From positions 1-64,000 of the forward strand of contig JAIQGG010000005.1 of NCBI GenBank assembly GCA_020072785.1: a DNA stretch of 64,000 bases. The letters run 5' to 3'. Under the pieces are notes generated by a model. It did no database searches, was not told the DNA's origin, and worked only from the letters and a program-made list of their open reading frames with translations. The position numbers were made by a program, and so were the translations under genes. Origin of the DNA: Terriglobia bacterium (lineage in GTDB: Bacteria > Acidobacteriota > Terriglobia > Acidiferrales > UBA7541). Positions 1 to 64,000 of the stretch are shown piece by piece; position 1 is the stretch's first letter; every line of letters begins with the position of its first letter.

Positions 1-2
1 GC

Positions 3-113
3 CTGTACCCCGAGCACGACCTGTTCATCCAGCTCATGAAACTGAAGAATACCCTGCGCTGGATGATGGGCGCAGACCTCATCACCCACCTCGGCCAGGA
101 ATACTACGACTAG
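3..113 (+). CDS. C-terminal end of an unidentified protein (cut by window start)
   Basis: An open frame runs from the window edge to a TAG at 111-113 and encodes 36 residues ending in HLGQEYYD. The codons read as well-formed high-GC coding sequence, with motifs such as TLRWMMG and a charged C-terminus. I do not recognise the family from this fragment. The gene is on the plus strand and converges on the minus-strand operon ending at 272, with a strong hairpin between them. The rest lies upstream of the window. Confidence 0.6.
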   Translation: MYPEHDLFIQLMKLKNTLRWMMGADLITHLGQEYYD

Positions 114-203
114 AACGCATCGCCAAGCGAAGAGAGATTTTTCACCCCGCAAGAGAATCCTGAGCGCAAAAACCGCGCTTCGCCAGGAATGACGGAATTA
201 GAT

Positions 204-233
204 AGAGCAGGGGCGAACCTCCGCCCCTGCTCT
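204..233. terminator. Bidirectional hairpin between convergent genes
   Basis: Perfect 12-bp stem: 204-215 (AGAGCAGGGGCG) pairs with 222-233 around a 6-nt loop. It lies between the plus-strand gene ending at 113 and the minus-strand operon ending at 272, as expected for a shared terminator. There is no clear U-tract on either side, so intrinsic termination is inferred from stem strength and position. Confidence 0.6.
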
Positions 234-271
234 CCTATCCGCACACTACCCGCGGCAATCTGGCGCTGACC

Positions 272-1024
272 CTACTTTGCCGGGCCGCCGGGTTCCGCGG
301 CGTATTTCGCGATCATCTTGCCGGCGATGCGGCCACCTTCGTATTCCGGGATGATGACTTCGTTGGCGCCAGAGGTGCGCATGGCCGCGGCGTAGCGCTC
401 ATGTCCGGCGCGGGTGATGATGACCAGCCTGGGGTTCAAGGCTTTGGCGGTGATGGTGATGTAGAGGTTGTCGGCGTCGTTGTCGATGACCACGCAGATG
501 CCGCGGGCGCGGCGGATGCCCGCCTCCTCGAGGACGCTGTGACGCTTGGCGTCGCCCTGGATCACCAGCACGCCCTCCTGCAGGAGCTGGCGGTACAAGC
601 CATCGTTGGTTTCCAGAAGGACAAAGGGAATTTTGGAGCGCGTCAGTTCCTCGATCAGCGTGCGGCCCACCTGGCCGTAGCCGCAGATGATGAAGTGATC
701 GCGGACCAGTTCGAGATTGAAGTCGTTCATCATGCTTTTCCACACCTCCCGCCCCTGATGGCCGAAAAAGGATAGAAGGATGCGCTCCGCGAACCAGATC
801 TGGAAGGCGAAGACGCCACCGTAGACGAACAGCGAGAAGAGTTTGGTGCTATCGCGCGTCTGCCGGGGTTCAATGGCATGCGGATGAATGGTCCAGAAGA
901 GGGCATCCACCCAGCGCAGATGCTCGAGGCGCACGTAGACCCACACACAGACCAGAAGAAAAGCCGCAAAAAGCAGCGCCGGTGTCAGCAGCCGGCGGAA
1001 GAGCAATCGGAGTGCACGATACAT
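272..1024 (-). CDS. Two-TM membrane protein with RCK/TrkA-N domain, no K+ filter
   Basis: 250 aa. The N-terminus has two hydrophobic segments (about residues 13-32 and 60-80), then a Rossmann RCK/TrkA-N domain from about residue 108 with the dinucleotide motif GYGQVG at 115-120 and an acidic residue closing the second strand (LLETND). The layout is that of an MthK-type two-TM K+ channel. The pore loop, where TVGYGD should be, instead reads TIHPHAIEP (about residues 45-53), so K+ selectivity is not expected. It starts 13 nt after the PQQ dehydrogenase stop and is probably co-transcribed with it. It could be an NAD(H)- or ligand-sensing membrane regulator or a channel of other selectivity. Confidence 0.8.
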   Translation of the reverse strand: MYRALRLLFRRLLTPALLFAAFLLVCVWVYVRLEHLRWVDALFWTIHPHAIEPRQTRDSTKLFSLFVYGGVFAFQIWFAERILLSFFGHQGREVWKSMMNDFNLELVRDHFIICGYGQVGRTLIEELTRSKIPFVLLETNDGLYRQLLQEGVLVIQGDAKRHSVLEEAGIRRARGICVVIDNDADNLYITITAKALNPRLVIITRAGHERYAAAMRTSGANEVIIPEYEGGRIAGKMIAKYAAEPGGPAK

Positions 1025-1037
1025 ACTTTTTCAGACC

Positions 1038-2684
1038 TTACTTTTGCGGAGCCGCCTCGCCGGCGCTCGCCGGCTCCGGCAGAGCGAAGGTGAGCAGGGC
1101 GCTGCCTGCGGCGATGGCCACGTACTGCTTGCCATCCACGGAATAGGTCATCGGGGAGGCGTAGAGCGCCGCACCGGTGGGAAAATGCCACAACATCTTG
1201 CCGGCGCGGGCATCGAAGGCGATGAGGTTGCCTTCGACGTCGCCGGCGAAGACCAAGCCGCCCGCGGTCGCCAGGGTCCCGGCCCAGGGCGCGGAAAAAT
1301 GATCGAACTGCCATCGTACTTCGCCGGTCTTGGGATCGATGGCCTGGAGCGCGCCGCGGTCTTTTTCGCCGCTCGCGGGAATGTACATGCTCCCGAGATA
1401 GGCGTGACCGGGGACTAGCGCCTGGGGTTCCGCGGTGAAGATATCGCACTGCTCGCGGGTGTTGACGTAGAGCAGCCCGGTCTGCGGGCTGTAGGACGGG
1501 GACATGAAGTTGGTCGCGCCGATCGCTCCGGGGCAGACGTGCACGCCCACCGCCGTGGGCTCCGCGCCAGGCGACTGGATCGCCCGCCCCTTGTCGTCGA
1601 GGCCTTTGGCCCAGGTGAGCTTCACGAATGGCTTACCGAGGATAAATTTACCGGTGGTGCGGTCCAGGACGTACAAAAAGCCGTTGCGGTTGGCGTGCAC
1701 GAGGGTCTTGCGCAGCTGGCCGTTGAGTTCCATGTCCAGGAGCACGGGAATTTCCGTGGAGTCCCAGTCGTGCAGGTCGTGCGGGGTGAACTGGAAATGC
1801 CACTTCAGCGCGCCGGTGTCCGGGTCCAGAGCCAGCATGGAATTACTGTAGAGGTCGTCGCCGTGGCGCTGCGATCCGTCGTTGGACGGCGAAGGATTTC
1901 CCGTCGGCCAGTAGAGCAGGTTCAGTTCGGGATCATAGGAGCCGGTCAGCCAGGCGGGGGCGCCGCCGCGGGTCCAAGAATCGCCTTCCCAGGTTTCGTG
2001 GCCGGGCTCGCCCGGGCCAGGGATGGTGTAGAAGCGCCAGGCGCGCTTGCCGGTCTTGGCGTCGTAGGCGTCGATGAAGCCGCGCACGCCGTATTCGCCG
2101 CCGCTCACTCCAACGATGACTTTGTCCTGCACGGCCAGGGGGGCCAGGGTAAAGCTGTAGCCCTTGGAATAATCGCCGGCTTGCACATCCCACAGAACGT
2201 TGCCGGTCTTGGTGTCCAGGGCCAAGACGTGGGCATCGAGGGTGGCCAGGAACAGGCGGTCGCCGAGGATGGCAAATCCGCGGTTCACATGGCCGCAGCA
2301 GAGGCGGAGTTTTTCCGGGAGTGCGCGCTGGTAATGCCAGATGGTGCGGCCGGTGCGGGCATCGAGGGCGAAGGCGTGATTGTCCTGCGCGGTGACGTAC
2401 ATCACGCCGTCCACGACCAGAGGCGTGGTCTCGAATTTTCCCGGCGCGGGGCTCTGGAAGACCCACTGTGCCGCGAGGGTGGCCGCATTTGCGGCGGTGA
2501 TCTGCTGCAGCGCGCTGAAGCGGCGCCCGTCGTAGCTTCCGGAGTAGGTCAGCCAATTCTGCGGCTCGCCGGCCGCACGTTCGATGCGCTCCGGGGTAAC
2601 CTGCGCCGCGAGGCGTGCAGTGCCGGGGAAGGCCAGCAGCGCGAGTACAAGACTCTTCAGCATAGCGGTCTGCATGCTCTTCAT
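1038..2684 (-). CDS. PQQ-dependent alcohol dehydrogenase, lanthanide-type signature
   Basis: 548 aa, periplasmic, with a signal peptide (hydrophobic stretch then AAQ near residue 28). Quinoprotein beta-propeller with repeated ALD..TG blades. It oxidises primary alcohols or aldehydes and passes electrons to cytochrome c. Visible family residues are the vicinal Cys-Cys at 129-130, the metal-ligand Glu in SGGEYGVRG (E197), Asn in TGNPSPSN (N263), and PHDLHDWD with the likely catalytic D306 followed by D308. An Asp two positions after the catalytic Asp marks lanthanide-using XoxF/PedH-type enzymes; calcium MxaF enzymes have Ala there. R333 (ANRNG) matches the PQQ-contacting Arg. It lies 9 nt downstream of a diheme cytochrome c, its likely acceptor. 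Confidence 0.9.
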   Translation of the reverse strand: MKSMQTAMLKSLVLALLAFPGTARLAAQVTPERIERAAGEPQNWLTYSGSYDGRRFSALQQITAANAATLAAQWVFQSPAPGKFETTPLVVDGVMYVTAQDNHAFALDARTGRTIWHYQRALPEKLRLCCGHVNRGFAILGDRLFLATLDAHVLALDTKTGNVLWDVQAGDYSKGYSFTLAPLAVQDKVIVGVSGGEYGVRGFIDAYDAKTGKRAWRFYTIPGPGEPGHETWEGDSWTRGGAPAWLTGSYDPELNLLYWPTGNPSPSNDGSQRHGDDLYSNSMLALDPDTGALKWHFQFTPHDLHDWDSTEIPVLLDMELNGQLRKTLVHANRNGFLYVLDRTTGKFILGKPFVKLTWAKGLDDKGRAIQSPGAEPTAVGVHVCPGAIGATNFMSPSYSPQTGLLYVNTREQCDIFTAEPQALVPGHAYLGSMYIPASGEKDRGALQAIDPKTGEVRWQFDHFSAPWAGTLATAGGLVFAGDVEGNLIAFDARAGKMLWHFPTGAALYASPMTYSVDGKQYVAIAAGSALLTFALPEPASAGEAAPQK

Positions 2685-2693
2685 CGCTGGCTC

Positions 2694-3530
2694 TCACTCT
2701 CCACGGAGGGTCTCGAGATACGCCAGAAGGCCGCGGAGTTTGGCATCGGGAAGCTCGGCCGGTCCGTAGGCCGGCATGAAGGACTTCCCTTCGTGCACCA
2801 CACTCTTCAGGTCCTTCTTGAGAAGGAGATGAAGATTTTCGCGGCCGTCCATCAATTGGATGGAAAAGGAGTCTTCGTTCCTGGCGATGCCCGTGAGCTT
2901 GGCCCCGTCAGCCAGGGTCACGGTCACGATTTCATAGGTCATGGGAAAATCGCGGCCCGGCTCGCTGAGTCCCTCGGAGATCTGCCTGTCCGGCTCGCGG
3001 AGCGACTCGATGATGTATTCCTGAGAACGCGCTTCCGCGACGCGCGAGAGATCCGGCCCGACGCGCCCGCCGCGGCCGCGCACCATGTGGCAGGCGGAGC
3101 AGTAGCCCTCTCCGAAGAAGAACTTGCCCCCTTCCGCGGGGTCGCCGGTTGCGGCCGGGCGGGCTTTCGGCTGCAGGGTGCGCAGGTAAGAGATAATTTC
3201 CCAGGTTTCGTCGTCGGAGAGGTCGTTGGCAGGCATGAGCGTGCCCAGAATGCCGCGGAGAATGAGGTTGTAAAGGGCTTCGTCGGAAGAACCGTGGATG
3301 AGGCGCCCGGTCACCAGGCTGGGCCCGCGCAGACCGCCCGTGGCGGCGCTGCCGTGGCACATCGCGCAATTGATCCGGAAGTTTGCCCGGCCGTCGCGGA
3401 TGGCCTCCGGCTTGCCTTGCACGGGATTGCGCTGGGCTTTCGCACCTTGCTCCTGGGCGGCACACCAGGTGTACCCGCTCAGCAGCCCCAATCCCAGCGT
3501 GACCACAAAGAATTTCCCGGCACGTTTCAC
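2694..3530 (-). CDS. Diheme c-type cytochrome
   Basis: 278 aa with an N-terminal signal sequence and two heme c sites, CAMCH (55-59) and CSACH (144-148). Candidate axial Met residues are in LMP (M99) and FMP (M252). Between the second heme site and the C-terminus is a segment like the one after heme motifs in planctomycete/acidobacterial heme-binding modules (LTGIARNEDSFS...LKSVV...SFMP). The start is GTG with AGGGTG just upstream. It is the first gene of a three-gene minus-strand operon with the PQQ dehydrogenase and the RCK membrane protein. Probable periplasmic electron acceptor for the dehydrogenase. Confidence 0.9.
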   Translation of the reverse strand: MKRAGKFFVVTLGLGLLSGYTWCAAQEQGAKAQRNPVQGKPEAIRDGRANFRINCAMCHGSAATGGLRGPSLVTGRLIHGSSDEALYNLILRGILGTLMPANDLSDDETWEIISYLRTLQPKARPAATGDPAEGGKFFFGEGYCSACHMVRGRGGRVGPDLSRVAEARSQEYIIESLREPDRQISEGLSEPGRDFPMTYEIVTVTLADGAKLTGIARNEDSFSIQLMDGRENLHLLLKKDLKSVVHEGKSFMPAYGPAELPDAKLRGLLAYLETLRGE

Positions 3531-3660
3531 TGGACACCCTCGCGCTTTGCCGTGCGCGAATGCTATGCGCCCTGAGCGCGGGAGTCAACCGGCGGCCGCA
3601 AAAACAAAAAGAACGGGCAGCCTTGCGCCCGGGGCGGCGCTCGGTGCGATTGTTCCGGTT

Positions 3661-4101
3661 CTAGGAGAGCTTGCGCAGGCGCTTGCGGTGCTCCGACAGA
3701 ATGCAGGCGTCCATGATCACGATGATTCCCGCCGCGCGCGCCTTCTCCCCGGCCTCGCGATTCTGGATCCCCTCCTGCATCCAGACAACCTTCGCACCCT
3801 TCTGGATGGCTCCGTCCACCACCGGAGGCACGTCCTCGGCCTTGCGGAAGATGTCTACAATGTCGACCTGCTCGGGGATGTCTTCCACGCGGCTATAGCA
3901 GTGCAGTCCCTCCACTTCCTTCTCGTTGGGATTGACGGCGAAAACTTGGTAGCCCACACCGCGGAGATAGCCCGCAACGCCATTGCTGGGACGGAACTTC
4001 TTGGGGGAGATTCCGACCACGGCGACCTTCTGGCATTCCTTGAGAATGTCCAGCACCGGATCCGCGGAGGGTTCTTTGCCTGGGGGAAGCAGTACGATCA
4101 T
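3661..4101 (-). CDS. CoA-binding domain protein (YccU-like)
   Basis: 146 aa, a single Rossmann-fold CoA-binding domain: VAVVGISPKKFRPSNGVAGYL (first strand and nucleotide loop), FAVNPNEKEVEG, VDIVDIFRKAEDVPPVV and KVVWMQEGI are all typical. This is the small stand-alone family, homologous to the N-terminal part of succinyl-CoA ligase alpha subunit but without ligase domains; its biochemical role is not established. I chose the ATG at 4101, which overlaps the hisC stop as ATGA, over an upstream in-frame start inside hisC. Translationally coupled last gene of the rluB-hisC set. Confidence 0.85.
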   Translation of the reverse strand: MIVLLPPGKEPSADPVLDILKECQKVAVVGISPKKFRPSNGVAGYLRGVGYQVFAVNPNEKEVEGLHCYSRVEDIPEQVDIVDIFRKAEDVPPVVDGAIQKGAKVVWMQEGIQNREAGEKARAAGIIVIMDACILSEHRKRLRKLS

Positions 4102-5249
4102 GGTCTCGTCAACTCTTTCTTCGGGGCTGGTCCTGATCCTGCCGCGGCATGCGGCGGCCACACCCGGGCCATGGTCGCCAGGAACGCTTCATTTTCCTCC
4201 GGAATGCCCACGGAAACGCGCACGGCCTCCGGAAAACCCATCCAGCCCAGCGGGCGCACGATGACTCCACTGTGCAGTAATTCTCCGCAGAATATCTCCG
4301 ACTCCGGGCCAAGCTCGAGGAAAAGAAAATTTGTTTCCGAAGGCACCGGCCGCAACCCCAGCTTCTCGAGACCCGCCACGAGCCGCGCGCGCCCGGCGTG
4401 GTTCGTCTCCACCGAGCGCCGCACGTGCTCGGCATCGTCCAGCGCGGCCAGCGCCGCGGCCTGGGCCGGGCCCGAGACGTTGAAGGGCGTGCGCAGCTTA
4501 TTCATCGCGCGGACAATCGGTTCCTGGCCGATGCCGTAGCCCAGGCGCAGCCCCGCAAGTCCATACACTTTCGAAAAGGTCCTCAGGATCAGCAGGTTGC
4601 TGTGCCGGCGGAACAAATCCTCCGAGCGCGGCATGTCCGCCCGGCTGGCGTAGTGGATATACGCCTCATCGAGCACGACCACCACGTCTCCGGGAACGCG
4701 CGAGAGAAATTGCTCCAGCTCTGCCATCCCGAACGCCGTTCCCGTGGGATTGTTCGGATTCGCCAGATATACGACGCGCGTTTCCGGCGTAATCGCCTCG
4801 GCGATGCCGCCCAATTCGTACGCGTACTCGCGGAGCGGCGTTTGCACCAGCGCAGCGCCGCTCGCGCGAATGGCGATGGAAAATGGCGCATACGTTCCTT
4901 GCGAGGTCCCTCCCTGCAGGCCCGGCCGGAGAAGTATGCGGGAAGCCAGGTCAATGATCTCGCTCGAGCCGAGCCCAATGAAGATCTCTTCTGGAGAGAC
5001 ATTGTGCCGCGCCGCCAATGCCTGGCGCAGTTGCTTGCTGCCGCCGTCGGGATAGCGGTTGGAGCCCGGAAGCGCGCGCAACACGGCTTCCATCGCTTTC
5101 GGCGAAGGTCCCAGGGGATTTTCGTTGGAGGCCAGCTTGATGGCGCGAATCTTTAGCTCGCGTTCGACTTCTTCGACAGGTCTTCCGGGAACGTAGACGG
5201 GTAGCCCCCGAATGTAAGCGGGAATCAGGTTTTCGATCGAGCGCGTCAT
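4098..5249 (-). CDS. hisC: Histidinol-phosphate aminotransferase
   Basis: 383 aa, fold-type I PLP aminotransferase. It converts histidinol phosphate and 2-oxoglutarate to imidazole-acetol phosphate and glutamate in histidine synthesis. Visible motifs: SNENPLGPSP near the N-terminus, YLANPNNPTG (substrate/PLP Asn region), VVLDEAYIHYA (PLP Asp) and RTFSKVYGLAGLRLGYG with the Schiff-base Lys. Length is normal for HisC. Start ATG overlaps the rluB stop and its stop overlaps the next start, both as ATGA. No other his genes are in the window. An aromatic aminotransferase specificity cannot be excluded from sequence alone. Confidence 0.88.
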   Translation of the reverse strand: MTRSIENLIPAYIRGLPVYVPGRPVEEVERELKIRAIKLASNENPLGPSPKAMEAVLRALPGSNRYPDGGSKQLRQALAARHNVSPEEIFIGLGSSEIIDLASRILLRPGLQGGTSQGTYAPFSIAIRASGAALVQTPLREYAYELGGIAEAITPETRVVYLANPNNPTGTAFGMAELEQFLSRVPGDVVVVLDEAYIHYASRADMPRSEDLFRRHSNLLILRTFSKVYGLAGLRLGYGIGQEPIVRAMNKLRTPFNVSGPAQAAALAALDDAEHVRRSVETNHAGRARLVAGLEKLGLRPVPSETNFLFLELGPESEIFCGELLHSGVIVRPLGWMGFPEAVRVSVGIPEENEAFLATMARVWPPHAAAGSGPAPKKELTRP

Positions 5250-6019
5250 CGGACTTCGACCGCTGCCGCGCGACGCTTCGGCCGGCGCGCGGGTTTTGCC
5301 GTGCTGCGGCTCAGCGTGCGGCGCAGCACGTCCAGTTCACCGGCGGTGAGCGGGCGGTACCTGCCCTGCGCCAGCCCCTCCAGCATAAGCGGTCCGATGG
5401 CAATGCGCTTCAGCTTCTCCACGGGATGTAACCGGCTGAACAATATGCGCCGGAGGAGGTCGCGGCGCGCTTCCGGCAGTGTGACCTCGTACCAGAAATT
5501 CAAGGCGTGGCCGCGGGTGGCGTCCGGCTGGCGGATGGGTTTTACCACCGCGCCGGTCTGCGCGGTGATGTCGCTCATCAGGGTGGAGGGCAGCTTCCCC
5601 TTCACTTTCACGTGATAGGACTGCAGCAGATTGCCCCATGCGCGGAGCATTTCCGCGGCCAGGTCGCCGTCGTTGGTGAGGAAGACCAGGCCCGAGGCAT
5701 CGTAGTCCAGGCGGCCCACCGGGTAGACGCGCTCCGGCAACCCGCGCAGGCAATGGCGCAGAGTCTTGCGGCCCTCCGGGTCGGCCATGGTAGAGACGAC
5801 CTCCGGGGGCTTGTGCAGGAGGAGATAGACCTTGCGCTCTTCGGCCTGGATCAGCCGGCCAGCGACTTCGATGCGGTCCTTCCCGGAGTCGGCCTTGGTG
5901 CCCAGTTCGGTCACCACCTGGGCGTTGACGCGCACCTGGCCGCTGACAATGAGCTGCTCGGCGTGACGCCGCGAAGCGATGCCCGCGCGGGCGATAATTT
6001 TCTGGAGTCGTTCTAGCAT
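5246..6019 (-). CDS. rluB: 23S rRNA pseudouridine synthase, RluB/RsuA family
   Basis: 257 aa. An N-terminal S4 RNA-binding domain (residues 1-60: ERLQKIIARAGIASRRHAEQLI) precedes the RsuA/RluB catalytic domain with GRLDYDASGLVFLTNDG, where the Asp of GRLD is the nucleophile. Modifies uridine in ribosomal RNA; RluB versus RluE/RsuA target is inferred. I start at the ATG at 6019 because the S4 domain begins there; a longer frame reaches 6085 but runs through a repeat-like spacer. Stop overlaps the hisC start (ATGA). C-terminus is Arg-rich. Lies downstream of scpB, a common neighbour of rluB. Confidence 0.88.
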   Translation of the reverse strand: MLERLQKIIARAGIASRRHAEQLIVSGQVRVNAQVVTELGTKADSGKDRIEVAGRLIQAEERKVYLLLHKPPEVVSTMADPEGRKTLRHCLRGLPERVYPVGRLDYDASGLVFLTNDGDLAAEMLRAWGNLLQSYHVKVKGKLPSTLMSDITAQTGAVVKPIRQPDATRGHALNFWYEVTLPEARRDLLRRILFSRLHPVEKLKRIAIGPLMLEGLAQGRYRPLTAGELDVLRRTLSRSTAKPARRPKRRAAAVEVR

Positions 6020-6029
6020 GGTCTCCGTG

Positions 6030-6096
6030 GGACAGAGATTCCTGTCTGTCCTCTTTCTTGGCGGCAAGGAAAGGCGGACAGGCAAGAATGCCTGTC
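6030..6096. repeat. REP-like double hairpin in the scpB-rluB spacer
   Basis: Two inverted repeats lie between scpB and rluB. The first, 6077-6084 (GACAGGCA) pairing with 6089-6096 around AGAA, is a perfect 8-bp stem. The second, 6030-6035 (GGACAG) with 6046-6051 (CTGTCC), is 6 bp. Both share the core GACAG/CTGTC, so they look like two units of one mobile palindrome rather than a terminator; there is no U-tract and the genes on both sides are probably co-transcribed. Confidence 0.5.
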
Positions 6097-6108
6097 GTGC
6101 CAGGATGC

Positions 6109-6795
6109 TTACTCTCCGGCTGCAGCCGTTTTGGATTCGTCGCCGTTGCCTGGATCAAGTTCCGCGGCCATCTCCGTGGCGGCTTCCGGCCTGGCGCTCA
6201 AGTCGTTTTCCGGGGCCATGGCCGCCGGTTCTTCCGCTGCAATGCCCTCGTCGCCACCCAGCGCCTCGCGCGCCAGGGCCTCGAACTCCTTCAGGCTCGG
6301 GAGCTCTTCCAGATCGCTGAGGCCGAAGCGCATCAGGAACTCTTTGGAGGTCTTGTAGAGAATCGGCCGCCCGATCACTTCCTTGCGCCCGGCGGTGGTG
6401 ATGAGCCTCTTGTCTAGCAGGGTCTTGAGGACGCCGGACGTGTTTACGCCGCGGATCTCCTGGATCTCCGGGCCGGTCACGGGCTGCTTGTAGGCCACCA
6501 CCGCCAGGGTCTCAAGCGCGGGCATGGTCAGGCGCAGCGGCGGGCGCAGGCTCTTGATGAAGCGACGCACGACCTCATGGTGCTGGGGCTTGGTGTACAT
6601 CTTGTAGCCGCCGGCCACGGCGCGGATTTCTACGCCGCGCTCCTCGCCGGCGCAGCCCGCGACCATTTCGTCCAGGGCGGCCTGCACCGCGAGTTTTTCC
6701 TCGCCGAGCGCCTGAGCCAGCTGCTCGAGTGTCGCCGGCTCGTCCGCCGCGTAGATCATTGCTTCGAGTGCTGCTTTGCGTTCTTCGTTGGTCAT
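6109..6795 (-). CDS. scpB: Segregation and condensation protein B
   Basis: 228 aa. Winged-helix kleisin-associated subunit of the SMC-ScpAB condensin. Family signatures: ALEAMIYAADEPATLEQLA at the N-terminus, LRLTMPALETLAVVAYKQPVTGPEIQEIRGV and VIGRPILYKTSKEFLMRFGL. The final 55 residues or so are Ala/Glu-rich and probably disordered. Lies 24 nt downstream of scpA, the conserved arrangement, so both products act together in chromosome segregation. Start ATG at 6795. Confidence 0.93.
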   Translation of the reverse strand: MTNEERKAALEAMIYAADEPATLEQLAQALGEEKLAVQAALDEMVAGCAGEERGVEIRAVAGGYKMYTKPQHHEVVRRFIKSLRPPLRLTMPALETLAVVAYKQPVTGPEIQEIRGVNTSGVLKTLLDKRLITTAGRKEVIGRPILYKTSKEFLMRFGLSDLEELPSLKEFEALAREALGGDEGIAAEEPAAMAPENDLSARPEAATEMAAELDPGNGDESKTAAAGE

Positions 6796-6819
6796 TGTCT
6801 TTGTGAGACCGCTAAACGG

Positions 6820-7602
6820 TTATTGGTATTGCTCGTCAATCTGGCGGATTTCGCCCTTTTCGTCGAACACCGCGTCGAACATCTTGTGTTTGCGCACCAC
6901 GATCTCGCCAAACTGCTTGTCCTGCGCCAGGGCCACGGCCTGCAGCTTGACCATCTCCAGGACCGCCAGGAAGGCCACGATCATGGCGTGGCGCGAGGGG
7001 CACTCCTCGAAAAAGCGGATGAGGTTGACCGCGCCATTTTCGCTGGCCACGATCTGGCCGCGCAGCTGGGTGATCATCTGGGCTACGGTGAACTGGTCGT
7101 GGCGCAGCTCGATACGCGAGACTTCCTTGCGGCGCTCCAGGACCTGCTGGAAGACCTTCACCAGATCCACCAGCGAGACCACCAGGTCCGCTTCCGTTTC
7201 TTCGCTCTCGTACAGCGTCTTGTCCGGCTTGGACCAGACGTGCTCTTCGATCTGCTGCTTCTGGTAGAGGAGCTGCGCGGCGTTCTTAAATTTCTCGTGC
7301 TCCACCAGGCGTTGCACCAGCTCCGCGCGCGGGTCCCCGGCCTGCTCCTCGGGGGAGGCCAGCGGATCGGGCGGGAGAAGCATCCTGGACTTGATGTAGA
7401 TAAGCGTCGCGGCCATGTAGATGAAATCCGCGGAGACGTCAATGTTCAGCTCTTCCAGCTTGTGAATGTATTCGAGGTACTGCGCCGTGATCTTGGCGAT
7501 GGGGATGTCGTGGATATTGATCTCCTGCTTCTTGATCAAGTCCAGAAGCAGGTCCAGCGGTCCCTCGTAGACCGCGATGTGAATTTTGTACGGCGACGCC
7601 AT
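6820..7602 (-). CDS. scpA: Segregation and condensation protein A
   Basis: 260 aa kleisin subunit bridging SMC heads. N-terminal signature YEGPLDLLLDLIKKQEINIHDIPIAKIT and the following helix FIYMAATLIYIKSRMLLP are diagnostic; the C-terminal winged helix contains FLAVLEMVKLQAVALAQDKQFGEI. Full length for the family. Upstream of scpB by 24 nt and 25 nt downstream of trpS, so all three are probably one transcript. SMC itself is not in the window. Confidence 0.93.
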   Translation of the reverse strand: MASPYKIHIAVYEGPLDLLLDLIKKQEINIHDIPIAKITAQYLEYIHKLEELNIDVSADFIYMAATLIYIKSRMLLPPDPLASPEEQAGDPRAELVQRLVEHEKFKNAAQLLYQKQQIEEHVWSKPDKTLYESEETEADLVVSLVDLVKVFQQVLERRKEVSRIELRHDQFTVAQMITQLRGQIVASENGAVNLIRFFEECPSRHAMIVAFLAVLEMVKLQAVALAQDKQFGEIVVRKHKMFDAVFDEKGEIRQIDEQYQ

Positions 7603-7627
7603 CAGCGCTTCCCTCTTCGTTCTGTCC

Positions 7628-8893
7628 TTACTTCCCTACTTCCGCGCGCTTCTTTTCCCAGCCGAATACGGCTTCGCGGACGCGGGCCATGGTCTCTTGA
7701 GCCACTTTACGCGCTTTTTTCGAGCCTGCATCCACAATTTCCAGCACCCGGCCGGGGTGCTTCTCGTATTCCTGGCGGCGGGCGCGCACCGGTTCGATCC
7801 AGCGAATGAGGTGGTCGGCCATCTTGGCCTTGCATTCGATGCAGCCGATCCCCGCAGTGCGGCAGCCCTCGGCGGCCCAAGCCAGCGTATCGGGCGGCGA
7901 GAAGAGCTTATGCCAGTCGTAGGCCGGGCACTTCTCCGGGTCGCCGACGTCGGTGCGGCGCTTGCGGGCCGGGTCGGTCATCATCGTCTTGGTTTTGGCG
8001 CGGATGCTCTCGTCGCTTTCGCTCAGGGAGATGAAGTTGCCGTAGCTCTTGGACATCTTGCGCCCGTCCGTGCCGGGGATGCGCGGCGTCTGTGTCAGCA
8101 TCGCCTCCGGCTCCGAGAGGACATGGAGTCTTTCAAAAAAGACGGCATCTGCACCGATACGCGCGAGAAAATTTTGAATTCCCTCATCAGCCGCCGCTCT
8201 TCGAAGCCTCCCGAGGAAGTGCGAGTTCCAGTAATCGCCAACCAGGGTGTTAATGTCCACGCCCGCACCATAACTAACCCAACCACCAAGGCACCTTCCC
8301 AATGATGCCCGGTTACGCAACTCAAAGATTTCGGGTCGAACTCCAAGCCCATAGAATACGTCAAACCTTCTTACGATTTCGCGGCTCAACTCGACGTGCG
8401 AAACCTGGTCCTCTCCGACGGGCACGAAGAGCGGCGTGCCTTCCTCGCTGTAAATCACGATGTCCGCGCACTGCAGCACGGGATACCCGAGGAATCCATA
8501 GTTGTGCAGGTCTTTGTCCTTAATATTCTCCAGCGCCTCTTTATAAGTCGGCACGCGCTCCAACCACCCCAGCGGCGTCACCATGGACAACAACAAATGC
8601 AACTCCGCATGCTCCGGCACCAGCGACTGCAGGAAGATCACGCTCTTCTCCGGATCGAGCCCCGCCGCCAAGAAATCGATTGTGATCTGTATTGTGTTCT
8701 CGGCGATCGCACTTGTGTCCGCGTAATCGGTCGTCAGCGCGTGCCAGTCCGCGATGAAGTGGAACGAATCGTACGAAGGATCTTCCTGCAGCTTCACCCA
8801 GTTCTGCAGCGCACCGAAGTAATGGCCGATGTGCAGGCGGCCCGTGGGGCGCATGCCGCTGAGTACGCGCTTCCTTTTTTTCGTTTCTGCCAA
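7628..8893 (-). CDS. trpS: Tryptophanyl-tRNA synthetase with a 75-residue insertion
   Basis: 421 aa, class I aaRS charging tRNA-Trp. HIGH-type motif PTGRLHIGHYFGAL (residues 16-29) and KMSKS at 279-283 after TPRIPGTDGR are intact. Bacterial TrpS is normally about 330-350 aa. The excess is accounted for by residues of about 183-257, between RRFDVFYG and VLSEPEAML, where homologues run straight from one to the other. The matching DNA (about 8123-8347) is near 52% G+C by hand count, clearly below its flanks, and is in frame. Start appears to be TTG at 8893 (AETKKRKRVLSGM follows); the ATG of SGMRPTG is an alternative. Confidence 0.88.
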   Translation of the reverse strand: MAETKKRKRVLSGMRPTGRLHIGHYFGALQNWVKLQEDPSYDSFHFIADWHALTTDYADTSAIAENTIQITIDFLAAGLDPEKSVIFLQSLVPEHAELHLLLSMVTPLGWLERVPTYKEALENIKDKDLHNYGFLGYPVLQCADIVIYSEEGTPLFVPVGEDQVSHVELSREIVRRFDVFYGLGVRPEIFELRNRASLGRCLGGWVSYGAGVDINTLVGDYWNSHFLGRLRRAAADEGIQNFLARIGADAVFFERLHVLSEPEAMLTQTPRIPGTDGRKMSKSYGNFISLSESDESIRAKTKTMMTDPARKRRTDVGDPEKCPAYDWHKLFSPPDTLAWAAEGCRTAGIGCIECKAKMADHLIRWIEPVRARRQEYEKHPGRVLEIVDAGSKKARKVAQETMARVREAVFGWEKKRAEVGK

Positions 8894-8956
8894 GTCAGTT
8901 GCCCCTTGTTGCGTCGCTGTTTTCCGTACTCCGTGACTCCCGGGCCAACTATTTCT

Positions 8957-10105
8957 TCACGCGCTCTTGCCGAGCAACTCCCGGGCAATGATGATGCGCT
9001 GAATCTCGCTGGTGCCCTCGTAGATGGAGACCACGCGGGCGTCGCGGTACATGCGCTCGACGTCCATCTCGCGGGAATAGCCGGCGCTGCCGTGGACCTG
9101 CACGGCTTTGTAGACCACGCGGTTGACCATCTCGCTGGCGTAAAGCTTGGCCTTGCTGGCCTGCGCGCCCATGCGCCCGCCGGAATCCTTCAGCCAGGCG
9201 GCATAATGCACCAGGCCGCGCGCGGCTTCGATCTCCGTCTGCATGTCCGCGATCATCCACTGGATGGCCTGAAACTCGCTGATGGTCTTGCCGAAGGCGC
9301 GGCGCTGCTTGGCGTACTTCACGGCCTCGTCCAGCGCGCCCTGCGCCAGGCCCACGGCCAGCGCGCCGACGCCGATGCGGCCGCCGTCGAGCGCGCTGAG
9401 GGCGATCTTCAGACCCTGGCCTTCCTCGCCGAGAAGATTTTCCGCCGGGACGATGCAGTCGTTCAGGACGACTTCGGAGGAGGGCGACGCGCGCTGCCCC
9501 ATCTTCTCTTCGTGGCGGGTGAGGCGGAATCCCGGAAAGCCCGGCTCGACGAGAAACGCGGAAATCCCTTTTCCGGCCGCGCCGGGATCGGTCTTGGCAA
9601 ACACGATGTAGACGCCGGAAACGCCGCCGTTGGTCACCCAGGTTTTCGTGCCGTTCAGTTTATAGACGTTGGCGTCGCGCACCGCGCGGGCCTGGATAGC
9701 CGCAGCGTCCGAGCCGGCCTGGGGCTCCGTGAGGCAGAAAGCGCCGATGAATTCTCCGGAGGCCAAGCGGGTCAGGTATTTTTTCTTTTGCGCGGCGGTG
9801 CCGAAGGTGAGGATCGGCACGCTCACGGCGGAGTTGGTCACCCCCAGGGCCACGGCCGTGGCGGCATCCACACGGGCGACCTCCTCGAGCATCAGGACGT
9901 AGGACACGGCGTCCATGCCCGCGCCGCCCCACTCTTCGGGGACCAGCATGCCGCAGCAGCCCATTTCGCCGAGCTTGCGGATGGCCGCGGCGGGGAATGT
10001 CCCCTCGCGGTCATTCTGCTTGACGAGGGGGCGCAGCTCCGTCTCCACAAATTGGCGGACGGTGTCGCGGATCAGTTTTTGGTGGTCTTTGAGCGAGAAA
10101 TCCAT
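8957..10105 (-). CDS. Acyl-CoA dehydrogenase
   Basis: 382 aa flavoprotein of the acyl-CoA dehydrogenase family; oxidises an acyl-CoA to the enoyl-CoA with electrons going to ETF. Signatures: CLTEPQAGSDAAAI, KTWVTNGGVSGVYIVFA, KMGQRASPSSEVVLNDC, YAKQRRAFGKTISEFQAIQWMIADM and near the C-terminus QVHGSAGYSREMDVERMYRDAR, then IYEGTSEIQRIIIARELLG, whose Glu (EGTSEIQ) is in the position of the catalytic base of short-chain enzymes. Start ATG at 10105 chosen because MDFSLKDHQKLIRD is the usual N-terminus. Chain length specificity cannot be read; short or branched chain is likely. Two identical 8-bp palindromes lie just upstream. Confidence 0.9.
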   Translation of the reverse strand: MDFSLKDHQKLIRDTVRQFVETELRPLVKQNDREGTFPAAAIRKLGEMGCCGMLVPEEWGGAGMDAVSYVLMLEEVARVDAATAVALGVTNSAVSVPILTFGTAAQKKKYLTRLASGEFIGAFCLTEPQAGSDAAAIQARAVRDANVYKLNGTKTWVTNGGVSGVYIVFAKTDPGAAGKGISAFLVEPGFPGFRLTRHEEKMGQRASPSSEVVLNDCIVPAENLLGEEGQGLKIALSALDGGRIGVGALAVGLAQGALDEAVKYAKQRRAFGKTISEFQAIQWMIADMQTEIEAARGLVHYAAWLKDSGGRMGAQASKAKLYASEMVNRVVYKAVQVHGSAGYSREMDVERMYRDARVVSIYEGTSEIQRIIIARELLGKSA

Positions 10106-10113
10106 CGTGTCCG

Positions 10114-10143
10114 GTGTACACGAAGCCTGCGCGAAGTGTACAC
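10114..10143 (-). promoter_or_regulatory. Paired GTGTACAC palindromes, putative operator of acyl-CoA dehydrogenase
   Basis: The perfect 8-bp palindrome GTGTACAC occurs at 10114-10121 and again at 10136-10143, centre-to-centre 22 bp (two helical turns), 9-38 nt upstream of the acyl-CoA dehydrogenase start. A possible minus-strand -10 (TAGCAT, 10153-10148) lies just upstream of the pair, so a bound protein would block transcription. TetR- or GntR-type control of a fatty-acid gene is a guess. Confidence 0.5.
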
Positions 10144-10184
10144 GGGATGCTAACACACCCGGCCGCATGTCTTGTAGCGGAGGG

Positions 10185-10961
10185 CTACAGCTTGAAGAGT
10201 TCGCGCAGACGCTTGGTCTGGGCGCGGCTGACGGGGATTTCGGTCTGCTTCTTGTCGCTCATTTTGAGCATGTAGCTGGATTTGAACCAGGGGACAACTT
10301 CCTTGATGTGATGAATGTTCACCAGGAAGGAGCGGTGGGGGCGCCAGAAGGCGTCGGAATCGAGGGCTTCGTCGAGCTCTTCGAGGGTGCGGTAGTTGGA
10401 GGTGCCCTCGACGTCGCGGCCGGCGACGGTGATGAGGCCGTCCTCGATGCCGGCATAGATGACGTCTTCGGAATCGACGAGCAGAAGGCGCTGCTGGGAC
10501 TTGACCAGGAGCTTCACGGGCTGCGCAGCCTGCTTGCCCGCCCCCAGCTGGCTGACCAGCTGCTCGAGGCGCTCCGTGGGGCTGGAATGGGTCTCCACCG
10601 CCCGGCGCGCGCGCTGCACGGCCCTGGCGATGCGGCCCTTGTCGAAGGGCTTGAGGATGTAGTCCACGGCGTTGACTTCGAAGGCCTGCACCGCGTAGTT
10701 GTCGAAGGCGGTGGCGAAGACGATGTGCGGAACCTTGATTTTGCGCTCGACGAGCTTCTTGAGCACGCCGAAGCCGTCGAGTCCGGGCATCTGCACGTCC
10801 AGAAAGACCAGATCCGGGGCGTGCTCCTTGATCAGGGAGACGGCTTCCAGTCCGTTTTTTCCCTGCCCGATGACATTGATCTCGGGAAAACCTTTGAGCA
10901 GGAAGGCCAGCTCTTCCCGCGCGGGCTTTTCGTCATCCACGATGAGAGTGTTGATGGGCAT
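10185..10961 (-). CDS. LytTR-family response regulator
   Basis: 258 aa. Receiver domain (about residues 1-120) with DDE acidic pocket (LIVDDEKPAREEL), phosphoacceptor Asp in LVFLDVQMPGLDGFGVL, and conserved Lys in DYILKPFDKGRI. A LytTR DNA-binding domain (about 155-258) follows, with FWRPHRSFLVNIHHIKEV and a C-terminal PVSRAQTKRLRELF. This is AlgR/LytR-type architecture that normally works with a membrane histidine kinase, not seen here. ATG at 10961 is chosen where the receiver domain begins; a possible -10 (TATACT) lies 17 nt upstream. Divergent from the DUF169-NUDIX pair. Confidence 0.92.
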   Translation of the reverse strand: MPINTLIVDDEKPAREELAFLLKGFPEINVIGQGKNGLEAVSLIKEHAPDLVFLDVQMPGLDGFGVLKKLVERKIKVPHIVFATAFDNYAVQAFEVNAVDYILKPFDKGRIARAVQRARRAVETHSSPTERLEQLVSQLGAGKQAAQPVKLLVKSQQRLLLVDSEDVIYAGIEDGLITVAGRDVEGTSNYRTLEELDEALDSDAFWRPHRSFLVNIHHIKEVVPWFKSSYMLKMSDKKQTEIPVSRAQTKRLRELFKL

Positions 10962-11062
10962 TTGCGTGCCGCGGCAAGTATAGGCGCAGGGCGCGCAAGC
11001 TGGCAATTGCCTGCCGGTAGCACAGAGGGAAGCGTGCGTGTTGTGTTCGCGGCACGACCGAG

Positions 11063-11086
11063 TAGCACAGGCTGAAGCCTGCGCTA
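11063..11086. repeat. REP-like hairpin (TAGCACAGGC...GCCTGCGCTA)
   Basis: Ten-bp stem with one mismatch, 11063-11072 pairing with 11077-11086 around TGAA, in the divergent spacer between the LytTR gene and DUF169. The arm TAGCACAGGC is also the core of the 50-bp repeats at 58875-58924 and 59016-59065, so this appears to be a dispersed short palindrome family. Confidence 0.5.
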
Positions 11087-11133
11087 TTAGGAGCCCCATC
11101 TTTCTGGGTATCATGTCTGTCGGCGGAGGGACC

Positions 11134-11922
11134 ATGGACGCGAAAAGCTTTACCCGCGAAATCGAGACGCATATTCGGCCGGCGACGTTTCCCGTGGCGG
11201 TGAAGCTGCTCACGGTGGAGCAGGCGCTGCCGGAGAAAGCCAAGCGGCCGCAACGGGACATGAAGATCCAGATCGCGACCTGCCAGGCCATTGCCATGGC
11301 CCGGCGCTATGGCTGGAGCATCGCGCTCGGGGAGGAAGATCTTAACTGCCCGCTGACGAAGACGGCGTTTGGGTTTGCGCCGCTGACCAAGCACTACAGC
11401 GAAGGCCACTTGGCCTGCGGCATGTACGTGGAGACGCTGGAAGCGGGAGCGCGCAGCGAAGCCGCCACGGACACGCTGCCGCAAGGAAAATACAAGCACC
11501 TGGTGGTGGCGCCCGCCGCGCGGGCGGAGTTTGCTCCCGACGCACTGATCATCTACGGCAACGCAGCGCAGGTCATGCGCCTGGTCACGGGGGCGCTGTG
11601 GAAGCGCGGCGGGGCGCTCACCAGCTCGTTCACCGGGCGCGTGGACTGCTCCGACGAGGTGATCCGTACCATGCTCAGCGGGGACTACCAGGTCATACTC
11701 CCCTGTTATGGGGACCGCGTATTCGCGCACACGGAGGATGCGGAGATGGCTTTTTCGCTGCCCGGCGCGAAGATGGCGGAGCTTGTCGCGGGACTCGAGG
11801 GCACGCACAAGGGCGGGATCCGCTATCCGATCCCGGGCTTTCTTCGCTATGCGCCGCAGTTTCCCGAACACTACTACGAGCTCGAGCGCATCTGGGCCGC
11901 CGGGGAAGGAAAACAGGGATGA
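11134..11922 (+). CDS. DUF169 family protein
   Basis: 262 aa. Recognisable as DUF169 (COG2043) by FPVAVKLLTVEQALPEKAKRP near the N-terminus, the cysteine-containing CQAIAMARRYGWSIALGEEDLNCPLTK, HLACGMYVETLEAG, the central HLVVAPAARAEFAPDALIIYGNAAQVMRL, and a C-terminal RYPIPGFLRY. Conserved Cys residues suggest metal or cofactor binding, but the function of the family is not known. ATG at 11134 chosen for its GGAGGG Shine-Dalgarno. Stop overlaps the NUDIX start (ATGA), so the two are coupled. Confidence 0.85.
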   Translation: MDAKSFTREIETHIRPATFPVAVKLLTVEQALPEKAKRPQRDMKIQIATCQAIAMARRYGWSIALGEEDLNCPLTKTAFGFAPLTKHYSEGHLACGMYVETLEAGARSEAATDTLPQGKYKHLVVAPAARAEFAPDALIIYGNAAQVMRLVTGALWKRGGALTSSFTGRVDCSDEVIRTMLSGDYQVILPCYGDRVFAHTEDAEMAFSLPGAKMAELVAGLEGTHKGGIRYPIPGFLRYAPQFPEHYYELERIWAAGEGKQG

Positions 11923-12503
11923 AGCACCGCAGCGGCTATCTGCAGAGCCCGTCAGGCAACCCAGCGCGCCATACGGCGCGCATCCTGCGCAGCAGCACCT
12001 TGCACCACGGGAAAGTCTTCGACCTGCGCCGCGACGTGGTGGCCGAGCCGGGCGGACTGCGCACCACGCGCGAAATCATCGTCCACCCCGGGTCCGTCGT
12101 CGTCCTTCCGGTTCTGCCCGACGGGCGCATCGTCCTGGTGCGGCAATATCGCCACGCCGCGGGGCGGTTCCTGTGGGAGCTGGTGGCCGGACGCAAGGAG
12201 CCCGGGGAGAGCCCGGTGCAGGGGGCGCGCCGCGAGCTGCTGGAAGAGACCGGCTATCGGGCGCGCCGCTACCGCGTATTTCTCGATGTGTATCCTGCCC
12301 CGGGCTTTCTCAGCGAGCGGATGTACATCCTCCTCGCGGAGGGGCTCACAGCCGGCGCGGCGCAGCCTGAAGACGACGAGAAAATCACTTCGCGTGCCTT
12401 TTCCGTGACCGAATTGCAGAAGATGATCCGCAGCCGCCGCTTGCGCGATGCTAAATCTGTCGCCGGCATTCTGTTCTATCTCCGTTTTCTGCGGCGGGGC
12501 TGA
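11919..12503 (+). CDS. NUDIX hydrolase, ADP-ribose pyrophosphatase-like
   Basis: 194 aa. A complete NUDIX box fits G-x5-E-x7-R-E-x-x-E-E-x-G: GRKEPGES then RRELLEETGY. N-terminal strand swap region (VFDLRRDVVAEPGG) and IVHPGSVVVLPVLPDGRIVLVRQYRHA, then a WEL-containing loop, are typical of NudF/ADP-ribose pyrophosphatases, as is the downstream YPAPGFLSERMYILLAEGL. Likely hydrolyses ADP-ribose or a related nucleoside diphosphate sugar. Translation is coupled to DUF169 through an ATGA overlap. Confidence 0.9.
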   Translation: MKHRSGYLQSPSGNPARHTARILRSSTLHHGKVFDLRRDVVAEPGGLRTTREIIVHPGSVVVLPVLPDGRIVLVRQYRHAAGRFLWELVAGRKEPGESPVQGARRELLEETGYRARRYRVFLDVYPAPGFLSERMYILLAEGLTAGAAQPEDDEKITSRAFSVTELQKMIRSRRLRDAKSVAGILFYLRFLRRG

Positions 12504-12592
12504 ACCGGGCATTTCCGCTACGCTTGTCCGGAATTACTGCGCCCCATGCCACAACAGGCTTCTTGGCCTGCTTCGTGTGGACATAATTCTCT

Positions 12593-12644
12593 GAGAACAG
12601 GCCGAAGTTTGTTCTCTTGACTGCTTTTCCCGTTTTGGTACACT
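12593..12644 (+). promoter_or_regulatory. cspA-like promoter with flanking inverted repeat
   Basis: TTGACT (12617-12622), 16-bp spacer, TACACT (12639-12644) is a good sigma-70-type promoter for the cold-shock gene. Directly abutting the -35 is a perfect inverted repeat, GAGAACA (12593-12599) and TGTTCTC (12610-12616), separated by 10 bp, which could be an operator. It predicts a leader of about 85 nt. Confidence 0.55.
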
Positions 12645-12734
12645 TCCCGCAACTTACACCACATATTGTGGTTACGGAGTCTTTCTCTGTCGCTGCAGGC
12701 TCGTTCGTGGTGGCGAATCGCAGGAGGAAAACAG

Positions 12735-12935
12735 GTGCAAGGGAAAGTAAAGTGGTTTAATAACTCCAAAGGGTATGGCTTTATCGGGCGCGAGGATGGT
12801 CCGGATGTGTTTGTGCACTATTCTGCCATCGTAGGGGATGGCTACCGCACCTTGCAGGAGGGAGATGCGGTCGAGTTCGAGATCGTAGAGGGCCCGAAGG
12901 GCCCGCAATCTGCCAACGTCACGAAAATGAGCTGA
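12735..12935 (+). CDS. cspA: Cold-shock domain protein, GTG start
   Basis: 66 aa. Cold-shock OB-fold with both nucleic-acid-binding motifs: [15 protein letters not shown] (RNP1-type) and DVFVHYSAI (RNP2-type). Acts as an RNA chaperone. The start is GTG at 12735, not the upstream in-frame ATG: a perfect AGGAGG lies at 12722-12727 and the domain begins directly after GTG (QGKVKWF). Single gene with its own promoter and a leader of about 85 nt, often the site of temperature control in this family. Whether it is cold-induced cannot be read from sequence. Confidence 0.93.
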
Positions 12936-13087
12936 TCCGATATCGGAGTTGCCCACGACGGGCAGAGGTCACATCTTTCTCGCCCGCCGTTGTCTTGCCC
13001 AGCGCCTTCACCGGAGCCTTCTCCGGGTGTACTCCCGGCTTCCCTGTCCGCACCATTCCCCCCGCTGCCGGCGCGCTGAATTCGCTC

Positions 13088-13093
13088 TATAAT
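13088..13093 (+). promoter_or_regulatory. TATAAT box, probable leaderless start for polX
   Basis: Perfect TATAAT with 7 nt between its end and the polX ATG at 13101; no Shine-Dalgarno in between (CTCCCCC). Transcription would start at or next to the start codon. -35 is weak. Confidence 0.6.
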
Positions 13094-13100
13094 CTCCCCC

Positions 13101-14891
13101 ATGGACAACCGACAGATCGCCCGCATCCTGCGCGAGACGGCGCAATTGCTGGAAATTGACGGCGCCATCATCGGGCGTTACCGCAGCTACGAGAAAGCCG
13201 CGGAGCTGGTCGAGACGCTCCCCGAATCCATCGCCGCCCTCGTCAACGAACCGGAGAAACTCAAGGAGCTGCCGGGGATCGGCGAGCGCCTGGCCGAGCA
13301 CCTGAAGGAGATCGTGGAGACGGGCGACTACAGCCTGCGCAAGAAGCTGCTGAAGAAATATCCGGAGACCCTGCTGCAAGTGCTGGACGTGCAATCACTG
13401 GGGCCAAAGAAGGTGGCGCTGCTGTGGCGGACGTTCCATGTGGCCACGGTCGCGGACGTGGGAAAGCTGGCGCGCGAGGGCAAGCTGCGCGATCTGCCGG
13501 GGTTCGGGGAAAAAAGCGAACAGAACATCCTGAAGGCCGTGGAAGTCTTCCAGAAGTCGTCAGGGCGTTTTCACCTGCACGTCGCGGAGGCCGCGGCCGC
13601 CCGGCTCGTCGCCTATATCGAAAAGGCCGGCAAGGGGGTGGCCTCGGTCGTCCCCGCGGGTTCGCTGCGCCGTGGCAAGGAGACGGTGGGCGACCTGGAC
13701 CTGCTGGTAACGCTGGGCGAGGGGCATAGCGCGAAGAAACAGGTGGATGCGCTGGCCGCGCACATTCTGAAATTTCCCGGGATCGAACAGACCCTGGCGC
13801 ACGGGGAAAACAAGGTCAGCTTCAGACTGGACGACGGGATGCAGGTGGACGTGCGCCTGCTGCAAAAAGAGCATTTCGGCGCGGCCCTGCTGTACTTCAC
13901 CGGGTCGAAAGAGCACAACGTGGCCTTGCGGGGCCGGGCCAACGACATGGGCTACACGCTGAACGAATACGCGCTAGCGACGCTGAAGGGCGAAAAGCCC
14001 GTTGCCAGCCGCAGCGAGGAAGAGATTTACACGAAGCTGCACTTGGACTTCATCCCTCCGGAGCTGCGCGAGAACACCGGAGAGATCGCCGCGGCGGAAA
14101 AGCATCATCTGCCGAAGCTGCTGCGCCTTGCGGATATCCAGGGCGATCTGCAGATGCACACGACGGCGAGCGACGGAAAAAACTCGATCGCGGAAATGGC
14201 CGGGGCGGCGCGGGCGCTGGGCTACGCGTACATTGCCATCACCGACCACAGCAAGGCCGTGACCGTCGCGAACGGGCTGGATGAAAAACGCATGGCCGCG
14301 CACATCAAGAAGATTCATGCGGCGGACGCCGAGGGGCTGGGCCTCCGCGTCCTGGCGGGCGCGGAGGTGGACATCCTGAAGGACGGCTCGCTCGACTACA
14401 GCGAGGATTTGCTGGCGCAACTCGACGTGGTGGTCTGCTCGGTACATAGCTACATGAACCTGGAGCGCGCGGCCATGACCGAGCGGATGCTGGCGGCGAT
14501 CGAGAATCCCTACACGCAGATCATCGCGCACCCCACGGGGCGGCTGCTGCTGCGCCGCGACGCCTTCGACTACGACATGGAGAAGATCCTGGAGGCCTGC
14601 GCGAAGCACGGCGTGATCATGGAGTGCAACGCCTATCCCGACCGCCTGGACCTGAAGGATGTTTATCTGCGGATGTGCAAGGAGCGCGGGGTCAAAGTAG
14701 TGATCTCCACCGACGCGCACAGCACGCTGAACCTGCCCTACATGCGCTACGGGGTGACCATGGCCCGGCGCGGCTGGCTGGAGAAGGGCGACGTCATCAA
14801 TACCCTCCCGCTGGAAAAGCTGTTGGCCGCGCTGCGCGGCAAACCCGGCGCCAAAGCCCATAAGCGTGCGGCCACCCGGGGCCGCCATTAA
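13101..14891 (+). CDS. polX: Family X DNA polymerase with PHP domain
   Basis: 596 aa. N-terminal HhH/8-kDa region (LPGIGERLAEHLKEI, LPGFGEKSEQNIL), then a nucleotidyltransferase palm with catalytic Asp residues in VGDLDLLV (D198, D200) and QVDVRL (D250), then a C-terminal PHP phosphoesterase from about residue 347 (MHTTASDG, ITDHSK, AGAEVDIL, VCSVHSY, IIAHPTG, STDAHS). A gap-filling repair polymerase with 3'-5' exonuclease/AP-endonuclease capacity in the PHP part. In the first PHP motif the usual HxH reads QMH, so one metal-binding His is a Gln here. Probably monocistronic. Confidence 0.93.
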   Translation: MDNRQIARILRETAQLLEIDGAIIGRYRSYEKAAELVETLPESIAALVNEPEKLKELPGIGERLAEHLKEIVETGDYSLRKKLLKKYPETLLQVLDVQSLGPKKVALLWRTFHVATVADVGKLAREGKLRDLPGFGEKSEQNILKAVEVFQKSSGRFHLHVAEAAAARLVAYIEKAGKGVASVVPAGSLRRGKETVGDLDLLVTLGEGHSAKKQVDALAAHILKFPGIEQTLAHGENKVSFRLDDGMQVDVRLLQKEHFGAALLYFTGSKEHNVALRGRANDMGYTLNEYALATLKGEKPVASRSEEEIYTKLHLDFIPPELRENTGEIAAAEKHHLPKLLRLADIQGDLQMHTTASDGKNSIAEMAGAARALGYAYIAITDHSKAVTVANGLDEKRMAAHIKKIHAADAEGLGLRVLAGAEVDILKDGSLDYSEDLLAQLDVVVCSVHSYMNLERAAMTERMLAAIENPYTQIIAHPTGRLLLRRDAFDYDMEKILEACAKHGVIMECNAYPDRLDLKDVYLRMCKERGVKVVISTDAHSTLNLPYMRYGVTMARRGWLEKGDVINTLPLEKLLAALRGKPGAKAHKRAATRGRH

Positions 14892-14969
14892 GGGACGGAT
14901 TGCGGGGAACTTTCTGCCCCGGGAGGTCGTATCTGAGAACAGGAAGCCACTTTACGAGGTGGATTGACG

Positions 14970-15866
14970 ATGAAACTCCCGGCACCCAAGATTTCTTCCC
15001 ATGCCCATTCCCTGGCCGCCTATCTGAGTCTTGCCGCGGCAGTGCTGCTGGCCGTCAGCACGCTGGCGGCGCCGGCGCAGGCCGAGGAATGGACCAAATC
15101 GTATACCGTCTCCGGACGCCCGCAGGTGCGGGTGCAGACCAACGACGGCGCGGTGCGCGTCCTTACCGCCGACAGCAAGCAGGTGGAAATCCGCGTGGAA
15201 TATCACGGCTATGAACTGAACAAGAATCTGCGGATTGACAGCCGGCAGGAGGGCGGCCGCGTGGAGCTGGAGGCCCGCCTGAGCAGCCGCTTCTGCATCT
15301 TCTGCGTGAACATCAACCGCGGGCTGCGCATCGAGGTACGCATGCCGCGTAATGCCGACTTGACGGTGGAGAGCGGCGACGGCTCGGTGGAGACGCAGGC
15401 CCTCGAGGGTCACCTGGACATTCGCACCAGCGATGGGCACATCACGGTGCAAGGGGCCAAGGGTGAGATTCGCCTGCGCACGGGCGACGGGGCCATCGAA
15501 GCGAGCGACGTGGACGGCTCGATGGAGGCCACCACCGGCGACGGACATATCCGCATGGAGGGCCGTTTCGACGCGCTGAGCCTCAGGACCGGCGACGGCA
15601 GCATTCAGGCCCGCATCAATGCGGGGTCGAAGATGGCCGCACCGTGGAACATCCACACCGGCGACGGCAGCGTGGACCTAACCCTTCCCGATGGTTTCCA
15701 GGCCAACTTGGAGGCTGATACCCGCGACGGGCGCATCAGCCTGGGCTTCCCCATCACCGTCGAGGGCGGCTTCAGCACCTCGCAAATCCACGGCAAGCTC
15801 AACGGCGGGGGGCAAGCGCTCACGATCCACACCGGCGACGGTTCGATCCGCCTCGGCCGGGCCTGA
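14970..15866 (+). CDS. Secreted DUF4097 beta-repeat protein with GDG motifs
   Basis: 298 aa. Signal peptide (hydrophobic core about residues 17-35, cleavage after PAQA). The mature part is a DUF4097-type beta-strand repeat with a roughly 20-residue period: SGDGSVE, TSDGHIT, TGDGAIE, TGDGHIR, TGDGSIQ, TGDGSVD, TRDGRIS and TGDGSIR. The repeat core is S/T-G/x-D-G, giving a line of Asp along a predicted beta-solenoid. Starts at ATG 14970 (GAGGTGG seven nt upstream) rather than the TTG two codons earlier. Function unknown; cell-envelope location likely. Compare the lipoprotein paralogue at 50263-51246, where the Asp is replaced by Ser. Confidence 0.85.
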   Translation: MKLPAPKISSHAHSLAAYLSLAAAVLLAVSTLAAPAQAEEWTKSYTVSGRPQVRVQTNDGAVRVLTADSKQVEIRVEYHGYELNKNLRIDSRQEGGRVELEARLSSRFCIFCVNINRGLRIEVRMPRNADLTVESGDGSVETQALEGHLDIRTSDGHITVQGAKGEIRLRTGDGAIEASDVDGSMEATTGDGHIRMEGRFDALSLRTGDGSIQARINAGSKMAAPWNIHTGDGSVDLTLPDGFQANLEADTRDGRISLGFPITVEGGFSTSQIHGKLNGGGQALTIHTGDGSIRLGRA

Positions 15867-16162
15867 GGTTACTGCCGCGGAAAACGATTGCACCCACACG
15901 GGTGCGCACCTCCAGGTACGCCTGCCCTCTGCAATGACTTCAAGAAATGAGAGTAGGCCCGGAGGCCCGGCTGGAACCTGTCCCGAGGTAGTCGGAAGCG
16001 CGCAGGAGTTTTCTTGTATCGCGCACACCTGAAAATTTCCAAACACAAAGAAAAGGACCCCCTGCTTCGACTCCACGCACCCGAGGTCTGAAGATAAGGG
16101 CTCCAGCGGAGTGACGGACAAGGAGAGCCGGCGAGCGGCCGGGTGGCGGAGTTGTGTAGGTA

Positions 16163-16182
16163 GGTGTACTGGTGTACTGGTG
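16163..16182 (+). repeat. Tandem GGTGTACT repeat upstream of promoter
   Basis: GGTGTACT at 16163-16170 and 16171-16178, then a partial third unit GGTG (16179-16182), ending 3 nt before the -35 at 16186. Position is suitable for an activator site, or it may be a simple slippage repeat. Confidence 0.5.
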
Positions 16183-16185
16183 AAA

Positions 16186-16214
16186 TTGACAAGGGAATAA
16201 AATAGGGGTAAATA
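16186..16214 (+). promoter_or_regulatory. Promoter of cytochrome c gene
   Basis: Perfect -35 TTGACA (16186-16191), 17-bp spacer, TAAATA (16209-16214). It predicts a leader of about 85 nt before the ATG at 16305. One of the closest consensus matches in the window. Confidence 0.6.
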
Positions 16215-16304
16215 TGGACAGAGCTGGCCTGGGAACCAGCCAGACGTCCCTCCCCTACCCTCGAGAGAGAGACCATTCAGCTTACCTGAACGCGGAGGAT
16301 CATC

Positions 16305-16748
16305 ATGATCAATCGAAGGACGAGCAGCACTGCTCTGCTGGTGGCCCTGCTGTTTTCCAGTTCGGCTATCGGCGCAGCACAGGAAAAGGAAAAAGTAATC
16401 AAGAAAACCCCGATCCAACACACATCGCCGGCAAAGGGCGAAGAGATGTACACGTCCTATTGCGCGGCCTGCCATGGGAAGGACGGCAAGGGGGCTGGCC
16501 CAGCCGCTTCCGCATTGAAAGTCCCGCCGCCCGACTTGACCACGCTGTCCCAGCGGCACGACGGGAAATATCCGAGCAGCCACGTCGCCACCATATTGCG
16601 CCACGGAACCGAAGCGCCGGCGCATGGCACCAGCGACATGCCGGTGTGGGGCCCGCTGTTCCGGTCGGTCAGCAAATCCGATGACGCAATCGTAATGATG
16701 CGCATCGCGAATCTGAACTCGTATCTGGAGTCCTTGCAGGCCAAGTGA
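16305..16748 (+). CDS. Small secreted monoheme cytochrome c
   Basis: 147 aa. Signal peptide (ALLVALLFSSSAIGAAQ), then one class I cytochrome c domain with CAACH in YTSYCAACHGKDGKGAGPAA and a candidate distal Met in TSDMPVWGPLF. C-terminal IANLNSYLESLQ closes the fold. Shine-Dalgarno GCGGAGGA before ATG. Stands alone between two long spacers, with its own strong promoter, so its redox partner is not shown by context. It resembles cytochromes attached to alcohol or sugar dehydrogenases and oxidase modules. Confidence 0.9.
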   Translation: MINRRTSSTALLVALLFSSSAIGAAQEKEKVIKKTPIQHTSPAKGEEMYTSYCAACHGKDGKGAGPAASALKVPPPDLTTLSQRHDGKYPSSHVATILRHGTEAPAHGTSDMPVWGPLFRSVSKSDDAIVMMRIANLNSYLESLQAK

Positions 16749-17023
16749 ACGAGGCGGCGTCGGCAGGCGCAGCGAATCGGGCTGCTCCTGCCCTGCACCG
16801 CAGGGCTTGTACAAACCACGAGAATCCGTGTGGCCAGGCTCGCAGGGCGAGCGAACAGCCCCTCGGAAGAATAGGGCTGCCTTCTGGGCCTGGCGCCGGA
16901 AACGGACAGGTGTCCGGTTCTGGCACGTTCTTTCCTGTTTGGAACTTCAGATCTCGTTGAAAAGAAGGCCTCGGCCATTGCCATCGTACTTGCCCCTGTG
17001 ATTGCTGTTTGGGAGGTACTGGC

Positions 17024-17116
17024 ATGGTCGTTTATGTGCTCAGCTTCGCCATCGTGATCCTCGTGGCTTTTACCTTCGCAAGTTCGATCTCCAAATCGAG
17101 AGGGCGCCGAAACTGA
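17024..17116 (+). CDS. 30-aa single-pass membrane microprotein
   Basis: ATG at 17024 is preceded by GGGAGGT at ideal spacing (7 nt). The 30 codons give a short start, a continuous hydrophobic stretch (about residues 2-21, rich in Val, Ile, Leu, Phe, Ala) and a basic tail (KSRGRRN) before TGA. That is the pattern of a one-TM peptide with the tail in the cytoplasm. Hydrophobic frame, strong Shine-Dalgarno and stop placement together argue for translation. No homologue is recognised; function unknown. It lies between a cytochrome c and rpe but not obviously in an operon with either. Confidence 0.55.
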   Translation: MVVYVLSFAIVILVAFTFASSISKSRGRRN

Positions 17117-17299
17117 CCCGCGCTCCGGCACAGACCGGCGCCTGCCCTACGCTCCCCTGTGGCCTAAAGACTCCGCAGATTCTTCTTCGCCTGCTGTCCG
17201 GCCTGTGGCGCCACGACGCGTTCCGGCCGCGATTCCCTGGGCGCCACGGCTGCTGAGTCCCAGACGGCGATGCGTGGCGCGGCAGGCGAAGGGATGTGC

Positions 17300-17305
17300 T
17301 AGAAT
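17300..17305 (+). promoter_or_regulatory. TAGAAT box, probable leaderless start for rpe
   Basis: TAGAAT ends 6 nt before the GTG at 17312 (9 nt before ATG 17315); the intervening CCCCGC has no Shine-Dalgarno. Same arrangement as polX, purS, larE and others in this window. Confidence 0.5.
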
Positions 17306-17311
17306 CCCCGC

Positions 17312-18004
17312 GTGATGGCGGCACATTCTGCGGTAGAAATTGTACCTTCCATTCTGGCAGCGGATTTCTCGGCGCTCGGCGAGGCGGTGCGCGCCGTGGA
17401 GCGCGTCGGGGCCAAACTCATCCACGTGGATGTCATGGACGGGCACTTCGTGCCCAACATCTCCATCGGGGTACCGGTGGTGGCCTCCCTGCACAAAGCA
17501 ACCCAACTCCCCCTGGACGTGCATCTCATGATTGAGAAACCCGAGCAGTACATCGGGGCGTTTGCGAAGGCTGGTGCCGCTTGGATCACGGTGCACCAGG
17601 AAGCGACGGCGCATCTGAACCGCACGATCTGCCAGATCCGCGAGCAGGGCTGCCGCGCGGGGGTGGCCGTCAATCCGGCGACCCCGGTGAGCACGCTGGC
17701 GGAGATTCTTCCGGACGTGGACCTGGTGCTGGTGATGTCGGTGAACCCGGGCTTCGGGGGGCAGCACTTTCTGCCTAGCGCGACGCGCAAAATCGCTGAA
17801 CTGCGGGAACTGCGTTCACGCTATACTCTTAATTTCGTGATCGAGGTGGATGGGGGAATCGCGCCGGAGACCGTTCCGCAGGTGGTACAGGCGGGAGCGG
17901 AATTTCTGGTAGCGGGCACCTCGGTGTTTCACCAGCAGGATCCGGGCAAAGCGCTGCAGGAATTGCAGCGGCTGGCCTCGGATGCATTCCTGCAGCGGGC
18001 TTGA
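17312..18004 (+). CDS. rpe: Ribulose-phosphate 3-epimerase
   Basis: 230 aa TIM barrel interconverting ribulose-5-phosphate and xylulose-5-phosphate in the pentose phosphate pathway. Motifs: VPSILAADFSALGE, HVDVMDGHFVPNISIG (metal-binding His and catalytic Asp), DVHLMI, VNPGFGGQHFLP and IEVDGGIAPETVP (second catalytic Asp), then AGTSVF. Full length. Start is GTG 17312 or ATG 17315; a TAGAAT box ending at 17305 suits a leaderless message from 17312. Downstream gene is 76 nt away. Confidence 0.93.
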   Translation: MMAAHSAVEIVPSILAADFSALGEAVRAVERVGAKLIHVDVMDGHFVPNISIGVPVVASLHKATQLPLDVHLMIEKPEQYIGAFAKAGAAWITVHQEATAHLNRTICQIREQGCRAGVAVNPATPVSTLAEILPDVDLVLVMSVNPGFGGQHFLPSATRKIAELRELRSRYTLNFVIEVDGGIAPETVPQVVQAGAEFLVAGTSVFHQQDPGKALQELQRLASDAFLQRA

Positions 18005-18080
18005 AGGCGGTTCCCCGGGCCGCTAGGTCCCCAACCGGGCCCCGCGACGGGGCCCCAGAACAAAATCGAGAGGTGATCGC

Positions 18081-19472
18081 TTGCGTCGTGGGTTACTGCT
18101 GCTGGTTGCTGCGCTGCTGGGCCTGAATTTGTTTGTCAACGCGGGCACCAGCTACGCGCAAAAGAGAAAGCACTCGAAGAAGACCGCGCCGACGACGGAT
18201 AGCTCCGCTGAACCGGACAAGGTGCTCTACAACCGCGCCATGGACGACATCAAGCACGGGCGGCATGAGATCGGGCGGCTGACTCTGCAAACGCTGATCA
18301 ACACCTACCCGGACAGCGAGTATCTGGCCAAGGCCAAGCTGGGTATTGCTGATTCCTTTTATAAGGAAGGCGGGACGGCCAACATGGCCCAGGCCATCGC
18401 CGGGTACAAGGATTTCATCGTGTTTTTCCCGTTCCTGCCGGAAGCCTCCTACGCGCAACTGCAGGTGGGCATGGCGCACTTCCGGCAGATGGAGAAGCCG
18501 GACCGCGACCGCACGCACGCCCGGGCCGCGGAAGACGAATTCCAGACGTTTTTGCAGAAATACGCAAACGATCCTCTGGCGCCGGCGGCCGAGCAGCGCC
18601 TGCGGGAAGTGCAGGAAATGCTGGCGGAGGGCGACTTCCGCATCGGCAATTACTACTATCTCAAGCAGTCCTACCGCGCGGCAGCCGCGCGGCTGCTCAC
18701 GCTGACGAGCCGCTATCCCCTCTATAGCCGCGCGGACCGCGCGCTGTGGATGCTGGGAGTGATCTTCGAGCGCGGCGAACGCAAGGACATCGCCGCCAAC
18801 TACTACGCCAAAATCGTACGCAATTATCCGCTCTCGGGCCTGGCGGATGATGCCAAGAAAAAACTGACGGCGCTGGATGCGCCCATCCCGCAGCCCGATC
18901 CGCAGGCCTTGGCACGCATGCAGCAGGAGCGCAGCATGGAGCGCGGGCATGCCAGCGTGCTGCACAAGGCCACCGGTATTTTTCGCTCCGGACCGGATGT
19001 GCGCAGCGCGGCGCGCGTGGGCAAGCCGAACCTGGAGCCGGAATCGAATTCGCTAGCGGGCATAGACATCCTCACGCCGGGCGGACAGAACCGCGTGGGT
19101 GGTGGCGCGGGAACCACCGCCGTAGTGGCCACGGTGACTCCGGGCTCCTCCGGCGGCAGCACCGCCACGGCGGGAGCGGAGTCCGCACCGGCGGCGGCAA
19201 GCACGGAAAGTGCCCCCGGGCCCGAAGCCGCTATCCCAGCGGCCACGGACACCGGAACCCCGGCGAACCCCGAGAAGACTGCGGGAGCGCCGGCGGAAAA
19301 CGCCGCTGGGAATGACACTGCCGCCACTGATCCCGGGTCTGCGCCCCCGGCGAAGGTCGCGAATCCCTCCGGCTCATCCAGCGAGGCGGGCGCGGGAAAA
19401 ACGCCTGTGGACAAAAAGAAAGAGTCCACCAGCAAGAAGAAAAAAGGTCTGCGAAAAATTATTCCCTGGTAA
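18081..19472 (+). CDS. BamD-like TPR protein with disordered C-terminus
   Basis: 463 aa. TTG start (GAGAGGTGA upstream). Signal peptide, then a BamD/YfiO-type TPR array (residues of about 45-270): LYNRAMDDIKHGRHEIGRLTLQTLINTYPDSEYLAKAKLGIADSFYKEGG, FFPFLPEASYAQLQVGMAHFRQM, RIGNYYYLKQSYRAAAARLLTLTSRYPLYS. BamD helps insert outer-membrane proteins. There is no lipobox cysteine, the cleavage region reads SYAQK, so unlike classical BamD it is probably a soluble periplasmic protein. The last 180 residues are Ala/Pro/Gly/Thr-rich with a basic end (KKKGLRKIIPW). Could be another TPR assembly factor. Confidence 0.75.
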   Translation: MRRGLLLLVAALLGLNLFVNAGTSYAQKRKHSKKTAPTTDSSAEPDKVLYNRAMDDIKHGRHEIGRLTLQTLINTYPDSEYLAKAKLGIADSFYKEGGTANMAQAIAGYKDFIVFFPFLPEASYAQLQVGMAHFRQMEKPDRDRTHARAAEDEFQTFLQKYANDPLAPAAEQRLREVQEMLAEGDFRIGNYYYLKQSYRAAAARLLTLTSRYPLYSRADRALWMLGVIFERGERKDIAANYYAKIVRNYPLSGLADDAKKKLTALDAPIPQPDPQALARMQQERSMERGHASVLHKATGIFRSGPDVRSAARVGKPNLEPESNSLAGIDILTPGGQNRVGGGAGTTAVVATVTPGSSGGSTATAGAESAPAAASTESAPGPEAAIPAATDTGTPANPEKTAGAPAENAAGNDTAATDPGSAPPAKVANPSGSSSEAGAGKTPVDKKKESTSKKKKGLRKIIPW

Positions 19473-19661
19473 CGGTACGGGGCTGAACCTGCCAGCACCC
19501 CCCTCCAGCCTGTCCAAAGGGGCAGGTTGCTATCCCCGGTGACTGCCATATCCCCTTCGGACACATAGCCCTAGCCTTTGCGTTGACGCTTTCTGGCACC
19601 GGTGCTCCAATAGCGGTTGTAGATTCGCAGATCGCGGATGGGATTCCGCGGAGGGCACCCG

Positions 19662-21182
19662 GTGACCAAGATTCTGGTTGCTGACGATAACAGCAACATT
19701 CAAAAGATGGTCGGCCTTGCTCTGAAAGACCAGGGCATTGACGTCATCGCTGTAGGCAATGGCGAAGCCGCGGTGCGCAAGATTTCCGAGTTGCGCCCGG
19801 ACCTGGTGCTGGCCGACGTCTTCATGCCGGTGCGCAACGGCTATGAGGTGTGCGAGTACGTCAAGACCGACACTGCCCTGACGCACATTCCCGTGATTCT
19901 GCTGGTGGGCGCCTTCGATCCCCTGGATGAACAGGAAGCGCAGCGCGTGGGTGCTGACGGCGTCCTGAAGAAACCGTTTGTTCCGCCGGAACCGCTGATC
20001 TCCATGGTGAAGTCGGCACTGGCGCGCGCGGTAACCGCGGCGGTCGCAACCCCTCAGCCCGCAGCGCCGGTTCCGGCTCCCGCTGCGCCGGCGGTGCCCG
20101 CAGCCGCACCCGAAGAGCTTCCGGACATCTTTTCCCTGCAACCCGCTTCCGTAACCGTTCCGGAGGGATCGGGGGCGATGGCGTTTGGAAATCTGCTGGA
20201 AACGGAAACTCCTGCGGTGGCCGAAGCTGCGCTACCCGCAGAAGAACAGCACGTCTGGGGCAACGCGCCGGCGGCGAGTGCCGTGACCGAGGAAGTCGCC
20301 GAAGGAGCCGCGCCGGAATGGAACTGGCAGAGCAAGTCCCCCGAAGAGACTGCGGATGGACTTCCACCCGCGGGCGCGAAGGATTGGCGGGACAGCGAGC
20401 TAGCCATCGAACAGGCGACGACCAAGGAGCACGCGGAATCGCCCTCTGCCTACGCCGCAACCGGTATCGAAGAAGAAGCCGCCGCCGTACCCGAGGTTTC
20501 CGGCCACGCCTGGACAGAAGCAGCACCCGCGCCCGAGGAGACCCTGACTCCCCCGTGGGAGCGCGCCACTCCGGCAAGCAGCCCTTCGTCTTTTTTTCAG
20601 GAAGCAGAGCCGGCGACACAGATCGCCGCGCCAGCCAGCGCATGGGACACGGAAGCACAGAAGGCCGGACAGTTCGCGAAGTCCTGGGATTCGGCCCAGA
20701 CAGAAACACCTGCCGCCGCGCATGAAATAGAAACCGAGGCGGCGGCCGAGAGCGAAGAAGCCGCAGCGCAGCACAACTTCTACGCGCCCGAGGCGTCCAC
20801 CGAAGAACTCTTGCTGGCTCGCCAGGAAGAGCAGCCTGTTGCTTTCTCGGAAGAAGCGCCCGCGCAAGCGGTTTTCTGCGGCGCCCCGGCGGGAGAAGAA
20901 CCACTTCCTGCGGCCGAGGAAGAAGCGGAAGTGGCAGGCGCGGAACCCGAGCCCGCGGCGATGGAATTCGCAGGCTCCCCCGCCCTTTCCAAGCTGGTGT
21001 CCGAAGCGGTGCCCAGTATTCCCGTCGGGGCGAGCGCGGCGGCATCCGCGCCGGATATGGACGCGATGGTGGCCAAGGTGCTGGAGAAAATGTCCCCCGA
21101 AGTGATTCAGGCCGTGACGCGGGAGATGGTGAAGCCGATGATCGAGGCCATCCTGCGCGGCGAACTCGACAAGAAGAAATAG
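19662..21182 (+). CDS. Receiver-domain protein with long disordered linker and C-terminal helix
   Basis: 506 aa from GTG 19662 (GGAGGG upstream); the ATG at 19638 would add residues outside the domain. Receiver domain about 1-120: DD at 8-9, phosphoacceptor D52 (LVLADVFMPVRNGYEV), Lys in LKKPF (103-104). The usual Ser/Thr switch residue is Val82 (ILLVGAFDP), so signalling may be altered. Then about 330 residues rich in Ala, Glu and Pro, low complexity, and a conserved-looking C-terminal amphipathic helix (MVAKVLEKMSPEVIQAVTRE... LRGELDKKK). No DNA-binding or enzymatic output domain. This recalls FrzS/PopZ-like scaffold proteins; function is inferred only. Confidence 0.75.
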   Translation: MTKILVADDNSNIQKMVGLALKDQGIDVIAVGNGEAAVRKISELRPDLVLADVFMPVRNGYEVCEYVKTDTALTHIPVILLVGAFDPLDEQEAQRVGADGVLKKPFVPPEPLISMVKSALARAVTAAVATPQPAAPVPAPAAPAVPAAAPEELPDIFSLQPASVTVPEGSGAMAFGNLLETETPAVAEAALPAEEQHVWGNAPAASAVTEEVAEGAAPEWNWQSKSPEETADGLPPAGAKDWRDSELAIEQATTKEHAESPSAYAATGIEEEAAAVPEVSGHAWTEAAPAPEETLTPPWERATPASSPSSFFQEAEPATQIAAPASAWDTEAQKAGQFAKSWDSAQTETPAAAHEIETEAAAESEEAAAQHNFYAPEASTEELLLARQEEQPVAFSEEAPAQAVFCGAPAGEEPLPAAEEEAEVAGAEPEPAAMEFAGSPALSKLVSEAVPSIPVGASAAASAPDMDAMVAKVLEKMSPEVIQAVTREMVKPMIEAILRGELDKKK

Positions 21183-21327
21183 CAGTTCCCCACTCTTCTC
21201 CCTTTTCTGCTAGTTACCGGCGGATTGACGCACGCGCATCCTCGCCCGTATAGTCAAGTTTTCGTCTCCACACCATTGCCGCGCGCGAGTCGCGCGATCT
21301 CGAGAAAAGGCAGGACGGAACCGTCGC

Positions 21328-24033
21328 ATGGCGCGCGAAATCGCAAAGGCCTACGAACCACAACAGATCGAACCCCGCTGGGCGGAGGCCTGGGTGCAAG
21401 AAGCGCTGTTCCGCGCCGACGCCGCGGCCCCGGGCCCGGCCTTCTCCATCGTCATCCCGCCGCCCAACGTGACCGGATCGCTGCACATCGGCCACATGCT
21501 GGACCACACGGAGATCGACATCCTCACGCGCTGGCACCGCATGCGCGGGTACAACACGCTGTACCTGCCGGGCACGGACCATGCGGGCATCTCCACGCAG
21601 CGCGTCGTGGTGCGGCAGTTGGCCGAGCAGGGCGTGGATTACCGCAAGCTGGGGCGCGAGGAGTTCGAGAAGCGCGTGTGGAAGTGGAAGGAAGAGTCCG
21701 GGGGCACGATCACCGGACAGATGCGGCAGATCGGGGAGAGCTGCGACTGGTCGCGGGAGAAGTTCACACTGTCCCCGGAGTTGTCGCGGGTGGTGCGCGA
21801 AGTCTTCGTGCGGCTGTACGAAGAGGGGCTGATCTACCGCGCGCACTACCTGATCAACTGGTGCCCGAGCTGCCTGACGGCGCTGAGCGACCTGGAAACG
21901 GTGCACGAGGAGCGCCAGGGACATCTGTGGCACATCCGCTACCCGGTGATCGGGACGGAGGAGCACATCGTGGTGGCCACCACGCGGCCGGAAACCATGC
22001 TGGGAGACACGGCGGTAGCCGTGCATCCCAAAGACGAGCGCTACAAGCACTTGGTGGGGAAAAAGATCCTGCTGCCGCTGATGAACCGCGAGATTCCCCT
22101 GATCGCGGATGAAATGGTGGACCGGGAATTCGGCACGGGCGCGGTGAAAATCACCCCGGCGCACGACCCCAACGACTTCGAAGCCGGCCGGCGCCACAAC
22201 CTGCCGGAAATCGATGTGATGACCGACAACGGACACATGAGCGCCGCCGCGGGGCCGTATGCCGGGCTGGACCGCTTTGCCGCGCGCAAGCGCGTGGTGG
22301 AGGACCTGAAGGCGCTGGGGCTGCTGGAAAAGATCACCGATCACACGCATGCCATCGCGCACTGCGAGCGCTGCAAGACGGTGGTGGAGCCGCGAGCCTC
22401 GACGCAGTGGTTCTGCAAGATGAAGCCGCTGGCGGAGCCGGCGTTGGCCGCCGTGGAGAGCGGCCAGATCCGCATGGTTCCGGAAAACCGGCGCGAGGAA
22501 TATTTTAACTGGATGCGCAACATCCGCGACTGGTGCATCTCGCGGCAGTTGTGGTGGGGCCATCGCATCCCGGCGTGGCACTGCGCGGAATGCAAGGGCG
22601 TGACCGTGGCGCGGGAGACGCCGGCGAAGTGCGCGAAGTGCGGCGCGGAGAAGCTCGCGCAGGACCCCGACGTGCTGGACACCTGGTTCAGCTCGGCGCT
22701 GTGGCCGTTTTCGACGCTGGGCTGGCCGGAGAAGACGCCGGACTTCCAGAAATACTACCCCACGACCCTGCTGATCACCGGCTACGACATCATTTTCTTC
22801 TGGGTCGCGCGGATGATCATGATGGGCATGCATTTCACGGGACAAGTGCCCTTTCGCAACGTCTATTTTCATTCCCTGGTGCGCACGGCGGAAGGCGCAA
22901 AGATGTCCAAGTCCAAGGGCACCGGCCTGGATCCCGTGGCGCTCAACCAGCAGTACGGCACGGACGCGATGCGCTTCTGCCTGGCCTCCATGGCCGCGCC
23001 GGGGACGGATATCGTGCTCTCGGATGACCGCCTGCTCGGGGCTCGGGCTTTTGCCAACAAGATCTGGAACGCGGCGCGCTTCTTGTTTCTGAACCTGGAC
23101 AAGTTCGAGCAGCAGGGCGGGGCGCAGATGGAAGAACTGGCCGCACCGCAAACGCGCGCCGGGGCGCCGTACCCCGTGGCCGGGAGCGTGCCGCTGGCCG
23201 ATGCGTGGATCTTTTCGCGGCTGGCGCACACCGCGGCGATGATCGACGACGCGCTGGCCAACTACCGCTTCCACGAGGCCGCGCAGGGCGTGTACCAGTT
23301 TTTCTGGGGCGATTTCTGCGATTGGTACATTGAGTGGGTAAAGCCGGAGCTGACCGCTGCGGACCAGGCGCGCGCCACGGTGGCGTGGCAGAACCTGTTC
23401 GCGGCGTTCGAAGCGGCCCTGCGGCTGCTGCACCCGTTCATGCCCTTCCTGACCGAGGAGCTGTGGCACCAGTTGCCCCAGCGCGCGGGTTCCAAGTCCA
23501 TCGCCATGGAGCCCTTCCCTGCCGCGAAAAAGGAATGGCTCAATGAGCCGGCCGACGAGGCCCTGGCGCTGATCCAGGAGATCATCGGGGCGTTGCGCAA
23601 TGTCCGCGCGGAGATGAAGCTGGACCCCAGGAAGAAGATTGCGGCGGACTTTTCCAGCGGCGATGCGGCTGTCCGCGAACTTATCGCGCGCAATCGCGAG
23701 CCGATTCTGCGTTTGGCGATCCTTTCGGACCTGCGTATCTCGGCCGCGTCGCTGCCCACGGCGGGAGGCACGCTGCGTTCCACGGCGCGCTTTGATGTGC
23801 GCGTCGCGTTTGCCGAAGGCCTGGACGCGGCCTCCGAGATGGCCAAGCTGCGCAAGGAAAAAGAGCGGCTGGAGAAGGACATCGCTGGGAAGCAGGGACG
23901 CCTGGCCGATGAAACCTTTCGCAGCAAGGCGCCGGAACAAATCGTTCGAGGCCTGGAAGCCACGCTGGCCGAGCGGCGCATCGAATATGAGAAGGTGGCG
24001 CAACGGCTGGCGGAGCTGGAGCGCGGGGCGTGA
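21328..24033 (+). CDS. valS: Valyl-tRNA synthetase
   Basis: 901 aa class Ia synthetase. HIGH motif in PPPNVTGSLHIGHML (about 42-56), KMSKS at 525-529 (AEGAKMSKSKGTGLDP), editing domain with TTRPETMLGDTAVAVHP, and C-x2-C pairs (CPSC; CAEC/CAKC) for zinc. Tryptophan-rich anticodon region (WGDFCDWYIEWVKPEL) and a C-terminal coiled coil (LRKEKERLEKDIAGKQGRL) are both present. Length is typical. Head of a tight plus-strand cluster with nadC 6 nt behind. Confidence 0.96.
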   Translation: MAREIAKAYEPQQIEPRWAEAWVQEALFRADAAAPGPAFSIVIPPPNVTGSLHIGHMLDHTEIDILTRWHRMRGYNTLYLPGTDHAGISTQRVVVRQLAEQGVDYRKLGREEFEKRVWKWKEESGGTITGQMRQIGESCDWSREKFTLSPELSRVVREVFVRLYEEGLIYRAHYLINWCPSCLTALSDLETVHEERQGHLWHIRYPVIGTEEHIVVATTRPETMLGDTAVAVHPKDERYKHLVGKKILLPLMNREIPLIADEMVDREFGTGAVKITPAHDPNDFEAGRRHNLPEIDVMTDNGHMSAAAGPYAGLDRFAARKRVVEDLKALGLLEKITDHTHAIAHCERCKTVVEPRASTQWFCKMKPLAEPALAAVESGQIRMVPENRREEYFNWMRNIRDWCISRQLWWGHRIPAWHCAECKGVTVARETPAKCAKCGAEKLAQDPDVLDTWFSSALWPFSTLGWPEKTPDFQKYYPTTLLITGYDIIFFWVARMIMMGMHFTGQVPFRNVYFHSLVRTAEGAKMSKSKGTGLDPVALNQQYGTDAMRFCLASMAAPGTDIVLSDDRLLGARAFANKIWNAARFLFLNLDKFEQQGGAQMEELAAPQTRAGAPYPVAGSVPLADAWIFSRLAHTAAMIDDALANYRFHEAAQGVYQFFWGDFCDWYIEWVKPELTAADQARATVAWQNLFAAFEAALRLLHPFMPFLTEELWHQLPQRAGSKSIAMEPFPAAKKEWLNEPADEALALIQEIIGALRNVRAEMKLDPRKKIAADFSSGDAAVRELIARNREPILRLAILSDLRISAASLPTAGGTLRSTARFDVRVAFAEGLDAASEMAKLRKEKERLEKDIAGKQGRLADETFRSKAPEQIVRGLEATLAERRIEYEKVAQRLAELERGA

Positions 24034-24039
24034 GATAGG

Positions 24040-24897
24040 ATGGACTGGAACTCCCAAGCGATTACGGAGCTGATTCGGCAGGCCCTGGCCGAGGATATCG
24101 GGACGGGCGACGCCACCTGCGCGGCTACGATTCCGGAGCGCGCGACGGCGCGCGCGCACATCCTCGCGCGGGAAGCGGTAGTGTGCGCGGGCTTGCCGCT
24201 GGCCGGGCGCATCTTTTGCGCTCTCGATCCGCAGATGAAGATCGAAGCGCTCCGCAAGGACGGCGAGAACGCCGAGGCGGGGAGCGACCTGTTGCGCCTG
24301 CAGGGCGGCGCGCGGGCGATCCTGACCGGCGAGCGCACGGCCCTGAATTTCCTGTGTCACCTTTCTGGAATCGCCACGCTGACCAGCGCCTTCGTCCGGC
24401 AGCTCGAGGGGACCAGGGCAAAGATCCGCGATACGCGCAAGACCACGCCGCTGCTGCGCGCCCTGGAAAAATACGCGGTGCGCATGGGCGGCGGAGTGAA
24501 TCACCGCTTCGGGCTCTACGACGCCATTCTCCTCAAGGAAAACCACATCGCGCTGGCCGGCGGAGTGCACCGGGCGCTGGAGAAAGCCCGCGCCTATTCC
24601 GCCTCCCTGCCCATGCAAATCGAAGTGCGCGATCCTGCCGAACTGGGCGAGGCGCTGGCCGCCGGAGCCGACGCCGTCCTGCTCGACAACATGACGGTGG
24701 AAGAAGCCGCGCTGTGCGTTTCGCTGGCCCGGCAACTGCGCCCGCACTGCGCGGTGGAGATCTCCGGCGGCATCACGCTGGCCAATGCGCGCGCGTACGC
24801 ACAGACCGGCGCGGACTACCTCTCGTCCGGCACGCTGACGCATTCCGCCCCGGCCGCCAACCTCAGCCTGCTTGTGGAATCGGTATCCGCCGGGTAA
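24040..24897 (+). CDS. nadC: Nicotinate-nucleotide pyrophosphorylase (carboxylating)
   Basis: 285 aa. Makes nicotinate mononucleotide from quinolinate and PRPP in de novo NAD synthesis. Type II PRTase motifs: AEDIGTGDATC, ERTALNFLCHLSGIATLT, RDTRKTTPLLRALEKYAVRMGGGVNHRFGLYDAILLKENH, QIEVRDPAEL, VLLDNM and AVEISGGITLANARAYAQTGADYLSSGTLTHSA. Starts 6 nt after valS. No nadA or nadB in the window. Confidence 0.95.
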   Translation: MDWNSQAITELIRQALAEDIGTGDATCAATIPERATARAHILAREAVVCAGLPLAGRIFCALDPQMKIEALRKDGENAEAGSDLLRLQGGARAILTGERTALNFLCHLSGIATLTSAFVRQLEGTRAKIRDTRKTTPLLRALEKYAVRMGGGVNHRFGLYDAILLKENHIALAGGVHRALEKARAYSASLPMQIEVRDPAELGEALAAGADAVLLDNMTVEEAALCVSLARQLRPHCAVEISGGITLANARAYAQTGADYLSSGTLTHSAPAANLSLLVESVSAG

Positions 24898-24949
24898 GCT
24901 TCGGCTGGAAAGCGGGGCCGGCAACAATGTCTGCCTCACCCTCACGTTG

Positions 24950-25954
24950 ATGGCTACGGAAACAGTCTCGGGAACGACCGACCGGCGCATCGCCGCGCTG
25001 CTGACGCTGCTGGCGGACAACGCCACGATCGTGATCAGCGGCGCGCGCATCGCGGAGGAGATCGGCGTCTCGCGCTCGACGGTGTGGCGCTGGGTAGAGC
25101 GGCTGCGTGCCCTCGGGGTGCGCGTGAAGGGCGAGCCGCGCACCGGCTATTTCCTGGAAAAAGTTCCGGACATCCTCACGGCGGAGATGCTGCGCCGCGG
25201 CCTGCGCGGAAGTCTCTTCGGCCGTTCCATCCACCATTTCATCAAAACGGATTCGACCAACCGCGTGGCGCTGGAGCTGGGCCACGCCGGGGAGCCCGAA
25301 GGGGCGGTGGTGCTGGCCGAGGAGCAGACCGCGGGGCGCGGGCGCGCCGGCCGGACGTGGCATTCCTCGCGCGCTGCGGGAATCTACGTCACGCTGCTGC
25401 TGCGCCCGCGCCTCTCTCCCGTGGAAGCGCCGCTGCTGACCCTGCTCGCGGGCCTCTCCGCGCGAGCCGCGATCGAGGCGCAAGCGGGCGTGGCCCCGGA
25501 CCTCAAATGGCCCAATGACCTGCTGCTGAAAGGGCGCAAGGCCGGCGGGATACTGACGGAGATGCATGCCGAGCCGGGCCTGGTGCGCTTTGTGATCGTG
25601 GGGCTGGGGCTGAACGTGAACCAGGCGCAATTCCCGGAAGAGCTGGCGGCGATCGCCACTTCCCTGCGCGTGGAGACCGGCCGGGAGCACTCCCGGCTGG
25701 AGCTGCTGCTGCGGTTGCTGCGGCAATTCGAGAGCGACTACAATCGTTTCCTGCAGGAAGGGCCCGGCTGGGTGCTGGAGCGCTTCTCCGCGGTCTCGAG
25801 CTTTGCGCGCGGCAAGCGCGTCAGCGTGAACGACGGCCGCGCGAGCTACACGGGAACCACGGCGGGACTGACCCCGGAGGGGCTGCTGCAGGTGAAACGG
25901 GACGATGGCCGGACGGTGACCGTGCTTTCCGGCGATGTCGCGGAGGCGCACTAA
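24950..25954 (+). CDS. birA: Biotin-protein ligase / BirA
   Basis: 334 aa. An N-terminal winged helix (residues of about 10-65: ISGARIAEEIGVSRSTVWRWVERLRALGVRVKGEPRTGYFL) is followed by the ligase domain with the biotinyl-AMP loop GRGRAGRTWHS and LKWPNDLLLKGRKAGGIL, GLGLNVNQ, and a C-terminal SH3-like part. Attaches biotin to carboxylase carrier proteins; the DNA-binding head suggests it also represses biotin genes. ATG at 24950 fits the domain; an in-frame extension back to 24872 overlaps nadC. Its stop TAA abuts the coaX ATG. Confidence 0.92.
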   Translation: MATETVSGTTDRRIAALLTLLADNATIVISGARIAEEIGVSRSTVWRWVERLRALGVRVKGEPRTGYFLEKVPDILTAEMLRRGLRGSLFGRSIHHFIKTDSTNRVALELGHAGEPEGAVVLAEEQTAGRGRAGRTWHSSRAAGIYVTLLLRPRLSPVEAPLLTLLAGLSARAAIEAQAGVAPDLKWPNDLLLKGRKAGGILTEMHAEPGLVRFVIVGLGLNVNQAQFPEELAAIATSLRVETGREHSRLELLLRLLRQFESDYNRFLQEGPGWVLERFSAVSSFARGKRVSVNDGRASYTGTTAGLTPEGLLQVKRDDGRTVTVLSGDVAEAH

Positions 25955-26791
25955 ATGCTCCTGGTGATTGATGTCGGCAACACGAACACGGTGCTGGGCG
26001 TCTACCGCGGCGAAGAGCTGATCGCCAACTGGCGGCTGACCACGGCGCGGCAGCAGACCGTGGACGAATACGGGGTGCTGACGCGCAATCTTTTCACGCT
26101 CGGGAATCTGGACCGCGATGCAATCGGGGGGATCATCATCAGCTCGGTGGTGCCGCCGGTGAATCCGACGCTGGCGGAGATGTCGCGCCGCTATTTCGGG
26201 CTGAAAGCGCTGTTCGTCGAGCCGGGAGTCAAAACGGGCATGCCCGTGCACTACGACAACCCGCAGGAAGTGGGCGCGGATCGCATCGTCAACGGCGTGG
26301 CGGCGTTCAGCAAGTATGGCGGACCGTGTATCGTGGTGGATTTCGGGACGGCCGTCACCTTCGATGCCATCTCGGAACGCGGGGAATATCTCGGCGGGGT
26401 GATCGCACCGGGCCTGGGCATCTCCTCGGAGGCGCTGTTTTCGCACGCCGCCCGGCTGCCGCGCGTGGAGATCAAGGACCCGGGCAGGATCATCGGGACG
26501 AATACGGTCACCTCCATGCAGGCGGGGCTGTATTACGGTGCGGTGGACCTGGTGGACGGCATGCTCGCGCGGATGAAGGCGGCGCTGGGGCCGGACACCA
26601 AAGTCGTGGCCACGGGCGGGCAGGCGCCGCTGGTTGCGCGCGGCTCGCGGCACATCCAGCACACCGACGAATTCCTGACGCTCGAGGGCCTGCGCCTGAT
26701 CTGGGAAAAGAACCTCCCCGCCGCGCGCGAGGCGCGCCCCGCGCCGGAACGAGCCGCGCGGCCCGCCAGCGCGAAGAAAACAAGCCGCTGA
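25955..26791 (+). CDS. coaX: Type III pantothenate kinase
   Basis: 278 aa ASKHA-fold kinase, first step of CoA synthesis. Signatures: [16 protein letters not shown] (phosphate loop), [41 protein letters not shown] (catalytic Asp region), [23 protein letters not shown] and [11 protein letters not shown]. The start ATG touches the birA stop, so the two are coupled. C-terminal 15 or so residues are Ala/Arg-rich. Confidence 0.94.
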
Positions 26792-26801
26792 ACGGCGCCG
26801 C

Positions 26802-27527
26802 ATGGACGACTGGAACTACTTCAGCTACTACAGCGAAATCGAAGAGTACTTCTGGAAAAAACGCGGGGCGCACCTGCTCGTCTCCCCGCTGGACTGGGCG
26901 ATCATGGAGACGTGGCAGAAGGCGGACGTGCCGCTCTCCGCGGTCCTCAAGGGGATCGACCGGGCCTTCGAAAGCTACCAGCGCTCGCGGCGCGGCGCCG
27001 GGCGTCCGCTGAAAAGCCTGGCCTACTGCACGGATGCCGTGCTGGAGGCCGCGGAAGAGGAAAAAGCGGCCGCGGCGGGCGCCGCGCCGCCGAAAAAGAC
27101 CGCCGCCCGCGCGGAAGAGACCTTCTCACGCGACGCGCTGCGCGCGTACTTCGGGAGAAACCTCGAGCAACTGCGCAGCGCCGCGGAGCGGCTTGCGGCC
27201 GATTCGGGCGAACTGGCGGCGCGGGTGCGGGACGCGGCGCTGTCGCTCGAAGGCAGCCTCGCGCTCGTGGAGGCGCCCGGGATGCTCGACATCGAGGACC
27301 TGGAGCGGCGCTTGACCGTCCTCGACGACAAGCTGCAGGCGGCGCTCACCAGCCTCGCGAGCGAAGAGATGATGCTGGGCATCCGGCGCGAACTTGACCG
27401 CCAGCTCTCCGCTTACCGCAGCAAGATGAAGGCCGAGCAGCTCGCGCAGGTGGAGCGGCAGTTCATTCACAAGCGCCTGCTCGAGGAGTTCCGCTTGCCG
27501 CGCCTGAGCCTCTACTATTTCTGCTGA
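26802..27527 (+). CDS. Conserved-looking protein of unknown function
   Basis: 241 aa, not recognised. The N-terminus (DWNYFSYYSEIEEYFWKKRG) is aromatic-rich and is followed by a helical segment with a DnaD-like feel (SPLDWAIMETWQKADVPLSAVLKGIDRAFESY), a Ala/Lys-rich linker (about 85-105) and a long helical C-terminal half (ALRAYFGRNLEQLRSAAERLA ... LLEEFRLPRLSLYYF). No signal peptide or TM. It is 10 nt from coaX and 66 nt ahead of the RNA methyltransferase, so it belongs to the valS-comEC cluster. A cytosolic, possibly nucleic-acid-associated protein is a guess. Confidence 0.75.
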   Translation: MDDWNYFSYYSEIEEYFWKKRGAHLLVSPLDWAIMETWQKADVPLSAVLKGIDRAFESYQRSRRGAGRPLKSLAYCTDAVLEAAEEEKAAAAGAAPPKKTAARAEETFSRDALRAYFGRNLEQLRSAAERLAADSGELAARVRDAALSLEGSLALVEAPGMLDIEDLERRLTVLDDKLQAALTSLASEEMMLGIRRELDRQLSAYRSKMKAEQLAQVERQFIHKRLLEEFRLPRLSLYYFC

Positions 27528-27593
27528 CGGCGCCCGGGAACGCCGCCGCCTTTCCTTTGCGGGCAATGTGTCGCAGAATGGTAGCCCACTCCC

Positions 27594-28901
27594 ATGCCTG
27601 AAGAATTGCACTTCAAAGTAGAAAAGCTGGTTTACGGCGGCGACGGCCTCGGCCACGCCGACGGCAACACCATCTTCGTGCCCTACGTGCTGCCCGGGGA
27701 AGAGGTGCGCGCCGAGATCGTCCTGAAGAAGAAAACGCTGATCCACGCGCGGCTGTTGGAGGTTCTGACGCCTGCGCCGGAGCGCGCCACGCCGGTCTGC
27801 GCTCACTTCGGCACGTGCGGCGGCTGCCATTACCAGCACATCCCGTACGACCTGCAGGTGCGCCTGAAGACGGAGATCCTGCGCGAGACGCTCTCCCGCC
27901 TCGGCGGCATCGCCTGGGACGGCCCGGTGGCTCATCACGCCTCGCCCGCCGCGGGCTACCGCAACCGCGCGCAGTGGGCGGTGCGCAGCTTGCCGCAGCC
28001 CGCGCTCGGCTATTTCCAGGCGGGCAGCTCCACGGTCTGCGAAATCAAGGAGTGCTCCGTTCTTTCTCCGGGTCTCGCGGAAGTGTTCGCGCAGTTGCAG
28101 ACGCTGGTGACCTCCGGCGCCTTGCCGGGAAATCTGAAGGAGATCGAAGCCTTCGCGGATTCCTCCGACGAGAAGATCGCCGTCAACGCGGCCTTTGCGG
28201 CGTTTGCGAAATCCGGGGCCGAACTGGCCCGGATCCTGCAGCGCGGCGTGCCGCGCCTGGCGAGCGTGCTGCTGAACGACCAGTCCAGCCAGAAATTCGA
28301 GCTGGCCGGTCCGGGCTTCCTGACCCAGGAAGCGGGCGGCTTCCGCTACAAAGTCAGCCACCTCTCGTTTTTCCAGGTGAACCGCTTCCTCATCGAAGAC
28401 CTGCTGGAGAGCGTGACGCGCGGCGCCACCGGCGCGCTGGCGCTCGATCTCTATGCGGGCGTGGGCTTCTTCTCGCTGCCGCTGACGCGCACGTTCAAAA
28501 AAGTGATCAGCGTGGACGCCAATCTGGCCGCCACGCACGACCTGCGCGCCAACGCCGCGGAAGCCAACGTAAAAATTCAGTGGCATCACGAGCAGGTGGA
28601 CGCCTTTCTCCGCCGGCCGCATGCGCGGCCCGATTTCGTGGTGCTGGACCCCCCGCGCGCGGGACTCGGCGCGGAAGCCGCGGCCAACCTGGCCAAGCTG
28701 GGCGCGCCGGAGATCGTCTATCTTTCCTGCGACCCGGCGACGCTGGCGCGCGACCTGGCGGTGCTGACCGGGTCGCCCAAGAGCAAGCAACTGCTCAGCG
28801 GCACTTCCCCGCGCTATGAGATCGCCAGCGTGGCCCTCTTCGACCTCTTCCCGCAGACCTATCACCTGGAAACCCTGGTCCGGCTGAGGCTCGCCCCGTG
28901 A
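27594..28901 (+). CDS. rlmD: 23S rRNA (uracil-C5)-methyltransferase, RlmD/TrmA family
   Basis: 435 aa. An N-terminal TRAM-like beta domain (residues 1-60), then CAHFGTCGGCHYQHI, giving three Cys for a [4Fe-4S] cluster with a fourth downstream (EIKECSVL). The SAM domain is at about 280-435 with LDLYAGVGFFSLPL, DPPRAGLGAEA and LSCDPATLARDL, where the Cys is the nucleophile that attacks uracil C6. Methylates uridine in RNA; the exact position (U1939, U747 or tRNA U54) is not determinable here. Its TGA overlaps the comEC GTG as GTGA. Confidence 0.9.
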   Translation: MPEELHFKVEKLVYGGDGLGHADGNTIFVPYVLPGEEVRAEIVLKKKTLIHARLLEVLTPAPERATPVCAHFGTCGGCHYQHIPYDLQVRLKTEILRETLSRLGGIAWDGPVAHHASPAAGYRNRAQWAVRSLPQPALGYFQAGSSTVCEIKECSVLSPGLAEVFAQLQTLVTSGALPGNLKEIEAFADSSDEKIAVNAAFAAFAKSGAELARILQRGVPRLASVLLNDQSSQKFELAGPGFLTQEAGGFRYKVSHLSFFQVNRFLIEDLLESVTRGATGALALDLYAGVGFFSLPLTRTFKKVISVDANLAATHDLRANAAEANVKIQWHHEQVDAFLRRPHARPDFVVLDPPRAGLGAEAAANLAKLGAPEIVYLSCDPATLARDLAVLTGSPKSKQLLSGTSPRYEIASVALFDLFPQTYHLETLVRLRLAP

Positions 28902-31663
28902 AGCTCCCTGCCGTCGCGATCGCCGCGGCCTTTGCGGGCGGTATCGTGCTCGGCGGGCAGAGTCTCTCCGCTGCGTCTGCTTCCCCGCCATTCGCATTGC
29001 ACGCCCTGCTGCTGGGCGCATCGCTCGTGCTGCTTGCCGGCTTGTGGCTGGTGCGGAAGAACCATCTGCGCGCGGGCGCGGCGGCGGCCCTCGTCTTCTG
29101 GATGGCGCTCGGCACGATTTCCGCGCTTGTAGCAAATCAGCCCCTCCCTGCCGAACATGTCCTCTCGCTCCTCGATGCGCGCCGCCTGGACCTGGCCACG
29201 CCGCTGCGCTGGCAGGGGCGTCTGCGCGATGAGCCGCGCCGCCTGCCCTGGGGCCAGGGAATGGATGTGGACCTCACCCGGTTCGAGTTCAATGGCGCCG
29301 CGCTTCCCGTCACGGGGGGCATGCGCCTGACCTACGCCGCGGAAGCGGCTGCGGACGCGCCTTTGCCGGAGCTACACGCGGGCGACGAAGTTGCCTTCAC
29401 CGCCAAAGCCCGGTTGCCCGCGCTCTTCCGCGACGACGGCGCCTTCGACCGCCGCGCCTATCTCGGACAGCAGAACATTCACCTGACGGCCAGTCTCCGC
29501 GCCGCGGAGCTCGTCGAACGCGTGGCGCCCGCTCCGGCGTCGCTGCGCTACGCGCTGGCGCGGGTGCGCGCGCATCTGCGCACGACGCTCGACGGACTCT
29601 TCCCCGCCGCGCCGGAGTCCGCGGCGATCCTGCGGGCCATGCTGCTGGGGGACCGCAGCTTCGTGGAGCGCGAGGAGTCGCAGAGCTTTCAGATTACAGG
29701 GACGTATCACGTGCTGGTGGTGGCCGGACTGCACGTGACGGCGCTGGCGGTGTTCCTGTTCTGGGCCGGGCGGGCGCTGCGGCTGCCGCGCACGGTGATT
29801 TCACTGCTGGCGCTGGCGCTGCTCCTCGCCTATGTGAGCGTGGTGGAGCAGCGCCCGCCGGTGCTGCGCGCGGCGCTGATGGCTGGCGTGGTGGTCCTGG
29901 GGCGCATGCTGTACCGGCGGCTGGACTTGCTGAACTCGGCGGCGCTGGCGGCGCTGCTGATCCTGGTGGCGCGGCCCCTGGAGGTGTCCGACCCCAGCTT
30001 CCAACTATCGTTTCTGGCGATGGGTTGCATCGGGGGGCTGGCGGTACCCTGGCTGGAGCGCTCCGTGGAACCCTACACGCGGGCGCTGCGCGGCTGGCGC
30101 GACGTGCCGCGCGACGCCGCGCACGAGCCGCGGCGGGCGCAGTTCCGGATCGATCTGCGTTCGCTGGACCGCTGGCTCGCGCAGCGGCTCCCGGAGAAAA
30201 CTGCGCGCGGGGGTGGCGCCGCGGCCATCTCGCTGCTTTCGTTCTCGTTCCGCACCTGGGAGATCTTTGTGCTCTCCCTCGTCTTGCAGATCGGCATGCT
30301 GCCGCTGATGGCCTTGCAGTTCCACCGCATCGCGCTGTCGGGGCCGCTGGCCAATCTCTTCGCCGTGCCGCTGACCGGGATCCTGGTGCCGCTGGGATTC
30401 TTGACGCTGGGAACGGCGGTGCTGTTTCATCCGGTGGGGCGGGTGCTGGCGCTGCCGCTCGGCTGGCTCACGGCCCTGCTGACGCACGGTGCGGGGTGGT
30501 TCGCGCGCCTGCCGCACGGGAGCTACCGCATCCCGGGGCCGCCGTGGTGGCTGCTGCTGCTGTTTTTCGCGGCGTTCGTGGGGCTGGCGGCAGCGCTGCG
30601 GCGCGATGCGGGAGAGTTGACCGCTTCGCGGTCACAGTTGAAGTTGACCGCTTCGCGGTCGCACATAGCGACGACGCGGCGCAAGGCGCGGACGACTCCG
30701 GTGTTCGCGGCCGCGCTGCTGGCGTGCGGCGCGGTCATCGCCATCTATCCCTTCGCGCCGCGCACCTTCCCCGGGAAGCTGGAGGTGACGGCGCTGGACG
30801 TGGCCCAGGGCGATGCCCTGCTGGTGGTTTCCCCGCACGGGCGAACGATGCTCATCGACGGGGGCGGCGCGTTTGCCGGGTACGGGCCGCAGGAGCGGCG
30901 GGAGCGCAGCGATCCGGGCGAGGAAGCGGTCTCGCCGTATCTTTGGTCGCGGGGCGTCCAGCGGCTGGACATTGTGGCGCTGACGCACGCGCACCAGGAC
31001 CACATCGGGGGGCTCGCGGCCATACTGGAAAATTTTCGCGTGGGGCGCCTGTGGATCGGCCGCGAAGTCGCTTCGCCGGCGCAGGCCGCGCTGGAAGAGC
31101 TGGCGCGGAACAAGGGTATCCCCATCGAGCACGAGCGGCGCGGGGACGCCTTGGACTGGGACGGGGTGCGGATGCGCGTGCTGTGGCCGGAAATCGCTCC
31201 GGAGAAAACCGCGCCGGGACCGCAGAACAACGATTCGCTGGTGCTGCGCCTGGCCTATGGGCGGCGCGTGATCCTGCTTCCGGGGGACATCGAAAAGCAG
31301 GCGGAGCAGGAGATCGCGGCGGAGACGCCGCAGGGCGGCTTGCGCGCGGACGTGCTGAAGGTCGGGCACCACGGGAGCAAGAACTCGACGATGGAGGAGT
31401 TTCTGGAGCGGGTGCGGCCGCAGATTGCGGTAATTTCCGCGGGCGCGGAAAATCCTTACGGACATCCGAGCCCGGAAGCGCTGGAGCGCCTGGAGCAGGC
31501 GGGGGTGCGGGTGCTGCGCACGGACCGCAGCGGGGCCATTCACATACTGACGGACGGGGAACGGGTGGAAGTCTATTGCTACACGAAGTGCGCGGCCGGG
31601 GAGCCGCAGCGGGCGTCAGGGGAGCCGCACGGCCCACAGCAGGACGAGCAATCCCAGAATTAA
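28898..31663 (+). CDS. comEC: ComEC/Rec2 DNA-uptake channel
   Basis: 921 aa. N-terminal DUF4131-type region with several TM segments, competence domain with GDRSFVEREESQSFQITGTYHVLVVAGLHVTALAVFLFW (family signature), many TMs to about residue 565, then a C-terminal metallo-beta-lactamase domain with LTHAHQDHIGG (near residue 695), LLPGDIEKQAE and KVGHHGSKNS. Moves single-stranded DNA into the cytoplasm in transformation; the lactamase part may be a nuclease. GTG start overlapping the rlmD stop. The linker before the lactamase domain carries two in-frame copies of a palindromic repeat (30616-30663). Its end overlaps the convergent methyltransferase by 48 nt. Confidence 0.93.
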   Translation: MKLPAVAIAAAFAGGIVLGGQSLSAASASPPFALHALLLGASLVLLAGLWLVRKNHLRAGAAAALVFWMALGTISALVANQPLPAEHVLSLLDARRLDLATPLRWQGRLRDEPRRLPWGQGMDVDLTRFEFNGAALPVTGGMRLTYAAEAAADAPLPELHAGDEVAFTAKARLPALFRDDGAFDRRAYLGQQNIHLTASLRAAELVERVAPAPASLRYALARVRAHLRTTLDGLFPAAPESAAILRAMLLGDRSFVEREESQSFQITGTYHVLVVAGLHVTALAVFLFWAGRALRLPRTVISLLALALLLAYVSVVEQRPPVLRAALMAGVVVLGRMLYRRLDLLNSAALAALLILVARPLEVSDPSFQLSFLAMGCIGGLAVPWLERSVEPYTRALRGWRDVPRDAAHEPRRAQFRIDLRSLDRWLAQRLPEKTARGGGAAAISLLSFSFRTWEIFVLSLVLQIGMLPLMALQFHRIALSGPLANLFAVPLTGILVPLGFLTLGTAVLFHPVGRVLALPLGWLTALLTHGAGWFARLPHGSYRIPGPPWWLLLLFFAAFVGLAAALRRDAGELTASRSQLKLTASRSHIATTRRKARTTPVFAAALLACGAVIAIYPFAPRTFPGKLEVTALDVAQGDALLVVSPHGRTMLIDGGGAFAGYGPQERRERSDPGEEAVSPYLWSRGVQRLDIVALTHAHQDHIGGLAAILENFRVGRLWIGREVASPAQAALEELARNKGIPIEHERRGDALDWDGVRMRVLWPEIAPEKTAPGPQNNDSLVLRLAYGRRVILLPGDIEKQAEQEIAAETPQGGLRADVLKVGHHGSKNSTMEEFLERVRPQIAVISAGAENPYGHPSPEALERLEQAGVRVLRTDRSGAIHILTDGERVEVYCYTKCAAGEPQRASGEPHGPQQDEQSQN
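30616..30663 (+). repeat. Tandem 27-bp palindromic repeat inside comEC
   Basis: GACCGCTTCGCGGTC (6-bp arms, TTC loop) at 30619-30633 and 30646-30660, exactly 27 bp (9 codons) apart, each preceded by GTT. Read in frame they encode LTASRSQLK and LTASRSHIA in the cytosolic linker between the TM and lactamase domains. The same palindrome occurs at 39573-39587 between genes. Confidence 0.8.
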
Positions 31664-32173
31664 GATGAAGCCCAAGGCCGCCTGGTATTCGCGGTTCTTG
31701 CGGTACTGCGCCCAGGAAAATGCTGCGCCCTTTTCCGCCGCCATAGGTGCAGGGGTCAGCCGGGGCAGGAAGAGCGGAACGGCGCGCGCGTAGTCGTCAA
31801 AGACCGCGCCGAAGCGCCGGCGCAACTCCTGTTCCTCGTTGCGCATGACGATGGAGTAGAAAAGCGCGAAGTAGCCGAGCAGCAGGGCGGCGGAAATCCA
31901 GGAGTGCGCGGCGATAGCCAGGCCGGCGGTGAGAATGGCGCTGCCTAGATACAGGGGATTGCGGGTGTAAGCGTAGGGGCCGAAGACGGTGAGCATCTCC
32001 TGCTTGTGCAGGCAGCCCGCGGCGTAGGCCCGTACCAGCAGCCCGAGCGTGCCGATGCAGCCGCCGAGGAGAATCATGCGCGGCACGGGGCGTGCGAACC
32101 AGAAGACGGCCAGCGCGAGCAGGTAGCCGAGGCGCACGCGCCAGCGAGTGAAGAACGCCGGGGCGGCGCTCAT
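31616..32173 (-). CDS. Isoprenylcysteine-carboxyl/phospholipid methyltransferase-like membrane protein
   Basis: 185 aa with four or five TM helices. Family pattern: LLVRAYAAGCLHKQEMLTVFGPYAYTRNPLYLGSAIL, and NEEQELRRRFGAVFDDYARAVPLFLPRL near the C-terminus, the SAM-binding region of ICMT/PEMT-type enzymes. Bacterial members methylate lipids or other small substrates at the membrane; the substrate is unknown. Last gene of the LPS-core operon, its ATG overlaps the waaC-like stop (ATGA), which suggests an envelope lipid target. Tail overlaps comEC by 48 nt in the convergent orientation. Confidence 0.8.
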   Translation of the reverse strand: MSAAPAFFTRWRVRLGYLLALAVFWFARPVPRMILLGGCIGTLGLLVRAYAAGCLHKQEMLTVFGPYAYTRNPLYLGSAILTAGLAIAAHSWISAALLLGYFALFYSIVMRNEEQELRRRFGAVFDDYARAVPLFLPRLTPAPMAAEKGAAFSWAQYRKNREYQAALGFILILGLLVLLWAVRLP

Positions 32174-33180
32174 CGCGGGGACTCCAGGCGGCGCTGCACG
32201 GCGTCCAGGACCGCATCCACGGTGAGTTCGAGCATGGCGGGATCGGGCGCGCTGCCGCGCTTGTAACTGGTGCGCGCAGCAGGGCTGCGCAGAACGATGT
32301 CCGCGGTGCGCGCGGCGCGGAAGGGGCCGTTGCGCACAGGATCGGTGGGACCGAAGAGCGCCACGGCGGGCGTGCCCAGGGCCACGGCCAGGTGCAGCGG
32401 GCCGGTGTCCCCGCCCACAATGAGATCGGCTTTGCGAAGAAGCGCCATGAGCGGTCCGAGCGGGCTATTGTCGAGAACCGGCTCGGCGCCACCGCTCGCC
32501 GCACGCACCGACTCCGCGAGTGCCTCTTCCCCCGGTCCGTAGTTTACGACACAGCGCAGGCCGAGTTCGCTGGAAATGCGGCGGCAGAGTTCCCCGAAGC
32601 GCTCCGCGGGCCAGCACTTGGATCCCCAGCCGCCGCCGGGCGAGAGCACGCAGTAGCGCGTGAGGCCGGCGGCGGCCATTATTGCCGCCCACTGCGCTTC
32701 TTCTTCCGGAGTCACGCGCAGGGTGAACGGGGCCACGCCGCTGCGCGCTCCCGCGCGCAGCGACAGCTCGCCGTTCTGCTCGGCGACGTGCGGAGATTTT
32801 GCGGCCACGCGGTCGGTGTACACCAGGGGGACGCCGAATTCGCGGATGCAGCTGGAATCAAAGCCGATGCGCCGCGGCACGCCGCCGAAAAAACCGAAAA
32901 GCGCCGACTTCCATAATCCCTGGTAATCCACCGCCGCGCTCCAGGATCGCCCGCGGATGCGGCGAACGGTCTCGCGTATGGACGCCCAGGAGCGCGTGTT
33001 GACGCTCCACACGGCGCCGGCCAGATCGCTGCGCTCCACCAGCAGGCGCCAGCGCTCATCGGTAAGCCAGACGATCTCGGAGCCGGGAAACGACGCGCGC
33101 AGGGCGGCCACGGCTGGGAAGGTGTGCGCGATGTCGCCGAGCGAGCCCAGCCGCAGGACGAGAAATCCCGGCTCAGGCAT
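32170..33180 (-). CDS. waaC: LPS heptosyltransferase I-like (WaaC)
   Basis: 336 aa GT9 glycosyltransferase. Signatures: [21 protein letters not shown] at the N-terminus (acceptor side), GIVW-like [11 protein letters not shown], the [18 protein letters not shown] motif and the ADP-heptose site [29 protein letters not shown]. Transfers L-glycero-D-manno-heptose to Kdo of the inner core. Assignment as WaaC rather than WaaF rests on the presence of a second, WaaF-like gene in the same operon. Overlaps rfaE2 by 8 nt. Confidence 0.85.
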
Positions 33181-33661
33181 GCGGAACCTTGCGGATTTTT
33201 TCGAGCAGGTCGCGCGTGGAGTGCTCCTTGGGGTCGCCGACGATGGCCACGCGCACCCCGAGACGCGCGGCGGTCTCGCGCTCCGGCACGGTCTCTGCGG
33301 TGTAGTCGGTGCCCTTGGCGTGCACGTCCGGGCGCAGAGCGGCGAGCAGCGCCTCCACGTTGGGCTCGGAGAAGATCACTACGTAATCCACGGCCCGCAG
33401 CGCGGCAACGAGCTCCGCGCGCGCCGTCTCCGGCAGGACCGGGCGGTTCGGCCCCTTGAGCGGACCCACGCTGGCATCGGAGTTGACGCCGACGACGAGC
33501 ACGTCGCCCTCGCGCCGCGCGCCTTCCAGGTAGCGCACGTGGCCCACATGCAGCATGTCGAAGCAGCCGTTGGCGAAGACGATGCGCTGGCCGCGGCGGC
33601 GGTGTTCCGCCAGGCGTGCGGCCAGCCCGTCTCGCGAAAGAATTTTGCCGGCGGCGCGCAT
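33173..33661 (-). CDS. rfaE2: D-glycero-beta-D-manno-heptose 1-phosphate adenylyltransferase
   Basis: 162 aa nucleotidyltransferase of the cytidylyltransferase-like fold. Motif [23 protein letters not shown] contains the HxGH pair; [19 protein letters not shown] and [15 protein letters not shown] are RfaE-type. In E. coli this activity is fused to the kinase as HldE; here it is a separate gene 3 nt after rfaE1. Makes ADP-D,D-heptose. Confidence 0.92.
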
Positions 33662-33664
33662 GGC

Positions 33665-34720
33665 TCAGGAACCCGTCACCTCGCGGCGGATGGCGGCCAG
33701 CAGCTCTTCGTGGAGTACGGTAGCCGTGCCGCGCTTCATGACCACTATGCCGCCGGCGATGTTGGCAAGATGCGCGGCCTCGAGCGGGCTGGCGCCGCTG
33801 GCCAGCGCCAGCGTAAAGGCGGCGAGAACGGTGTCGCCCGCGCCGGTCACGTCCACGGCCTGATCGCTGCCGTGGATGGGGATGTGCACCGTGGGCTTCC
33901 CCGCCTCGAACAGCGCCATGCCGTGGCGGCCCCGGGTAACGAGCAGCGAGCGCAGCTTCATGGCCAGCAGAGCCGCGCGCCCGCTGCGCTCCAGCTCCGG
34001 CATGTTCTGCCCGATGCTGGTTTGCAGGAGCGCTTCGAGCTCGGACTCGTTGGGAGTTGCGGAGGTGATCCCGGTGCGGGCATACGCGGTCAGGTCGCGG
34101 CGGGCATCGAGCGTGGCAATGCATTCGCCCTTCTTGCGCTGCAGTGCGGCGCGCACGGACTCCGGCGTGGCTACGCCGAAGCCATAGTCGGAAACGGCCA
34201 GGACGTCCACGGCCTGCAGGCGCTCGCGCAGTTTTCGTTCGAGCTTGCCGCGGGCTTCGGCCGGAAGCTCGCCTTGCGGCTCGCGGTCCACGCGCAGAAC
34301 CTGCTGGTGCGTGGTGTGCGGCCAGCCCGCCAGGAAGCGCGTCTTCACCGGCGTGGTCCAGCCCTTCACGCGCACCACCCCGGAGACGTCCACGCGCCGG
34401 GCGCGGAAGAATTGCACGAGCGCGTCGCCCGCGGCATCGTCGCCAACGGCGCTGACCGGCAGGACTTTGGCGCCGAGGTCCGCGAGGTTGTTGGCGGCAT
34501 TGGCGCCGCCGCCGGGAACCATGTGCGTTTCGCGGTGCCGCAGGATGAGCACCGGCGCTTCCCTGGAAACCCGGGCGATCTCGCCGAACTGGAACTCATC
34601 GGCGACAAAATCGCCGAAGAGCACGGCCCTCCGGCCGGGAAAGCGTTCCACGAATTCGGAGAGCGCGGCGTAATCCACGGCGGGGCCCGCGGCAGGGGCG
34701 GTTATTTTCCGTTTCTTCAT
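33665..34720 (-). CDS. rfaE1: D-glycero-beta-D-manno-heptose-7-phosphate kinase
   Basis: 351 aa PfkB-family sugar kinase. Motifs: RAVLFGDFVADEFQFGEI, the GG signature PGGGANAANNLADLGA, TPNESELEALL, LVTRGRHGMALFE and the ATP/anion-hole DVTGAGDTVLAAFTLALA with the catalytic Asp. Phosphorylates C1 of heptose 7-phosphate. Start ATG at 34720 overlaps the gmhB stop (ATGA); the frame is open further but that would run through gmhB. Confidence 0.92.
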   Translation of the reverse strand: MKKRKITAPAAGPAVDYAALSEFVERFPGRRAVLFGDFVADEFQFGEIARVSREAPVLILRHRETHMVPGGGANAANNLADLGAKVLPVSAVGDDAAGDALVQFFRARRVDVSGVVRVKGWTTPVKTRFLAGWPHTTHQQVLRVDREPQGELPAEARGKLERKLRERLQAVDVLAVSDYGFGVATPESVRAALQRKKGECIATLDARRDLTAYARTGITSATPNESELEALLQTSIGQNMPELERSGRAALLAMKLRSLLVTRGRHGMALFEAGKPTVHIPIHGSDQAVDVTGAGDTVLAAFTLALASGASPLEAAHLANIAGGIVVMKRGTATVLHEELLAAIRREVTGS

Positions 34721-35295
34721 TCGCTGAGCCTCAAAATCCAGTCCACCGCTTGCGTCAGGTCTTCCGCGACGTAATCGGGCTGCGCCGGCCACTTGGCGGA
34801 GTCCGCTTCCAGCTCGCCGCGGCCGTAGCCCGTCTTGACCAGCACGCTGCGGGCGCCGGCGCGGCGCGCGAGGTCTACGTCCAGGTAGCGGTCGCCCACG
34901 ACCACTGAGCGCCGCAGATCCAGGTGCTGCTCGCGCGCGGCGCGCTCCAGCAGCCCCGCCTTCGGCTTGCGGCACTCGCAGCCGTCTTCGGGGCGGTGCG
35001 GGCAATAGTAGATGCCGTCCAGCTTCGCGCCCGCGGCGGCCAGCTGCCGGTTCATCTCCGCGTGCACTTCGCCGATCAGCGACTCCGCAAAGAGCCCGCG
35101 GGCCACCCCGGACTGATTGGTCACCACAAAAACGGGCCAGCCCGCGGCATTCAGCCGCCGGATGGCCTCCCCCGCGAACTCAAACATACGGAAGCGGCTG
35201 AGATGATTCAAGTAGCCGACCTCCTCGGAGATGGTGCCGTCGCGGTCGAGAAAGACCGCGGGGCGCAGGGCGGCCGGCTCAGGCATGCGAGGCAT
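34717..35295 (-). CDS. gmhB: D-glycero-beta-D-manno-heptose 1,7-bisphosphate 7-phosphatase
   Basis: 192 aa HAD-superfamily phosphatase. VFLDRDGTISEEVGYL holds the nucleophile Asp and the general acid; VVTNQSGVARG is motif II; CPHRPEDGCECRKPKAG gives the zinc cysteines characteristic of GmhB; VVVGDRYLDVDLARRAGA is motif IV. Removes the C7 phosphate between the two RfaE steps. ATG at 35295 or a second ATG at 35286; either overlaps the end of waaF. Confidence 0.92.
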   Translation of the reverse strand: MPRMPEPAALRPAVFLDRDGTISEEVGYLNHLSRFRMFEFAGEAIRRLNAAGWPVFVVTNQSGVARGLFAESLIGEVHAEMNRQLAAAGAKLDGIYYCPHRPEDGCECRKPKAGLLERAAREQHLDLRRSVVVGDRYLDVDLARRAGARSVLVKTGYGRGELEADSAKWPAQPDYVAEDLTQAVDWILRLSE

Positions 35296-36325
35296 TCCTC
35301 GCTTCCAGCCAGGAGCTCGCCGCGGCGGCCACGGCTTCCGGGGCGATGCGCGTCATGCAGCGGTGATCGATGGGGCAGCGGCGAAGAAAGCACGGGCTGC
35401 AGTGCGGCTTTTCCTGCACCACGGTACAGCGCGGCGTCACCGGAGCGGTGCCCTGCGGGTCGGTGGGGCCGAAGACAGCCACCACGGGGAGGCCCACCGC
35501 CGCAGCCACGTGCATCGCTCCCGAATCGTTGCCGATGAAGAGGTGGCACTGCGCAAGCAGCGCGGGCAGATCGGCGATGGCCGTCTGGCCAGTCAGATCA
35601 ATGGGAAGGCGCTTCATTTCAGCGATGATGGCCTGCGAGACGCGGGCTTCCGAAGCCGTGCCGAACAGTATCACATCGCAATCGAACCGGTCCTGCAGCG
35701 CCCCGGCCAGCGCCGCAAAGTGCGCCGGCGGCCAGCATTTGGCCGAGCCGTAGGAAGCCCCCTCGCCAATGGCCACCCGCAGGGCTTGCGGGCGCGCGCC
35801 GGCTCTTCGAAGAGTCTCAGCGGCTTGCCGGCGTTGCGCTTCGGAGACAGACAGCGGGATATGCTCCTCCCCTTTCAGGGCGTCGAGCCAGCCGGCGCGG
35901 CGCAGCAACTCCAGATAGTAAAACTGCTCGTGGGCGGGGATCTCCCCGGGACGCGGCACGGGGATGGCGCGGGTCAGGAGCAGGCTGCGGCCATCCCGGG
36001 CATAGCCGACGCGCTGGGGGATTCCGGCGCGCCAGGCGAGCCAGGCGGCGTCAAAAGCGTTCTGCAACAGGACGGCGAGATCGAAGCGCTGGCCGCGCAA
36101 CTCCTCCACCAGGCGTTCCCGCCCGCGCCAGCCGCGGTGCTCGCCGCGCACGTCGTAGGGGAGAAGACGGTCCGCCACCTGCTGCCCGCGGTAGATGTCC
36201 GCAACATAGGGCCGCGCCAAAACGCTGATTTCGGCCTCCGGCCATTTGCCGCGCAAGGCGCGCAGCGCGGGCAGCGCCAGGATGGCGTCGCCCACCCAGT
36301 TCGTGGCGCGGACCAGTATCTTCAT
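35279..36325 (-). CDS. waaF: LPS heptosyltransferase II (WaaF)
   Basis: 348 aa GT9 enzyme. N-terminus ILVRATNWVGDAILALPALRAL, donor site LFIGNDSGAMHVAAAVGLPVVAVFGPTDP, and the WaaF-type C-terminal cysteine group CSPCFLRRCPIDHRCM. Adds the second heptose to the inner core. ATG 36325 is where homology begins and overlaps the lpxK stop (ATGA); the open frame upstream runs antisense-like through lpxK and is discarded. Confidence 0.92.
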   Translation of the reverse strand: MKILVRATNWVGDAILALPALRALRGKWPEAEISVLARPYVADIYRGQQVADRLLPYDVRGEHRGWRGRERLVEELRGQRFDLAVLLQNAFDAAWLAWRAGIPQRVGYARDGRSLLLTRAIPVPRPGEIPAHEQFYYLELLRRAGWLDALKGEEHIPLSVSEAQRRQAAETLRRAGARPQALRVAIGEGASYGSAKCWPPAHFAALAGALQDRFDCDVILFGTASEARVSQAIIAEMKRLPIDLTGQTAIADLPALLAQCHLFIGNDSGAMHVAAAVGLPVVAVFGPTDPQGTAPVTPRCTVVQEKPHCSPCFLRRCPIDHRCMTRIAPEAVAAAASSWLEARNASHA

Positions 36326-37317
36326 GCGCCCGCCCCGCGGCGCACGCGGATCTTTTGCTCGAGGGCCGCCAGAAAGTCGTCCTCGCCGAACAGTTCCATC
36401 TCGATCACGCAGACGTAGACGGGCAAGGAGGAAAAGCGCGCGGCGCCCAGATTGTAGGAATCCTTCTCGGTGGTGATGAAGGCGGCGGCGCCGGCCTTGC
36501 GCGCGGCGTGTTCCAGATCGTGCGCGTCCGCCTGGGTGTAGGCATGATGATCGCGGAAGGCGCGGGTGCCCGCGAGACGTGCGCCCCAGTGCCGCAGATC
36601 GTGGAAGAAGGCCAGCGGATTGCCGATGCCGCAGAAAGCGAAATACGGCCCCGCGGCGATTTCGCTCAGGAACTGCAGCCCGCCGTCTCCGCCCAGGCGG
36701 CGAAAGCCGGCCAGATGCGTCTTGGCGTAGAAGATGGACTGCGGCAGTCCGCGGGCGGCGAGCTCCTCGTCGGCGTCCATGCGCGTGAAGACGCAGAAGT
36801 CGGCGCGGCGCAGCGCGCTCCGCGGCTCGCGCAGGCGGCCCGCGGGGAGCAGCCACTCGCCCTCCAGGTCGCGCATGCCGTCGATCATGACGATATCCAG
36901 ATCGCGGGCGAGCCGCAGGTGCTGGAATCCGTCGTCCAGCAGGAAAATGTCGATGCCCTGCGCTTCCAGGCGCTTGCCCTGGGCGTAGCGGTCGCTGCCG
37001 ACGCCGAAAGCCACGCGGCCCTGCAAGCGCTCCTTCAGCAGGGCCACTTCGTCGCTGGTGCCGCCGGCGCCGCGGTAGCCGCGGGTGAGAATAGCCACGC
37101 GCTTGCCCTGCGCCAGAAACTTTTCCGCCAGCCACAGCACCATGGGTGTTTTACCCGTGCCGCCCACGGTGAGATTGCCGACGCTGATCACCGCCGCGCC
37201 AAGCCGTTTCTGCCCCAGCACGCCGCTGGTATACCACCACGCGCGCAGCCGCACGACGGCCCCGTAGGCCACCGAGAACGGCCACAGCAGCATGCGCAAA
37301 GCCAGCGGCAAGTTCAT
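36322..37317 (-). CDS. lpxK: Tetraacyldisaccharide 4'-kinase
   Basis: 331 aa. N-terminal membrane-associating helix (about 1-25), then the P-loop VISVGNLTVGGTGKTPMVLWLAE. LDDGFQHLRLARDLDIVMID carries the conserved DDGFQH motif. LLPAGRLREPRSAL and the C-terminal FITTEKDSYNL complete the family pattern. Phosphorylates the 4' position of the lipid A precursor. Coupled to waaA by ATGA. Confidence 0.93.
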   Translation of the reverse strand: MNLPLALRMLLWPFSVAYGAVVRLRAWWYTSGVLGQKRLGAAVISVGNLTVGGTGKTPMVLWLAEKFLAQGKRVAILTRGYRGAGGTSDEVALLKERLQGRVAFGVGSDRYAQGKRLEAQGIDIFLLDDGFQHLRLARDLDIVMIDGMRDLEGEWLLPAGRLREPRSALRRADFCVFTRMDADEELAARGLPQSIFYAKTHLAGFRRLGGDGGLQFLSEIAAGPYFAFCGIGNPLAFFHDLRHWGARLAGTRAFRDHHAYTQADAHDLEHAARKAGAAAFITTEKDSYNLGAARFSSLPVYVCVIEMELFGEDDFLAALEQKIRVRRGAGA

Positions 37318-38684
37318 CTCCCCTTTCCGCCCCCCAGCACCCGCGTGATTTCCGCCAGGGCCCGCGCGGTCGCCCCGCGGCTCTCTTCCACCAGGCGCTT
37401 GGCCTTCGCACCCATCTCCTGCATGCGCGCGGGATTCTTCAGCAGGTCGATCCACGCCACACCCACATCCTCGGGGCTCTCCACGCGAATAGCCGCGCCC
37501 GCCTCCACGAAACGCGCGGTCATTTCCGCAAAATTTTCCGTGTGCGGCCCGAAGACCGGAATCTTGCCGAACGCCGCGGGCTCCAGAATGTTGTGCCCGC
37601 CCGAGGGCACCAGCGAGCCGCCCACGAAGACCACATCGGCGGCGCGATAGAGCGAAGCCAGCTCCCCGATGCTGTCGAGCAGCAGCACGGTGACGTCGTC
37701 GGGTATCACCGGGGAAACGCCGGACGCGGGCAGGCCCTGCCCGAAGGGGCCGGGAATGGCCAATTGCGAGCGCCGCAGGAATTTCCAGTGGGCCTCCCGG
37801 ATGAACTCCGCGGCGGCCTCGAAACGCTCCGGCTTGCGCGGTGCGAGGACCAGCAGCGCGCGCGGATGCTCGCCCCGGGCCGTGCCGAAGGCGATCAGCG
37901 TAAGCGGCTCTTCATTGGCCACCACGCTGCCGGCCACCACCAGCGGCCGCCGGCTCCGCGCGTTGACTTCCTTCTCCAGCCAGGCGCAAAGCGCCGAATC
38001 GGCCGGCAGCTCCTGATCGTATTTGAGGTTGCCGCTGACGAAGACGCGGCCGGGGGGCGCGCCCAGCGCGCGGATGCGCGCGGCATCGTCCGCGGTCTGC
38101 ATCAGAAAAGCCGCGGGCAGGGCCAGCATGCGGGCCAGAAACGGCCGCAGAAAAAGGCCTAGCGCCCCGAGCCAGCGCTGGTAGCGCGCAAACGACCGCG
38201 GAGAGAGCCGTCCGCTGACGACAACCACGGGCACGCTGCGCCGCGCCGCCTCACGCAGGAAGTTCGGCCACAGCTCCGTCTCCAGGATCACGACGATCTC
38301 CGGCTGCACGGCGCGGAAGGCGCGGCGCACGGCGAAACCCCAGTCGAGGGGAAAATAGACCACCGCATCGGCAAAGGGCATGCGCTCGCGGGCCAGGGTC
38401 TGCCCGGTGAGCGTCGTGGTGGAGACGATGAGCGGGCGGCCGGGATTCTGCTCTTTCAAGCGCCGCGCCAGGCCCAGCCCGGCCAGGGCCTCGCCGACCG
38501 ACACGGCGTGCACCCAGATGGCCCCCGGGCGCTGCCTGGGGAGCTTCTCCAGTGTTGGATACGCCAGGCCGAGCCGCTGCCCCAGATTCGAGAAATATTT
38601 GCCGTGGCGCAGCCCCTGAACCACCCAGTAGGGCAGAAGCAGGATGGCGGCCAGCGCCGTAAACGCGCTATAGAGAAAATACAA
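37314..38684 (-). CDS. waaA: 3-deoxy-D-manno-octulosonic acid (Kdo) transferase
   Basis: 456 aa. One N-terminal TM (YFLYSAFTALAAILLLPYWVV), then a GT-B fold: WVHAVSVGEALAGLGLARRL (catalytic Glu in GEA), VVILETELWPNFL, VSGRLSPRSFARYQ, the donor site VVAGSVVANEE and LLLDSIGELASLYRAADVVFVGGSLVPSGGHNILEPAA. Transfers Kdo to lipid IVA. The start appears to be TTG at 38684, with GAGGT six nt upstream. First gene of the eight-gene operon. Confidence 0.93.
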   Translation of the reverse strand: MYFLYSAFTALAAILLLPYWVVQGLRHGKYFSNLGQRLGLAYPTLEKLPRQRPGAIWVHAVSVGEALAGLGLARRLKEQNPGRPLIVSTTTLTGQTLARERMPFADAVVYFPLDWGFAVRRAFRAVQPEIVVILETELWPNFLREAARRSVPVVVVSGRLSPRSFARYQRWLGALGLFLRPFLARMLALPAAFLMQTADDAARIRALGAPPGRVFVSGNLKYDQELPADSALCAWLEKEVNARSRRPLVVAGSVVANEEPLTLIAFGTARGEHPRALLVLAPRKPERFEAAAEFIREAHWKFLRRSQLAIPGPFGQGLPASGVSPVIPDDVTVLLLDSIGELASLYRAADVVFVGGSLVPSGGHNILEPAAFGKIPVFGPHTENFAEMTARFVEAGAAIRVESPEDVGVAWIDLLKNPARMQEMGAKAKRLVEESRGATARALAEITRVLGGGKGR

Positions 38685-38824
38685 GCGTGAACCTCAGTTA
38701 TTTCCCCGCCGCCAACCGGACAGCGGACCGCTTCCGGCGATTGAGCTGGCAACCCGCCCCGGCCCCGCAGAATCGAATCCTTAGGGTAGCGGCCACCAAG
38801 CGGCAGACAATAGTGCAAACCCGG

Positions 38825-38830
38825 TATTAT
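38825..38830 (+). promoter_or_regulatory. TATTAT box, probable leaderless start for secreted unknown
   Basis: TATTAT ends 6 nt before the ATG at 38837 (overlapping TATAAA is an alternative), with AAACCG between and no Shine-Dalgarno. Confidence 0.45.
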
Positions 38831-38836
38831 AAACCG

Positions 38837-39493
38837 ATGCGCCTGCGAACCATCGTACTCCTTGGAATGATTGTCGCCGCCGGCGCCTGGGGCCTGGCTG
38901 CCGGTCGGAGCCGCGCCCAGAGCGTCGTGCCATCGGCCGCAGCCGCCGAAAGCCACGAGGGCGTGACCATTACCGCCCAGCCCTGGACCGAACCCGCCGA
39001 CTATAAACCGCGCTTCCCCAAGAAAACTCCGCTGACGGCAGGGCTGGTGGGCGTCCAGCTCACCATCCAGAACGATTCTGCGGCGGCAGTGCGCGTAAAC
39101 CTCGAGCGCATTCGCCTGATCGTCACCTTGGACGAGGAGTCGCGCCAGAATCTCGCCCCATTGTCCGCCGAGGATGTCGCGGAATTGATCCTGAAGGGCG
39201 GCTCCAGCGACCCCACGGCCACGCGCAAGCGCATTCCCCTGCCCATGGGAATACCGAAGACCGGCCGCAGCAAGGAATGGACGCAGATCGAGGATGCCGC
39301 GCGCGCTGCCGGAGTTCCGGGCAGCGTAATCCCGCCGCACGGCAAGGTGCAGGGGCTGCTGTACTTCGATCTCGCCCGACAATACGACCTGCTGCACAGC
39401 GCACGGCTGTACATTCCGGAAGTCACGAACATCGAAAAAGGCCGCTCGCTTCTTTATTTCGAGTTGGAATTCTCCAAGGCCGCGGCACGTTGA
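38837..39493 (+). CDS. Secreted protein of unknown function
   Basis: 218 aa. Signal peptide (LRTIVLLGMIVAAGAWGLAAG ... RAQS). The mature part looks like one beta-sandwich: EGVTITAQPWTEPADYKPRFPKKTPLTAGLVGVQLTIQND and a C-terminal ARQYDLLHSARLYIPEVTNI. The wording resembles proteins of Acidobacteria that help periplasmic complexes, but I cannot name a family. ATG at 38837 chosen because the signal peptide begins there; the frame is open 150 nt further. Divergent from the waaA operon. Confidence 0.75.
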   Translation: MRLRTIVLLGMIVAAGAWGLAAGRSRAQSVVPSAAAAESHEGVTITAQPWTEPADYKPRFPKKTPLTAGLVGVQLTIQNDSAAAVRVNLERIRLIVTLDEESRQNLAPLSAEDVAELILKGGSSDPTATRKRIPLPMGIPKTGRSKEWTQIEDAARAAGVPGSVIPPHGKVQGLLYFDLARQYDLLHSARLYIPEVTNIEKGRSLLYFELEFSKAAAR

Positions 39494-39569
39494 GCGTACT
39501 TGCTGCACGAAGCGCTGTTTTTGCGCCTGCCCTCGCGGGGCATCGCACATTTTTCCGGAGCCGCTGCAG

Positions 39570-39590
39570 GTTGACCGCTTCGCGGTCACA
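39570..39590. repeat. Intergenic copy of the GACCGCTTCGCGGTC palindrome
   Basis: GTTGACCGCTTCGCGGTCACA at 39570-39590 is identical over at least 20 nt to the first copy inside comEC (30616-30635). It lies 91 nt before pcrA. Confidence 0.75.
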
Positions 39591-39680
39591 GAAATATTGG
39601 ACCGGCGCGGCGCGATTTGCCGCGCGGACTTTCCTCGGCTACCATGAACGAGCACGCACAGACCTGGGACCTGCCAACGA

Positions 39681-41987
39681 ATGAGAACTTTTCTCGACGA
39701 TTTGAATCCGGAACAGCGCCTCGCCGCCGAAACCACGGATGGGCCCGTGCTCATCCTGGCCGGTGCGGGTACCGGTAAGACCCGCGCCATTACCTACCGC
39801 ATGGCCCACCTGCTGGCGCAGGGCGCCCCGCCGGACGCCATCCTGGCCGTCACCTTCACCAACAAGGCCGCGGAGCAGATGCAGGAGCGCCTGGGGAATC
39901 TGCAGCGCCAGGCGGGCCTGCTGCCGGCGGCGCCGTGGATCTCCACGTTTCACTCGCTCTGCGCGCGCTTGCTGCGCCGCGAAGCGCCGAGCGCCGGCCT
40001 GCCGCGCGATTTCTCCATTTTCGACGACGATGACCAGATCGCCGCCGTCAAGCTCATCCTTGGCCGCCTGGCCCTCACCGAGGAGAAGATCTCCCCCCGC
40101 GGCATTCTGAGCAAGATCAGCTACGCCAAAAATCACGGGCAGACGGCCCAGCAGCTCGCCGCCGAAGCCATCGCCGAGGACGGGCGGCGCGTCGCGCGCG
40201 TCTTCGAAGCCTACGAGAAGGTGCTGGCGCAGAGCCACGCGCTCGATTTCGACGACCTGCTGCTGCGCGCGGCCCGCGTCCTGCGCGACGTCCGCGACGT
40301 GCGCCAGCGCTGGCAGGCGCGTTTCCGCTACATCCACGTGGACGAGTATCAGGACACCAACCGCGTGCAGTATGACCTGCTGCGCCTGCTCACCGGGCCG
40401 GAGGAGAACGTCTGCGTGGTGGGCGACGAGGACCAGGCCATCTACCGCTGGCGCGGCGCGGATGTCGGCATCCTGCTGCGCTTTTCCCAGGATTTTCCGG
40501 CGGCCCGGGTGATCCGTCTGGAGCGCAACTACCGCTCCACGCAGAAAATTCTCGATGCCGCGGGCGCCGTGGTGGCCAACAACTCGCAGCGCCTCGGCAA
40601 AACGCTCGCTTCCGAACAAGGCGGCGGCAAGAACCTGCGCTTCTACGAAGCGCGCGACCCGCAATCCGAGGCGGAATTCGTGGCCGGCGAAGTGTCCAAG
40701 ATTTTGGTGGACGATTCCTCGCAGGCTTGCGCCGTGGAATACCGCACCAACGCGCAGTCCCGCGCCTTTGAAGAGGTCTTCCGGCGGCTCGGCGTGCGCT
40801 ACCGCCTGGTGGGCGGCTTCAGTTTTTACGACCGCGCGGAAGTGAAGGATGCGCTGGCCTATGTGCGCCTGACCATGCATCCCGAAGACGACATCGCGTT
40901 GCTGCGCGTGCTCAATGTGCCGCCGCGCGGCATCGGCAAGACCACCGTGGATGCGCTGCGCGAGGCCACGCGGGTTGACCGCATTGCGGTCACCAAGAAC
41001 GAAGACGGTATCCCCATGTGGCAAGCGATCGAGCAATTCATCGCCAGCGCTGCGGCCGGACGCGCCGTGGCCCCGCTGCGCGCCTTTCAGGAGATGATCC
41101 GCGAGTTGCAGGCCAGCCTGGAAAACAGCAGCCCCGCTGCCTTCCTGCACGGCTTGCTGGACCGCACGGGGTACATGGACATGCTGCGCGAGCGCAATAC
41201 CCCCGACGATGTCTCGCGCATGGAGAATCTGGAAGAGTTGGTGCGCGCCGTCGCGGAATCCACCGATGCCGGCGAGACCTTTACGGATTTTCTGGACCAC
41301 GCCGCGCTGGTCAGTGACGCCGATTCCGCCGACGAAAAGCCCGGCGTCACGCTCATCACCCTGCACAGCACCAAGGGCCTGGAGTTCGACCACGTCTATC
41401 TCACCGGCCTGGAAGAGGGCATCTGCCCGCACAGCCTCTCGGCCACCGATGAAAACGGCGTCGAGGAAGAGCGCCGCCTGGTCTATGTGGGTATGACCCG
41501 CGCGCGCACGTCGCTGACCCTGACCCGCGCTGTCTACCGCCGCATCTTCGGCGACGAGCAGCGCCTGCGCGCCTCGCTGCCCTCACGCTTCCTCGCGGAA
41601 ATTCCCGGTGACCTGATGGACACCGTGCGCGGCTCGCTGACGGAGTTCGGTGAGTCCCGGCGCTATGATCCCGACCCGGAATACTCCTACTCGCCCGAAG
41701 ATTTCATGCGCCGCGTGCGTGGCGGCCCCGCCCGGACGGTGAGCCAGCCGCGCCAGGGCCGCAGCAGCGGTGATTTCGAGCGGCCGGCGCGGCAGCGCGA
41801 CACCTTCGGGCGCAGCGGCCGGGGCGAAAACCCGCTTCTCGGCCGCAAAGTCCGCCACCCCAGCTTCGGCGTGGGCACCATCGTGGCCGTCGAGGGCGAC
41901 GAGGAGGACCGTCGCCTCTCGGTGACCTTTCCCGGGCGGGGCACGAAGAAGTTCATCGAGCGCTACGCGCAGCTCGAGCCGGCCTGA
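39681..41987 (+). CDS. pcrA: UvrD/Rep-family DNA helicase (PcrA)
   Basis: 768 aa superfamily 1A helicase for repair and replication-fork work. Walker A GAGTGKT (28-34) after LILA; motif Ia FTNKAAEQMQERL; Walker B YIHVDEYQDTNRVQ; motif III VVGDEDQAIYRWRGAD; motif IV ERNYRS; motif V TLHSTKGLEFDHVYLTGLEEG; motif VI RRLVYVGMTRARTSL. C-terminal Tudor-like patch (GRKVRHPSFGVGTIVAVEGD) is the RNA-polymerase-binding module of PcrA. Around residues 429-446 an extra RVDRIAVTKNEDGI stretch coincides with a palindromic repeat at 40974-40992. ATG at 39681. Confidence 0.93.
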   Translation: MRTFLDDLNPEQRLAAETTDGPVLILAGAGTGKTRAITYRMAHLLAQGAPPDAILAVTFTNKAAEQMQERLGNLQRQAGLLPAAPWISTFHSLCARLLRREAPSAGLPRDFSIFDDDDQIAAVKLILGRLALTEEKISPRGILSKISYAKNHGQTAQQLAAEAIAEDGRRVARVFEAYEKVLAQSHALDFDDLLLRAARVLRDVRDVRQRWQARFRYIHVDEYQDTNRVQYDLLRLLTGPEENVCVVGDEDQAIYRWRGADVGILLRFSQDFPAARVIRLERNYRSTQKILDAAGAVVANNSQRLGKTLASEQGGGKNLRFYEARDPQSEAEFVAGEVSKILVDDSSQACAVEYRTNAQSRAFEEVFRRLGVRYRLVGGFSFYDRAEVKDALAYVRLTMHPEDDIALLRVLNVPPRGIGKTTVDALREATRVDRIAVTKNEDGIPMWQAIEQFIASAAAGRAVAPLRAFQEMIRELQASLENSSPAAFLHGLLDRTGYMDMLRERNTPDDVSRMENLEELVRAVAESTDAGETFTDFLDHAALVSDADSADEKPGVTLITLHSTKGLEFDHVYLTGLEEGICPHSLSATDENGVEEERRLVYVGMTRARTSLTLTRAVYRRIFGDEQRLRASLPSRFLAEIPGDLMDTVRGSLTEFGESRRYDPDPEYSYSPEDFMRRVRGGPARTVSQPRQGRSSGDFERPARQRDTFGRSGRGENPLLGRKVRHPSFGVGTIVAVEGDEEDRRLSVTFPGRGTKKFIERYAQLEPA
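40974..40992 (+). repeat. Palindromic repeat copy inside pcrA
   Basis: GTTGACCGCATTGCGGTCA, a perfect 8-bp inverted repeat (TGACCGCA / TGCGGTCA) around one base at 40976-40992, matching the comEC and 39570 repeats outside the loop (TTC replaced by ATT). It is in frame and encodes VDRIAVT in a loop. Confidence 0.6.
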
Positions 41988-42109
41988 ACTCTGCCCCTTG
42001 CGGTTGCGCCCCGGCGCTGGCTCGCGGTAAAGTGTCCCGCGCAATCATTCGTTAGAATTATCCGGTATTTCCACGCCCCCGGCGGATCCGGGGCGAACGG
42101 AGTGGACGG

Positions 42110-43618
42110 GTGGGATCACAACTTTTCCGCACCAAGAACATCGATCAGCTGATATCCGACTCCGAAAACCCGGAGAAACGCTTGAAAAAAACGTTGGGCT
42201 GGATCAGCCTGACGGCTCTCGGCATCGGCGCGATCATCGGCACGGGCATCTTTGTTTTGACCGGGACCGCCGCGGCCGGCGAGGAGGTGCAATACCCCTC
42301 CCTGCTGAAGGCGCCCCTTCTGGACGTGCTCTTGCACGGCGTGCACGCCACCGGAATCACCGGGCGGCCAGGCGCGGGTCCGGCCATTGCCATTTCGTTC
42401 TTCCTGGTGGCCGTGGTCTGCGGCTTTGCCGGACTGTGTTACGCGGAACTCGCCTCGATGATCCCCATCGCCGGCAGCGCCTACACCTACACCTACGCCA
42501 CGCTGGGAGAACTGGTGGCGTGGATCATCGGCTGGGACCTGATCCTCGAATACGCGGTTTCCAACATGGCCGTGGCCGTCGGCTTCTCCGCGTACATTGA
42601 CAGCCTGCTGCAATCGTTCGGGATTCATCTGCCCGCGGCCTTGAGCCAGCCCGCCTATGCGCCCTCGACCGGCTGGTTGCTGCACTTCAACCTGGTCGGT
42701 TTTCTCATCGTGATGCTCCTGACGGTGGTGCTGGTGCGCGGCATCCGCGAATCAGCCGGAGCCAACAGCATCATGGTGGGCATCAAGCTGGTGGCCATCT
42801 TCGTATTCATCGCTTTCGCCTCCAAGCACATCCAGCCCACCAACTGGCACCCCTTCATGCCCAACGGCTGGCAGGGGGTTCTCACCGGCGGCGCCATCGT
42901 CTTCTTCACCTACATCGGCTTCGATTCGGTCTCCACCGCCGCGGAGGAGTGCAAGAATCCCAAGCGCGACCTCCCCCTGGGCATCATGGCTTCGCTGCTG
43001 GTTTGCGCCACACTGTACGTGGCGGTGGCCATCGTGCTCACGGGCATCCAGCCCTTCTCGATCTTCAAGGGCGACGCCGCCCCGGTAGCCACGGCCCTGC
43101 ACAACATCGGCATGGACCGCCTGCAGCAGTGGGTGACCATGGGCGCGCTGATGGGCATGATCTCCTCCCTGCTCGTTTACCAGCTCGGGCAGGCCCGCGT
43201 GTGGTTCGCCATGTCCCGCGACGGCCTGCTCCCCGCTTCCTTTTCCAAAGTGCATCCGCGCTTCCGCACCCCGCATGTGGCCACCTGGGTGGCGGGAATC
43301 GTCGTGGGCATCCCCGCGGGGATTTTCGACATCGGTACTCTGGCGGACCTTTCGAACATCGGCACGCTGTTTGCCTTCGTGCTGGTGGCCATCGCCGTGC
43401 TCATCCTGCGCAAGACGCAGCCGGACCGGCCACGGAGCTTCCGCGTGCCCTTTGTGCCCGTGGTACCAGTTTTGGCGGTGCTATTTTGCGTGGTGCTGAT
43501 GGCCAGCCTGACGGTGGAGAACTGGATCCGCTTTTTTGTGTGGCTTGCGATCGGCATGGTAATCTACTTCACGTACAGCCGCAAACGGAGCACGCTCAAC
43601 GCGTCAGCAGCGGAATAG
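42110..43618 (+). CDS. APC-family amino acid permease (YfnA-like)
   Basis: 502 aa with about 12 TM helices. N-terminus LKKTLGWISLTALGIGAIIGTGIFVLTG is the APC substrate-binding helix 1 (GAIIGTGIF). FCYAELASMIP-type segment reads GLCYAELASMIPIAGSAYTYTYATLGE, then IGFDSVSTAAEECKNPKRDLPLGI. Likely proton-coupled import of cationic or branched amino acids. GTG start at 42110 with a GGAG about 8 nt upstream; a TAGAAT lies at 42052-42057. Between pcrA and a secreted hydrolase-like gene 11 nt away. Confidence 0.9.
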   Translation: MGSQLFRTKNIDQLISDSENPEKRLKKTLGWISLTALGIGAIIGTGIFVLTGTAAAGEEVQYPSLLKAPLLDVLLHGVHATGITGRPGAGPAIAISFFLVAVVCGFAGLCYAELASMIPIAGSAYTYTYATLGELVAWIIGWDLILEYAVSNMAVAVGFSAYIDSLLQSFGIHLPAALSQPAYAPSTGWLLHFNLVGFLIVMLLTVVLVRGIRESAGANSIMVGIKLVAIFVFIAFASKHIQPTNWHPFMPNGWQGVLTGGAIVFFTYIGFDSVSTAAEECKNPKRDLPLGIMASLLVCATLYVAVAIVLTGIQPFSIFKGDAAPVATALHNIGMDRLQQWVTMGALMGMISSLLVYQLGQARVWFAMSRDGLLPASFSKVHPRFRTPHVATWVAGIVVGIPAGIFDIGTLADLSNIGTLFAFVLVAIAVLILRKTQPDRPRSFRVPFVPVVPVLAVLFCVVLMASLTVENWIRFFVWLAIGMVIYFTYSRKRSTLNASAAE

Positions 43619-43629
43619 AGAGGAGCCGG

Positions 43630-44490
43630 ATGCCGCAGTTAGCCTCCGCAAGGGTCCGCGGGATGTTCCTGGCGCTGGCCGCCGGGGCCGTACTGGGCCT
43701 GTTTCTCGCGCCCGCTGCGCGCGCCTGGGGCGAAAAGGGCAACAAGCTGGTCGTGGATAAGGCGTTCGAGACCCTGCCCCCGGAATTGCGGCCCTTTTTC
43801 GAAGCCAACCGCGGATTTCTCCTGCAGCATGTCACCGATCCTCTGGAAGCCAGCCAGAGAAGCCCGGCGGAGCGCAAGAACCGCTACCTCTATCTCGACC
43901 GCTACGGCCGCTTCCCCTTTGAAGCCCTGCCGCGCAGCTACAAGGCTGCGGTCCGGAAGTACACCAAGGCCAAGTTGGAATCCAACGGCCTGCTCCCCTG
44001 GCAGATCGGCGTATACAGCGAAAGGCTGACCAATGCAATGAAGGCGGGCAAGTGGGACGAGGTCCGGCTGAACGCGGCGCTCCTGGCCAGCTACGTCGCC
44101 GAAGCCCACGACCCCTTCAACACCACCGAAAACTACGATGGCCAGCTCACCGGGCAGGCGGGCGTCAGCACACGCTTCGGCGCCAACCTCATCGACCGCT
44201 TTTCCTCCTTCTTTCCGGTGCGCCCCAACGATGCCTTCTTTGTCAGCGACCCGACCGACCACGGCTTCGAGGCCTGCCTCAGCGCGCACAGCTGGCTCGA
44301 AACCATTCTTCTCGCCGACCGCAACGCCCGCCGCGGTCTGCCCTCCTACACCGACGAATATTTCGACCGTTTCTACAACCAGGCCGCGGCCATTCTCATC
44401 CGCCAGCTCTCCGACGCCTCTACCGACGTCGGCTCCTACTGGTACACGGCGTGGGTGAACGCCGGCCGCCCGGCTCTGCCACAGCGCTAG
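43630..44490 (+). CDS. Secreted zinc nuclease/phospholipase C-like protein
   Basis: 286 aa. Signal peptide ending in PAARA, then WGEKGNKLVVDKAF at the mature N-terminus, QHVTDPLEA, and the metal-site segments SYVAEAHDPFNTTENYDG (HDP..) and AHSWLETILL. This is the helical S1/P1-nuclease or zinc phospholipase C fold, where the mature N-terminal Trp and a set of His and Asp bind three zinc ions. The His expected six residues on (WGxxGH) is Asn here, so the metal site may be altered. Shine-Dalgarno AGGAG before ATG. Substrate unknown. Confidence 0.7.
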   Translation: MPQLASARVRGMFLALAAGAVLGLFLAPAARAWGEKGNKLVVDKAFETLPPELRPFFEANRGFLLQHVTDPLEASQRSPAERKNRYLYLDRYGRFPFEALPRSYKAAVRKYTKAKLESNGLLPWQIGVYSERLTNAMKAGKWDEVRLNAALLASYVAEAHDPFNTTENYDGQLTGQAGVSTRFGANLIDRFSSFFPVRPNDAFFVSDPTDHGFEACLSAHSWLETILLADRNARRGLPSYTDEYFDRFYNQAAAILIRQLSDASTDVGSYWYTAWVNAGRPALPQR

Positions 44491-44500
44491 TTTTCCTCGG

Positions 44501-45526
44501 ATGAGCCTTTCTTCCCTGCCCGCGCACTTCCTTTCCCTCCCCAAGGCGGAGCTGCACCTGCATCTGGAAGGCTCGATCGAGCCGGCCACCGTCTGCGCGC
44601 TGGCCGCGCGCCATGGCCAGCAACTTAGCGAGCAAGAGGCCCGCCGCCGCTACCTCTACGCCGACTTCGCGGAATTCATCGAGGCCTTCAAGTGGGTCAC
44701 CTCCTACCTGCGCGACCCGCAGGACTATGCGCTCATCGCCCGGGAACTCGGTGCACGCCTCCTGGCGCAGAATGTCGTCTATGCCGAGTTGACGCTCTCG
44801 GTCGGGGTCATGCTCCTGCGCCAACAGAAGCCGCAAGCCAATTTCGAAGCCATGTGCCGGGCCAGCGAGGAACTGCGCAAGCAGGGCCTGCGGCTGCAGT
44901 GGATCTTCGACGCAGTGCGCCAGTTCGGCGCGGAGGCGGCGATGGAGGTGGCGCGCATCGCGCCGCAATACCGGAACGAGGGTGTCGTGGCCTTCGGCCT
45001 GGGCGGTGACGAACTCTCGCTCCCCACGGCGGATTTTCGCGGGGTCTACGACTATGTCGCGGAGCAGGGCCTGCACCGCCTGATCCATGCGGGGGAGACC
45101 GGCGGACCCCAATTGGTGCGCGAAGCCGTGGAGATCCTCGGCGCGGAACGCATCGGCCATGGCATCGGTGCCATGCACGACCCGGCGCTTCTCGAGATGC
45201 TGGCCGAACGCCGCATTCCGCTGGAGATTTGTCCGACCAGCAATATCTGCACCGGTGCGCTGGCGCGGCAACTGACCCGCGACTTCGCGCAGGTCGCCGA
45301 GCATCCTCTGCCGGATCTTCTCCGCCAGGGCCTCGCGGTCGTGCTTTCGACCGACGATCCGGCCATGTTCCACACCTCTCTGCTCGCGGAATATGCGCAC
45401 ACCGCCGCCATGGGCCTCACGGACGACGAGCGCAGCCGCCTTGCCGCCCTGAGCTTCGAACACGCCTTCTTGCCCGCCCAGGAAAAGCGCGCCCTGGCCG
45501 CCGTACGCCATGGCGTGCGGCCCTAG
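44501..45526 (+). CDS. add: Adenosine deaminase family protein
   Basis: 341 aa TIM-barrel amidohydrolase. KAELHLHLEGSIEPATV gives the zinc HxH; GLGGDELSLP, HAGETGG (His and catalytic Glu), IGHGIGAMHDP, EICPTSN and LSTDDPAMF (zinc Asp) are all present. Deaminates adenosine to inosine; adenine or futalosine-type deaminases share most motifs, so substrate is probable only. 10 nt after the nuclease-like gene and 39 nt before purS. Confidence 0.88.
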   Translation: MSLSSLPAHFLSLPKAELHLHLEGSIEPATVCALAARHGQQLSEQEARRRYLYADFAEFIEAFKWVTSYLRDPQDYALIARELGARLLAQNVVYAELTLSVGVMLLRQQKPQANFEAMCRASEELRKQGLRLQWIFDAVRQFGAEAAMEVARIAPQYRNEGVVAFGLGGDELSLPTADFRGVYDYVAEQGLHRLIHAGETGGPQLVREAVEILGAERIGHGIGAMHDPALLEMLAERRIPLEICPTSNICTGALARQLTRDFAQVAEHPLPDLLRQGLAVVLSTDDPAMFHTSLLAEYAHTAAMGLTDDERSRLAALSFEHAFLPAQEKRALAAVRHGVRP

Positions 45527-45553
45527 CGGTCTACGCCGGGGCCCAAGCTTTGC

Positions 45554-45559
45554 TATAAT
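45554..45559 (+). promoter_or_regulatory. TATAAT with extended -10, leaderless purS start
   Basis: TGCTATAAT gives an extended -10; TATAAT ends 6 nt before the purS ATG (45566). No Shine-Dalgarno (TCCCGC). Confidence 0.6.
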
Positions 45560-45565
45560 TCCCGC

Positions 45566-45808
45566 ATGAAAGCACACGTCTGGGTGATGCCGAAGTCCAC
45601 GGTCCTCGATCCGCAGGGAAAAACCATCCAGCATGCCCTGGCTTCGCTGGGTTATGCCGCGGTGAAGGACGTTCGCCAGGGAAAATTTTTCGTTCTGGAG
45701 CTGGATGGCTGGAGCCGCGACGAAGCACAGAAGCACCTCGAGCGCCTCTCCCGCGAAGTCCTGACCAATCCGGTCATCGAAGAGTACCGCTTCGAAATCG
45801 TCGACTGA
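45566..45808 (+). CDS. purS: Phosphoribosylformylglycinamidine synthase subunit PurS
   Basis: 80 aa, ordinary PurS length. Pattern AHVWVMPKSTVLDPQGKTIQHALASLGY, VRQGKFFVLEL and LTNPVIEEYRFEIVD matches the small FGAM synthase subunit that couples PurQ and PurL. In most genomes purS lies next to purQ and purL; here its neighbours are adenosine deaminase and glmS and neither partner gene is in the window. It has its own promoter box directly before the ATG. Confidence 0.9.
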   Translation: MKAHVWVMPKSTVLDPQGKTIQHALASLGYAAVKDVRQGKFFVLELDGWSRDEAQKHLERLSREVLTNPVIEEYRFEIVD

Positions 45809-45949
45809 GCTTCCGCGGCCGGCGCTCCCACCCGGGATGCTGCCGTCGCGCGGCGCGGCGGGCGCAATTCGGCACAGCCGCCCCGGAAACCCGGCGCGCC
45901 GCCGCGCGGCCATGTTACCCTGCTGCAAGCAACCGGAGGAGCCTGCCGT

Positions 45950-47812
45950 ATGTGCGGGATTGTCGGATACATCGGCCCGAAAAAAGTCGTTCCGCTGATT
46001 CTCGAGGGCCTGAAGCGCCTCGAATACCGCGGCTATGATTCCGCCGGAATTGCTGTGGTCGGCGCCAACGGCAAAATGGAGATCCGCCGCGCCTCTGGCA
46101 AACTGCGCAATCTCGAGGAAGTAGTCGCCAAGTCCCCGATCGAAGGCACCTACGGCATCGGGCACACGCGCTGGGCCACCCACGGACGCCCCACCGAAGA
46201 AAACGCTCACCCCCACCGCGACTGCACCGGCGATATCGTGGTCGTGCACAACGGCATCATCGAGAACTACCTCGAGCTCAAGGAGCAGTTGCAGCGCGAA
46301 GGCCACAAGTTCGTCACCGAGACGGACACGGAAGTGGTCGCGCACCTGGTCGAGAAGAACAGCAAAGGCGTCCCGCTCGAGGAGGCTGTGCGCCGCTCCC
46401 TGAAGGAGTTGCGCGGAATCTACGCCCTGGTTTTCCTTTCGGCCAAGGACCCGCAGAAGATCGTGGCCGCGCGCATGGGCCCCCCGTCGGTGGTGGGCAT
46501 CGGCGAAGGCGAATACTTCGTGGCCAGCGATATTCCGGCGCTGCTGCAGCACACCCGCGAAATCTTCTTCCTGGCGGATGGCGACATCGCCGTGCTCACC
46601 GCGCAGGGCGTGCGCGTGATGGACCACGAGGGCAAGGCCATCAGCCGCCCCACCCAGCACGTCACCTGGGACCCCATCATGGCCGAAAAGGGCGGCTACA
46701 AGCATTTCATGCAGAAGGAGATCTTCGAGCAGCCGCGCGCCGTCCGCGACACCATGCTCGGGCGCATCTCCCAGGACACCGGGAAGATCTACCTCGAGGA
46801 GATGCAGATCACCGAGCAGCAGTTCCGCGAATTCCAGCAGGTGCGCGTCGTGGCCTGCGGCACCAGCTGGCACGCCGGGCTCGCCGGAAAGTTCATGATC
46901 GAGCGCCTGGCGCGCCTCCCCGCGGAGGTGGATTACGGCAGCGAATTCCGTTACCGCGACCCCATCCTCGACTCCCGCACCCTCACGGTGTGCATCAGCC
47001 AGTCCGGCGAGACCGCGGACACCCTGGCAGCGCAGCGCGAAGCCAAGCAGAAGGGCTCGCCGACGCTGGCCATCTGCAACGTTATGGGCTCGATGATTAC
47101 CCGCGAGGCCGCGGGGACCATCCTCACGCATGCCGGTCCGGAGATTGGCGTCGCTTCCACCAAGGCGTTCACCGCGCAGCTCGCCGCGCTGGTGCTGCTG
47201 GCCATGCGCCTCGGCCAGGCCCGCGGCACGCTCTCCGGCGAAACCGCCAAGGCCCTGCTGCAGGAGTTCACCCGCATCCCCCACAAGATCGAAACCATCC
47301 TGCAGGGGGATGAGGCCGGAATCTACGAATCGCTCGCGCGACTCTTCTTCCGCCACACCGATTTTCTCTATCTCGGCCGCGGCATCCATTACCCCATCGC
47401 CCTCGAAGGCGCGCTCAAGCTCAAAGAGATCTCCTACATCCACGCCGAAGGCTACCCGGCGGGTGAGATGAAACACGGGCCCAACGCCCTGATCGACGAA
47501 AATCTTCCCGTGGTGGTGCTGGCCACGCGCGATGAGACCGACCGCGACTCCATGACCCTCTATGAGAAGAGCGTCTCGAACATCCAGGAAGTGAAGGCGC
47601 GCGACGGCATCGTCATCTCCATCGTCACCGCCGGCGACCATCTCGCGCGCTCCGCTTCCGACCACCTGATCGAGATTCCTCCGGCGCCGGAGCTGCTTTC
47701 GCCCATTCTGGAGATCATCCCCTTGCAACTGCTGGCCTATCACATCGCGGTGCGCCGGGGCTGCGACGTGGACCAACCCCGCAACCTCGCCAAATCCGTC
47801 ACCGTGGAATAA
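45950..47812 (+). CDS. glmS: Glutamine-fructose-6-phosphate aminotransferase
   Basis: 620 aa, full length. Class II glutaminase with nucleophile Cys2 (MCGIVGYIG), [10 protein letters not shown] and [14 protein letters not shown], then two SIS domains, with [72 protein letters not shown], ending in [15 protein letters not shown]. Makes glucosamine 6-phosphate for peptidoglycan and LPS. GGAGGAG Shine-Dalgarno upstream. The leader (45809-45949) shows no obvious glmS ribozyme. Confidence 0.96.
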
Positions 47813-47911
47813 CCGGGCGCAGGCAGGCGGTTCCTGCCCTGCCGGCAGCCTCTGCTCCCGGTAAAGAAAAACACCTCGCTTCCCCGCAAGTTTCGTAGAA
47901 TCAAAGTCACC

Positions 47912-49228
47912 ATGCTACGCCGCGCGCGCATCTCGCTCCGGCTGTGCGGCTTGCTGCTGCTTCTGGCGGCAGTCCCGCTGCGCGCGGCCAATCCCCAGGA
48001 AGCCGCCAAGGCCATCCTCTCGAAAATCACTCTCACGGGACTGCAGACGCTGTCCGCGGAGCAGCTTCTCCCTGAAACCGGATTGAAGATCGGGGACCTC
48101 GCCGGGCGCGAGGACCTGCAGGAGGCCGCCAACCGCCTGCTGCAACTGGGCCTGTTCACGAAGGTCAGCTACGAATTCCGCACTCTTCCCGAGGGCCTCA
48201 CGGTCAATTTCCGCGCCGAAGAGGCGCCGCGCGTCCCGGTCTTCTTCGACAATGTGCCGTGGTTCGCCGATAGCGAGCTCACCGAGGCCATCCGCAAGGC
48301 CCTTCCCTTCTACGACGGCACCGCGCCGGAGGACGGAACCGTGGTCGAGCGCATCGCCGGCGCGCTGCGCCAGCTTCTGGAGGCGCACCAACTGCACGTC
48401 GCCGTGGAGCACCAGTTGCTGGCCAGCCCCCTGGGCGACGGCAGGGTGCAGGAGCTGCGCATCAGCGGAACGTCTCTGCAGATCGCGCGCATCGATTTTT
48501 CTGATCCGGAAGCGGCTGCGTCGCCCGCTCTGCAGCAGCACATCTCCGAACTTCTCGGCAAGCCCTACTCGCGCCTGGCCATCGACCTCTTCCTCGCCGA
48601 GCAGGTGCGCCCGGCCTACCTGCGCAAGGGTTTTCTGCGCGTGCAGCTGGGCCCGCCGGAGATTCGCCTGAGCGGGCCGCCGGCCCAGACGCTGCCCCAG
48701 TCGGTGCCCGTGTACGTTCCGGTGACGCCCGGTCCGGTATACCGCTGGCAGGGCGCGCAATGGTCGGGGAATACAGCGCTGTCCGCGGCGGCGCTGCAGG
48801 ACCGCCTCGGGCTCGAACCCGGCGACATTGCCGACGGGCTGGCCATCGAGGCGGGATGGGACCGTGTCCGCGAGGAGTACGGCCACCGCGGCTACCTGGA
48901 CGTGCGCCTCAACCTCCTGCCGGTCTTCGACGACCAGGCCCACACGCTTTCCTACCGCCTCACGGTCACGGAAGGCCCGCAATACCGCTACGGCAAGCTG
49001 GTCCTAACCGGCGTGTCGCTGGCCGCGGAAAAGCGCATCCGCGCCGCCTGGCCGATTCCAGAGAGAGAGATTTTCGACAAGCTCAAGTTCGAAGAATTTC
49101 TCGGCAAGTTGCAGCGCCACGGCGAAGAGATCTTCGGCGACCTGCCCGTGCATTACGGCGAAGTGGGACACTGGCTGCGCACGGACGCCGAATCCCGGAT
49201 TGTGGACGTTCTTCTCGATTTCAAGTAG
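47912..49228 (+). CDS. Secreted POTRA-repeat protein without beta-barrel
   Basis: 438 aa with a signal peptide (LCGLLLLLAAVPLRA). The mature part is built of POTRA-like units: ITLTGLQTLSAEQLLPETGLKIGDL...LFTKVSYEFRTLPEGLTVNFRAEEAP, then a region at about 85-200, and two clearer units further on (WSGNTALSAAALQDRLGLEPGDIADG...YGHRGYLDVRLNLLPVFDDQAHTLSYRLTVTEGPQY and LVLTGVSLAAEKRIRAA...). BamA/TamA proteins have such repeats before an outer-membrane barrel; this one stops after them. A TAGAAT (47896-47901) sits 10 nt before ATG. Confidence 0.75.
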   Translation: MLRRARISLRLCGLLLLLAAVPLRAANPQEAAKAILSKITLTGLQTLSAEQLLPETGLKIGDLAGREDLQEAANRLLQLGLFTKVSYEFRTLPEGLTVNFRAEEAPRVPVFFDNVPWFADSELTEAIRKALPFYDGTAPEDGTVVERIAGALRQLLEAHQLHVAVEHQLLASPLGDGRVQELRISGTSLQIARIDFSDPEAAASPALQQHISELLGKPYSRLAIDLFLAEQVRPAYLRKGFLRVQLGPPEIRLSGPPAQTLPQSVPVYVPVTPGPVYRWQGAQWSGNTALSAAALQDRLGLEPGDIADGLAIEAGWDRVREEYGHRGYLDVRLNLLPVFDDQAHTLSYRLTVTEGPQYRYGKLVLTGVSLAAEKRIRAAWPIPEREIFDKLKFEEFLGKLQRHGEEIFGDLPVHYGEVGHWLRTDAESRIVDVLLDFK

Positions 49229-49286
49229 CCCCGGCGATAGCTTGAAATTGTCCTGCCCGCGGCGTACCCCGGGAAAACCAATGCGT

Positions 49287-49292
49287 TATACT
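49287..49292 (+). promoter_or_regulatory. TATACT box, probable leaderless larE start
   Basis: TATACT ends 8 nt before the larE ATG (49301); AAGCGGCG between them holds no Shine-Dalgarno. Confidence 0.5.
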
Positions 49293-49300
49293 AAGCGGCG

Positions 49301-50161
49301 ATGACTGCCTACGTGCACATCCGCGCCAACGCAGCGGCCGGCGGTCCGGCCGAGGAAAAAGAACGGCTGCTGCTCGAGCAGCTCGCCGCGACTGGCTCGC
49401 TTCTGGTGGCTCTTTCCGGCGGCGCCGATTCCGCCTACCTCGCGTGGGCCGCGCAGCGTGCTCTGGGTCCGCGCGTGCTGGCCATTACCGCGCTCTCCGC
49501 GAGCTATTCGGCTTACGACCGCCAGCGTGTCGAGGAGTTCCTCCGCGCCGTGCCCATCGCCCACGAATTCATCCACACGCGCGAACTGGAAATCCCCGCC
49601 TACCTGGCCAACCAGCCCGACCGCTGCTACTACTGCAAGGATGAACTTTTCTCCGCCATGGACGCCCTGGCCTCCGCGCGCGCCTTCGCCGCCGTCGCCT
49701 ATGGCGTGAACGCCGACGACACTCTCGATTTCCGCCCCGGGCACCGCGCCGCCGCGGAGCACCGCGTCCTGGCCCCGCTGCTCGACGCCGGCCTGCGCAA
49801 GGCCGAGATCCGCCTCCTCTCGAAGCGCGCCGGCTTGCCCACCTGGGACCGTCCGGCCTCGGCTTGTCTGGCTTCGCGGCTGCCCTACGGCACGCAGGTG
49901 ACCCCCGAAAGGCTCGCTCTGGTGGAACAGGGCGAGGCGGTGCTGCGCGATCTGGGCTTCCGGCAGTTCCGCGTGCGCCTGCACGAGCAGATGGCCCGCG
50001 TCGAAATCGCGCCGGACGAGCTGCCGCGGGCTCTCGCGCCCGAGGTAGCCGCCTTACTGGCAACGCGCCTGAAGAAGCTGGGTTTCACCTATGTGACCCT
50101 GGACCTCGAAGGCTATCGTCAGGGGTCGCTCAACGAATCGCTGCCGGACGCCCCAGGATAG
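49301..50161 (+). CDS. larE: Sacrificial sulfur transferase LarE
   Basis: 286 aa PP-loop enzyme of nickel-pincer nucleotide (lactate racemase cofactor) synthesis. P-loop SGGADSAY (39-46), RCYYCKDELF (C109, C112), and PASACLASRLPYG with C189 aligned to the cysteine whose sulfur is given up. Adenylates and sulfurises the pyridinium dicarboxylate precursor. LarC, the nickel-inserting enzyme, is also in this window (57665-58852), but larA and larB are not. Own promoter box; the DUF4097 gene begins about 100 nt downstream. Confidence 0.9.
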   Translation: MTAYVHIRANAAAGGPAEEKERLLLEQLAATGSLLVALSGGADSAYLAWAAQRALGPRVLAITALSASYSAYDRQRVEEFLRAVPIAHEFIHTRELEIPAYLANQPDRCYYCKDELFSAMDALASARAFAAVAYGVNADDTLDFRPGHRAAAEHRVLAPLLDAGLRKAEIRLLSKRAGLPTWDRPASACLASRLPYGTQVTPERLALVEQGEAVLRDLGFRQFRVRLHEQMARVEIAPDELPRALAPEVAALLATRLKKLGFTYVTLDLEGYRQGSLNESLPDAPG

Positions 50162-50262
50162 GAGTCTCCGCAGCCGGGGCCAGGGAACCTGGCAACGTGG
50201 ATTTGCGTATCTCCCTGTGCAGGGGGCCCGCGATACCCCGTGCTGGGTCCTGAGGAGGAAGC

Positions 50263-51246
50263 ATGCCGCTGCTGCGAAAAATCCATCTGGGTGCTGCCCT
50301 GCTCGCCCTGCCTCTCCTTCTTGCGGGATGTGGAGCCTCCGCGTCGGAACAGGGCACTTTTGAGCGCACCCTGACCGTCAGCGGACCCGTGCACCTCGGA
50401 CTGGCCAACGGCGCCGGCGCCGTCGAGATCCGCGCCGGAGAGCCCGGCAAGGTGCACATCCACGCGGAAGTGCAGGTCGGCGGCTTCCCCTTCGGCGACC
50501 CGCGGAAGCGCCTGGACGAAATCCTCGCCCATCCCCCCATCGAACAGAGCGGCGACACCATCCGCATCGGCAAGGACTCCCGCACCTGGCGCAACATCAC
50601 TATCCGTTATGTGATCGAGACGCCGCTGGACAGCGAAGTGGAATCGACCGTCGGCTCGGGCGCGCAGGAGGTTCGCAATATTCGCGGCCCCGTGGAGTTG
50701 CGCACGGGTTCCGGCGAGATTCACGCCAGCCACATCGCCCGCGAAGCGCAGTTCACCACCGGCAGCGGCAGCATCGAAGCCAGTGACCTCGGCGACGACG
50801 TGCGCGCCTTGACCGGCTCCGGTTCGATCACTCTCGCCGGGGTGAAAGGCGCGGTCCGCGCGAAGACCGGCTCCGGCGCCATCACCCTCTCCGCGGCGCA
50901 AGGCCGCGCGGAGTTGCACGCCGCCAGCGGCAGCATCACCGTGCGCGACGCCGCCGGCGATCTCGAGGTGCACACCGCCTCGGGCAGCATTTCCATCGAA
51001 GGCAATCCTGCGCCCCACTCCAATTGGGAATTGCACGCGGTGTCCAGTTCGGTGCAACTTAGCGTCCCCCGCGATGCCAGTTTCCTGTTCTCCGCCCATT
51101 CCCTCTCCGGCAGCATCCAGACCGACATTCCCATCGTCGTCGAGGAACAGTCGCGGCATGAACTGCGCGCGCGCCTGGGGAGCGGTGCTGCGCGCGTGGA
51201 AGTGCATACGGTTTCCGGCAGCATCCGCGTCCGTGGCCAGTCCTAG
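50263..51246 (+). CDS. DUF4097 beta-repeat lipoprotein with GSG motifs
   Basis: 327 aa. Lipoprotein signal with lipobox LLAGC (Cys23). The mature chain is a DUF4097 beta-repeat with a period of about 19-20 residues: TGSGEIH, TGSGSIE, TGSGSIT, TGSGAIT, ASGSITV, ASGSISI, and SGSIQT, then a final SGSIRV. It is a paralogue of the protein at 14970-15866 but with Ser in place of Asp in the turn. Likely a beta-solenoid held at the envelope; function unknown. Strong GAGGAGGAAG before ATG. Confidence 0.85.
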   Translation: MPLLRKIHLGAALLALPLLLAGCGASASEQGTFERTLTVSGPVHLGLANGAGAVEIRAGEPGKVHIHAEVQVGGFPFGDPRKRLDEILAHPPIEQSGDTIRIGKDSRTWRNITIRYVIETPLDSEVESTVGSGAQEVRNIRGPVELRTGSGEIHASHIAREAQFTTGSGSIEASDLGDDVRALTGSGSITLAGVKGAVRAKTGSGAITLSAAQGRAELHAASGSITVRDAAGDLEVHTASGSISIEGNPAPHSNWELHAVSSSVQLSVPRDASFLFSAHSLSGSIQTDIPIVVEEQSRHELRARLGSGAARVEVHTVSGSIRVRGQS

Positions 51247-51292
51247 CCCCGGTGCGGAGGCGCGGAAGTCGCTGCCTTCCGCCCAAACGGGT

Positions 51293-51298
51293 ACAATA
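51293..51298 (+). promoter_or_regulatory. TACAAT box, probable leaderless start for thioredoxin-like gene
   Basis: TACAAT ends 7 nt before ATG 51306; AAGCGGC between them has no Shine-Dalgarno. Confidence 0.5.
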
Positions 51299-51305
51299 AG
51301 CGGCC

Positions 51306-52643
51306 ATGCGGCGGCTTCCCTCCACGGCTGCACTCGCCCTCCTTGCCGCTCTTTGTGTGCTTCCTGCGCGCACTGCCGGGCAGGCTCCGGCGCAAAACGC
51401 GCCGGGACCAGAGGCCACTCCTTCCGCGAAGAAGGCACCCACACCTCCCCCGGCGCAAACTCCCGAGGAAGACCTGCAGCGTGCCATTGATGATGCGGGC
51501 AACGACCGCGCCGCGCTGGTGCGCAATTTCGAAGCCTACCTGAAGAAATATCCCGATAGCCGGCGCAAGACGGAGATCTACCGCGCGCTGGTGGAAGCCA
51601 GCCTGCAACTGCGGGACGCTCCCCGCGCCGCCGCTTATGCCGAGCACATCGTCGCGCTTGCGCCGGAAGACATGTCCATGACGCTGGTGACCATCGAACT
51701 TTTGGAACGCGCCGGCGACGCCGAGGGACTGAAGCGCGCCACCAGCTACGCCTCGCGCCTCCTGGACTACCTGCAGCGCGACGCTTCCGCCGAAAAGTCG
51801 CCGCGGGTTTCCCCGCAGGAGTGGGAGAACGAGCGGCGGCGCCTGCGCATGACCGTGCTGCTGCTGCGCGGAAGGCTGCATCTCAAACAGGGCGCTCGCG
51901 CCGAGGCCGCGCGCGATTTCGGAGAGAGTTACGCGCTGCTGCCCAATGCCGCGGCTGCGGAGAAGCTGGGCGAGATCGCCGAGCTGCAAAAAGACCTGGA
52001 CGGCGCCGTCACGCACTATGCGCGCGCGTTCGCTCTCGCGGATGCGGGAGACGGCGAAGATCACCGCCAGGCCCTGCGCCGCAAGCTCGGCAACGCCTGG
52101 CGGCAGGGGCACGCCTCGGAAGACGGCTTGGGCGCATACCTGCTGCGCACCTATGACGAAACGGTGCAGGCGGCGCGCAGCGCTCCGCCAAAGCGCAATC
52201 CCGGCGCGCGCGAGCCCTATGATTTCACGCTGCGCAGCCTTCCGGATGGCCCGCCCCTGGCGCTCGCCAGCGCCCGCGGCAAGATCGTGGTGCTGAGCTT
52301 CTGGACCACTTGGTGCGGCCCCTGCCGGGCCCTTGAGCCGCATTTCGCCCGCGTCGCCGCGGAATTCCGCGGCGATGACGGAGTGCTTTTCCTCTCCGCC
52401 AACTGCGACGAGGACGAAACCCTCGTACGGCCCTATCTGGTTGCGGAAAAGATGCGGACGCCCGCGGTCTTTGCCGACGGCCTCGACCTCCTGCTGGGGG
52501 TGGACTCCTTTCCCACGGTGATCGTCCTGGACCGCTCGGGACGCATCGCCTACCGCGCCGAGGGCTACGCCGAAGACGAGTTCGAAAGCTCCCTCGCCGT
52601 CGCCATCCGCAACGCCCTCGCGGCCCCGCTCGCGGCCAACTGA
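51306..52643 (+). CDS. Secreted TPR protein with C-terminal thioredoxin (TlpA-like) domain
   Basis: 445 aa. Signal peptide, a Pro/Ala-rich linker to about residue 50, then a helical TPR-like part (about 55-290: FEAYLKKYPDSRRKTEIYRALVEASLQL; ARDFGESYALLPNAAAAEKLGEIAELQKDLDGAVTHYARAF). A TlpA/ResA thioredoxin domain follows (about 300-445) with WCGPC at 336-340 and the cis-Pro loop VDSFPTVIVLDRSG. Likely a periplasmic thiol-disulfide reductase acting on bound client proteins, for example in cytochrome c maturation. Client unknown. Confidence 0.88.
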   Translation: MRRLPSTAALALLAALCVLPARTAGQAPAQNAPGPEATPSAKKAPTPPPAQTPEEDLQRAIDDAGNDRAALVRNFEAYLKKYPDSRRKTEIYRALVEASLQLRDAPRAAAYAEHIVALAPEDMSMTLVTIELLERAGDAEGLKRATSYASRLLDYLQRDASAEKSPRVSPQEWENERRRLRMTVLLLRGRLHLKQGARAEAARDFGESYALLPNAAAAEKLGEIAELQKDLDGAVTHYARAFALADAGDGEDHRQALRRKLGNAWRQGHASEDGLGAYLLRTYDETVQAARSAPPKRNPGAREPYDFTLRSLPDGPPLALASARGKIVVLSFWTTWCGPCRALEPHFARVAAEFRGDDGVLFLSANCDEDETLVRPYLVAEKMRTPAVFADGLDLLLGVDSFPTVIVLDRSGRIAYRAEGYAEDEFESSLAVAIRNALAAPLAAN

Positions 52644-52714
52644 CGGCCCGCGGCGCTTCCGGAGGCGCTGGGCGCGCGGCAGTTTTCCAAAAGTACGGAG
52701 GAAGAATCGGGAAT

Positions 52715-53653
52715 TCAGCAGTTTCCCGCGGCGGAAGCGGAGGGAAACGCCGCGGCCACCTCACGTGCCGCGAGAATGGTATTCACGTGGATGCGCACGG
52801 TATCTTCCACGCGGCGCGCATAGCCGCCGGCCAGTGCGCTGGCCACGGCCACGCCACGCCTGCGGGCCTCTTCGAAAACCATGCGGTCGCGCTCGCGCAG
52901 CCCCTCCTGGGTGAGCGCAAGGCCGCCCAACTGGTCCTCGCAAAACGGGTCGGCGCCACCCAGATAAAAAACGAGCTGCGGCTGGAACTCATCGAGGGCC
53001 TTGCGCACGGCGGGCAGCAGCGCGCCGAGATACTCGTCATCGCCGGCGCCATCGGGCAGGTGCAGGTCCACCGACGAGGGCGGCTTGTGCGCCGGGTAGT
53101 TGTTGTGCTGGTGGATGGAGAGCGTGAACACGCTCGGATCGTCGCGGAAGATCGCCGCGGTGCCGTTGCCATGGTGCACGTCGGTGTCCACCACCATGGC
53201 CTTGGTGATGCGCCGGTCGGCCTGCAGCCGCCGGATGGCCACGGCCACGTCATGGATGGGGCAGAAACCCTCGCCGTGGTCGGGATAGGCGTGATGGAAC
53301 CCCCCGCCGAGGTTCGCGGCAAAGCCATCACGCAGCGCGCGCTCTCCCGCCAGGATCGAGCCGCCAGCCGCCAGCCACGCCGCCTCCACCATCTCCGGAG
53401 AATAGGGAATCTCCAGGCGCATCTCTTCGGAGCGGGTGAGGGTGCCCTCCTTCAGCTTCCAGACCCAGTCCTTGCTGTGCACGCGCAGGATGTCCTCATC
53501 GCGCGCCGCTTCGGGCTGCAGGAAATCGTCCTGCGCGGCGAGCTTGTCGTGGAGGAGAAACTCGGCGATGAGGCGGAATTTCTGGGAGGGAAAGACGTGC
53601 GCGCCGAGGTTCAGATCGTAGCGTGGGTGATAGATGAGCTTGAACGGCAGCAT
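52715..53653 (-). CDS. Histone deacetylase-like (acetoin utilization family) hydrolase
   Basis: 312 aa arginase/deacetylase fold. Active site elements: GGGFHHAYPDHGEGFCPIHDVAVAI (paired His), VVDTDVHHGNGTAAIF (zinc Asp and His) and YLGGADPFCEDQLGGL (second zinc Asp). SLMIHQ-type segment is TLSIHQHNNYPAHKP. Bacterial members deacetylate polyamines, acetoin-pathway acetyl-lysines or small amides. ATG 53653; a longer in-frame start would run through the polyprenyl synthase gene. Last gene of the larC-metG-tatD run; 23 nt after the synthase. Confidence 0.88.
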   Translation of the reverse strand: MLPFKLIYHPRYDLNLGAHVFPSQKFRLIAEFLLHDKLAAQDDFLQPEAARDEDILRVHSKDWVWKLKEGTLTRSEEMRLEIPYSPEMVEAAWLAAGGSILAGERALRDGFAANLGGGFHHAYPDHGEGFCPIHDVAVAIRRLQADRRITKAMVVDTDVHHGNGTAAIFRDDPSVFTLSIHQHNNYPAHKPPSSVDLHLPDGAGDDEYLGALLPAVRKALDEFQPQLVFYLGGADPFCEDQLGGLALTQEGLRERDRMVFEEARRRGVAVASALAGGYARRVEDTVRIHVNTILAAREVAAAFPSASAAGNC

Positions 53654-53676
53654 GGCACCCCGCCGGGTCAGCCTTC

Positions 53677-54624
53677 TTAATTCTCGCGTTCGAGGATGAA
53701 ATCCGGAACGGCCAGCAGCGCGCGCCCGTATTCGCTTTCCTCCCCGCCGTGCAGGCAGGCTTTTGCGCGCTGCGCGTACTCGCGGGCCAGCTTGCGCGCG
53801 CGGTCGAGCGCGCCGGAATCGCGCACCAGCGCCACCAGCGTCTCCGGTTGCACGCTGTGGAACTCTTTTTCGGCAAGCACCCGCGCGACCATCTCCCGCG
53901 CCTCGCCTTTCCCGTTTTCCATGGCGTAGATCAGCGGCAGCGTCACTTTGCCCTCTTTCAGGTCGCTCAACACCGGCTTGCCCAGCTGTTTCGCCGAAGC
54001 CGTGAAGTCCAGCAGATCGTCCACCAACTGGAAGGCCAGCCCGGCGCAGCGCCCGTACTCCGCGAGCTTCTCTTCCTCCGCCTCGCTCACTCCTCCCAGC
54101 ACCGCGCCCAGCCGCGCGCAGCCGCTGAACAGGCACGCCGTCTTGTACGCGGCCAGCTCCAGCGCATCCTGCTCGGTCACCTCTATGCACCCGATCTTGG
54201 CCAGCTGCAGCAGCTCGCCCTCGACCATCTTCTGCGTCAGGTCGATCAGAATATCCAGGATGCGGAAGTTGCGCTCGGCCAACGCCATCTGAAACGCCTG
54301 CATATACAGCCAGTCGCCGGCGAGCACGCTGCGGTGATTGCCCCAGCGGGAATTCGCGGATGGCCGGCCCCGGCGCGTGTCGGCGCTGTCGATCACGTCG
54401 TCGTGAATCAGCGTCGCGGTGTGGATCAGCTCGACGACGGCGGCCATGCGGATCACGCCGCGTCCCCGGTAACCCGCGTGGCCCGCGGCCAGCAGCATCA
54501 GCGCCGGGCGCAGCCGCTTCCCGCCCCCGCCCAGCAGATAGCCGCTGATTTCGGAGACCGGCTCGAACGCCGCCGCGCTCTCCTGCGCGAGCTCCCGCTC
54601 GACAAGGGCCAGGTCGTCCCGCAC
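53677..54624 (-). CDS. ispB: Long-chain polyprenyl diphosphate synthase
   Basis: 315 aa from GTG 54624. Both Asp-rich motifs are present: LIHDDVIDSADTRRGRPS (first) and AFQLVDDLLDFTA (second), with GGKRLRPAL and a long-chain-type pocket. Makes the C40-C50 side chain of quinones or similar. The true N-terminus is probably longer: codons back to the tatD stop still look like the family (AAKEIFDLVRDDLA), and a perfect AGGAGG (54666-54671) sits 5 nt before an ATC at 54660 and 11 nt before a CTG at 54654, with no ATG, GTG or TTG in between. Confidence 0.88.
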   Translation of the reverse strand: MRDDLALVERELAQESAAAFEPVSEISGYLLGGGGKRLRPALMLLAAGHAGYRGRGVIRMAAVVELIHTATLIHDDVIDSADTRRGRPSANSRWGNHRSVLAGDWLYMQAFQMALAERNFRILDILIDLTQKMVEGELLQLAKIGCIEVTEQDALELAAYKTACLFSGCARLGAVLGGVSEAEEEKLAEYGRCAGLAFQLVDDLLDFTASAKQLGKPVLSDLKEGKVTLPLIYAMENGKGEAREMVARVLAEKEFHSVQPETLVALVRDSGALDRARKLAREYAQRAKACLHGGEESEYGRALLAVPDFILEREN

Positions 54625-54687
54625 CAGATCGAAAATCTCTTTTGCCGCAAGCAGCCTGATGGCCGCCTCCTCGTTCTCCGCCGTGTT

Positions 54688-55509
54688 CTACGGTCCGCCG
54701 GCCCCAGGCAAATTCGGCCGTTCCTGGGCGCCCTCCAAACGAAACAACCGCCGGAAGTTCTCCGCCGTAGCCGTGGCTGCCGATTCGAGTGGCAAGTTTC
54801 TCACACTCGCAAGCGTGCGCGCCACCTCCGTGACGTAGGCCGGCTCGTTGCGCTTCCCGCGGTAGGGCTGCGGCGCCAGGTACGGCGCGTCCGTCTCGAT
54901 CAGCAGGCGGTCCAGCGGCAGCGCCCGCGCCACCTCGCGCAGCTCCGGCGCTTTCGGATAGGTCACGTTCCCGGCAAAGGAAACGTAGAAGCCCATGTCC
55001 AGGCCGCGCTGCGCCTCTTCCTGCGTCCCCGTGAAGCAATGGAAGATTCCGCCGAACCCGGACGAGCGCCACTCCTCGTCGAGCACGCCCAGGCAATCCG
55101 GCCAGGCTTCGCGGCAGTGGATGATGATCGGCAGCTTGGCCTGCCGCGCCAGCGCCAGCTGCTCGCGGAAAACGCGCTGTTGCGTCTCGCGCGGCGAGTG
55201 GTCGTAGTGGTAGTCCAGGCCGATCTCGCCCCAGGCGATGACTTTGCGGTGCCGCGCGAGCCCCGCCAGCCGGTCCAGATGCTCCGGCGTGACCTCTTTG
55301 GCCTCGTGCGGGTGGATGCCCACGCTCGTGTAGATCCAGTCGTGCGCTTCCGCATAGGGCAGTGCCGCGTCCAGCTTCTGCGGCCCCGGCCCGGTGCCGA
55401 TGGCCAGCAGCGTGCTGATCCCCGCCGCGCGGGCGCGCTCCAGCATCTCCGCGCGGTCCTCGTCGAACTGCGGAAAATCGATGTGCGCGTGTGAGTCGAT
55501 GAGTTCCAT
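54688..55509 (-). CDS. tatD: TatD-family metal-dependent DNase
   Basis: 273 aa TIM-barrel hydrolase. DSHAHIDFPQFDED (HxH), GIHPHEA, GEIGLDYHYDHSP (catalytic Glu), IIIHCREA, FHCFTGT, LIETDAPYLAP (metal Asp). TatD proteins act as 3'-5' DNases in repair and on other substrates. ATG 55509 starts MELIDSHAHI; upstream in-frame sequence overlaps a repeat-like spacer. It is 55 nt downstream of metG, a frequent neighbour of tatD. Confidence 0.93.
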   Translation of the reverse strand: MELIDSHAHIDFPQFDEDRAEMLERARAAGISTLLAIGTGPGPQKLDAALPYAEAHDWIYTSVGIHPHEAKEVTPEHLDRLAGLARHRKVIAWGEIGLDYHYDHSPRETQQRVFREQLALARQAKLPIIIHCREAWPDCLGVLDEEWRSSGFGGIFHCFTGTQEEAQRGLDMGFYVSFAGNVTYPKAPELREVARALPLDRLLIETDAPYLAPQPYRGKRNEPAYVTEVARTLASVRNLPLESAATATAENFRRLFRLEGAQERPNLPGAGGP

Positions 55510-55520
55510 GGGACGTGGCT

Positions 55521-55542
55521 GCTGACCGCTATCCCCGGTCAC
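55521..55542. repeat. Degenerate palindrome upstream of tatD
   Basis: GCTGACCGCTATCCCCGGTCAC resembles the GTTGACCGCTTCGCGGTCAC repeat with a two-base longer loop and imperfect inner arm (GACCG / CGGTC retained). Weak member of the family. Confidence 0.35.
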
Positions 55543-55564
55543 ACCAAGCCGGTCTCGTTTCCCT

Positions 55565-57544
55565 TTAGCGCAGCCGCGACCCGACTTCCACATCCTCGAG
55601 GAAACCCGCGAGGACCGGACGCCCCTCCGGCCCGACTGCCGCGGCCACGATCATCCCGTTGGACTCCACACCGCGCAGCTTGCGCGGCGCTAGGTTCACC
55701 ACCACCACGACCTTGCGGCCCACCAGCGCCTCCGGTTCGTAGTGCTGCGCGATGCCCGCGCAGATCTGCCGGGTCTCCGTCCCGATGTCCACGGTGATCT
55801 TCAGCAGCTTGTCCGCGCCCGCGATGCGCTCCGCGGTCTTGATCTGCCCCACGCGCATCTCCACCTTCGTGAAATCCTCGATGGCGATCTTCTCGCTCAC
55901 CGCCGGCGCCGCGGCCGCGCCGGGTGCCGCCGCTGGAGCGGCCGCCGCTGCGGGCGCCGCCGGCTTCTGCAGTTCGTTTTCCATGGCTTCGATCCTCTCT
56001 ATCGCTTCGGTTTTATCGACGCGCGGAAAGAGCGCTTCGGTCTTGCCCAGGCGCGTGCCCGGCGCCAGTTGGCCCCAGCGCAACGCGTCCCAATCCTGAT
56101 TCCCCGGCGTGCCGCTCTGCCCCAGCGTGGCCCACACCTTGTTCGTGCTCGCCGGCAAGACCGGGTGCGCCAGCAGGCACACGATGCGCAGCGCCTCCGC
56201 CGAGGTCCACAGTATCGTGCCCCGGCGCTTCTGCTCGTCCGGCGAACCGCCCAGCGCCCAGGGCTGCTCCGAGGTCAGGTACTTGTCCGCGGCGGCGATC
56301 AGCGCCCAGATGGCCTCCAGCGCGCGCGAAAACGCGAACGCCTCGTAGTGCTTCTGCGCCTCCGCCATCGCCGTCTGCGCTTCCCCGGCCAGGGCTTTCT
56401 CCGCGGGCGTCTCCTCGCCCGGCTTGGGCACGCGCCCTTCGAAGTTCTTCTCGATCATGGTCAGCGTGCGGCTGGCCAGGTTGCCCAGCCCGTTGGCCAG
56501 ATCGCTGTTGTAGCGCGCCACCAGCGCTTCGCGGCTGAAATTGCCGTCCTGCCCGAAGACGATCTCCCGCAGCAGGAAATAGCGCAGCGCATCCGCGCCC
56601 AAAACCCGCGCGATGGGCTGCGCCGACTGGATGTTCCCGCGCGACTTGGACATCTTCTCTTCCTGAAACAGCAGGTGCCCGTGCGCGAAGATTTTCTTCG
56701 GCAGCGGCAGCCCCGCGGCCATCAGGAATGCCGGCCAGTACACCGCGTGGAAGCGGATGATCTCTTTCCCCACCAGGTGCACGTCCGCCGGCCACAGCCG
56801 CTCGAATTCCTCCTTCTTCAGCGGATAGCCCGCGGCGGTGAGGTAGTTGGTCAGCGCGTCCGACCACACGTAAAAAACGTGCTTTTCGTCGCCCGGCCAC
56901 GGGATGCCCCATTTCAGCGTGGTGCGGCTGATGGAAAGGTCGCGCAGCCCCCCGCTCACGAAGGAGATCACCTCGTTGCGCCGCGCTTCCGGCTCGAGGA
57001 ATTCCGGATGCTCCTGGTAGTAGTTCAGCAGCGGCTTTTCGAATTTCCCGAGCTTGAAGAAATAGTTCTCTTCCTTGACCACCTCGGTCGGCCGGTGGCA
57101 TTCGGGGCACAGCGCGCCCGGCGTGGGATCTTCCACGTACATCTCGTCGTGCACGCAGTAGTTGCCTTCGTAATAGCCCTTCTCCACGTAGCCGTTGCGC
57201 TGAATCTCCCGGAAGAGATGCTGCACCGCGTGCGCGTGCCGCGTTTCCGTGGTGCGGATGAAGCGGTCCACGCGGAAGCCCAGCTCCTGCCACAGCCCAT
57301 GGTATTCCGCCGCCACGCGGTCCACGAAATCGATGGGCGAAATCCCTTCCTTCTTCGCCGAGCGCTCCACCTTCTGTCCGTGCTCGTCCGTGCCGGTGAG
57401 GAAGGTCACGTCGTAACCGCGCATCTGCTTGTAGCGCGCGATGGTGTCCGCGGCCAGCGTCGTGTACGTGTGCCCGATGTGCGGACGCGCGTTCACGTAG
57501 TAGATCGGCGTCGTGATGTAGTATTTCGGCTTGGTGGCTGCCAT
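55565..57544 (-). CDS. metG: Methionyl-tRNA synthetase with C-terminal tRNA-binding domain
   Basis: 659 aa. HIGH motif PIYYVNARPHIGHTYTT, zinc-type CPECHRPTEV, KMSKS in LLFQEEKMSKSRGN, and WFVWFDALxxYL-type segment VWSDALTNYLTAAG. Residues of about 520-550 are an Ala/Pro linker to a C-terminal EMAP/Trbp111 domain (IAIEDFTKVEMRVGQIKTAERIAGADKLLKITVDIG) that dimerises and binds tRNA. Full length. 120 nt downstream of larC; the spacer holds heptameric repeats. Confidence 0.96.
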   Translation of the reverse strand: MAATKPKYYITTPIYYVNARPHIGHTYTTLAADTIARYKQMRGYDVTFLTGTDEHGQKVERSAKKEGISPIDFVDRVAAEYHGLWQELGFRVDRFIRTTETRHAHAVQHLFREIQRNGYVEKGYYEGNYCVHDEMYVEDPTPGALCPECHRPTEVVKEENYFFKLGKFEKPLLNYYQEHPEFLEPEARRNEVISFVSGGLRDLSISRTTLKWGIPWPGDEKHVFYVWSDALTNYLTAAGYPLKKEEFERLWPADVHLVGKEIIRFHAVYWPAFLMAAGLPLPKKIFAHGHLLFQEEKMSKSRGNIQSAQPIARVLGADALRYFLLREIVFGQDGNFSREALVARYNSDLANGLGNLASRTLTMIEKNFEGRVPKPGEETPAEKALAGEAQTAMAEAQKHYEAFAFSRALEAIWALIAAADKYLTSEQPWALGGSPDEQKRRGTILWTSAEALRIVCLLAHPVLPASTNKVWATLGQSGTPGNQDWDALRWGQLAPGTRLGKTEALFPRVDKTEAIERIEAMENELQKPAAPAAAAAPAAAPGAAAAPAVSEKIAIEDFTKVEMRVGQIKTAERIAGADKLLKITVDIGTETRQICAGIAQHYEPEALVGRKVVVVVNLAPRKLRGVESNGMIVAAAVGPEGRPVLAGFLEDVEVGSRLR

Positions 57545-57628
57545 CGGCTTCCTAAAATCTTCCTGAAAAACTATCGTCCCTGGTCATCCCGGGAGTGCTA
57601 AGCCCTCAACTGACATTCCTCTTCGTTC

Positions 57629-57660
57629 TTCGAATTTCGAGTTTCGTATTTCGAATTTCG
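57629..57660. repeat. Heptameric TTCGAAT-type direct repeats before metG
   Basis: TTCGAATTTCG at 57629-57639 and 57650-57660, 21 bp apart, with GTTTCGTA in the middle: a run of 7-bp TTTCGNA units. Low-complexity AT-rich spacer between larC and metG; looks like slippage-prone microsatellite DNA. Confidence 0.55.
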
Positions 57661-57664
57661 CTCC

Positions 57665-58852
57665 CTACTCACTCTTCCCGCCCGTTTCGTACGCCCGCAG
57701 CGCCTCCGCAATCACCCCCTGCAGCGGCACGTCGCGCTCCGCCGCCAGTTTGCGGCAATCCTCGTACTCCGGCGCCACGTGCAGAATCTTTCCGCCGGCC
57801 CGGGACACCTTGATGCGCACGTCCCCAAACTCCGTGTGCACGCTCACCCATTCGCGCGGCAGACACCGCCGCTCGGCGCGATAGGTGCGGGCGCCCAGCG
57901 TCGTGGTCTCCGCGAAGAGCAGCTTCATCAGCGCGTCCACGCCCTCCGGCCGGCACAGCACCGTCAGCAGCGTCCCCGGCCGGTTTTTCTTCATCTGCAC
58001 CGGCGTGGTGTAAACGTCCAGCGCGCCCGCCGCCAGCGCCCTCTCCAGCACGTAGCCGTAAATCTGCGGATTCATGTCGTCGAGATTGGTCTCGATCACC
58101 GCAATCTCTTCCGTCTCGATTCCCTGCCCGGCTTCCGCCGCTTCGCCCACCAGCAGGCGCACCACGTTCGGCTGCCCCGGCAGATCGGACGTCCCCGCGC
58201 CATAGCCAATCGCGGACGTGTTCATCCGCGGCTGCGCGCCGAACTCCGCGCACAGCGTGGCCACGATCGCCGCGCCCGTCGGCGTCACCATCTCCCTCGG
58301 CACGCCCGTCGAATACGTCGGCTTGCCGCGCAACAGCTCCGCCGTGGCCGGCGCCGGCACTGGCAGTAATCCGTGCGCCGTCTTGACCGTTCCGCTGCCC
58401 ACGTTCAGCGGCGAGCAGGCGAAGCGTTCGATTCCCAGCGCCGCGAATCCGATGCTCGCCCCCACAATGTCCACGATCGAATCCACCGCGCCCACTTCAT
58501 GAAAATGGATCTTCTCGAGCGGCGCGTCGTGCACTTTCGCTTCCGCCTCGCCCAGCCGCTGGAAGATCGCCGTCGCCCGCTCCCGCACCGGCTGGCCCAG
58601 CCCCGACTTCTCGATCATCTCCAGGATCGTGCTCAGCGAGCGGTGCTTTTGCTGGTCCTCGGCCTTCACGCGCACCCACGTCGCGGACATCCCGTTCTTC
58701 CACACCTTCTCCGCCGAAATCTCCCACCCCGCCAGCCGCAACCCCGCCAGCCCCTCCCGCAACTGCTCGAGCGGACACCCAGCGTCCACCAAAGCCCCCA
58801 GCGTCATGTCCCCGCTGATTCCGGAAAAACAGTCGAAGTAAGCTAATTTCAT
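57665..58852 (-). CDS. larC: Nickel-pincer cofactor nickel insertase LarC
   Basis: 395 aa, the complete single-chain form. N-terminus MKLAYFDCFSGISGDMTLGALVDAG, the His-rich EKIHFHEVGAVDSIVDIVGA, PLNVGSGTVKTAHGLLPVPAPATAELL, TPTGAAIVA and IETNLDDMNPQIYGYVLERAL are diagnostic. Inserts nickel into the thio-derivative made by LarE, giving the lactate racemase (or related racemase/epimerase) cofactor. It heads the larC-metG-tatD-ispB-hydrolase run and lies 7-9 kb from larE. Confidence 0.93.
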   Translation of the reverse strand: MKLAYFDCFSGISGDMTLGALVDAGCPLEQLREGLAGLRLAGWEISAEKVWKNGMSATWVRVKAEDQQKHRSLSTILEMIEKSGLGQPVRERATAIFQRLGEAEAKVHDAPLEKIHFHEVGAVDSIVDIVGASIGFAALGIERFACSPLNVGSGTVKTAHGLLPVPAPATAELLRGKPTYSTGVPREMVTPTGAAIVATLCAEFGAQPRMNTSAIGYGAGTSDLPGQPNVVRLLVGEAAEAGQGIETEEIAVIETNLDDMNPQIYGYVLERALAAGALDVYTTPVQMKKNRPGTLLTVLCRPEGVDALMKLLFAETTTLGARTYRAERRCLPREWVSVHTEFGDVRIKVSRAGGKILHVAPEYEDCRKLAAERDVPLQGVIAEALRAYETGGKSE

Positions 58853-58874
58853 GGAGTTACGCCGCGCAACAACC

Positions 58875-58924
58875 CCGCCAGTAACACAGGTGGAACTTGT
58901 CCCAACTCGGTCGGGAGCCTGTGC
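58875..58924. repeat. 50-bp REP-like repeat, copy 1
   Basis: Begins CCGCCAGTAACACAGG and ends GGAGCCTGTGC. Differs from the copy at 59016-59065 at 5 of 50 positions. The outer part carries an imperfect inverted pair (ACACAGGT / AGCCTGTGC). Lies directly 5' of larC. Confidence 0.75.
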
Positions 58925-59015
58925 TCTTCAGTCCGTGCTCCGTTCGCATTCGTTTCGATACTATCGGCGCCGCGCAGGGGTGTCAAATGCAGGCCCACCG
59001 CAGCCGATGCCTGCT

Positions 59016-59065
59016 CCGCCAGTAGCACAGGCGAAACTTGTCCCGGCTCGGTCGGGAGCCTGTGC
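59016..59065. repeat. 50-bp REP-like repeat, copy 2
   Basis: Begins CCGCCAGTAGCACAGG and ends GGAGCCTGTGC; arms AGCACAGGC and GCCTGTGC are perfect inverted partners. 141 bp from copy 1. Shares TAGCACAGGC with the hairpin at 11063-11086. Confidence 0.75.
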
Positions 59066-59134
59066 CCCAACCCGTTCTCAGCGTCACTCGGAAGACATTC
59101 CGTCGAATCGCACGAAAGCTTTTTCATCGGTCGG

Positions 59135-60052
59135 CTATGAGTCCCCTGGTAGTCCTTGCCGAAACGCTTCCTTTAGAAAATCTATGAAGACGCGCACCTT
59201 AAGCGGTAAATAACTACGGGACGGATAGAGCACCCAGGCGGCTGCAGATTCGAAATTCGCCGCCGTGACCTCATACCCAGGGAAAAGATCTACCAAGCGG
59301 CCCTCCTGCAACTCTTGCCCTACGATCCACCGCGCTTGAAGAATTATGCCCATGCCGGCAAGAGCACATTGCTTGAGCGCGATGGCATTGGAGCTTCGCA
59401 GTCTTCCTTGAACGGATACATCAAAGCCCTTCCGGTTTGCGCCCCGAAATCGCCATTTCGAATCGAAACCAGGCATATCCAAAAGAAGGCAGTTGTGCCG
59501 CTTGAGATCAACGGGCACGCGCGGACGGCCGTGTTGCTTAAGATAGGCCGGGCTGGCGCATACTTTTCCGACCAGCGGGCATAGTTGGTAAGCCACAAGC
59601 CCCGAGGAAACCAAAGGACCGATCCTGATGGCAACGTCGATGCGCTCAGTGACTAGGTCGAGCATCGCATCCGTCAGCACGAGATCAAACGAAAGCTCAG
59701 GGAAGGAAGCTGCTAGCCTGGGGAGAAGGGGCACAATATTGAGTTCGGCGAAGCTTACCGGCGCGGTGATGCGCAGAGTTCCCTTGGGTCGTTCGTCAAC
59801 GTCAGCGGCCCTGAGATGCGCGCTCTCGAGCTCGTCTGCGAGAGATTCGACGCGATCGAAATACACGGCGCCGGCCTCCGTGGGGGACAGACGGCGTGTC
59901 GTCCGATGCAGCAGCCGTACCCCTAGCTCCGCCTCCAGCGAGGCAATCGCCCGGGAGATGGAAGACGGATCCACTCCGCGAAGGCGCGCGACAGGAGCAA
60001 AGCCTCCCTGTCTGACAACTTCCACGAATATCTGAATATTCGAAAGATTCAT
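59135..60052 (-). CDS. LysR-family transcriptional regulator
   Basis: 305 aa. HTH about residues 1-60 (NIQIFVEVVRQGGFAPVARLRGVDPSSISRAIASLEAELGVRLLHRTTRRLSPTEAG), then an effector-binding domain (RITAPVSFAELNIVPLLPRLAASFPELSFDLVLTDAMLDLVTERIDVAIRIGPLVSSGLVAYQL). Subfamily resembles AaeR/CrgA regulators. ATG at 60052 follows a TATAAT box. Divergent from the SDR gene 74 nt away, the standard LysR layout, so it probably controls that gene. Base composition is visibly lower in GC than the core genes on either side. Confidence 0.92.
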   Translation of the reverse strand: MNLSNIQIFVEVVRQGGFAPVARLRGVDPSSISRAIASLEAELGVRLLHRTTRRLSPTEAGAVYFDRVESLADELESAHLRAADVDERPKGTLRITAPVSFAELNIVPLLPRLAASFPELSFDLVLTDAMLDLVTERIDVAIRIGPLVSSGLVAYQLCPLVGKVCASPAYLKQHGRPRVPVDLKRHNCLLLDMPGFDSKWRFRGANRKGFDVSVQGRLRSSNAIALKQCALAGMGIILQARWIVGQELQEGRLVDLFPGYEVTAANFESAAAWVLYPSRSYLPLKVRVFIDFLKEAFRQGLPGDS

Positions 60053-60058
60053 TGTTGT

Positions 60059-60064
60059 ATTATA
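60059..60064 (-). promoter_or_regulatory. TATAAT box for the LysR gene (leaderless)
   Basis: TATAAT read on the minus strand, 6 nt before the LysR ATG; the intervening ACAACA has no Shine-Dalgarno. The 74-bp divergent spacer also has two ATTGTTG direct repeats (60051, 60091), candidate regulator sites. Confidence 0.55.
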
Positions 60065-60126
60065 CGCACGAATGTTATGCATTGCGGCGTATTGTTGAAT
60101 TTGACTTCTGGCGGCAAACTCGGGCC

Positions 60127-60852
60127 ATGAAAACTCAACTCAGCATCGCCCTTGTCACTGGCGCTAACCGGGGAATCGGCCGCGCATTCGTGGAGGCCCT
60201 TCTTGAGCGTGGCGTGAATCGCGTCTACGCGGCAGCGCGCAAACTCACGGACTTGGAACCGGTCGTTGCCATCGACCGCAAACGAGTTCTTCCCCTCAAG
60301 ATCGACATTACCAGCCTGGCGGAGATCAATGCCGCGGCGGAGAAAGCATGCGACGTCAACCTTCTGATCAACAACGCCGGTATCGCTGACTTTGGAAGCC
60401 TGCTGGATGCTCCCGGTGAATCCATCCGCCGCAATATGGAGACGAACTATTTCGGCACCTTGCATGCAATCCGCTCGTTCGCTCCGGTTATCGAGAAGAA
60501 CGGCGGAGGAGCAATCGTCAATCTCTTAACCATAGTGGCCCTGGCAAGCATGCCCGGATTGGGTGTCTACAACGCCTCCAAAGCCGCGGCATGGTCCATG
60601 ACTCAATCACTGCGAGCCGATCTCCGGAAGCGCAAGATACGGGTCTACGGCGTCTTCCCCGGACCCGTGGATACCGACATGATTCGCGGTGTTGACATGC
60701 CCAAGACCTCCGCCACCGATGTCGCACGCGCAGTCTTGAGCGGCATCGAAAACGGAGACGAAGATATCTTCCCAGATCCCATGGCGAAGCAGATGTACGC
60801 CGCGTGGAAGCAAGACCATAAGGCGGTAGAGCGCCAATTCGGCTCCATGTAG
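60127..60852 (+). CDS. Short-chain dehydrogenase/reductase
   Basis: 241 aa, NAD(P)-dependent. Cofactor motif TGANRGIG, NNAG in LLINNAGIADFG, and YNASK (Y-x3-K) in GLGVYNASKAAAW. The residue 13 before the catalytic Tyr, normally Ser, is Thr (NLLTIVALASMPG), which could still donate a hydroxyl. Substrate unknown. In a two-gene plus-strand set with the DUF1330-like gene 26 nt downstream, and divergent from a LysR gene that probably regulates both. Confidence 0.88.
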   Translation: MKTQLSIALVTGANRGIGRAFVEALLERGVNRVYAAARKLTDLEPVVAIDRKRVLPLKIDITSLAEINAAAEKACDVNLLINNAGIADFGSLLDAPGESIRRNMETNYFGTLHAIRSFAPVIEKNGGGAIVNLLTIVALASMPGLGVYNASKAAAWSMTQSLRADLRKRKIRVYGVFPGPVDTDMIRGVDMPKTSATDVARAVLSGIENGDEDIFPDPMAKQMYAAWKQDHKAVERQFGSM

Positions 60853-60878
60853 GACCGCATTCGGTCGGAGATCCTAAG

Positions 60879-61175
60879 ATGCCATCTCTCCTGATTACGA
60901 CTGGAGCCCTGCATCCAGATGGGCAGGACGCTTACAACCGGTATGCCTCGGTGGTCGTGCCACTCATCGAGGCAGCCGGCGGCAAGGTACTACGTCGGGG
61001 CACATTCCAGGAGGCCATCGTTGGCGATGATTGTCCGGAATTCATCGCAGTCATGGAATTCCCGGATGTCGATTCGATTCATGTCATGTTTGCCGGCAGC
61101 GCTTATCGGGCGGCGATTCCCGACCGAAACCTGGCCTTCAGAGATATCCGGACGTTCATTTGCAATCCCCTTTAG
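60879..61175 (+). CDS. DUF1330-like small protein
   Basis: 98 aa, ferredoxin-like alpha/beta fold of the DUF1330 type: LLITTGALHPDGQDAYNRYASVVVPLIEAAGGKVLRRGTFQEAI, then FIAVMEFPDVDSIHVMFAGSAYRAAIPDRNLAFRDIRTFIC. Usual small enzymes or stress proteins beside dehydrogenases; no known catalytic residue can be assigned. GGAG Shine-Dalgarno. Second gene of the SDR pair. Confidence 0.8.
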   Translation: MPSLLITTGALHPDGQDAYNRYASVVVPLIEAAGGKVLRRGTFQEAIVGDDCPEFIAVMEFPDVDSIHVMFAGSAYRAAIPDRNLAFRDIRTFICNPL

Positions 61176-61561
61176 GGAATGGAAAAGCTAGGGCGGATCT
61201 CGCTGACGGGTGGCGCATTGGAACTTCCCATTTGTTTGCCGATGCAAGAACCACGCGATAGAGACGAACGAAGCTCCCAAACCTTGAGTAAAGAGCAATT
61301 TCGGGTGGCCTACCCTTTGCGGTCTTTCAAAGGGTGGGCTCTTCGTCTTTCTTTTTTCTCCCACGGCGGGTGCCCAGGTTTAATGAGCGAGCAGGTTCGG
61401 GGTTCCCCTCGACAAGAGTGAAGGCGTTTACTCCGACCTCGTCGGGGCATGTGGGGTTTATGACTTTGTGAGTTACACCCTCTGCCCGAAAGGATCGGGA
61501 TCCTCGGTCAACTCCTCTGCCGCTTGCGGCATTCGCATGCCTCGCGGAAATCTGGCCGGCA
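61176..61561. other. 386-bp spacer after the SDR operon
   Basis: No gene supported. Contains the terminator hairpin at 61312-61335 followed by a T-rich run. The rest (61340-61560) shows short frames on both strands without Shine-Dalgarno or recognisable domains. Confidence 0.55.
61312..61335 (+). terminator. Rho-independent terminator of the SDR-DUF1330 operon
   Basis: ACCCTTTG (61312-61319) pairs perfectly with CAAAGGGT (61328-61335), 8-nt loop, followed by GGGCTCTTCGTCTTTCTTTTTT. The T-run starts a few nt later than usual but orientation fits the upstream plus-strand genes. Confidence 0.6.
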
Positions 61562-61861
61562 TCACGCAGCTCTCCCGAAAGTGACCCTGGCGCTATACCC
61601 CAGTGCATAGAGCACGCGCAACATCAAGTCCGTCGAAATGTCCTTCGTATTGCGGTTCATCATCGCCGTAATGCGCGTCCGCGATGTGCGCGCCAGCCGC
61701 GCTACCTGTGCATGCGTCAAACCCTTCTTCCGCACAACTTCGATGATTTTCGAGTTGAGCTCGCTGCGCAGTTCCATTTCCGCGCCGTCCGCCGGGGTCA
61801 GACCCAGGGCTTTCGCCAACTCGGCGGCCGTGCGCACGACCACTGCTTTAGACTTTTTCAT
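61562..61861 (-). CDS. higA: XRE-family antitoxin (HigA-like)
   Basis: 99 aa. The N-terminal helix binds the toxin; residues of about 35-85 form a helix-turn-helix (LNSKIIEVVRKKGLTHAQVARLARTSRTRITAMMNRNTKDISTDLMLRVLYALGY). Second gene of the pair, its start overlapping the toxin end by 14 nt, as in HigBA modules (toxin first). Neutralises HigB and, with it, probably represses the shared promoter. Confidence 0.85.
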   Translation of the reverse strand: MKKSKAVVVRTAAELAKALGLTPADGAEMELRSELNSKIIEVVRKKGLTHAQVARLARTSRTRITAMMNRNTKDISTDLMLRVLYALGYSARVTFGRAA

Positions 61862-62180
61862 CCAGTAACTCCTTTAACCGCTTCCTTCCCATATCCACAT
61901 CCTGCTTGGGCGTCGTCCGGCTCTTTTTCACGAACGCGTGGAACACCAGAACGCCTCGCGGCGATCTCGCATAATAGAATGCGCGATAAATCCCGGCTCG
62001 GTCCCGGATTCTCAACTCCTCAACCCCCTGCGCTACCGATGGCATGTGCCGGGAGAAAGGCATCCCCAGAATCGCGCCCTTCTGCAGATCAAAAATCGCC
62101 TTGCCAAGCTCCAGTCGGACGTCCTTGGGAAACAAGCGGATTGCCGCCCGGGCCGCAGGATGAAAGATCGCTGCTTTCAC
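61848..62180 (-). CDS. higB: RelE/HigB-type toxin (phage Gp49-like)
   Basis: 110 aa. Gp49/HigB-like mRNA interferase: AIFHPAARAAIRLFPKDVRLELGKAIFDLQKG, GMPFSRHMPSVAQGVEELRIRDRAGIYRAFYYARSPRGVLVFHAFVKKSRTTPKQDVDMGRKRLKEL. The helix-strand pattern and the basic FVKKSRTTPKQD end are characteristic of the family. Cleaves mRNA on the ribosome in characterised relatives. Start is GTG 62180. An imperfect palindrome just upstream is a candidate operator. Confidence 0.87.
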   Translation of the reverse strand: MKAAIFHPAARAAIRLFPKDVRLELGKAIFDLQKGAILGMPFSRHMPSVAQGVEELRIRDRAGIYRAFYYARSPRGVLVFHAFVKKSRTTPKQDVDMGRKRLKELLDEKV

Positions 62181-62188
62181 CCGTATAG

Positions 62189-62206
62189 TGTCTCATATCT
62201 GGGACA
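62189..62206 (-). promoter_or_regulatory. Imperfect palindrome upstream of higB, putative autoregulatory operator
   Basis: TGTCTCATATCTGGGACA (plus-strand reading) matches its own reverse complement at 14 of 18 positions, and lies 9-26 nt before the higB GTG. The half-site GGGACATT recurs at 62250-62257. Self-repression through such palindromes is usual for HigBA. Confidence 0.5.
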
Positions 62207-62211
62207 TTCAT

Positions 62212-62601
62212 TCAACTGTCAAGCATGCGCCTGACCTGACTTAACAAATGGGACATTTCCGGGATACTCGAACTCTTCGAAATCATATTTTCTTCGTCAG
62301 CACGATCCAGCAGAGGACGCCCGCCAGTGAACTCCGCCTGTAGCCAGGAAATGAGGGTGCTTTCGAATACTTTTCCACAACCCATTCGAATACCACTCAG
62401 TAATCTATTGAAATAACGTAACCCATCTGCTATCCTTCCCCGTGTTGCATCAATCCACCGTTCGAAAACCTTCCGCGCCGCTGCCCACACGCCCCCCGCT
62501 CTTCCCTTCGCCTTGTACCCGCGCCAGCCTTGAATATACGTCCTCTGCGCCTTATTCTTCCCCCTCTCCCCTAAACCCCTCAGAATCAAATCGTTTCCCA
62601 T
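62212..62601 (-). pseudogene. Uncertain frame, possibly a decayed four-helix-bundle (IVS-type) gene
   Basis: 129-codon open frame. The C-terminal 75 or so residues (RIADGLRYFNRLLSGIRMGCGKVFESTLISWLQAEF...SIPEMSHLLSQVRRML) faintly resemble the end of the four-helix-bundle family linked to 23S rRNA intervening sequences, but the N-terminal half does not. No clear start site. It may be a remnant or a chance frame; confidence is low. Confidence 0.25.
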
Positions 62602-62728
62602 CTTCCGTCGCTAAACTCTTTCTTTTCACATCACTTCCCAACATTGCATTTGATCCCCTTTGCAATCACATCGTTCCCCGGAAACCGGGGGACGACGGCT
62701 GCTCGCTTTCCTCCTGTCTCCTTCTTTC

Positions 62729-62753
62729 AACTGTCAACTGTGAACTGTCAACT
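62729..62753. repeat. AACTGTC heptamer tandem repeat
   Basis: AACTGTC AACTGTG AACTGTC AACT, 3.6 copies of a 7-bp unit with one substitution. Microsatellite-like; period matches the heptamers before metG. Confidence 0.7.
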
Positions 62754-62845
62754 TTCCCGTCCACCTCCTTGCCACCTTTGACCCCTCTAAACAACTTGCC
62801 TATACTGAATCGTTTCCAGCACTTCCGTCCCCGGAACGAGGAACT

Positions 62846-64000
62846 GTGTACCAGCTACTTCTAAATCGCCTCCGCGACACCCTGGCTCGCCACATTCAGC
62901 AGAACTATGGCGTAACCATCGAGATCGCCCTGGAAAAGCCGCCCAAGCTGGAGATGGGCGAACTGGCCTCGCCCGTCTGCTTCGAGCTGGCCAAGCGCCT
63001 GAAACGCGCCCCGCGGCAGATCGCCCAGGAGATGGTCAACCAGCTCGCCCCGGTGGAAGGCATCGCGCGCATCGAGGTCGCCGGAGCGGGCTATCTGAAC
63101 GCGTTCCTCGACCGCGCCGCCTTCTGGCACCGCGCGCTGGCGGAATCCGCGGCTGGCGGGCCGGCCACCCCGGCCGCCGGCGGCAAGATCATCGTCGAGC
63201 ACACCAACATCAATCCCAACAAGGCGGCGCACATCGGGCACCTGCGCAATGCCGTCCTGGGCGATACCTTCGTGCGCTTGCTGCGCCACACCGGCCACAC
63301 CGTCGAAGTCCAGAACTACATCGACAACACCGGCGTGCAGGTCGCCGACGTCGTCGTCGGCTTCATGCACATGGAGAAGCGCACCGCGCGCAACGTGCGC
63401 GCCCTGACCCACGAGCCGCGCTTCGATTACTTCTGCTGGGATCTCTATGCGCGGGTGACCCAGTTTTTCGAGGAAGACAAGTCGCGGCAGGCGCTGCGCG
63501 GAGAAATGCTGAAGCGCATTGAAGAAGGCCTGGGCGAAGAGGCCGAAGTCGGACAGATCGTGGCCGACGCCATCGTGGCCTGCCACTTGCGCACCATGGC
63601 GCGCCTGGACATCCACTACGACCTTCTGCCACGCGAGAGCGAAATCCTGCACCTGAAGTTCTGGGATGCGGCGTTCACCAAGCTGAAAGAAACCGGCGCG
63701 ATCCAGCTCGCCGCCACCGGTAAGAACGCGGGCTGCTGGATCATGCCCTGGGAGCAGGGCGAAGGCGCCGCCGAAAGCGAGGACGCCGACGCCCAGGCCA
63801 AGGTCATCGTGCGCTCCAACGGCACGGTCACCTATGTGGGCAAGGACATCGCCTACCAGATGTGGAAATTCGGCCTGCTGGGCAAGGATTTTCACTACGC
63901 GCGCCACCCGCACGCCCCGGCTGGCGAGGCGTTGTGGGTGACCACCAGCGAGCCGAGCGACCCGCAGGCCCCGCCCTTCGGCAAGGCTACGACCGTGTAC
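62846..64000 (+). CDS. argS: Arginyl-tRNA synthetase (N-terminal part, cut by window end)
   Basis: 385 codons from a GTG at 62846 (GAGGAA just upstream) to the window edge, no stop. N-terminal additional domain (YQLLLNRLRDTLARHIQQNYGV... MGELASPVCFELAKRLKRAP), then HIGH-type motif NPNKAAHIGHLRNAVLGDTF and EVQNYIDNTGVQVADVVVG, typical of ArgRS. A stretch GPATPAAGGKIIVEHTNIN leads into it, and WIMPWEQGEGAAESEDADAQAKVIVRSNGTVTYVGKDIAYQMWKFG is the DxxK region. Catalytic end lies outside the window. Confidence 0.93.
   Translation, partial: MYQLLLNRLRDTLARHIQQNYGVTIEIALEKPPKLEMGELASPVCFELAKRLKRAPRQIAQEMVNQLAPVEGIARIEVAGAGYLNAFLDRAAFWHRALAESAAGGPATPAAGGKIIVEHTNINPNKAAHIGHLRNAVLGDTFVRLLRHTGHTVEVQNYIDNTGVQVADVVVGFMHMEKRTARNVRALTHEPRFDYFCWDLYARVTQFFEEDKSRQALRGEMLKRIEEGLGEEAEVGQIVADAIVACHLRTMARLDIHYDLLPRESEILHLKFWDAAFTKLKETGAIQLAATGKNAGCWIMPWEQGEGAAESEDADAQAKVIVRSNGTVTYVGKDIAYQMWKFGLLGKDFHYARHPHAPAGEALWVTTSEPSDPQAPPFGKATTVY

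Follow-up and report, generated by a model that had tools for sequence, protein, structure and literature searches.

A second aspartate two residues after the catalytic one (D-x-D) is assumed, in the available part of PMC11996626, to be a direct indicator of lanthanide use, and the motif is employed there to count lanthanide enzymes in metagenomes. According to the same text, all of its GDH-clade sequences bear D-x-D, Gcd is predicted to be facultatively lanthanide dependent, and enzymes of the Gcd type can form complexes with Ca, Mg, Zn, and Sr. For soil Acidobacteria, the accessible part of PMC10875860 describes XoxF3 systems with XoxG, XoxJ, and other partners, and some of the genomes cannot make PQQ. 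Many Gram-negative bacteria with quinoproteins make no PQQ and import it from outside through PqqU, which within the Acidobacteria was found only in Vicinamibacteria; other members may use their own PQQ or diffusion (PMC12124388, as far as its accessible text goes).

The locus described here originates from a soil Acidobacteriota genome. The window, i.e., the whole 64,000-nt stretch of DNA that was analysed, starts at the first base of the contig, and 271 bases lie beyond the stop codon of the last of three consecutive open reading frames (ORFs) on the minus strand. An earlier note had described these ORFs as one operon for a lanthanide-type dehydrogenase, a diheme cytochrome, and an RCK membrane protein; the ORF coordinates confirmed the genes, their order, and the gaps of 9 nt (cytochrome/dehydrogenase) and 13 nt (dehydrogenase/RCK gene). 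The features of the locus are as follows.

3560..3588, minus strand: weak match to a sigma-70-like promoter, ahead of the cytochrome gene (1 found, 0.7 expected by chance)
2694..3530, minus strand: diheme c-type cytochrome, 278 aa, GTG start, first gene of the unit
3354..3368, minus strand: first heme-binding motif, CAMCH, cytochrome residues 55-59 (coordinates derived from residue numbers)
3087..3101, minus strand: second heme-binding motif, CSACH, cytochrome residues 144-148 (coordinates derived from residue numbers)
1038..2684, minus strand: PQQ-type dehydrogenase of the TIGR03075 family, 548 aa, ATG start
1761..1784, minus strand: PHDLHDWD with D306-x-D308, dehydrogenase residues 301-308
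272..1024, minus strand: protein with TM1, a pore-helix-like segment, TM2, and an RCK (TrkA_N) domain, 250 aa, ATG start
845..889, minus strand: loop in place of the K+ selectivity filter, residues 46-60, with the conserved pattern [HQ]P-x-[AS]-[IL]

Promoter and terminator scans returned signal at chance level only. The cytochrome combines a Cytochrome_CBB3 domain with the TIGR02603 heme-binding domain (89.6 bits; cut-off, 68.15) and contains two CxxCH motifs. The dehydrogenase was searched for in 36 genomes of the same genus, our own included. Matches were obtained in 33 of them, and 23, again counting our own, harbor a close orthologue (at least 746 bits). Wide flanks were fetched for 20 of the 22 other close-orthologue loci. 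Some of the gene lists used in this work, among them those around the RCK gene in its other carriers and at the pqq locus, were drawn up with a simple ORF picker, which can overlook small genes. The cytochrome adjoins the dehydrogenase on the same strand in all 20, with a 95-aa ORF between the two at L091. As for the remaining two loci, L052 carries the cytochrome as well, and none was seen at L060, which lies at a contig end. Altogether, 21 of the 22 orthologous loci in the genus thus show the cytochrome beside the dehydrogenase, the contig end being the sole miss. Because they are adjacent across same-genus orthologues, the two genes form a conserved unit, as the earlier note had proposed; such a pair is nothing out of the ordinary in this genus and represents more than chance adjacency.

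The third gene behaves differently. It was absent from all 20 fully fetched orthologous dehydrogenase loci, and no dehydrogenase match was found around the RCK gene in any of its 11 other carriers, within stretches of 6.9 to 20.7 kb; one carrier (L131) has a weak cytochrome match (26-33% identity). Only 2 of the 36 same-genus genomes possess the RCK gene, and the genome with the closest copy (G003; 76%) is devoid of any quinoprotein match. The complete trio was seen in our genome only, and a three-gene operon was rejected on grounds of conservation. With a gap of only 13 nt, the third gene is likely to be co-transcribed, and a functional link to the pair peculiar to this lineage is conceivable; nevertheless, the RCK protein is a neighbour of the pair by position and probably plays no part in the working of the enzyme. 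That the three genes constitute a single system, in which the RCK protein regulates or couples a lanthanide dehydrogenase and its cytochrome, would fit their contiguity and short gaps, but is improbable given these 20 loci and 11 carriers.

The dehydrogenase itself belongs to the methanol/ethanol family of PQQ-dependent dehydrogenases (TIGR03075; 603.7 bits against a cut-off of 480.05). Its best solved relatives are 6zcv (408.9 bits) and 6zcw (400.9 bits), followed by a type II quinohemoprotein alcohol dehydrogenase (ADH; 380.2 bits) and XoxF (371.1 bits). The structure matches label 6zcv and 6zcw as quinoprotein ethanol dehydrogenase only, and 6ZCW is named PedH in the accessible part of PMC11996626. 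A single-sequence structure model reached a pLDDT of 39.9, which is too poor for inspection of the site. In the alignment, the site residues correspond to those of 6zcv, XoxF 6dam, and relatives: the protein keeps the CC pair (C129 and C130), the floor Trp (W237), E197, N263, D306, D308, R333, and N392, and thereby every site residue that the earlier note had listed, with PHDLHDWD starting at residue 301. As a point against a PQQ dehydrogenase role, the clade has no Trp after the last strand (A-G-S in our protein versus A-G-W or S-G-W in related enzymes).

The earlier note had concluded from the second Asp that the enzyme is of the lanthanide type. The Asp is real, and D-x-D was present in 30 of the 30 clade members checked, including a plasmid protein of Sinorhizobium fredii; same-genus quinohemoprotein ADHs, among them the second enzyme of our own genome, have Thr at this position. 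However, Escherichia coli Gcd reads HHDLWDMD, with D-M-D at the same alignment position, and the motif is therefore not exclusive to XoxF/PedH. For the alignment, L064, L065, L066, and L038 were removed and duplicates were dropped, including L096, L098, L099, and L094; the first three of these were later inspected for the D-x-D motif only. The tree comprised 23 rows. Besides our dehydrogenase, these were 8 close orthologues (out of 22), 6 paralogues at a greater distance, 3 quinohemoprotein ADHs, and 5 references; two XoxF proteins and one PedF-linked enzyme are among the rows. The dehydrogenase fell into a 16-row clade with a support of 99/100, consisting mostly of Acidobacteriota proteins and separate from XoxF, the PedF-linked Azospirillum enzyme, and the quinohemoprotein ADHs. 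Long branches were those of Gcd, S. fredii, the PedF-linked row, and L096. We know of no characterised enzyme in this clade. The protein was thus placed outside the proven lanthanide enzymes, and a position among proven calcium enzymes was likewise not found in this tree, which has no MxaF or ExaA row. None of the XoxF3-system partners (XoxG, XoxJ, and others) was seen in this unit.

The evidence on rare-earth dependence consequently points two ways, and sequence cannot settle it. Since Gcd shares D-x-D and the clade lies outside the XoxF and PedF-linked rows of the tree, lanthanide use is possible and unproved; we consider the chances of lanthanide competence to be evenly balanced, and the site may take a lanthanide, calcium, or either one. 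The same observations bear on the single three-gene system considered above: D-x-D in all 30 clade members checked would agree with its lanthanide component, whereas the D-M-D of Gcd and the separation of the clade from XoxF and the PedF-linked row count against it.

The supply of PQQ was traced through its biosynthesis genes. In our genome (G000), the best PqqE match scored 90.5 bits against a cut-off of 381.35, and PqqC gave no match at all; among the same 61 genomes, 27 (PqqE) and 28 (PqqC) exceeded the cut-offs. PqqB is present (329.7 bits; cut-off, 245), and loss of the entire PQQ pathway was rejected on this basis. In G003, a ZIP transporter, a sigma factor, an anti-sigma factor, two more ORFs, and an MFS gene are followed by pqqE-pqqD-pqqC-pqqB on the opposite strand. 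Our genome has the same neighbours (MFS, 72%; ZIP, 79%; and sigma, 84% identical) and then, after 213 bases, pqqB. The names of the ZIP, sigma, anti-sigma, and MFS genes, as well as the G003 pqqD (L095 9744-10079), were read from translations, with no database match. At this syntenic locus pqqC, pqqD, and pqqE are absent and pqqB is kept, pqqD having been sought at the locus only. An assembly gap was rejected as the cause, with the MFS gene, pqqB, and the syntenic neighbours all residing on one 1.6-Mb contig. Within the genus, 6 of the 23 genomes with a close orthologue had neither PqqE nor PqqC above the cut-off (completeness: G000, 98.9; G005, 86; G017, 95; G018, 97; G019, 91; and G021, 73), and 17 had both.

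With pqqC, pqqD, and pqqE gone from this locus, the dehydrogenase must use imported PQQ or none. With E. coli PqqU as the query, our genome yielded partial matches only, the best at 39 bits. With no clear importer found, scavenging would have to proceed by something other than a known route, and the protein may have a role that needs no PQQ. In its plainest form, such a role would mean that the beta-propeller works without PQQ, in a structural capacity or with another cofactor or chemistry. The name of the neighbouring family TIGR04528, "acido-empty-quinoprotein group A," is in keeping with this, as the dehydrogenase scored 554.7 bits, not far below the curated cut-off of 650; all eight proteins tested, seven of them from its clade, stayed under that cut-off, and membership can accordingly not be assigned. 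The six genomes without PqqE and PqqC and the missing importer point in the same direction, as do related proteins in the alignment from which the CC pair or the floor Trp has disappeared, the latter being lost also in the nearest relative, L073. A literature search on "empty quinoprotein" found no paper. Our protein, however, retains all of the site residues listed above, 17 of the 23 genomes encode both PqqE and PqqC, and external PQQ serves many Gram-negative quinoproteins (PMC12124388, accessible text); we therefore regard an empty quinoprotein as unlikely. Less probable still is a working enzyme that holds a non-PQQ redox cofactor in the same pocket together with a rare-earth or calcium ion. 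If it were true, several lineages of the genus could lose pqqC, pqqD, and pqqE and yet keep the enzyme and its cytochrome.

The neighbouring RCK protein proved to be of interest in its own right. It matches TrkA_N and ends soon after this domain, and residues 19-238 match MthK in sequence. A low-confidence model (pLDDT 62), which supports the helix order only, placed TM1 at residues 2-34, a short pore-helix-like helix at 38-46, and TM2 at 58-87; a Foldseek search with it returned MthK (6u68) with an E value of 7.6e-7, the TM-scores of the MthK matches being near 0.3. The order TM1, pore helix, TM2, and RCK of MthK is thus recovered, at low model confidence, and the TVGYG filter is not. A profile of the protein run against 399 genomes of the class gave 9 genomes with at least 357 bits, followed by a drop to 123 bits, and a search of 396 genomes of the phylum gave 5 at E values of at most 1e-50, two of them already known, which added three genomes from another class. 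A two-peptide-pattern scan of genome contigs returned 2 loci, one of which (L071) is a member. Altogether, the family spans 12 genomes of two classes, and all 12 frames are open, with no internal stops. TVGYG is missing from all 12 members, and the [HQ]P-x-[AS]-[IL] loop is present in every one of them, which bears out the description of the protein as filter-less; the ordinary channel of our genome (L153 5607-6611) retains TTVGYGE. Pairwise dN is well below dS (e.g., 0.193 versus 0.93; NG86, one of five pairs saturated), and the dN/dS ratio of about 0.07-0.22 in the four pairs with finite dS indicates purifying selection. Loss of the K+ filter could suggest a functionless remnant of a channel, but the open frames in both classes, the conserved replacement loop, and the low dN make this highly improbable. 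Judged by its sequence, the third protein is a member of a small conserved MthK-like family, and its most likely role would be that of a nucleotide sensor in the membrane that conducts no ions. Literature searches on RCK proteins and selectivity filters showed no such filter-less family in the titles and the opening lines of abstracts listed.

Collectively, the locus fairly likely encodes an exported quinoprotein dehydrogenase with a dedicated diheme cytochrome c, next to an independent RCK neighbour. In this arrangement, a substrate resembling an alcohol or an aldehyde would be oxidised beyond the inner membrane, the dehydrogenase using PQQ together with a metal ion bound by E197, N263, D306, and D308, and electrons would pass to the diheme cytochrome and on to the respiratory chain. 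The PQQ would have to come from the environment, as the pqq locus has no pqqC, pqqD, or pqqE. The third gene would stand apart, specifying a conserved 2TM-RCK protein with the pore architecture preserved and the K+ filter lost. With the pair itself being ordinary, the more interesting results are the pqqC/pqqD/pqqE loss and the filter-less RCK family. In-place loss of these genes with quinoproteins kept opens the question of PQQ sharing, or of function free of PQQ, to testing in Acidobacteriota. The clade, which is common in a single genus (close orthologue in 23 of 36 genomes) and has no characterised member known to us, offers a good test of whether D-x-D alone indicates lanthanide use. The RCK family, in turn, provides a natural example of a channel fold retained after ion selectivity was given up.

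In comparison with known systems, the dehydrogenase shares with PedH and XoxF (6zcv, 6zcw, 6dam, and 6oc5) the family, the E/N/D-x-D metal site, and the CC pair. It differs from them in its separate clade, in a His before the catalytic Asp where PedH and XoxF have Trp, in the missing Trp after the last strand, and in a cytochrome partner with a TIGR02603 domain. E. coli Gcd has the D-x-D position in common with it but is far more distant and 796 aa long, and the TIGR04528 proteins are related quinoproteins whose cut-off our dehydrogenase does not reach. Finally, the RCK-gated K+ channels MthK and GsuK share TM1, the pore-helix-like segment, TM2, and RCK_N with the third protein, which, in contrast to them, has replaced the TVGYG filter by a conserved loop of its own.

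In the nearest relative of the window's quinoprotein dehydrogenase, encoded in the same-genus genome G019, the alignment revealed that the tryptophan forming the floor of the PQQ pocket is lost, the segment reading SPEAAARG rather than GDSWTRG. Profile searches of the G019 genome found neither PqqC nor PqqE above the curated cut-offs.

L073 5387-7114, nearest relative of the dehydrogenase (genome G019)

Three related quinoproteins (L097, L067 and L100) lack the CC pair (C129 and C130 of the dehydrogenase) in the alignment, as exemplified by DDASQHHNRG, and carry Asp at the position of the metal-site residue E197, with the D-x-D motif (D306/D308) kept. The window's own genome encodes a second quinoprotein, a 781-aa open frame scoring approximately 674 bits against TIGR03075, in which Thr occupies the position of the second Asp of D-x-D. 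Furthermore, the conjugative rhizobial plasmid psfSMH12a of Sinorhizobium fredii carries a relative of the Acidobacteriota dehydrogenase that is 46% identical and in which D-x-D is present, reading TPHDERDWD.

L094 6844-9171 (G000:C5:98843-101170), second quinoprotein of the window's own genome
L120 5401-7584, S. fredii dehydrogenase relative (plasmid psfSMH12a)

Profile matching and locus comparison showed that the window's own genome retains a lone pqqB, which is intact and high scoring, while pqqC, pqqD and pqqE are gone from the same place.

L138 9808-10740 (G000:C2:785810-786736), pqqB

In the same-genus genome G017, at G017:C173:7714-9203, pqqB precedes a pqqC match that is internally shortened, covering model positions 1-132 and 196-238, and the profile search found no PqqE above the cut-off in this genome. 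The G017 locus possibly represents a second, partial loss of pqq genes.

Four same-genus genomes harbor a second filter-less 2TM-RCK family, whose filter site reads approximately NAIYFRSRPDSFWVLYSFWGQC. In genus g146, which belongs to another class, the same 334-aa gene with an ATPase-like motif follows the RCK gene of the window's own filter-less family in all three genomes.

L132 5294-6091, second filter-less 2TM-RCK family
L133 5431-6246, same family
L134 5479-6186, same family
L135 5108-5788, same family
L150 5712-6716, 334-aa ATPase-like-motif gene, genus g146
L151 8054-9058, same gene
L152 7860-8864, same gene

In many ordinary-looking acidobacterial 2TM-RCK channels (L008, L010, L110, L112, L118 and others), the sequence in place of TVGYG is TxGY with Q, E, D, P, M, T or Y as the next residue, and the last filter Gly is therefore often replaced in such channels.
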